A program made the translations under genes and the position numbers. DNA of 21,190 nt, from the IMG/VR virus record IMGVR_UViG_3300048694_000412, positions 1 to 21,190 of that record; one strand, written 5' to 3'. Origin of the DNA: a virus. This document shows, piece by piece, positions 1 through 21,190 of the stretch; within the stretch, counting starts at the first letter, position 1; every line of letters begins with the position of its first letter. Under the pieces are notes generated by a model, which worked only from the letters and a program-made list of their open reading frames with translations, made no database searches and was not told the origin of the DNA.

Positions 1-772
1 GCTTTGTAGTCTTTTCGTTGATTGCCTCTGTCAGCTTCGCCAACTTTTCCTGCTTCTTGGTAACGAGTCCCTGATGCTTTATGTTTGTCTCGTTGAATTG
101 CTCAATCTGTTTTAGCTTCTTATCAATCGTCTTCTGCGTCGCTTTAATTGTTTGCTCCGCATGCTTTTTGTTTAATTCGATCGTCTTTTGAGTGAGCTCA
201 ATTTGATGAGCAACGTCAATTAGCTGCTGCTTGTTCTCTTGTACTTTGTCCCGAAGGATTAGATTCATCTTGGTGAATACCTGAATGTCGAGCAAATCTT
301 CAATGATCTCTCGACGCCCAGCGGCGTTCAACAACATAAACGGGGTAAAGTTTGCGTTGCCAAGAACAACAACCTGGCAGAACGTCTTATATCCAATCTT
401 CAGAATGTTCTGTTCTACGTACGCCTGGTAGTCACGGGAATCCGCATCCTGATTGATCATCTTATCGTTCGCGTAGATCTCGAATATAGATGGTTTGAGT
501 CCTCTTCGAATCTTATAGAGAACATTATTGACCGTAAACTCACACTCAACACACATATTCTTATTGTTGATTGTGTTGATCAGCTGTGGTTTGTTGATAC
601 GACGAAATGGCTTACCGAATAACGCATAGCAAATGGCATCCATCAACGTCGACTTTCCAGATCCATTCGGACCACCTATCAACGTTGTTGCATGACTGTC
701 TAAATGTATTTCAGTCCAATTTGCGCCAGTAGAAAGAAAGTTATACCACCGTACTTTATGCAGTGTTATCAT
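1..772 (-). CDS. 46: gp46 recombination nuclease ATPase subunit (partial, N-terminal 257 residues)
   Basis: This is the SbcC/Rad50-like ATPase subunit of the gp46-gp47 complex, which resects DNA ends for recombination-dependent replication and helps degrade host DNA. I translated it directly. It starts at the ATG ending at 772, which overlaps the gp47 stop as ATGA. Residues 34-42 are a Walker A loop, GPNGSGKST, followed by LMDAICYALFGKPFRR, typical of SMC/Rad50 N-terminal lobes. After about residue 160 the sequence becomes Lys/Gln/Glu-rich with heptad-like spacing, which is the start of the coiled-coil arm. The frame stays open to base 1, so the zinc-hook region and the C-terminal Walker B lobe lie outside the window. 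It is the last gene of the uvsY-uvsW-55-47-46 run. Confidence 0.95.
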   Translation of the reverse strand, partial: MITLHKVRWYNFLSTGANWTEIHLDSHATTLIGGPNGSGKSTLMDAICYALFGKPFRRINKPQLINTINNKNMCVECEFTVNNVLYKIRRGLKPSIFEIYANDKMINQDADSRDYQAYVEQNILKIGYKTFCQVVVLGNANFTPFMLLNAAGRREIIEDLLDIQVFTKMNLILRDKVQENKQQLIDVAHQIELTQKTIELNKKHAEQTIKATQKTIDKKLKQIEQFNETNIKHQGLVTKKQEKLAKLTEAINEKTTK

Positions 773-1833
773 AGGTCCATCATATTTGCTTGATTATACA
801 ATTGCTTGAGTAGAGCCTTGGCAGCATCTTTATCGACAGAAATTTCTGCTTCATCAAGTGAGCGAGTCAAAATTGTCAGTGTGTCCTCTGCCTGATCTAT
901 AATCGATGTATTATCGATGATCAGCGCAACTCGATCAACAACTTTGAGATCATGTGGTTGTTTTTGCTCAATTAGAGTAACAAACCGATCAAACTGATAC
1001 GGCTTGCTTTTTTGATCAACGATGATCTTTGTGTACGATTGCTCAATTGACAATTTGTTTGCCTGCTCAACCATTTGATCAAGCTTGTATTTGACGTCAT
1101 TGTAATAGACGATGTTAAACAACGTATATGGATTCTCAATAAACTGCAGTCCACGAGTTTCTGTGTCAAACACATGGAATCCCTTCGTATCGTTGTAATC
1201 TGCCCATGTCATCTGATACGGTGCACCGAGATAGTAGATTCCGTCTATTGTGTTCTTATGATGAAAGTGGCCAGAGCATACTATATCAAACCGTTCAAAT
1301 ATATTTTTGTCCTCACCGGTCGTACATACACTGCCCTTGTCCATCTCAAACCCATTGAGCTCGAGATGTCCAAAACACACTTCTGCAGACGTATGATTGA
1401 TTCTATCGATAGTAAGTTGACGCGTCTCTGGTACTATCCACGGAACAAACAGAATCGGAAGATCGCCTATAGTTACTTCCGTGGGATTTGTGTATACACG
1501 GATGTTGTTGTACTTACCGGCAACAAGTTCACGAAGCGCGTTAACTTCATTTGTGTTCTTGTGGTAAATGTCATGGTTACCAGCGATAATATGAGTATCA
1601 ACTGCTCTTAAATCTAGAGGCTTCAAGAAGTCATTCTTCATCCGCTCTGCAGTGACATAATTGATGTACTTACGACGATCGACAAGATCACCTAGGTGAA
1701 TCACTGTATCAATTTTGTTGTTGTCAATGTAAGGAAGAAGGATGTTGTCGATGAACTTCTTTTGATAGTCTAGAAAGATTGCAGAGTCCGATCGGACACC
1801 CCAGTGAGTATCAGTTATCAAAACTACCCGCAT
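769..1833 (-). CDS. 47: gp47 recombination nuclease subunit (Mre11/SbcD family)
   Basis: This is the metallophosphoesterase nuclease partner of gp46. All the expected motifs are visible: DTH at residues 8-10, GDLVD at 48-52 (D49), GNHD at 85-88, GHLE at 155-158 and GHFHH at 188-192. These supply the usual Asp/His/Asn ligands for two metals. At 354 residues it is close to the size of T4 gp47 (about 340). The start ATG overlaps the TAA of the preceding small gene (TAATG) and its stop overlaps the gp46 start (ATGA), so the two subunits are probably translationally coupled. Nothing suggests damage. Confidence 0.96.
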   Translation of the reverse strand: MRVVLITDTHWGVRSDSAIFLDYQKKFIDNILLPYIDNNKIDTVIHLGDLVDRRKYINYVTAERMKNDFLKPLDLRAVDTHIIAGNHDIYHKNTNEVNALRELVAGKYNNIRVYTNPTEVTIGDLPILFVPWIVPETRQLTIDRINHTSAEVCFGHLELNGFEMDKGSVCTTGEDKNIFERFDIVCSGHFHHKNTIDGIYYLGAPYQMTWADYNDTKGFHVFDTETRGLQFIENPYTLFNIVYYNDVKYKLDQMVEQANKLSIEQSYTKIIVDQKSKPYQFDRFVTLIEQKQPHDLKVVDRVALIIDNTSIIDQAEDTLTILTRSLDEAEISVDKDAAKALLKQLYNQANMMDL

Positions 1834-2024
1834 TAACGAGTCGCCTTTCTCTTCATAAATCTCATCTTGTAGTCTGCGATCGCAATGTCAGCTGCATTAC
1901 GAACTCTCTCTAGAATTTGACATGCAGTCTCCTTTTGGAATGCAGATGCTGTTGGGTCATTCAACTTTGCTATCTGCTGTGAAATGATAGGAGGAAGGAG
2001 ATTTTCTTTTTCTTGTTTGCTCAT
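1833..2024 (-). CDS. small conserved-position hypothetical between 55 and 47 (63 aa)
   Basis: I do not recognise this protein. It is short, charged and probably helical, with Lys/Glu at the start, an Ala/Ile-rich middle and a basic end (MRFMKRKATR). It has no signal peptide or membrane segment. I take the ATG at 2024, which has a weak AAGAG seven bases upstream. The same frame can be extended to a TTG at 2042 (69 residues), which would overlap the gp55 stop. Its TAA overlaps the gp47 ATG. Small unknown genes at this position between 55 and 47 are usual in T4-like phages, and its coupling to gp47 suggests replication or recombination rather than structure, but that is inference. Confidence 0.75.
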   Translation of the reverse strand: MSKQEKENLLPPIISQQIAKLNDPTASAFQKETACQILERVRNAADIAIADYKMRFMKRKATR

Positions 2025-2034
2025 TGGTTCACTC

Positions 2035-2553
2035 TTATTCAAATATTTTACTAGAACGAGCTACCTTCTCTGGTTTTGATGTTGAAGTCAACTGTGGCTC
2101 GGCTAATTCTGTTCTTATTGTTTTATCATAGTTGTGCAGCTGAATATAATTTGTTCCAGTAGCACTTGCATTGAGAATTTGCATACGTGCATATTGATGC
2201 AATGTGTCCTGATCATGCATCCGTTTCTCTCTTTTGATACGACGAATGTACGCTCGGAAAATCATTGTAGTAAAGTACGCATGCGGGTTGTTGTACTTCT
2301 CGACGTTGAAGTTGTGTGCCATCAGTACTGCATTCTCAACTCCATCACTAATCATCTCGTCGCGAAACGAATAGTTATAGAAGTTTGGCTTGGTAGACAA
2401 CCTTTGTGCAATCAATAAGAAACACTGGCCCAAGTACTCAGGGAGTCTTGGCGGTGGCTTGCCAGATGACTCCGCGGCCTTTCGTTGTTCCTGATAGATG
2501 CATAGTGCTTCATACATTCTCTTGTTGTTTACATAATGTCTCTTCTTTTTCAT
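2035..2553 (-). CDS. 55: gp55 late-transcription sigma factor
   Basis: This is a T4 gp55-type minimal sigma factor that directs host RNA polymerase to late promoters. At 172 residues it is near the size of T4 gp55 (185). Diagnostic stretches are YVNNKRMYEAL near the N terminus, GVENAVLMAHNFN around residues 71-83, and NPHAYFTTMIFRAYIRRIKREKR around 88-110. The last is the core-binding and -10-like DNA-binding region, with the aromatic AYFT motif shared with the family. The C terminus ends in a hydrophobic-acidic IFE. In T4 the extreme C terminus of gp55 contacts the sliding clamp, so this may do the same (inference). No strong Shine-Dalgarno is present, only AAGTG. The CTAAATA elements elsewhere in the window are its probable targets. 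Confidence 0.93.
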   Translation of the reverse strand: MKKKRHYVNNKRMYEALCIYQEQRKAAESSGKPPPRLPEYLGQCFLLIAQRLSTKPNFYNYSFRDEMISDGVENAVLMAHNFNVEKYNNPHAYFTTMIFRAYIRRIKREKRMHDQDTLHQYARMQILNASATGTNYIQLHNYDKTIRTELAEPQLTSTSKPEKVARSSKIFE

Positions 2554-2596
2554 TTACATCACTTTGCTGTTGACAGTTTTTCAAACATGGGTATAC

Positions 2597-2612
2597 TCGC
2601 GTATGTCCGCGA
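2597..2612 (-). other. small inverted repeat upstream of gene 55
   Basis: In the 74-base gap between the Sm-like gene and gene 55, TCGCG is followed six bases later by its complement CGCGA. The five GC-rich pairs could be an operator-like site or a weak hairpin in the leader of the 55 transcript. No U-tract follows, so it is not an intrinsic terminator. I see no convincing -35/-10 pair in the gap, although TATACC lies just downstream of the repeat. The function is unknown. Confidence 0.3.
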
Positions 2613-2627
2613 CAATAGAATAATATG

Positions 2628-3053
2628 TTACTGCTTTGTATTTGTCCCTTTATGGATGATTACAGGGGTTGTATCATCAACATCATCACGAATCAAATGA
2701 AAGCTAGTAGGTGATCGCTCCTGTTGCTCCATCATCTCATTAGCCTGATCAATACTAGCAATCATGTCTTTCTCAAATTCACCATTGACTGTTAGGCTGT
2801 TATGATAGTACTTTTTGATAGATGGATGAAGTTCTGTAGTTGCAATTATATGAGACCTCTGCAGAGTGATAGTCTTATTCAAAGCAAATGGAATGTATCG
2901 TAGTAGTACTATTGCGGTTGTCCCCCTTTCAGTCTGTCTTTCTTGAACCATTAGAGGATTCTCTACATCAACGGTTGGAACTGTGAGATCTAAGTGGTTA
3001 TGTACGTCACCAATGATTTCATCACCATTGATCAGTCGAAGATGCTTTATCAT
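2628..3053 (-). CDS. Sm-like (LSm-type) phage protein of unknown function
   Basis: This 141-residue protein sits between uvsW and gene 55. Its first 20 residues (LRLINGDEIIGDV) have the strand-turn-strand pattern of the Sm1 motif: a hydrophobic strand, NG, then a conserved G. A following NPLMV...IVLLRYIPFA stretch fits the remaining strands of a small beta-barrel. The C-terminal third is helical and acidic, then polar. The start ATG at 3053 has GGAG eight bases upstream, formed inside the end of uvsW. Conserved proteins of this type occur at this locus in marine T4-like phages, but I know of no proven function. An RNA- or DNA-binding ring is a possibility. The fold assignment is by eye only. 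Confidence 0.8.
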   Translation of the reverse strand: MIKHLRLINGDEIIGDVHNHLDLTVPTVDVENPLMVQERQTERGTTAIVLLRYIPFALNKTITLQRSHIIATTELHPSIKKYYHNSLTVNGEFEKDMIASIDQANEMMEQQERSPTSFHLIRDDVDDTTPVIIHKGTNTKQ

Positions 3054-3058
3054 CTTTT

Positions 3059-4489
3059 CTACTCCAGGTTATGATTGAATACCGTGTATGGAAATTTCTC
3101 GCTGTTGTAGATCTTTACTCGCTCGAGAAAGTGTAGTAGTGTATAGTTCTTTTTCTTTCCTGCCGAGAGATTGTCCGATATATCTATCAATCGTGCTTTT
3201 GTCTTGCTATGAGACTTTCGAAGGACTCGGCCAATTGACTGCAGGATCTTAACTCGTGCTTTCCACGGTGAAGCAAACACAATGTTCTTTAGCGTCGGTA
3301 TGTTGATACCTGTAGAGAATGTCTGGTATGATGCAACGATGATTGCGTCATCATGCTGATTGACAATCTCACGTATCTGATTACGTATTTCTCCTTTGAC
3401 TTTCCCGTGGACATAGAACACAGGACGATTGGTATTCTCTTTGACAAGCTTGATCAGGCTATCGCCATGCTTTTCAATGAATCTGAATAGGACGAGTGTA
3501 TTGCCATCCAGAGAATTGACTAGCTTGGTAATGAACAAGTTTCGTTTTTTGTTGGCAATAATCCAATCGACCTCCTGTTGATAGTTTAACCCTCGTAGTT
3601 GCTTCTTGGTGTCGTCACTATAGTTGAGTACAACACAACGAATGTCAAACTCAGAGAGATGCTTGTTCTCAATTAACTCTGCAGTCGATGTAAACTGAAT
3701 TGCCGGACCAAATAGTCCTTCTATGACCAATTTATGGACCGGAATCCCATCAAGAGTACCGGTCAGGCCGTACCGGTACTTTGTCTTGGTCGCCTTGCTC
3801 ATAATCAGCTGGAGCTTGTCTGCTTTAGCCTGATGGCACTCATCGACGAAGATTACACCAAACTGATCAAACCACTTTTCCGGTTGCTGGTGTATACTTT
3901 GCCATGTTGTAACAGTTAATTGATCATCTGTGTCCTTGATCTGCCCAGCAAAGATCTTATGTACGTGTGGTTTGTACCCATACGTAGCTACGTCTGATGC
4001 CATCTGATGAATTAGTCCGGTGTCTGGGACAACTATCAAAGTCTTTGCGTTGATAGCACGAAAGATCAGGTATATGATCAGCGATTTGCCAGACGCAGTG
4101 GGACTAATTAGCGTACGTCTCTTGTTAACAATCGATTCAAGTACGTACTGCTTTTGATATGGTCGTACTTCGTAAGGAAGATTAAGAGTTTCAATCAGTT
4201 GATCTAGATCTTGTTCGCTATATTCGGTTGGCTGATCAAAGTTAACTGACTGATAATCATACTCTCGTGACTGGCAAAACTCAACGATGCTGTCGTGCAG
4301 TCCGGCATATATCTGTCTTGTTCGTTGATTATACAACGATATAGTTCCATCCCAGCTCCCTCTACGAAACGCTGGCATAAACTTATGGCCCGGGACAAAG
4401 AACTTGTAACTATCTCTCAGCTCCATTAGCTGAGAAGGTTCACCATCAACACGCAGGTACGCATCATTAACTTTTGTCAGTGTTATCAC
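3059..4489 (-). CDS. uvsW: UvsW superfamily-2 helicase (branch migration/R-loop helicase)
   Basis: This SF2 DNA/RNA helicase unwinds R-loops and branched recombination intermediates, and in T4 it shifts replication from origin-driven to recombination-driven. At 476 residues it is close to T4 UvsW (about 500). The N-terminal domain (roughly 1-100) has the characteristic FVPGHKFMPAFRRGSWDG DNA-binding segment. The helicase core follows: Walker A SPTASGKS at 129-136, DECH at 216-219, GLTGT at 241-245, FSTGINIP around 391-398 and motif VI QSIGRVLRK at 417-425. The start is GTG at 4489, overlapping the uvsY stop (TAGTG), so translation is coupled to uvsY. Confidence 0.96.
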   Translation of the reverse strand: MITLTKVNDAYLRVDGEPSQLMELRDSYKFFVPGHKFMPAFRRGSWDGTISLYNQRTRQIYAGLHDSIVEFCQSREYDYQSVNFDQPTEYSEQDLDQLIETLNLPYEVRPYQKQYVLESIVNKRRTLISPTASGKSLIIYLIFRAINAKTLIVVPDTGLIHQMASDVATYGYKPHVHKIFAGQIKDTDDQLTVTTWQSIHQQPEKWFDQFGVIFVDECHQAKADKLQLIMSKATKTKYRYGLTGTLDGIPVHKLVIEGLFGPAIQFTSTAELIENKHLSEFDIRCVVLNYSDDTKKQLRGLNYQQEVDWIIANKKRNLFITKLVNSLDGNTLVLFRFIEKHGDSLIKLVKENTNRPVFYVHGKVKGEIRNQIREIVNQHDDAIIVASYQTFSTGINIPTLKNIVFASPWKARVKILQSIGRVLRKSHSKTKARLIDISDNLSAGKKKNYTLLHFLERVKIYNSEKFPYTVFNHNLE

Positions 4490-4923
4490 TATTGCCCCGC
4501 TTGGAATTTTCTATCTTCAAGTATGTTACGCAATAAGAATGTACGTTTGCTAATACTATCAAGAATTGACTTTAGGTAATCTACCTTCTCTTGTTGTAAC
4601 GCGATTCGTAGTTCTGCATTAACAAGGTCCTTGTCACCTTCGAGATATGTTGATAGTTCTGGCCGCAAGATCTTTCCGCGGGCCGGTACCGTCCAATTGT
4701 GCTGCTGAACTGCTTCTAGTGTAGGGTTTAGTAGGAAATCATACTTAGCTAGCTTCAATTGCTTGTATTCGCTGAGTAGTTTATGTAGATGCAACTTTTC
4801 ATTGACATAGATCTTATAGTACTTGTGGTGTAAAACAGGTACTGTTGATGATGCAGTACTAATGCTTGGATCGATTTTGCAGTCTTCGCCCCACAGTTGT
4901 TCAATTTGTTCAAGCTTCATCAT
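4489..4923 (-). CDS. uvsY: UvsY recombination mediator
   Basis: This is the homologue of T4 UvsY, which loads the UvsX recombinase onto gp32-coated single-stranded DNA. At 144 residues it is close to the T4 protein (137). Recognition rests on the overall pattern: an acidic start (MKLEQIEQLWGEDCKID), a central basic helix (KLHLHKLLSEYKQLKLAKYDF), and a C-terminal region ending RTFLLRNILEDRKFQAG, which parallels the end of T4 UvsY (IKHIQDMRAFEAGK). It is immediately upstream of uvsW, as in relatives. There are two adjacent ATG codons. The second (at 4920) has the better spacing from GGAG, so the protein may be one residue shorter. It is the first gene after the sigma-70 promoter at 4947-4975. 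Confidence 0.9.
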   Translation of the reverse strand: MMKLEQIEQLWGEDCKIDPSISTASSTVPVLHHKYYKIYVNEKLHLHKLLSEYKQLKLAKYDFLLNPTLEAVQQHNWTVPARGKILRPELSTYLEGDKDLVNAELRIALQQEKVDYLKSILDSISKRTFLLRNILEDRKFQAGQ

Positions 4924-4946
4924 TATCTCCGATGTATTAGCTAATC

Positions 4947-4975
4947 ACTATACAAGAGATAATTGAATTAGTCAA
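4947..4975 (-). promoter_or_regulatory. sigma-70-type promoter for the uvsY-uvsW-55-47-46 operon
   Basis: On the minus strand, TTGACT (4970-4975) is followed after exactly 17 bases by TATAGT (4947-4952), close to the bacterial housekeeping consensus TTGACA-17-TATAAT. It lies just before uvsY and its -35 overlaps the stop region of the preceding small gene. It would allow early or middle transcription of the recombination genes by unmodified host polymerase, independent of the late promoters. Not tested; identified by pattern and position. Confidence 0.75.
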
Positions 4976-5159
4976 CAGAATCCTGCAGATCTTTTTTCCA
5001 ACTTACTGGTTTATACTCAGTTGCCTTGGGCCAACGGCGATACTTTTTGTAGTAGGCGCGCTCAAAGTCTTTAAAATTTTCTACGTCTTTATGACGAACT
5101 TTAGCAGCAATTTGTTCATTTGACTTTTTTTCTAATAGGAACTGTGCAAATGAGATCAT
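4968..5159 (-). CDS. small basic protein with T4 capsid-targeting-like N terminus (63 aa; candidate internal head protein)
   Basis: The protein begins MISFAQFLLEKKS. This closely resembles the capsid-targeting sequence of T4 internal proteins (MKTYQEFIAE|A), with an aromatic at 4, F at 7 and L-x-E ending at residue 10, where the T4 prohead protease cuts. The remaining 53 residues are strongly basic and aromatic (KDFERAYYKKYRRWPKATEYK), as expected of a DNA-associated packaged protein. The start ATG overlaps the stop of the preceding gp3-like gene (ATGA), which decides it against a longer frame reaching 5207. The motif and context are visible in the sequence. Packaging in the head is inference, and the function after release is unknown. 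Confidence 0.8.
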   Translation of the reverse strand: MISFAQFLLEKKSNEQIAAKVRHKDVENFKDFERAYYKKYRRWPKATEYKPVSWKKDLQDSVD

Positions 5160-5680
5160 GTAATCGCCTCTACGTTGAATGTTTGATACTTGAACGCCGC
5201 AGTACAAGCAACATAGTCAATATCAACAGGCCGTGTATCAAACTGCAAGCTGCCAAGCGAGTATGGGAAGCAGTTGAGAAAGTTAACGACAAAGATTGGA
5301 TTACGGTTTGATGATAGAACAAGTAACTGTATGTCGCTGTATATACCAAGTCCTTGAGACTTATCTTGAACTGCAAGATTTTTGTACTGAGCGGTGTTGT
5401 CTGGAAAGCCAAGTGCCTTCATCCAATTGTAAATTTCAAAGTAGTTTTGAAGCGCCTCATCAACCTTAAATGAGATTTCTAGATCTTGGTATGAAATGTG
5501 ATCGCCCGGCTTAGGAATCTTGACAAATGGCGTTGCCTGGCCGGAATTTGGAATTGCAAACCCGGGAACGTTGACTGACTGAACAAAAAAGTTGATCGCA
5601 GGAGCCCTTTTAATCTGGAACGTGAAATTGACCGGATTAAGAAAGTTGCGATCTGTAGGTACATGATCTAGTGCTGTCAT
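5156..5680 (-). CDS. 3: probable gp3 tail completion and sheath stabiliser protein
   Basis: This 174-residue structural protein is the size of T4 gp3 (176), which caps the tail tube and ends sheath assembly. The pattern is that of the family: NPVNFTFQIKRAPAINFFVQSVNVPG (a tube-fold strand pair), a DLEISFKVDE strand, an NYFEIYNWMKALGFP helix, and a late block FLNCFPYSLGSLQFDTR followed by a CTAAFKYQTF strand. The layout ('P-x-x-LG-x-x-x-F-x...F-Y-x-x-F') is shared with tail-tube-like proteins. A gene 3 just after 23 is the order I associate with marine T4-like phages. It is not the main tube protein, which is at 12694-13305. A different tube-fold paralogue is the main alternative. It has its own promoter-like CTAAGTA. 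Confidence 0.72.
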   Translation of the reverse strand: MTALDHVPTDRNFLNPVNFTFQIKRAPAINFFVQSVNVPGFAIPNSGQATPFVKIPKPGDHISYQDLEISFKVDEALQNYFEIYNWMKALGFPDNTAQYKNLAVQDKSQGLGIYSDIQLLVLSSNRNPIFVVNFLNCFPYSLGSLQFDTRPVDIDYVACTAAFKYQTFNVEAIT

Positions 5681-5716
5681 CTTCGATGTTGTTGCCTCTG
5701 ATACAATTCCTAGTTA

Positions 5717-5723
5717 TACTTAG
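5717..5723 (-). promoter_or_regulatory. variant late-promoter element CTAAGTA before the gp3-like gene
   Basis: On the minus strand, CTAAGTA lies 36 bases before the start at 5680 and just after the terminator that ends the gene 23 transcript. It differs by one base from the CTAAATA element before 18, 19 and 23 and has the same spacing. It would restart transcription for gp3 and the small capsid-targeted-like gene. The single mismatch keeps confidence low. Confidence 0.4.
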
Positions 5724-5728
5724 GTAAT

Positions 5729-5754
5729 AAAAAAAGGGGCGCGGGCGCCCCTTT
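5729..5754 (-). terminator. intrinsic terminator after gene 23
   Basis: On the minus strand the stem is AAAGGGGCGC/GCGCCCCTTT with a two-base CC tip, making seven GC pairs plus three AU pairs. A run of seven or more T follows and leads into ATTACC. It starts 27 bases past the gp23 stop. It is the strongest hairpin I can see in the window and fits a terminator that isolates the very high capsid transcription from downstream genes. The opposite strand has only a weak T-run, so it acts mainly in the minus direction. Confidence 0.92.
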
Positions 5755-5781
5755 GAGTTTTGGTGATTGTTATTGTTTTTA

Positions 5782-7149
5782 TTATAGAAGGTTGGTAACA
5801 ATCGTACGACGGTAATACTTGTTCGTATCTTGAAGAATACGACCAGCACCAGCAGTCAAACCTTCTGCGAATGGATTTGCTACCATTCCGTAACGAGTCT
5901 TGAATCCAATCTTAGGCTGGAAGCTGTTAGGATCAACAGCTCGAACCATCTGGAGAGGAACGTAAGGACAGTAGAACAATCCAGCATCAAATGCATTTGC
6001 TCCCTTGTATCCTACAACCATGTAGTTTCCACCGATAGCATAAGGATCGATGTATACACGGAATCTTCCGTTTAGAACACCAGCGAATGTATTACCGGTA
6101 TCGTCAACCTGCAGATTGTTTGCGTTTAGAGCAGGAGTGTAATCAAGAACACCAGCCATCTGAAGAGCAGAAGCAACGTCTGCAGAACAGATGATCAGGT
6201 TACCCTTACCACGACGTGTTTCTTTTGCGATCTGGTTAGCTTCACGCTCAATATTGAACATAAGCCCCTTGAACTTTTCAACCGACCAACGACCGTTAGA
6301 GTCTGTATCAAGGTCGAACACACCAGCGGTGGTTGTGTAAGTCTGAGAACCAGGAACAGCTGTTACAAGAACTGTACGAACTGCTTCACGGTTGATTTCA
6401 GCTAGAATTTCTGTAGACAGAATATTTGCTAGCTCAGTTTCAGCATCCAATCCATGGATAGCCTTAAGGTCCTGAGCAAGTTCCATTGAATACTCAGCCT
6501 TCAATGCACGAGACTTAGCAGTTACGCTAACTTTCTCGATGCTCATTGCCATTTCAGCAAATGCTACGTTGCTGGTAGTACCAAGTGCTTCTGCCTGTAG
6601 TGTAGACATACCACCTGCGAAGTTGTAGGTGTTTGTTCCAGCAAGGTTAGAAGTAACCGAAGTGTTACCTGGGATTACGTAAGTAGCAGCTGTGTTAGCA
6701 GGAACGTGCTGCTGACCAGTTGTGCTGTTAGCAGCAACAACGGTAGAGAACGAAGTATCTACTTCGTTGTAGAATGTTTCGTTACCAGCCTGGTTAGCAT
6801 AACGTGAACGCATAGCGAAGATTAGTCCAGTAGGACCAGTCATCGGCTGAACGCCCATGATATCATATGCCATAAGGTTAGGCATTGCACGACGAACAAG
6901 AGAAATCAACACAGGATCGAATGTGTCGATAGCACCGGTAGAAGCATCAGAAGAAGAAGCTCCCATCGAGTTTGTTGGCGCGACTTCTGTTAGATACTGA
7001 CTACCGTAACGTGAAGCCTCAAGAAGAGCTCTTTCGGTCTGCTCGAGAACAGTTGCGGTAACGTAACGACGGTGAGAGTCTTTGATTGGGTCAACCCCAG
7101 GTGCATCAAGGACCTTCGCCCATCTCTTTTGTACGTTATCATTGATCAT
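5782..7149 (-). CDS. 23: gp23 major capsid protein precursor
   Basis: This is the main HK97-fold shell protein of the head. At 455 residues it is shorter than T4 gp23 (521) and in the range of marine T4-like phages. Family stretches visible include LVRRAMPNLMAYDIMGVQPMTG around residues 83-105, SMEKVSVTAKSRALKAEYS-type (here MSIEKVSVTAKSRALKAEYSM) near 205-225, ANILSTEILAEINREAV near 242-258, and the C-terminal IGFKTRYGMVANPFAEG. A cleavable N-terminal delta region is probable: LTE|V at residues 53-56 fits the gp21 consensus (I/L-x-E). GGGAG lies 10 bases upstream of the ATG. It is expressed from its own CTAAATA element and ends at a strong terminator, matching the need for the most abundant product. 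Confidence 0.97.
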   Translation of the reverse strand: MINDNVQKRWAKVLDAPGVDPIKDSHRRYVTATVLEQTERALLEASRYGSQYLTEVAPTNSMGASSSDASTGAIDTFDPVLISLVRRAMPNLMAYDIMGVQPMTGPTGLIFAMRSRYANQAGNETFYNEVDTSFSTVVAANSTTGQQHVPANTAATYVIPGNTSVTSNLAGTNTYNFAGGMSTLQAEALGTTSNVAFAEMAMSIEKVSVTAKSRALKAEYSMELAQDLKAIHGLDAETELANILSTEILAEINREAVRTVLVTAVPGSQTYTTTAGVFDLDTDSNGRWSVEKFKGLMFNIEREANQIAKETRRGKGNLIICSADVASALQMAGVLDYTPALNANNLQVDDTGNTFAGVLNGRFRVYIDPYAIGGNYMVVGYKGANAFDAGLFYCPYVPLQMVRAVDPNSFQPKIGFKTRYGMVANPFAEGLTAGAGRILQDTNKYYRRTIVTNLL

Positions 7150-7186
7150 TTTAATATTACTCCCTTCGGTTTTCCGAGTACTGTTT

Positions 7187-7193
7187 TATTTAG
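7187..7193 (-). promoter_or_regulatory. late promoter element CTAAATA before gene 23
   Basis: On the minus strand, ACTAAATAAA lies 37 bases before the gp23 start, just past the end of gene 22. It resembles the T4 late -10 element TATAAATA with a change at its start. The same core precedes genes 18, 19 and the endonuclease gene. A four-pair CGGAAAACCG hairpin lies between it and the ribosome-binding site. Confidence 0.75.
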
Positions 7194-7199
7194 TAAAAG

Positions 7200-8207
7200 T
7201 TACTTCTTGACGGTACGAGCGATTGCAGCTGCATAGCGCTCTACTGCAGGGTCGACATACTCATGCTCCTGATTATCAGGTGCATTGTCAGGATCAACTT
7301 CAGTTAGACTCTCAACGAGAGTTCCACGAGATGGAGTTGTCTTCTTGAAGTAGTTTTCCTTGATGATTGCTAGCTTATTCTTGTAGCTATCAACATCTTC
7401 GAACTCAACACCTTCTGATAGTGTACGTAGTCTCTCTACCTGAGTAAGAGTTAGACCTTCACTTACTTCATTGAACACTTCTTCCTGAGCAAACTGCTCT
7501 AGGACAGATGTCATTTCAATGTTTTCCTGGATCTGATCATTAAGCTGTGCTTCAAGCTCCTGAACCTGATCGGTCAGAGCCTCTACAACATCTACATCGC
7601 TTTCTGGAACGATGAAGTTGTTCTCCATGAACAGCTGACCAAGCTGAGTAACAAACTGCTCAGTAATCTTATTACGAAGTGAGCTTTCAATAGCGACTTC
7701 GTTCTGCTCGAGCCATGTATCAACAGCATGAGACAAATACATGTCTACCTGCTGCGACAACTGCTCTGTAATTTCAATTGTCTTTTCGACAAGCTGGCTT
7801 TCATACTGCTCTTGTAGTTCCTGTGCAACTGCGATCACACGAGCTTCTACTGCAGCTTCAAAAAGAACTGTTGACTTTTCTTTGAATTCTTCCGATAGTT
7901 GCTGATCACCAAATAGCTGATCAATGTCCTCGCGCATAGCCTGAGTCATAGCAGCCTTTGCATCTCCCTTAGGAGCGATAGATGCTAGGTTACGAGCCGC
8001 TGCATCATCAGGGATCGTATCTGCTTCGTGGCCAATCTGAGCTAGCATGTCCTGCAGCTTAGATACATCCATAGTTGCAGCTTGAGCCATAAGAGTTGCC
8101 ATAAGGCCAGCTTTTGACGTCTCTGCAGTTGGATGAGCCTGAATGGTATCAGATGCTGCAGTTTCATCTAGCTGATCCGCCTTACGTCGGCGAGTTTTTT
8201 CAGTCAT
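7200..8207 (-). CDS. 22: internal start giving stand-alone gp22 scaffold (335 aa)
   Basis: Inside the long frame, the ATG at 8207 (MTEKTRRRKADQLDE) has a strong AAAGGAAAG about nine bases upstream. It begins just where the scaffold-like sequence begins, so a separate 335-residue gp22 of normal family character would be produced. This resembles lambda Nu3, a scaffold made from an internal in-frame start of a longer head gene. The Shine-Dalgarno, the ATG and the change of composition are directly visible. That both forms exist is inference. Confidence 0.65.
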   Translation of the reverse strand: MTEKTRRRKADQLDETAASDTIQAHPTAETSKAGLMATLMAQAATMDVSKLQDMLAQIGHEADTIPDDAAARNLASIAPKGDAKAAMTQAMREDIDQLFGDQQLSEEFKEKSTVLFEAAVEARVIAVAQELQEQYESQLVEKTIEITEQLSQQVDMYLSHAVDTWLEQNEVAIESSLRNKITEQFVTQLGQLFMENNFIVPESDVDVVEALTDQVQELEAQLNDQIQENIEMTSVLEQFAQEEVFNEVSEGLTLTQVERLRTLSEGVEFEDVDSYKNKLAIIKENYFKKTTPSRGTLVESLTEVDPDNAPDNQEHEYVDPAVERYAAAIARTVKK

Positions 8208-8783
8208 GTGTAACTTTCCTTTTGGTGATGTTGATTCGCGACGAACAGTTCGACTGCCGCTTTTGTCTCCGATTCCCGGACCATTGCCGGAATCTACAGT
8301 ATGGACAATTTTGCCAGTCTTTCTGTCATGTATGTGAGTACCCCCCTGAGGAGTGTGACTTACGTAATGAGTATCTTCAAGCCCATGGGCCTTAAGAGCT
8401 CCTCGGACCGCCGAATGTAGAACAGACCCATATTTGCTGCCATTCATAGCGTCACTTACAATTTTGTGAAAATCTGGTTGTGACATTACTGATTCCTTTG
8501 TAATCCCTCGTGGATCGTTGTCTGCTGTTAATGGCCCAACCAAATTTGCTGCACCGTGTAACTTTTTCAAGTGTCTGGTTAGCGCAGGGTGGCTTTCAAT
8601 TTGTTTTGCGGTCTTACCATTAGCACTGGCCAACGCGTGATGAGCAGCACTGTCATTAGCAGGAATATCGATAAATGCTTTTCGGCCTTCACCGCCATGA
8701 AATGGCATTGACAGACGAACTGCCTGACCATCTGGATGTCGTTTCCAGCTGTATACACTATCTGATGTACTTCCAGATGACAT
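7200..8783 (-). CDS. 22: gp22 prohead scaffold fused behind a 192-residue unknown N-terminal region (527 aa)
   Basis: Residues from about 193 to the end are the major scaffold protein gp22, which fills the prohead core and is chopped by gp21. They show the acidic coiled-coil body, LFMENNFIVPESDVDVVEAL (T4 has LFVEHNVVVPEESVDVV), LSEGVEFEDVDSYKNKLAIIKE, and a C terminus ending YAAAIARTVKK. The first 192 residues are unlike any scaffold I know: His/Gly-rich (KLHGAANLVGPL, THIHDRKTGKIVHTV) and not acidic. T4 gp22 is only 269 residues. The ATG at 8783 has GGAG six bases upstream and a TATAAATA behind it, so the long form is probably made. The internal start at 8207 is listed separately. This may be a gene fusion by loss of a stop codon, or a designed two-product gene. 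Confidence 0.88.
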   Translation of the reverse strand: MSSGSTSDSVYSWKRHPDGQAVRLSMPFHGGEGRKAFIDIPANDSAAHHALASANGKTAKQIESHPALTRHLKKLHGAANLVGPLTADNDPRGITKESVMSQPDFHKIVSDAMNGSKYGSVLHSAVRGALKAHGLEDTHYVSHTPQGGTHIHDRKTGKIVHTVDSGNGPGIGDKSGSRTVRRESTSPKGKLHMTEKTRRRKADQLDETAASDTIQAHPTAETSKAGLMATLMAQAATMDVSKLQDMLAQIGHEADTIPDDAAARNLASIAPKGDAKAAMTQAMREDIDQLFGDQQLSEEFKEKSTVLFEAAVEARVIAVAQELQEQYESQLVEKTIEITEQLSQQVDMYLSHAVDTWLEQNEVAIESSLRNKITEQFVTQLGQLFMENNFIVPESDVDVVEALTDQVQELEAQLNDQIQENIEMTSVLEQFAQEEVFNEVSEGLTLTQVERLRTLSEGVEFEDVDSYKNKLAIIKENYFKKTTPSRGTLVESLTEVDPDNAPDNQEHEYVDPAVERYAAAIARTVKK

Positions 8784-8810
8784 TAATTACTCCAAAACTT
8801 CCTTATAGTC

Positions 8811-8818
8811 TATTTATA
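8811..8818 (-). promoter_or_regulatory. late promoter TATAAATA before gene 22
   Basis: An exact T4-type late promoter octamer TATAAATA is read on the minus strand, 27 bases before the ATG at 8783 and in the gap after gene 21. It is the only perfect T4 consensus I find. Its position supports real use of the long start of the scaffold fusion gene. Confidence 0.8.
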
Positions 8819-8819
8819 T

Positions 8820-9485
8820 TTACAGTGTACGCAAGAAACGCTGAAACAATACTAACTGTTGTTCTTCTAATTGCTTAGTAGTTAACTTTGATATTTGTTT
8901 CTTTTGTTCCTGTACCCATTCACCGGTTTTATCGTTATAAAGCCAGTCAACATTCTCAAAGATCCCTTGAACATACGCCTTTTGCGCGGAAGGATCAGCA
9001 ACAACGTCCGCAGCAGTAACAAGCTTGAAGTCCTGTTGTACTTCTAACAATCCACCATCAAGAGGCTTAACCGATCCCATTCCACGAGAACTTACTCCGG
9101 GATTTGCACCACCTTCAATTAGCCCACGGACAATGTTACCCATCGGAGTATCAAGAATCTTTGCGCGGCCAACAATCGTTCCATCTTTCTGGAACTCAAG
9201 ACTTTCGATCAAATGAGATACGCGATCGAGATTAATCGTTGGTCCCTGAGGATGATTGAGCTCACCATAAGCGCGGTTTGTTTTGACACACTCGCGGACG
9301 TATCGTTCTACTTCCGGTCGCATGATTGACTCTGGGTACAAACGATTGTTTCTGTTTGCGCCCTTGAATACATCGTTGTTGTATTGCATGAATACGCCTT
9401 CGATATACAGCTTTTTCTTGCCGCCTTCGGAAGCTTCAACAATAACCGGTTTGATATGTTCCTGTACCTCAGCAAGTAGCTTCAT
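8820..9485 (-). CDS. 21: gp21 prohead core protease
   Basis: This is the serine protease (herpesvirus-assemblin-like fold) inside the prohead that cuts capsid, scaffold and packaged proteins after I/L-x-E. Its 221 residues equal the T4 size closely. Visible motifs are LYIEGVFMQ around 26-34, RNNRLYP at 45-51, GELNHP with probable catalytic His78, and NPGVSSRGMGS with the Ser132-Ser133 active-site pair. The pattern matches T4 gp21 (GELNHP, PGVSSRGLGS). It starts at the ATG immediately after the stop of the 89-residue gene. The C-terminal tail (QEQKKQISKLTTKQLEEQQ) is charged, and gp21 itself is usually self-cleaved. Confidence 0.95.
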   Translation of the reverse strand: MKLLAEVQEHIKPVIVEASEGGKKKLYIEGVFMQYNNDVFKGANRNNRLYPESIMRPEVERYVRECVKTNRAYGELNHPQGPTINLDRVSHLIESLEFQKDGTIVGRAKILDTPMGNIVRGLIEGGANPGVSSRGMGSVKPLDGGLLEVQQDFKLVTAADVVADPSAQKAYVQGIFENVDWLYNDKTGEWVQEQKKQISKLTTKQLEEQQLVLFQRFLRTL

Positions 9486-9486
9486 T

Positions 9487-9756
9487 TTACTGCTGTGCCT
9501 TTCTAACCAATTTGATTTCGCTATGATGAACTGTCGATGGCCATGATTTTCGCTTTTCGTAATAATTAGGTACTATGTTATAGTGACCAGACATGTCTTT
9601 GCCAGGCGCCTGTGGGTCAGTTGCACTCTTGGTATCAGGCCCTAGGACATGTATCACTCGATGTTCCCGACCTTTATACGATACAATGTCACCTGTATTG
9701 AAATGGTCTTCGTTTAGCTGGGCATGCTCAAGAATTTCTTCTAGATACTTTGCCAT
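9487..9756 (-). CDS. 89-residue protein with capsid-targeting-like N terminus (candidate internal head protein)
   Basis: I do not recognise the body of this protein. Its N terminus, MAKYLEEILEHAQLNED, matches the T4 internal-protein signal MKTYQEFIAE at Y4, E6, I8 and E10, and provides I-x-E at 8-10 and L-x-E at 14-16 for gp21. The body (GDIVSYKGREHRVIHVLGP...) looks like a small SH3/KOW-type beta barrel, ending basic (KLVRKAQQ). It lies in the slot between 67 and 21, where T4 has the prohead core gene 68. The start overlaps the preceding stop (TAATG), with AAGGAT upstream. Head location is inferred from the motif plus its position beside the protease gene. Confidence 0.78.
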   Translation of the reverse strand: MAKYLEEILEHAQLNEDHFNTGDIVSYKGREHRVIHVLGPDTKSATDPQAPGKDMSGHYNIVPNYYEKRKSWPSTVHHSEIKLVRKAQQ

Positions 9757-10769
9757 TACTGATCCTTTCTAGCGCGTCTTAAGTCACGACGTCTTTTGTT
9801 GCGAGCAGCTTTTTGTGATTCGTCGGTTCTAGTTTTAAGAAGTGATGTTGCTGTGTGTCCGCGGACGAGCGCTTTAGTGTAGGTTTCGTTGTTTGGATGC
9901 TGATTATCAAGTGGATGTAATCCATCTGCTTTTCTCATTAAGCTTAATTGTTTATATGCTCGTTGAACAGCTCGTTTGTGGCTAGTGTCATCTGGCCGTT
10001 TGTAAAGGTTAGGGTGGTATTTTGCAGCAAGAGCGGCTGCATGTACACCGACAAGATCATGACCAGCATATCGTTCAAGATTACCTTTAAGCCGGTCTGT
10101 TGCTTGACTAAACGCCTGTAAATTGGCCGCCTGACTCTTGATTGCATTATCCCAATGAGCAATTGTATTGCCAATACCAGCATGAACTTTGTCCATGTGA
10201 TCTTTCATTCTACGTCCAGCAAGAGCTACTTTTCTTGTGGTCGGATAGTCGCGTGAAGGCATTCCTTCCCCGCGCATATAATCCTTCATTCCGTGCCCGC
10301 GCATACCACGAATAGTAGATTTGGCTTTTGTTATAGGACGAGTAACCCAATCCTTTAGACTTTCGTCTAATTGTTCACCTTGTTCTTCTGCAACTTGCTC
10401 AAACATCCGAGATACACTAGTAAATCCACGAACCCAGTCATCATGCTTTGAGTTGTGTTGATCGTATGGGACGATTGCTTGCTGACCGGTACTATATCGT
10501 CTGATCGCTGCAAGTTGACCGTCTCTCCAAGCACGAAAATTGTCATAATGATTGTAGTCATCATCACGGTCATACCCCATACGATTAACGGACCGCTCAT
10601 ATGTTCTTACATTCGAGCCGTTAAACACAGGATCGTTGTTCGTTGCAACGTCCGGGTCGGTAGGATCAATGTGTGCAACATTTGCTCGATGGAATCCAAT
10701 AAAAGATCTCTCGGCAGGCGCACCTGGATTAACCCAGCTATCGTTTTCTTTAATTGTCTTGTGGGTCAT
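9756..10769 (-). CDS. 337-residue unknown head-region protein with a strongly basic C-terminal half
   Basis: Unrecognised. Residues 1-139 are mixed and Asp/Asn/Tyr-rich (YDRDDDYNHYDNFRAW), ending in an acidic linker with EQLDES. Residues 140-337 are strongly basic and His/Lys/Arg-rich, probably helical, ending NKRRRDLRRARKDQ. LDE at 134-136 fits the gp21 cleavage consensus, so cutting there would release a basic protein of about 201 residues able to bind DNA (inference). It overlaps the end of gene 67 by 20 bases and its stop overlaps the next ATG. AGAGG stands six bases before the start. Its position between 67 and 21 points to a prohead core component replacing gp68. Confidence 0.8.
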   Translation of the reverse strand: MTHKTIKENDSWVNPGAPAERSFIGFHRANVAHIDPTDPDVATNNDPVFNGSNVRTYERSVNRMGYDRDDDYNHYDNFRAWRDGQLAAIRRYSTGQQAIVPYDQHNSKHDDWVRGFTSVSRMFEQVAEEQGEQLDESLKDWVTRPITKAKSTIRGMRGHGMKDYMRGEGMPSRDYPTTRKVALAGRRMKDHMDKVHAGIGNTIAHWDNAIKSQAANLQAFSQATDRLKGNLERYAGHDLVGVHAAALAAKYHPNLYKRPDDTSHKRAVQRAYKQLSLMRKADGLHPLDNQHPNNETYTKALVRGHTATSLLKTRTDESQKAARNKRRRDLRRARKDQ

Positions 10770-11082
10770 TATTGTCCTCTGCTGGAAGTTCGTCGTCTAG
10801 TTCGAATTCACCTTCTAGATCACCTTCCTCGTCATCCCACTGCTCGTCACTGATGTCGTCATCGACATCATCATCTAGATCAGTAGGTTCGTCGGGGTCA
10901 TCGCTGAAGTATGGTTCCTCTGCAGGTGGGCGTCCCAATCCAAAAAAGTTCTGAGCAACTTCAACTTTCTTTGCTTCGATAGCATCACGAACTTTATCGA
11001 GCATGATATCTGCGACTGACTTTTGTACATCGACAGCTTTATTGTTAATAGAATGATCAATAATGTCTAGAGGATTGCTCAT
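10750..11082 (-). CDS. 67: gp67 prohead core protein
   Basis: This is a small acidic core protein needed for correct head shape in T4. The N-terminal half is helical (SVADIMLDKVRDAIEAKKVEVAQNFFG), matching the T4 gp67 segment AARTIDLIKEEKIAIARNFL. The second half is almost wholly Asp/Glu, as in T4. At 110 residues it is somewhat longer than T4 gp67 (80). It lies directly after gene 20, with start and stop overlapping as ATGA, which is the T4 order. The acidic tail would be cut to peptides by gp21: LEGEFELDDE contains several candidate sites. Confidence 0.9.
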   Translation of the reverse strand: MSNPLDIIDHSINNKAVDVQKSVADIMLDKVRDAIEAKKVEVAQNFFGLGRPPAEEPYFSDDPDEPTDLDDDVDDDISDEQWDDEEGDLEGEFELDDELPAEDNNDPQDN

Positions 11083-12674
11083 TTACCACCTTTGTCCTGT
11101 TGTTGATCTTGCATTTGCTGCTGTTGTTCCATTGCAGCTGCAATTAATCCTTGATTGTATAGCGGATTCTTCATATCTTCGTAGATCTGTGCGTCCATCA
11201 TCTCCATATCTTCATCAGACTGCTTGAGTAGGAACTTACGGATCCAAGTAAACGATACATACTTCCCAACTATAGGCGATGTAGGGTCGACCTGCATAAC
11301 AGTTGCCACACGATCGTTGAAGATTTGTCTTTCCTTCAACTCAGCCCAATAGTTATCTCTCAAGAATCTAAACGTGATTCTATTCTTGATAAGATCCCAC
11401 TCGTCCGGAAGTATAACTGCCTTGAGAATAAGTTGCTTACCAAGAGCTTCAATGAATAGTTGACTATACTTAGTACGGAGACGATCGATGAACTTACCAA
11501 AGTCAACTTCATCGCGGCTGATCTCAGTTGCACGTCCCAATGAATACAAAGTATCTGGTCTCAGACGTGAGATTGGCACATACAAGCTTGAATACAAACG
11601 CTCTTTAAAGTACTCAACTGTTTCAAGTAGCTGTGTTAACTGAGTACCACCGGAAAGAACTGAAATTTGCGTTCCTTGACCATTTTCACGGCGAGGTAGC
11701 CAGAAATCCTCAAGCATTGTCATATACTTGCGGTCATCTCTAATCTCACCGGTCTGTGCGTTATATGAAAGTCGATTCTTATACTGAGTCATCAAGTCTC
11801 TCATGTGCTGATCGGCTTTTATCTTTGGTAGGTTACCAACATCAATCGAAAACACACGACGTTCTGGTGCACGTGACATATGATATATGATCGTGCTGTC
11901 TTCTAGTGTTCTTAGTTGATTAAGAGGTTTGATTGCAGCATGAAGATACGATAGGCCGACCGACATATTTTCATCAGTCAACCCACTGGTAATATGAATG
12001 ATTGAGTCCGGCTTGATCTTAACGCCGGTTGTTCCAATATTTGTACCGATTACTTTTGATCCGTAGTTCATTCCACGATCACTATACAAATAGTACTCAG
12101 AACGAGTCTTTTGTATTACTGCATCAGTACGAGGATCTTTTGTCTTTGTTACTTCTCGTATTTTGCGGATCTTACGAGAATCAATGTAACGAAGCTCTTG
12201 AATACCTTCCTGAGGCGCTGCTTCATCTATTACAACATGGAAGTATTGTCTTCCTTCGATATACCATCTACGAAACAACGTATAACAGTTGTTGTTATAG
12301 TCAAGTAGATCAAGTACACCTTTAAATTCTTCTTCGATTGCTTGTTTTACTTTGTCGTCGAATGGAAGCTTGTCGAGAATAATCTTGACAGTCTCCTCAC
12401 CTTCTTCAACAACGATCGCATCATTCACAATTTGATTGATTGCTGCGTCGACTTCTGGCTGCAAAGCCATTTGGCGATACTTTGCAACCAGTTCAGCTTC
12501 TGTACGTACAGTACCATCAAGATCGATGTACTGGTTAAACATTCCACCTGCTGCAACAACAACAGCACCGTCATCTTTTACTTCTGGGGTAAACGACTTA
12601 ATTGTATCTGGTTTTGGCTGGCGCTTGAATTCAAATCCAAATAGCGACCAGCCAGGTGTGTTTGTATCAGCCAT
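11079..12674 (-). CDS. 20: gp20 portal vertex protein
   Basis: This is the dodecameric portal through which DNA is packaged and to which the neck attaches. At 531 residues it is almost the size of T4 gp20 (524). Family stretches include LVAKYRQMALQPEVDAAINQIVNDAIV near residues 63-88, NCYTLFRRWYIEGRQYFHVVID near 128-149, LRYIDSRKIRKIREV near 161-175, and FWLPRRENGQGTQISVLSGG near 323-342. The C terminus is a Gln-rich tail (EQQQQMQDQQQDKGGK). The stop overlaps the gene 67 start. Only a weak purine run precedes the start at 12674, and I see no promoter in the 19-base gap after gene 19. Confidence 0.96.
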   Translation of the reverse strand: MADTNTPGWSLFGFEFKRQPKPDTIKSFTPEVKDDGAVVVAAGGMFNQYIDLDGTVRTEAELVAKYRQMALQPEVDAAINQIVNDAIVVEEGEETVKIILDKLPFDDKVKQAIEEEFKGVLDLLDYNNNCYTLFRRWYIEGRQYFHVVIDEAAPQEGIQELRYIDSRKIRKIREVTKTKDPRTDAVIQKTRSEYYLYSDRGMNYGSKVIGTNIGTTGVKIKPDSIIHITSGLTDENMSVGLSYLHAAIKPLNQLRTLEDSTIIYHMSRAPERRVFSIDVGNLPKIKADQHMRDLMTQYKNRLSYNAQTGEIRDDRKYMTMLEDFWLPRRENGQGTQISVLSGGTQLTQLLETVEYFKERLYSSLYVPISRLRPDTLYSLGRATEISRDEVDFGKFIDRLRTKYSQLFIEALGKQLILKAVILPDEWDLIKNRITFRFLRDNYWAELKERQIFNDRVATVMQVDPTSPIVGKYVSFTWIRKFLLKQSDEDMEMMDAQIYEDMKNPLYNQGLIAAAMEQQQQMQDQQQDKGGK

Positions 12675-12693
12675 AGTATTCTCGCGTTAATAA

Positions 12694-13305
12694 TTACGGA
12701 ACGGCAATAGTAGCAGGGATAGTAGTCAAGTTAGATGGGCTGCTAGAATCAAGAGGATTGCTTCTCCAGTAATCATATGTAAACTCTACAGTAAACATTT
12801 CTAGCTGGTTAGTAGCATCCCAATCCAACTGGATCGGACCAATGTTAACGGGGAAGGCTCCATATAGCCGGCAAACGTAAATTGGCTGTCCTACACCTTC
12901 GAAACCACCTTTGCTATACTGTGTTACAATGATATCTCTTTTGTAATCAGTAGGACTGATAGAACTACCAGCCGGTGTTTCGAGGTTTTCTACCGTACTA
13001 TTCATCTGCTCATGCCAGTTAAGCATAGCATTACGAATTAGAAAATCTTCGTCATTGTAAATTGTTGCTTGCCAATTTGGATAGATTCTATCTCCCATCA
13101 GCTTAATTTTACGTCCGAAGTACCCGACATTGACTTCTTGAATTGTTGACTGAGGCAATGATGCCGCCTTACCGTTCATTGTAAGGGACTGAGATGCCCC
13201 ACCCAAAATTCCAGGCCAATCGAGGATTCGGATATCGAATAGCGCTGGTCTTGCACCATCATTGGGAAGTCCCCGCGCCTTAAATGATTCGACATTGAAT
13301 GACAT
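12694..13305 (-). CDS. 19: gp19 tail tube protein
   Basis: This is the hexameric ring protein of the non-contractile inner tube. At 203 residues it is longer than T4 gp19 (163). Matching stretches are ALFDIRILDWPG, GYFGRKIKLMGDRIYPNWQATIYNDEDFLIRNAMLNWHEQMN (T4: FMNRKINVAGDRTFDDWTVTVMNDE), DIIVTQYSKGG and FPVNIGPIQLDWDATNQLEMFTVEFTYDYW (T4: WPTNVGELQLDWDSNNEIQTFEVTLALDYW). It lies before the portal gene, with a CTAAATA element 25 bases upstream and GGAG before the ATG. The extra length lies mostly in the N-terminal loop and the Ser/Pro/Thr-rich C terminus. Confidence 0.95.
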   Translation of the reverse strand: MSFNVESFKARGLPNDGARPALFDIRILDWPGILGGASQSLTMNGKAASLPQSTIQEVNVGYFGRKIKLMGDRIYPNWQATIYNDEDFLIRNAMLNWHEQMNSTVENLETPAGSSISPTDYKRDIIVTQYSKGGFEGVGQPIYVCRLYGAFPVNIGPIQLDWDATNQLEMFTVEFTYDYWRSNPLDSSSPSNLTTIPATIAVP

Positions 13306-13330
13306 CGATATGTAACTCCTTTGTTTCTTT

Positions 13331-13337
13331 TATTTAG
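13331..13337 (-). promoter_or_regulatory. late promoter element CTAAATA before gene 19
   Basis: On the minus strand, GCTAAATAAA lies 25 bases before the gp19 start and overlaps the stop codon of the homing endonuclease gene. It has the same core as the elements before genes 18 and 23. It would keep tail-tube expression independent of the inserted gene. Confidence 0.72.
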
Positions 13338-13338
13338 C
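13331..13338 (-). repeat. 8-bp direct repeat (copy 1) at the gene 19 side of the homing endonuclease gene
   Basis: GCTAAATA on the minus strand occurs here and again at 13958-13965, bracketing the endonuclease gene exactly. Both copies contain the late-promoter core. It could be a duplication made when the endonuclease gene arrived, or chance recurrence of a common promoter element. Confidence 0.5.
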
Positions 13339-13924
13339 GTTCTTGTCTACGAGGCCTTCCAAATGTCCCCTGTTCTCTTCTTTTCTTTGTAATCGCCGAA
13401 ATCTTAGCCCGAGTTTCGGGTGATCTATTTCGATGTATTTCAGACATCATTGCACAGAACTCAGCTGATCTCTTTTGTCCCATTCTCGATTGACTCATTT
13501 TTTGTTTAGTTTGTTCTGATGCTTTTGTTCCCAACCTAATCAGACGAATTTTTTGTTTATGTTCTTCAGACTTTGGCCGACCTTTGGCAGCAGCACTCAT
13601 TTTTTGTTTAGTTTCTTCTGAATGAGATTTTCCTCGCATCGATGGAGTATTAGCATTGTTAGAGATATTGTAATAACGAGTTCCGAGATCAGACACATTG
13701 ATTAAATCTAACCATCGCTGTTCCTCCAATACCAAAGCCTGTTTGTCGTTTACTATAGAAACAATTCTTCTCTTGAAATCAAGAGGCCTTCGTTGAAAGG
13801 CGGTCTTCATTCTTCTTGAAGAACAAATATAACCATCATCTTTGTGCCCCCAATGTCGCCCCAAATAAAACATGCTGTGTTTTCTATCAAACCAAATGTA
13901 AATGAATCCGTATTGTTCGAGCAT
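13334..13924 (-). CDS. free-standing GIY-YIG homing endonuclease with NUMOD3 repeats (Seg-like)
   Basis: This is a mobile site-specific endonuclease of 196 residues. The GIY-YIG core is visible: FIY at 7-9, ten residues later YLG at 20-22, then Arg37/38 in a GYICSSRR loop, and a catalytic Glu67/68 in LEEQRWLD. After YYNIS (around 84-88) the C-terminal half contains about five NUMOD3-type DNA-binding repeats, each ending near a K-M-S or K-I-S (SEETKQKMSAA, SEEHKQKIRLI, SEQTKQKMSQS, SAEFCAMMSEI, SPETRAKISAI). Such genes spread by cutting relatives that lack them. It sits between the sheath and tube genes and interrupts the usual 18-19 adjacency. The frame is intact, so it may be active. AGAG lies eight bases before the ATG. 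Confidence 0.96.
   Translation of the reverse strand: MLEQYGFIYIWFDRKHSMFYLGRHWGHKDDGYICSSRRMKTAFQRRPLDFKRRIVSIVNDKQALVLEEQRWLDLINVSDLGTRYYNISNNANTPSMRGKSHSEETKQKMSAAAKGRPKSEEHKQKIRLIRLGTKASEQTKQKMSQSRMGQKRSAEFCAMMSEIHRNRSPETRAKISAITKKRREQGTFGRPRRQER
13334..13924 (-). mobile_element. homing endonuclease insertion between genes 18 and 19
   Basis: The endonuclease gene plus one flanking promoter copy forms a unit absent from the normal 18-19 junction of T4-like phages. It carries no intron: both neighbouring genes are complete, so it is a free-standing intergenic element that interrupts no reading frame. Confidence 0.75.
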
Positions 13925-13957
13925 TGAATAGTCTCTTTTGATGTTGTCTCCAGAGAC

Positions 13958-13964
13958 TATTTAG
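13958..13964 (-). promoter_or_regulatory. late promoter element CTAAATA before the homing endonuclease gene
   Basis: On the minus strand, GCTAAATAGT lies 33 bases before the endonuclease ATG and just past the end of gene 18. It may be the ancestral gene 19 promoter or one that came with the element. A GTCTC-CA-GAGAC palindrome (13946-13957) follows it immediately. Confidence 0.65.
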
Positions 13965-13965
13965 C
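13958..13965 (-). repeat. 8-bp direct repeat (copy 2) at the gene 18 side of the homing endonuclease gene
   Basis: This is the second copy of GCTAAATA (minus strand), 8 of 8 identical to 13331-13338. Identity does not extend beyond the eight bases on either side. Confidence 0.5.
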
Positions 13966-13973
13966 TTTGAAAG

Positions 13974-16454
13974 TTACCCTCCGAACTTGCCGATTACCTC
14001 GGTAAACGATGTACCAGTACGTACTGCAACAAAGTTTAGAGTGATGAAGTTGATCGAACGTGCAGGTTTAATGTAAATATCACCAACAAATTCGTTACGA
14101 TCGATTACCTCAGCAGTGTTGTTTGTAGAATCGCAGACAACGAAGAAGTCTGTAATACCACGACGACCCTGAACATCACGCAGGTAAGGAGTTACCATGC
14201 TCTTAAACAACTGACGAGTGAACTCATCGTTGAATTCGAACAATAGATAATCAGATGCCTTGCTGATTGCTTTCTCAAGAACAATGAACAGACGACGTAC
14301 GTTGATACGATCGAATGCAGATGGCTTTGCTAGAAGAGTCTTATCTCCATATAGAACAGTTCCGCGTCCTGGGAATGTTACAACTGGATTGACTCCAGCC
14401 TTGTATAGTTCGTCACGGTCTGCCTGACGAGGACTATATGCCAACGAAACAATGTTCTTGATCTGGCCACGATTGAATCCGGCAGGAGACCACCATGCAT
14501 CATTTGTATAGTCTGTACGTACGCAAAGACCAGCAGTGTCGCCATTCAATGGAATCCAACGATACATGTCATTGTATCGGTCATACATCTTCTTGTATCC
14601 GCTATCAAGAACACCGTAAGAAGATGATCGCAACTCATTTCTGAATAGAATGATTGCATCTGCTTCATTACCTAGGTTATTGACAACATCGCCCTTCTGA
14701 GGAGATATCAGAGCAATACAATCCATACGAGGCTCACAGATATTATCAATCAAGTAGTTTGCCAGTGTTACAGATCGCGCCTTACCCTGTAGAACAAGTG
14801 AAATGTCGACATCTTCCTTAGACTTGAACAGATCATATGCGTTAAGTAGGTTACCGATTGCGATGTTAGCTTCATCAGCACCATCGTTACCGTAAGCAAG
14901 ACTTAGACTATTAACGTCTAGTGTACTGTCGGTTAGATTAAGTGCAGCTGCAGATGCCGCTCCGGACATATCATTGACAGCATATACATACTGTGAACGA
15001 TCGTTAATTGCTGTACGCCAGTAGTTAACTGCACCGTCAATTGTCTTTGCGTCGGTTGCACGAGATAGGCCACGATAGACTTCTAGGATTTCTCCAGGAA
15101 GACCAGTAAATCCACCATCTTCATCAACAACCACAACATGCATTTCGTCGCTGTTGATCGCGCTGTTGCCAAAGTTGATTACATATTCAGACTGCCCAGG
15201 CGCACCATCAACGACGTTGAAGAACTCCCAGAAACGATTAAATGTAGAGACGTTTGCACTGCTGTAAGTAATATCAACTCCTAGCTTATAAGGCTGCTCG
15301 AAGTTAATCGTGAATGTTGCACGTGGAGTAAACGAAGTTGTGTTTGCAGTTGTGTTAACCGTTGGTGCAGATGTTGTATAAAATGCAGTACTGTTAACAA
15401 CGTTGTTAACAACTAGGTCATCAAGCGAGCTGTTTGCAGAACTACGAAGAATCATACCAGCTGCAACGCCGGCAGTAGTGTTTGCAATAACAAGTGTGTT
15501 GCCGCTAACAGTTGTTACTGTAGCGTTAACAGTTGTCGTACCATGAGTCTGTGTAGCACCAAATTCGGTGATACGCATATACTCAGTACCAATTGAAGTG
15601 TTACCTACTTCAAGTCGGTCTGTTACTCCAACGTCAGTCTTGAATGCAATTGCTGCAGCAAGAAGGTTAGTTGAGTTTGCAGCAAGAATTTCAACCGTAG
15701 CGGTGTTGCTATTTGTTACAATAGGAACAACTGCACGAGTACCGTAGTCTGCAAGATCGATTGTCGACTGATATCCAGATGCATTTGCGCAAACAGAGAC
15801 ACGCAGCGAGTTACCAAGAGCACCGGGATAGCGAGCAACCCAGGTGATGTTAGGATCAAATGATCCATCCATATGTAGGAAATCTTGGTCGTTACGAACA
15901 ATAGCTAGCTCAAGGTTTGCAATAGATCCAGTATTTGCAATAGCAGTGAACGCGGTATTAGAGATAAACTGAATAACGTCGCCAGTTGTATTTGCTAGCG
16001 CCTGTGATCCACTTGCAAGAGTGAATGCAGTGCTGTTAACAATCGACTGAACGGTTGCGCCTGCAACGACACCGCTGTTACCAGAATTGATTACTGTGTA
16101 TCCAGCATGCAGATTCGTTGTGTTCCCCGACGAAAGAATTACTGTACTGTTGCCAGCCTGTACAGTACATGTTGCGCTAGGAGACACACCTGCAGTATTA
16201 GCTGCACGAGAGACATAGAGCTGATTACCATAAGATAGGAACGAAGCGGCCGTGAAGAATGTTTCCGGGTTAAGGTTTGTTGGCTTGCCGTAGCGCTTTA
16301 CTAGATATTGTTCCGAATCAACAAGCGTGCGATGACCAACAGGACCCCATCTGAAAACACCACCGATAGCACCTTCCGTAGTTGATACAGAAGGGATGAT
16401 CCCAGAAAGATCAATCTCTCTTACCAACTTACCAGGTGAAACGAGATTTGCCAT
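13974..16454 (-). CDS. 18: gp18 contractile tail sheath protein with two inserted repeats
   Basis: This is the sheath subunit that contracts to drive the tube through the host envelope. At 826 residues it is much longer than T4 gp18 (659). The N terminus (VSPGKLVREIDLSGIIPSVSTT, GGVFRWGPVG) and the C-terminal half (YSPRQADRDELYKAGVNPVVTFPGRGTVLYGDKTLL, FNDEFTRQLFKSMVTPYLRDVQGRRGI, FITLNFVAVRTGTSF) are classic sheath. Between about 90 and 380 there are two Asn/Ser/Thr-rich beta-type segments (about 96-165 and 305-375) that resemble each other, both with AG-(Y/M) and VVNSTAF/IVNSTAF-type landmarks. They probably form surface-exposed domains like T4 domains I-II. AAAGGGAGAG precedes the ATG. Confidence 0.95.
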   Translation of the reverse strand: MANLVSPGKLVREIDLSGIIPSVSTTEGAIGGVFRWGPVGHRTLVDSEQYLVKRYGKPTNLNPETFFTAASFLSYGNQLYVSRAANTAGVSPSATCTVQAGNSTVILSSGNTTNLHAGYTVINSGNSGVVAGATVQSIVNSTAFTLASGSQALANTTGDVIQFISNTAFTAIANTGSIANLELAIVRNDQDFLHMDGSFDPNITWVARYPGALGNSLRVSVCANASGYQSTIDLADYGTRAVVPIVTNSNTATVEILAANSTNLLAAAIAFKTDVGVTDRLEVGNTSIGTEYMRITEFGATQTHGTTTVNATVTTVSGNTLVIANTTAGVAAGMILRSSANSSLDDLVVNNVVNSTAFYTTSAPTVNTTANTTSFTPRATFTINFEQPYKLGVDITYSSANVSTFNRFWEFFNVVDGAPGQSEYVINFGNSAINSDEMHVVVVDEDGGFTGLPGEILEVYRGLSRATDAKTIDGAVNYWRTAINDRSQYVYAVNDMSGAASAAALNLTDSTLDVNSLSLAYGNDGADEANIAIGNLLNAYDLFKSKEDVDISLVLQGKARSVTLANYLIDNICEPRMDCIALISPQKGDVVNNLGNEADAIILFRNELRSSSYGVLDSGYKKMYDRYNDMYRWIPLNGDTAGLCVRTDYTNDAWWSPAGFNRGQIKNIVSLAYSPRQADRDELYKAGVNPVVTFPGRGTVLYGDKTLLAKPSAFDRINVRRLFIVLEKAISKASDYLLFEFNDEFTRQLFKSMVTPYLRDVQGRRGITDFFVVCDSTNNTAEVIDRNEFVGDIYIKPARSINFITLNFVAVRTGTSFTEVIGKFGG

Positions 16455-16504
16455 GTTATTGCTCTCCCTTTCAGAGTTTTTAGTTATCGTTGTAACTACT
16501 CTAG

Positions 16505-18148
16505 TTATTTAGGGAAAAGTGAATCTTCAGCGGCGATCGTCCATGAGTCGCCACCTTCAACTATATATTGAGTATTTTCAGGCTGAGTTCCATCATCTAC
16601 TCTAAAAGCAATCAAGTCTTGCATAAGTTGTTCGTCTTTTATCTCACGCAATTTGATCAAAGTACTTATGTCTGTTGCTTCTTTAAAGTATCGTTGTTCT
16701 GTAACCCATGCAAACAATACTAGACACATTACTAGATCGTCATGGCAACCTTCTTCCGCAGCATAACTATTGTTCTTCTTAGAAAATGTTGCTAACTCTT
16801 GTATAGTATCAAAGTCATGGACAAGTAGCTGGTCGCCCTCAATTAGTAGTTTGAGCATCGAGCAACCAACGTTCTTGACAGTCTTCGTTGTTCGGATTCC
16901 ACGATCTATTCCTTTGCCATATTGCATCGTTATCCGCTTGCCGGCAGATCCAGCAGAAGCAGTATGTAGAACGTGCTCATACTCATAATCAAAGTACAAT
17001 GTATCTGCTGTCTGCTGACCAATATCGTTAATCTCAACAAGTATACCAGCAGTGTTATATTCCTTACCAATTCGGTTGCATATTTCAGCAAAGTCTGCCG
17101 GTGTTGTCGTGTTATCACGAAACACACATACTTGCTGATAAGGCATCATTGTCACGTCAATTACTTGCAACGCACAATAGTCAAGTCCCTTACCACGCGA
17201 AACGTCCGCAACAGCAAAATAGCTGTGGCCAACAATTGGTTTTTGGTATAAACTGAGGCCATTTTTGTTTGACAACGGTACTTGAGGGACTAGTTGTTGC
17301 AACTTCGTACCAGATATTAGAGTACCAGAAGAACCTAAGTAACGATTTTCGAATTCTTGTGCAAATCGATCTTCATCAAAGTTCATTGCGGCAAGAGTAT
17401 CTTGCTTCCATTTGAGATCTCTTCCGGGGACTGCTTGCCATGGAATTGAGATTAGCTTATAGTTGTTTTGGCCCTGTCTTGCAAGCGACGTTATCTTATA
17501 AAAGTGGTTCAGTCCATTAACTGTACTGATCAGAACAATCTTGGTTGTTTGACCAGATGTGATTGTAGGAAGAACCGACGTAAAGAATTTATCCCACCCT
17601 TCAATAAATGCAGCCTCGTCAATAATCAGCAGGTTGATTGCATAACCACGAATGTTATTTGAGCTCGTTGCAGCTGCAATTACTCGGCTACCATTCTCGA
17701 GCTCAAAAGATCCTTTATTCCATTCGATTACACCCTGCTGCATCCACTTTGGGAGATGCTCATATGCAAGCTGGATACGAGAAAGGATTTCACGGGCAGT
17801 CTCTGCTTTGTTGGCAAGAATAGCAACCGTCTTGTTCTCGTTGAATAGAATGTAGTGAAGAACAATACAAGTAATAGCTGTAGTCTTTCCACTCTGCCGG
17901 GCGCATTCCGCTACAGTATATCTTTCTTTATATACAGTCTCAATAATCTCTTTCTGGTAATCATACAATTCAATTGTCATCAAACCTTTATCGACGTTAA
18001 CAATCGACATGTGGTTTTCTGAGAAATACACAGGGTCACTAGCACACTTAACATACTCTTGGACTAATTCAGGAGTCCACTGTATAGCTACATTTGATCG
18101 TTTAAGTGTACCAGATCCGCGATAGCCACGAAACTCTGGCTTATTCAT
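16505..18148 (-). CDS. 17: gp17 large terminase (packaging ATPase and nuclease)
   Basis: This is the motor that drives DNA into the head and cuts the concatemer. At 547 residues it is just under T4 gp17 (610). ATPase domain: an adenine-binding YDYQ at 62-65, Walker A ARQSGKTT at 83-90, Walker B LLIIDEAA at 173-180, and the coupling motif around ISTVNG at 207-212. RNase H-like nuclease domain: ADVSRGKGLD with D315, EIND with E372, and CHDDLVM with D470/D471, the expected acidic triad. The start overlaps the previous stop (ATGA). Its last codons overlap the CTAAATA element of gene 18. Gene 16 is close upstream but separated from it by an unknown gene. Confidence 0.97.
   Translation of the reverse strand: MNKPEFRGYRGSGTLKRSNVAIQWTPELVQEYVKCASDPVYFSENHMSIVNVDKGLMTIELYDYQKEIIETVYKERYTVAECARQSGKTTAITCIVLHYILFNENKTVAILANKAETAREILSRIQLAYEHLPKWMQQGVIEWNKGSFELENGSRVIAAATSSNNIRGYAINLLIIDEAAFIEGWDKFFTSVLPTITSGQTTKIVLISTVNGLNHFYKITSLARQGQNNYKLISIPWQAVPGRDLKWKQDTLAAMNFDEDRFAQEFENRYLGSSGTLISGTKLQQLVPQVPLSNKNGLSLYQKPIVGHSYFAVADVSRGKGLDYCALQVIDVTMMPYQQVCVFRDNTTTPADFAEICNRIGKEYNTAGILVEINDIGQQTADTLYFDYEYEHVLHTASAGSAGKRITMQYGKGIDRGIRTTKTVKNVGCSMLKLLIEGDQLLVHDFDTIQELATFSKKNNSYAAEEGCHDDLVMCLVLFAWVTEQRYFKEATDISTLIKLREIKDEQLMQDLIAFRVDDGTQPENTQYIVEGGDSWTIAAEDSLFPK
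16506..16512 (-). promoter_or_regulatory. late promoter element CTAAATA before gene 18
   Basis: On the minus strand, CCTAAATAAC overlaps the last codons of gene 17 and lies 51 bases before the gp18 ATG, a longer leader than at the other sites. It shares the core with those before 19, 23 and the endonuclease gene. Confidence 0.7.
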
Positions 18149-19134
18149 TTACTCTCCATCTTCTTTAACTTTGTGTAGTAGTTTGGATCCTCGCCAATAT
18201 GATCACTAGCTATTTCAAATGCAATCTTAGAATTTGATGAATGCTCATGTTCAACTTTGACTCCAGCCTTGAGCTGTTTAACAATATGTGACAAAGGAAC
18301 ACCGTGTTTTGCAGCTAGTTGTGTTGGCGACAACGTCTTTTTGTCAAGAATTGTGCTTTCCATGTAAGTAGATATTCCAGGGACTCCTTTTTTCTTGTTC
18401 CCTTTCCACCGATTGTACCCAACGACGCCAAATTGTCCCCACTTGTAGGCAGTTCCTCCTAATGCTCCTCCGGCAGCAACTGCGACTGGATTTGTCACCC
18501 CTAGTCCTATCATTGCAGCTCGGGTTGCAAGGTTTGCAGCGGTTGTAGTTGATGCGAACGGAACCATGTTTGCTGCTGTGAGGTCAATGTGTTTTTCAAG
18601 TGACTTACGTAGAGAATGACCGGTCTTCCAGTCACGATTAATGTCAGTTATCTTTTTCTTCCAATACGGAGCTGCTGCAACAGACTTGACGACTCCGCCG
18701 CCTATTAGTCCAACCTTAGAGCTCGAGATTGCATCTTTGACTAGCCCAGTGGCAAGACCTATTCCTTCTGCTGCACCACCACCCCATGTGCTGTATGAAG
18801 CTCCAGGGAGCATATTAACATCGCCTATTGGGTCAAACTTATGGGAAGCAGCTTTGAGAAATGAGTTCTTGGTATACTTACCAGCCGGCTTGCCGGTAGA
18901 ATCAACATGCGACCACTGCTGGTCTGCATGCTTATATGTTATATGATGTTCTGGCTTAGCTGCAGCCTGCGCGTCTGAAAATTCCTTATGAGGACCGCTT
19001 ACAATCAGCTTGTCGGCATTGCGCACGTAATAGTGCTCTGCCGGGTTCTTATGAACAAATTTACTTGCTACACGTGTTAGTGTGTCGTCAATCTGTTGTT
19101 TATGTGAACTGACAAACTGCTTAAACGTCTTCAT
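18145..19134 (-). CDS. 329-residue candidate packaged protein: capsid-targeting-like start, Gly/Ala-rich core, DUF5661-like C terminus
   Basis: It begins MKTFKQFVSSHKQQ, near-identical in its first seven positions to the T4 capsid-targeting sequence (MKTYQEF), but lacks the I/L-x-E at residue 10, so it may not be trimmed there. Residues about 110-165 and 195-235 are Gly/Ala-rich and hydrophobic (IGLATGLVKDAI, VGLIGGGVVKSVAAAP, AAMIGLGVTNPVAVAAGGALGG), like membrane-active or amphipathic segments, separated by a basic linker. The C-terminal 55 residues (LAAKHGVPLSHIVKQLKAG, then VEHEHSS...IASDHIGEDPNYYTKL) resemble the DUF5661 family, which has no known function. It sits between the two terminase genes, coupled to gp17 by ATGA, with AAGGG before its ATG. 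An ejected membrane-interacting protein is one possibility (inference). Confidence 0.82.
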   Translation of the reverse strand: MKTFKQFVSSHKQQIDDTLTRVASKFVHKNPAEHYYVRNADKLIVSGPHKEFSDAQAAAKPEHHITYKHADQQWSHVDSTGKPAGKYTKNSFLKAASHKFDPIGDVNMLPGASYSTWGGGAAEGIGLATGLVKDAISSSKVGLIGGGVVKSVAAAPYWKKKITDINRDWKTGHSLRKSLEKHIDLTAANMVPFASTTTAANLATRAAMIGLGVTNPVAVAAGGALGGTAYKWGQFGVVGYNRWKGNKKKGVPGISTYMESTILDKKTLSPTQLAAKHGVPLSHIVKQLKAGVKVEHEHSSNSKIAFEIASDHIGEDPNYYTKLKKMESK

Positions 19135-19528
19135 CTTTGCCCTTTGCTTGAGCTAGCATCTTTTGTAACTCTGCTGTTGTGATAATCAGATTTTGATTGA
19201 CAGTTTGTGGCGCACCATTAGCAAGCCGTGCAGTCGCCTTTGTCTGTTCATCAATATTACGAATCTCAACTAGCTCTTTGTTAGCAGCAACAAGCGACGT
19301 TAACATTTCTGTCAGCACACGATATACGCGGCCATCGCTGCTCTGCTGAGCTAAAAATGCGAGTTCACCAAATGCCTGCTGTCCAACTTCAATAAGCTGT
19401 TCGATGTTTCCTTTAGCAGTCTCAAACTCTGTGTTCCCTTTTGTCATTTGTACCTGTATATTGTTAACAGGTACAAGTGGCGTCAGGTTAAGAGCAGTCG
19501 CTAGTGGATCATTGTTACTTGTGTTCAT
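19121..19528 (-). CDS. 16: gp16 small terminase
   Basis: This is the ring-forming DNA-recognition subunit that regulates the gp17 motor. At 135 residues it is slightly shorter than T4 gp16 (164). The central helical region (FETAKGNIEQLIEVGQQAFGELAFLAQQSSDGRVYRVLTEMLTSLVAANKELVEIRN) matches the T4 pattern of two helices ending in '[27 protein letters not shown]'. The C-terminal part has a PQTVNQNLIITTAELQKML strand-helix, as in relatives. I chose the ATG at 19528, which has GGAG eight bases upstream. The frame can be extended to 19552 but that ATG has no ribosome-binding site. It overlaps the preceding gene by 14 bases. Confidence 0.88.
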   Translation of the reverse strand: MNTSNNDPLATALNLTPLVPVNNIQVQMTKGNTEFETAKGNIEQLIEVGQQAFGELAFLAQQSSDGRVYRVLTEMLTSLVAANKELVEIRNIDEQTKATARLANGAPQTVNQNLIITTAELQKMLAQAKGKDEDV

Positions 19529-19772
19529 CCTCTGGGCTCCAAAATAATTCATGCTGTGATGGAATCAAAACCTGTCCTCTTATAGGAGGGCGAGTTTTGT
19601 CCTTCCATGCATATATATGTCCTGAGTGCGTATGAGCAAGATAAAAGTCCGTACCAACTTTCTTTGACTCTGGCGAAGTCTCCCTTTCAACATATGTAAT
19701 CTGGTTTGGATGCGGCTCCCCACCCCCTTTCATCGAAACAAACTCAATGATGAACTGTTTAAATGATATCAT
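19515..19772 (-). CDS. 85-residue protein with capsid-targeting-like N terminus (candidate internal head protein)
   Basis: It begins MISFKQFIIEFVSMKGGG, matching the T4 internal-protein signal MKTYQEFIAE with an aromatic at 4, F7 and I-x-E at 8-10, an ideal gp21 site. It shares MISF-x-QF with the product of 4968-5159. After the presumed cut a 75-residue protein remains: a Gly/Pro-rich linker, then a compact beta-type body with conserved-looking aromatics (DFYLAHTHSGHIYAWKDK) and an acidic end. Its start overlaps the gp15 stop (ATGA). I do not recognise the body. It lies between genes 15 and 16, where T4 has no gene. Confidence 0.8.
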   Translation of the reverse strand: MISFKQFIIEFVSMKGGGEPHPNQITYVERETSPESKKVGTDFYLAHTHSGHIYAWKDKTRPPIRGQVLIPSQHELFWSPEDEHK

Positions 19773-20578
19773 GACAGCATTACTCCTCCGTTAACATCGT
19801 GGCAGAACCCAAAGTCGTCGTCTACCTCGATAATTGATGTGTTGACAGACAACGAGCTATTCGATGTCGGCGATCCATTAGCTAGTAGTCCTGGCTTGGT
19901 GACAATAGATCCAACGTGGCCATTGCCTGGCGATACATAAAATTCTGTATTGACGATCTTGATGATTGGCTTGTCGACAATTGGCCCATACATCCACCCC
20001 TTCATCGTGAACGACAACGTCCATATAATGTAACGTCTCTCGAGTTCATCACCAGCATAGTTGTCCTGATACGATACGCTATTAAGGACGATTGGAATAT
20101 CCTTCTTTTCGTTCATCTCTGGAATCAGGTCAACAGTGACCGTCCAGTCTGGTGTGAACCGAGGAACGATTTGCTCTATTATTTTTGTCCCATCCTCAAC
20201 AAACTTTGTGTACACATACAGATTGAAGTTGAAATCATATGGAACTGGGTTATACTGACGCATCAGCTTATTTGGGTTAGTTGACTTAACGACGTTGCGG
20301 CCACTCGAGTTTAATTTACGGCGCGCATCGTAGTTCATATTAAGAAACTCGAATGACATACGAGGGAGAGTAATTGCAGTCAATCTCTGGAACTCCGGGT
20401 CCATATCATCACTAACAAAACGCTTGTCCTTGGGTCCGTAGATCAAAGGAACCTTGACAAGCTGCGAGACGTCTCCTCCAGAGGTAGTACGTGTGATATA
20501 TGTATCCTTGAATATGTGGCCAAATACAATGACCATTTTCCGTAGAGTGCCGAAATAGAATGGAGGTGTGCCGAGCAT
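19769..20578 (-). CDS. 15: gp15 tail sheath terminator/proximal tail protein
   Basis: This is the tail terminator that caps tube and sheath and joins them to the neck. At 269 residues it nearly equals T4 gp15 (272). I recognise the N terminus LGTPPFYFGTLRKMVIVFGHIFKDTYI, the following KVPLIYGPKDKRF, LPRMSFEFLNMNYDARRKLN and YNPVPYDFNFNLYVYTKF, all family-typical. The ATG at 20578 overlaps the gene 14 stop (TAATG) and has AAGGAA eight bases upstream, so I reject a 14-residue longer frame starting at 20620. Confidence 0.95.
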   Translation of the reverse strand: MLGTPPFYFGTLRKMVIVFGHIFKDTYITRTTSGGDVSQLVKVPLIYGPKDKRFVSDDMDPEFQRLTAITLPRMSFEFLNMNYDARRKLNSSGRNVVKSTNPNKLMRQYNPVPYDFNFNLYVYTKFVEDGTKIIEQIVPRFTPDWTVTVDLIPEMNEKKDIPIVLNSVSYQDNYAGDELERRYIIWTLSFTMKGWMYGPIVDKPIIKIVNTEFYVSPGNGHVGSIVTKPGLLANGSPTSNSSLSVNTSIIEVDDDFGFCHDVNGGVMLS

Positions 20579-21190
20579 TAATATGGTTCCTTTTCGTTGA
20601 ATGGATTGTGTTCTGCCCAATCGATGATATCAGCAGCCTCATCAGCAATTCGCGTGTTGTCTGCTTCTGGTTCCCACTGTGCGATGTTAGACTCAAACTG
20701 ATCGAGAACAATCAAGTTGCCGTTCTCTGTTAGAAGTGGATGACCATCTTCGCTGACAAGTGCATAATCGACAGCATTGAATGTATGCCGCGGCTGCAAC
20801 TGATCGATTTCGGCAATCCCAGTTCGGAAGATTTCATCACTATACTCGAATAGTTCGCAAGTGATATCATATAACTGCAGCTCACCAAGCTGATAGAAGA
20901 ATGGTTTGTTATCTGCCTGACGAATCTCAAAACACTTTGCATTCATTGGGAAGTATATGATGTCCCCTTCACGAGGCCGAAGAATTTCCGGATGTAGATT
21001 GGTTACTTCTTGTGCAAATCGTCGACGAGCAATCGAGAAGACAAACTGATCACGGACCTCCAGTTGGAACTTCGAGAAGAAGCTTTCTTGCCCAACGAAT
21101 CCAGCATACGATTTCATATAGATTTCTAGAGGAATCGCTTGACCGAATACGCTCTGATCGTCTTCATAGTACAATCCATCAAAGTGTCCT
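20578..21190 (-). CDS. 14: gp14 neck protein (partial, N terminus outside the window)
   Basis: This neck protein connects the portal to the tail terminator. The frame is open to the last base. The codons before the TTG at 21174 read GHFDG, continuing into LYYEDDQSVFGQAIPLEIYMKS, a signature of gp14. Further stretches are ESFFSKFQLEVRDQFVFSIARRRF, LRPREGDIIYFPMNAKCFEI, and FYQLGELQLYDITCELFEYSDE, which have the expected family pattern. About 204 residues are present; T4 gp14 is 256, so roughly the first 50 are missing. The C-terminal part (FNAVDYALVSEDGHPLLTENGNL) is lightly repetitive. Confidence 0.93.
   Translation of the reverse strand, partial: GHFDGLYYEDDQSVFGQAIPLEIYMKSYAGFVGQESFFSKFQLEVRDQFVFSIARRRFAQEVTNLHPEILRPREGDIIYFPMNAKCFEIRQADNKPFFYQLGELQLYDITCELFEYSDEIFRTGIAEIDQLQPRHTFNAVDYALVSEDGHPLLTENGNLIVLDQFESNIAQWEPEADNTRIADEAADIIDWAEHNPFNEKEPY

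Follow-up and report, generated by a model that had tools for sequence, protein, structure and literature searches.

A homing endonuclease (HE) gene located between the tail sheath gene 18 and the tail tube gene 19 of a T4-type virus, with the octamer GCTAAATA at both of its edges, raises two questions: to which gene does each copy of this promoter-like element belong, and how can the endonuclease reside between essential tail genes without harm? The window analyzed here, i.e. the whole stretch of 21,190 bp, is the entire IMG/VR record, which is itself a fragment of this length and no more. The reading that we favor, with a probability of roughly 0.8, is that a freestanding GIY-YIG endonuclease cassette, carrying its own late promoter fused to a hairpin over its ribosome-binding site (RBS), was inserted upstream of the resident promoter of gene 19.

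The endonuclease gene and the late promoters of the window

The 196-aa open reading frame at positions 13334..13924 (minus strand), flanked by gene 18 (tail sheath protein, 13974..16454, minus strand) and gene 19 (tail tube protein, 12694..13305, minus strand), is, on the evidence of profile matches, motifs and a structural model, a freestanding GIY-YIG/NUMOD3 homing endonuclease. NUMOD3 repeats were recognized in four stretches of the protein (PF07460, 7.1e-13), and it matches the phrog_314 homing endonuclease (5.9e-26) and possesses the catalytic motifs GFxY and YxG, with E68 and N86 invariant across 42 homologues. The top match of its AlphaFold model (pLDDT 88) among solved structures was the catalytic domain of I-TevI, with a probability of 1.00 and a modest E-value of only 0.026; the Pfam SegE_GIY-YIG match fell below its cut-off, and searching the PDB by sequence with the HE profile returned nothing useful. 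The protein combines the features of the Seg-like class, namely a GIY-YIG domain with its catalytic residues and, as an accessory feature, NUMOD3-type DNA-binding repeats. The preliminary description of this locus, which placed a homing endonuclease gene between gp18 and gp19, is thus borne out. The HE is present in the 18|19 junction of some phages and absent from that of others, a distribution that is consistent with homing rather than proof of it, and the protein would be expected to act by cleavage and homing.

The window has exactly two copies of the octamer GCTAAATA, at positions 13331-13338 and 13958-13965. Both are on the minus strand, as are all genes from the terminase to the capsid. 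As a bare 8-mer it carries no significance, since 0.77 copies are expected by chance and two or more copies were found in 17 of 100 shuffles. As a promoter, its placement is significant: TAAATA is the core of the late promoter of this phage, and each of the six minus-strand TAAATA sites in the window is followed by a start codon 31-58 nt downstream (binomial p about 2e-9 under a model of random placement), in agreement with the earlier view of both repeats as late-promoter-like. These sites precede the genes for gp18 (CCTAAATA), HE (GCTAAATA), gp19 (GCTAAATA), gp22 (TATAAATA/TGTAAATA) and gp23 (ACTAAATA); the gene 18 promoter (16506..16513, minus strand) shares bases with the gene 17 stop codon. 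The presence of T4-type late promoters is consistent with the gp55-like late sigma factor encoded at positions 2035..2553 (minus strand). The repeat was also correctly described as lying at both edges of the endonuclease, but the gene is not exactly between the copies, because its stop codon TAA (13334-13336) falls inside the downstream one.

Other features of the window were noted in passing. Upstream of the scaffold gene gp22, two late promoters, TGTAAATA and TATAAATA, overlap at positions 8811-8824; the window has no other copy of the canonical TATAAATA. Immediately downstream of the major capsid gene, positions 5156-5680 encode a second tail-tube-like protein (phrog_45), and upstream of it, at about 5700-5750, an inverted repeat GGGCGCCCGCGCCC of very high G+C content precedes a T run and constitutes a strong terminator-like signal. 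In many relatives, an endonuclease of the same family is found between the major capsid gene and the phrog_45 tail-tube-like gene.

Assignment of the two promoter copies

A scan of viral contigs with the leader motif TAAATA-N(3-7)-GAGATAAYATCAAAG yielded 18 stretches, 14 of them directly before endonucleases of the same family as the HE of the window: five after gp18, two after a protein ending in VRRLVEWYMRVKKSG, five after proteins ending in DGGTF or DGGSF, and two others. The remaining four stretches had neither an ORF start nor a matching 3' arm behind the motif. Since the leader precedes family endonucleases at several loci, the upstream copy of GCTAAATA (13958..13965, minus strand) travels with the HE and is assigned to the cassette as its late promoter. 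The suggestion that the element carries a promoter copy is thereby favored, the same promoter-hairpin leader being found before homologous endonucleases at unrelated sites; its extension, that gene 19 expression would be preserved whatever the orientation of arrival, is not supported, as the promoter points one way only, into the HE.

The downstream copy was assigned from junctions without the endonuclease. Among 55 HE-less 18|19 junctions, one TAAATA was found in 47, none in four and two in four, and the single promoter in most of them identifies the downstream copy (13331..13338, minus strand) as the resident late promoter of gene 19. A single promoter in relatives lacking the endonuclease had been proposed as a sign of duplication; it was indeed observed, but duplication and a carried promoter cannot be told apart by it. 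The nearest empty relative, L288, whose gp19 is only 60% identical, has a single TATAAATA in this junction. The Emdodecaviruses (phiM12 group) could not be used as empty 18|19 sites because no gene 19 is annotated beside their gene 18. A close relative that does contain the endonuclease is L001, with gp19 at least 99.5% identical and the HE 92% identical; it has GCTAAATA before the HE and ACTAAATA before gene 19, and the different letters at the latter copy indicate that the TAAATA core is kept, rather than identity over 8 bp.

The promoter region could in addition, or instead, be an operator, the endonuclease binding near its own promoter and repressing it as I-TevI does, possibly together with the hairpin described below. 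We consider this unlikely. Autorepression is known for I-TevI (PMC2988022), and the HE leader has a weak similarity to the start of gene 19 (score 12), but 47 of 1000 shuffles scored as well, the similar stretch includes the shared Shine-Dalgarno sequence and ATG, and the similarity is partly lost in L001, in which gene 19 is unchanged. The resemblance of an I-TevI-like operator to the 18/19 junction is only marginal, and it was set aside.

Very improbable, in our estimate, is the reading according to which the two copies of GCTAAATA are a target-site duplication or a microhomology repeat from the arrival of the HE, the gene 19 promoter having been duplicated by the insertion, as the preliminary description also proposed. 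The exact 8-bp match, which can be extended to 10 of 11 bases, would fit this origin, as would the mostly single TAAATA of empty relatives and the overlap of the HE stop codon with TAAATA in 19 of 79 homologues, compared with 17 of 377 control ORFs. The sister phage L001, however, has ACTAAATA at one of the copies, and the leader that contains the upstream copy moves with endonucleases to other sites; an 8-bp target-site duplication was rejected as the main reading on these two grounds. Homing by double-strand-break repair, moreover, leaves no target-site duplication. The overlap of stop codons and promoters is common in these compact genomes, being found in 47 of 226 cases of a matched control and at gp17|gp18 of the window itself, so that genome compactness explains much of the overlap at HE ends. 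A special targeting of HE ends to TAAATA was likewise set aside: the contrast with the crude control is strong (19/79 vs 17/377), whereas the matched comparison, 6/8 vs 47/226, is small.

Besides the window and L001, an HE was found in the 18|19 junction of L004 (identities of 46% for gp18, 41% for gp19 and 40% for the HE) and of contigs L122, L147, L213, L224, L228 and L270; in other relatives it is located at 19|20 or downstream of gp23. The protein ending in VRRLVEWYMRVKKSG in the viral contig L005 is a PrkA kinase with DUF444 downstream, and an HE separates these two genes there (L005:484-3791), preceded by a leader nearly as in the window. The terminase gene of L006:2-2446 has an apparent intein-like insertion, and the gene behind it is an HE of the same family.

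A hairpin overlapping the promoter and the Shine-Dalgarno sequence

The HE leader GCTAAATAGTCTCTGGAGACAACATCAAAAGAGACTATTCAATG contains a perfect 10-bp inverted repeat, a feature absent from the preliminary description. The 5' arm AATAGTCTCT (13952..13961, minus strand) begins with an AATA that it has in common with the promoter, while GTCTC fills the gap between the promoter and the predicted transcription start; the 3' arm AGAGACTATT (13927..13936, minus strand) holds the Shine-Dalgarno-like AGAG (13933-13936) of the HE, to which the five gap bases GTCTC are an anti-Shine-Dalgarno. The distance from the T of TAAATA to the ATG of the HE is 39 nt. T4 late promoters have their box roughly one turn of the helix before the start (PMC2988020); this spacing places the predicted start just behind GTCTC, at the sixth base after the promoter (13952, minus strand), so that a transcript from there would keep just the last base of the 5' arm. 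Because the predicted start immediately follows the anti-Shine-Dalgarno bases, translation would be expected only for transcripts beginning at this point. In folding predictions, the full hairpin has an energy of -11.9 kcal/mol (z -4.5) and the RNA truncated at 13952 one of -4.0 kcal/mol, on par with shuffles, and the modelled openness of the Shine-Dalgarno, which is weak (AGAG), rises from 0.01 in the read-through RNA to 0.27 in the late RNA. No strong structure was predicted over GGAG, the Shine-Dalgarno of gene 19 (13316..13319, minus strand).

Another reading, which we rate as very improbable, takes the hairpin for an intrinsic terminator that ends gene 18 transcription instead of an RBS switch. 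A T run between hairpin and ATG in many relatives speaks for it, as does the presence, in the 18|19 junctions of L305 and L342, of orphan hairpins that lack an HE. In the window and L001, however, the stem runs directly into CAATG with no T run, and the window hairpin was not reported by a terminator scan; on these grounds the reading was rejected for the window. Also against it, the Shine-Dalgarno lies within the 3' arm, and most relatives have a helix that begins in the promoter. The hairpins of those relatives in which a T run does follow could also terminate transcription.

Comparison of homologous leaders establishes the hairpin as a family feature. A compensatory change from U-A to C-G is present at the top of the stem in L001. 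Of 50 homologous leaders, gathered by protein similarity alone, 37 have a helix of at least 7 bp beginning within TAAATA; among other late genes the count is 10 of 197 (p 7e-24, a value that is too small because homologous leaders are not independent). When eight leaders of equal length were aligned, 98.8% of cells were paired and seven cells had changed on both sides; none of 500 shuffles paired as well, and slid pairings reached 41-60%. A pattern scan, not protein similarity, was the source of one of the eight aligned rows and of one more in the longer list. The stem is invariant on its promoter side, while the gap positions vary through C-G, U-A, G-C and A-U pairs. The modelled openness of the Shine-Dalgarno in the 50 HE leaders was 0.20 for read-through RNA vs 0.56 for the late start; the corresponding values for non-HE late genes were 0.39 and 0.51, a control that is conservative, as it includes loci fetched by the hairpin pattern. 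The same layout of promoter and hairpin, with different stem sequences, precedes the endonucleases of the Sinorhizobium phages phiM12, phiM7 and phiN3 and of the Rhizobium phage RHph_I1_18, which are 35-43% identical to the HE of the window at the protein level and are located at other genomic sites.

Relation to known systems and proposed mechanism

A late promoter and an RBS hairpin were reportedly described by Gott in 1988 for I-TevI of the T4 td intron. The mechanism combining these two elements has been described for I-TevI, I-TevII, I-TevIII, segB and mobE (PMC2988022), and the leader in the window shares two of its features, a late promoter immediately upstream of the ORF and a Shine-Dalgarno paired in the read-through RNA, the latter by prediction and covariation. 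I-TevI resembles the HE of the window in being a GIY-YIG endonuclease whose late RNA is without the 5' strand of an RBS-sequestering hairpin; it is, however, intron-encoded in an early/middle transcript, whereas the HE is a freestanding gene flanked by late structural genes on both sides. T4 segB and mobE of phage Aeh1 are, like the HE, freestanding endonucleases with a late promoter and an RBS hairpin (PMC2988022). The HE differs from them in its site (18|19) and in belonging to a NUMOD3-rich lineage, and in the HE and many of its relatives, unlike in segB and mobE, the stem has the promoter box itself as its base. The leaders of T4 gene e (lysozyme), soc and 49 also have RNA structure over the translation start, and the late-started RNA of gene e is without the 5' strand of the inhibitory structure (PMC3014915); these are ordinary phage genes, whereas the HE is a mobile cassette. 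Control by a late promoter and a hairpin is thus already known in T4, and is found here in a whole family of environmental T4-type viruses. The I-TevI/mobE type of control is thereby widened from a handful of cases to a family of freestanding environmental endonucleases, with covariation and a control set.

According to the mechanism that we propose, RNA reading through from gene 18 would contain the whole hairpin, in which the Shine-Dalgarno of the HE is paired, and translation of the endonuclease would be low. RNA initiated at the cassette promoter, about 5 nt past the TAAATA box, could not form the hairpin, and the HE would be translated. Gene 19 would retain its own promoter and Shine-Dalgarno downstream of the insertion, and since this promoter is kept, the insertion should be nearly neutral. 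A harmless stay between essential tail genes could be explained in this way, by landing before a resident promoter and having its own translation off on read-through RNA.

With gene 18 itself a late gene, the classical early-to-late switch is not applicable as such, and the switch would presumably part the endonuclease from structural RNA, which is abundant, and not from early RNA. Thus, the question arises whether the switch serves timing or keeps the nuclease off abundant structural transcripts. A more far-reaching proposal, which we advance as speculative and rather doubtful, is a promoter-to-promoter module: the TAAATA at the left edge and the resident one at the right edge would be interchangeable junctions, allowing microhomology splicing into any late T4-type intergenic region, and the hairpin would uncouple the HE from late structural RNA, not change its timing.

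Two further observations concern leaders outside the endonuclease family. A palindromic leader of the form TAAATACTCC...GGAGTATTT is also present before non-HE genes, e.g. gp18 and genes whose products start with MAGNAKETAKQ, with cases in L101, L104, L106, L108, L111, L117, L134, L136, L160, L161 and L169. L305 and L342 (L342:2890-2990) have hairpins but no HE in their 18|19 junctions; the loop GAGATAACATCAA of the L342 hairpin matches HE leaders, and this hairpin is possibly a relic of a lost endonuclease.
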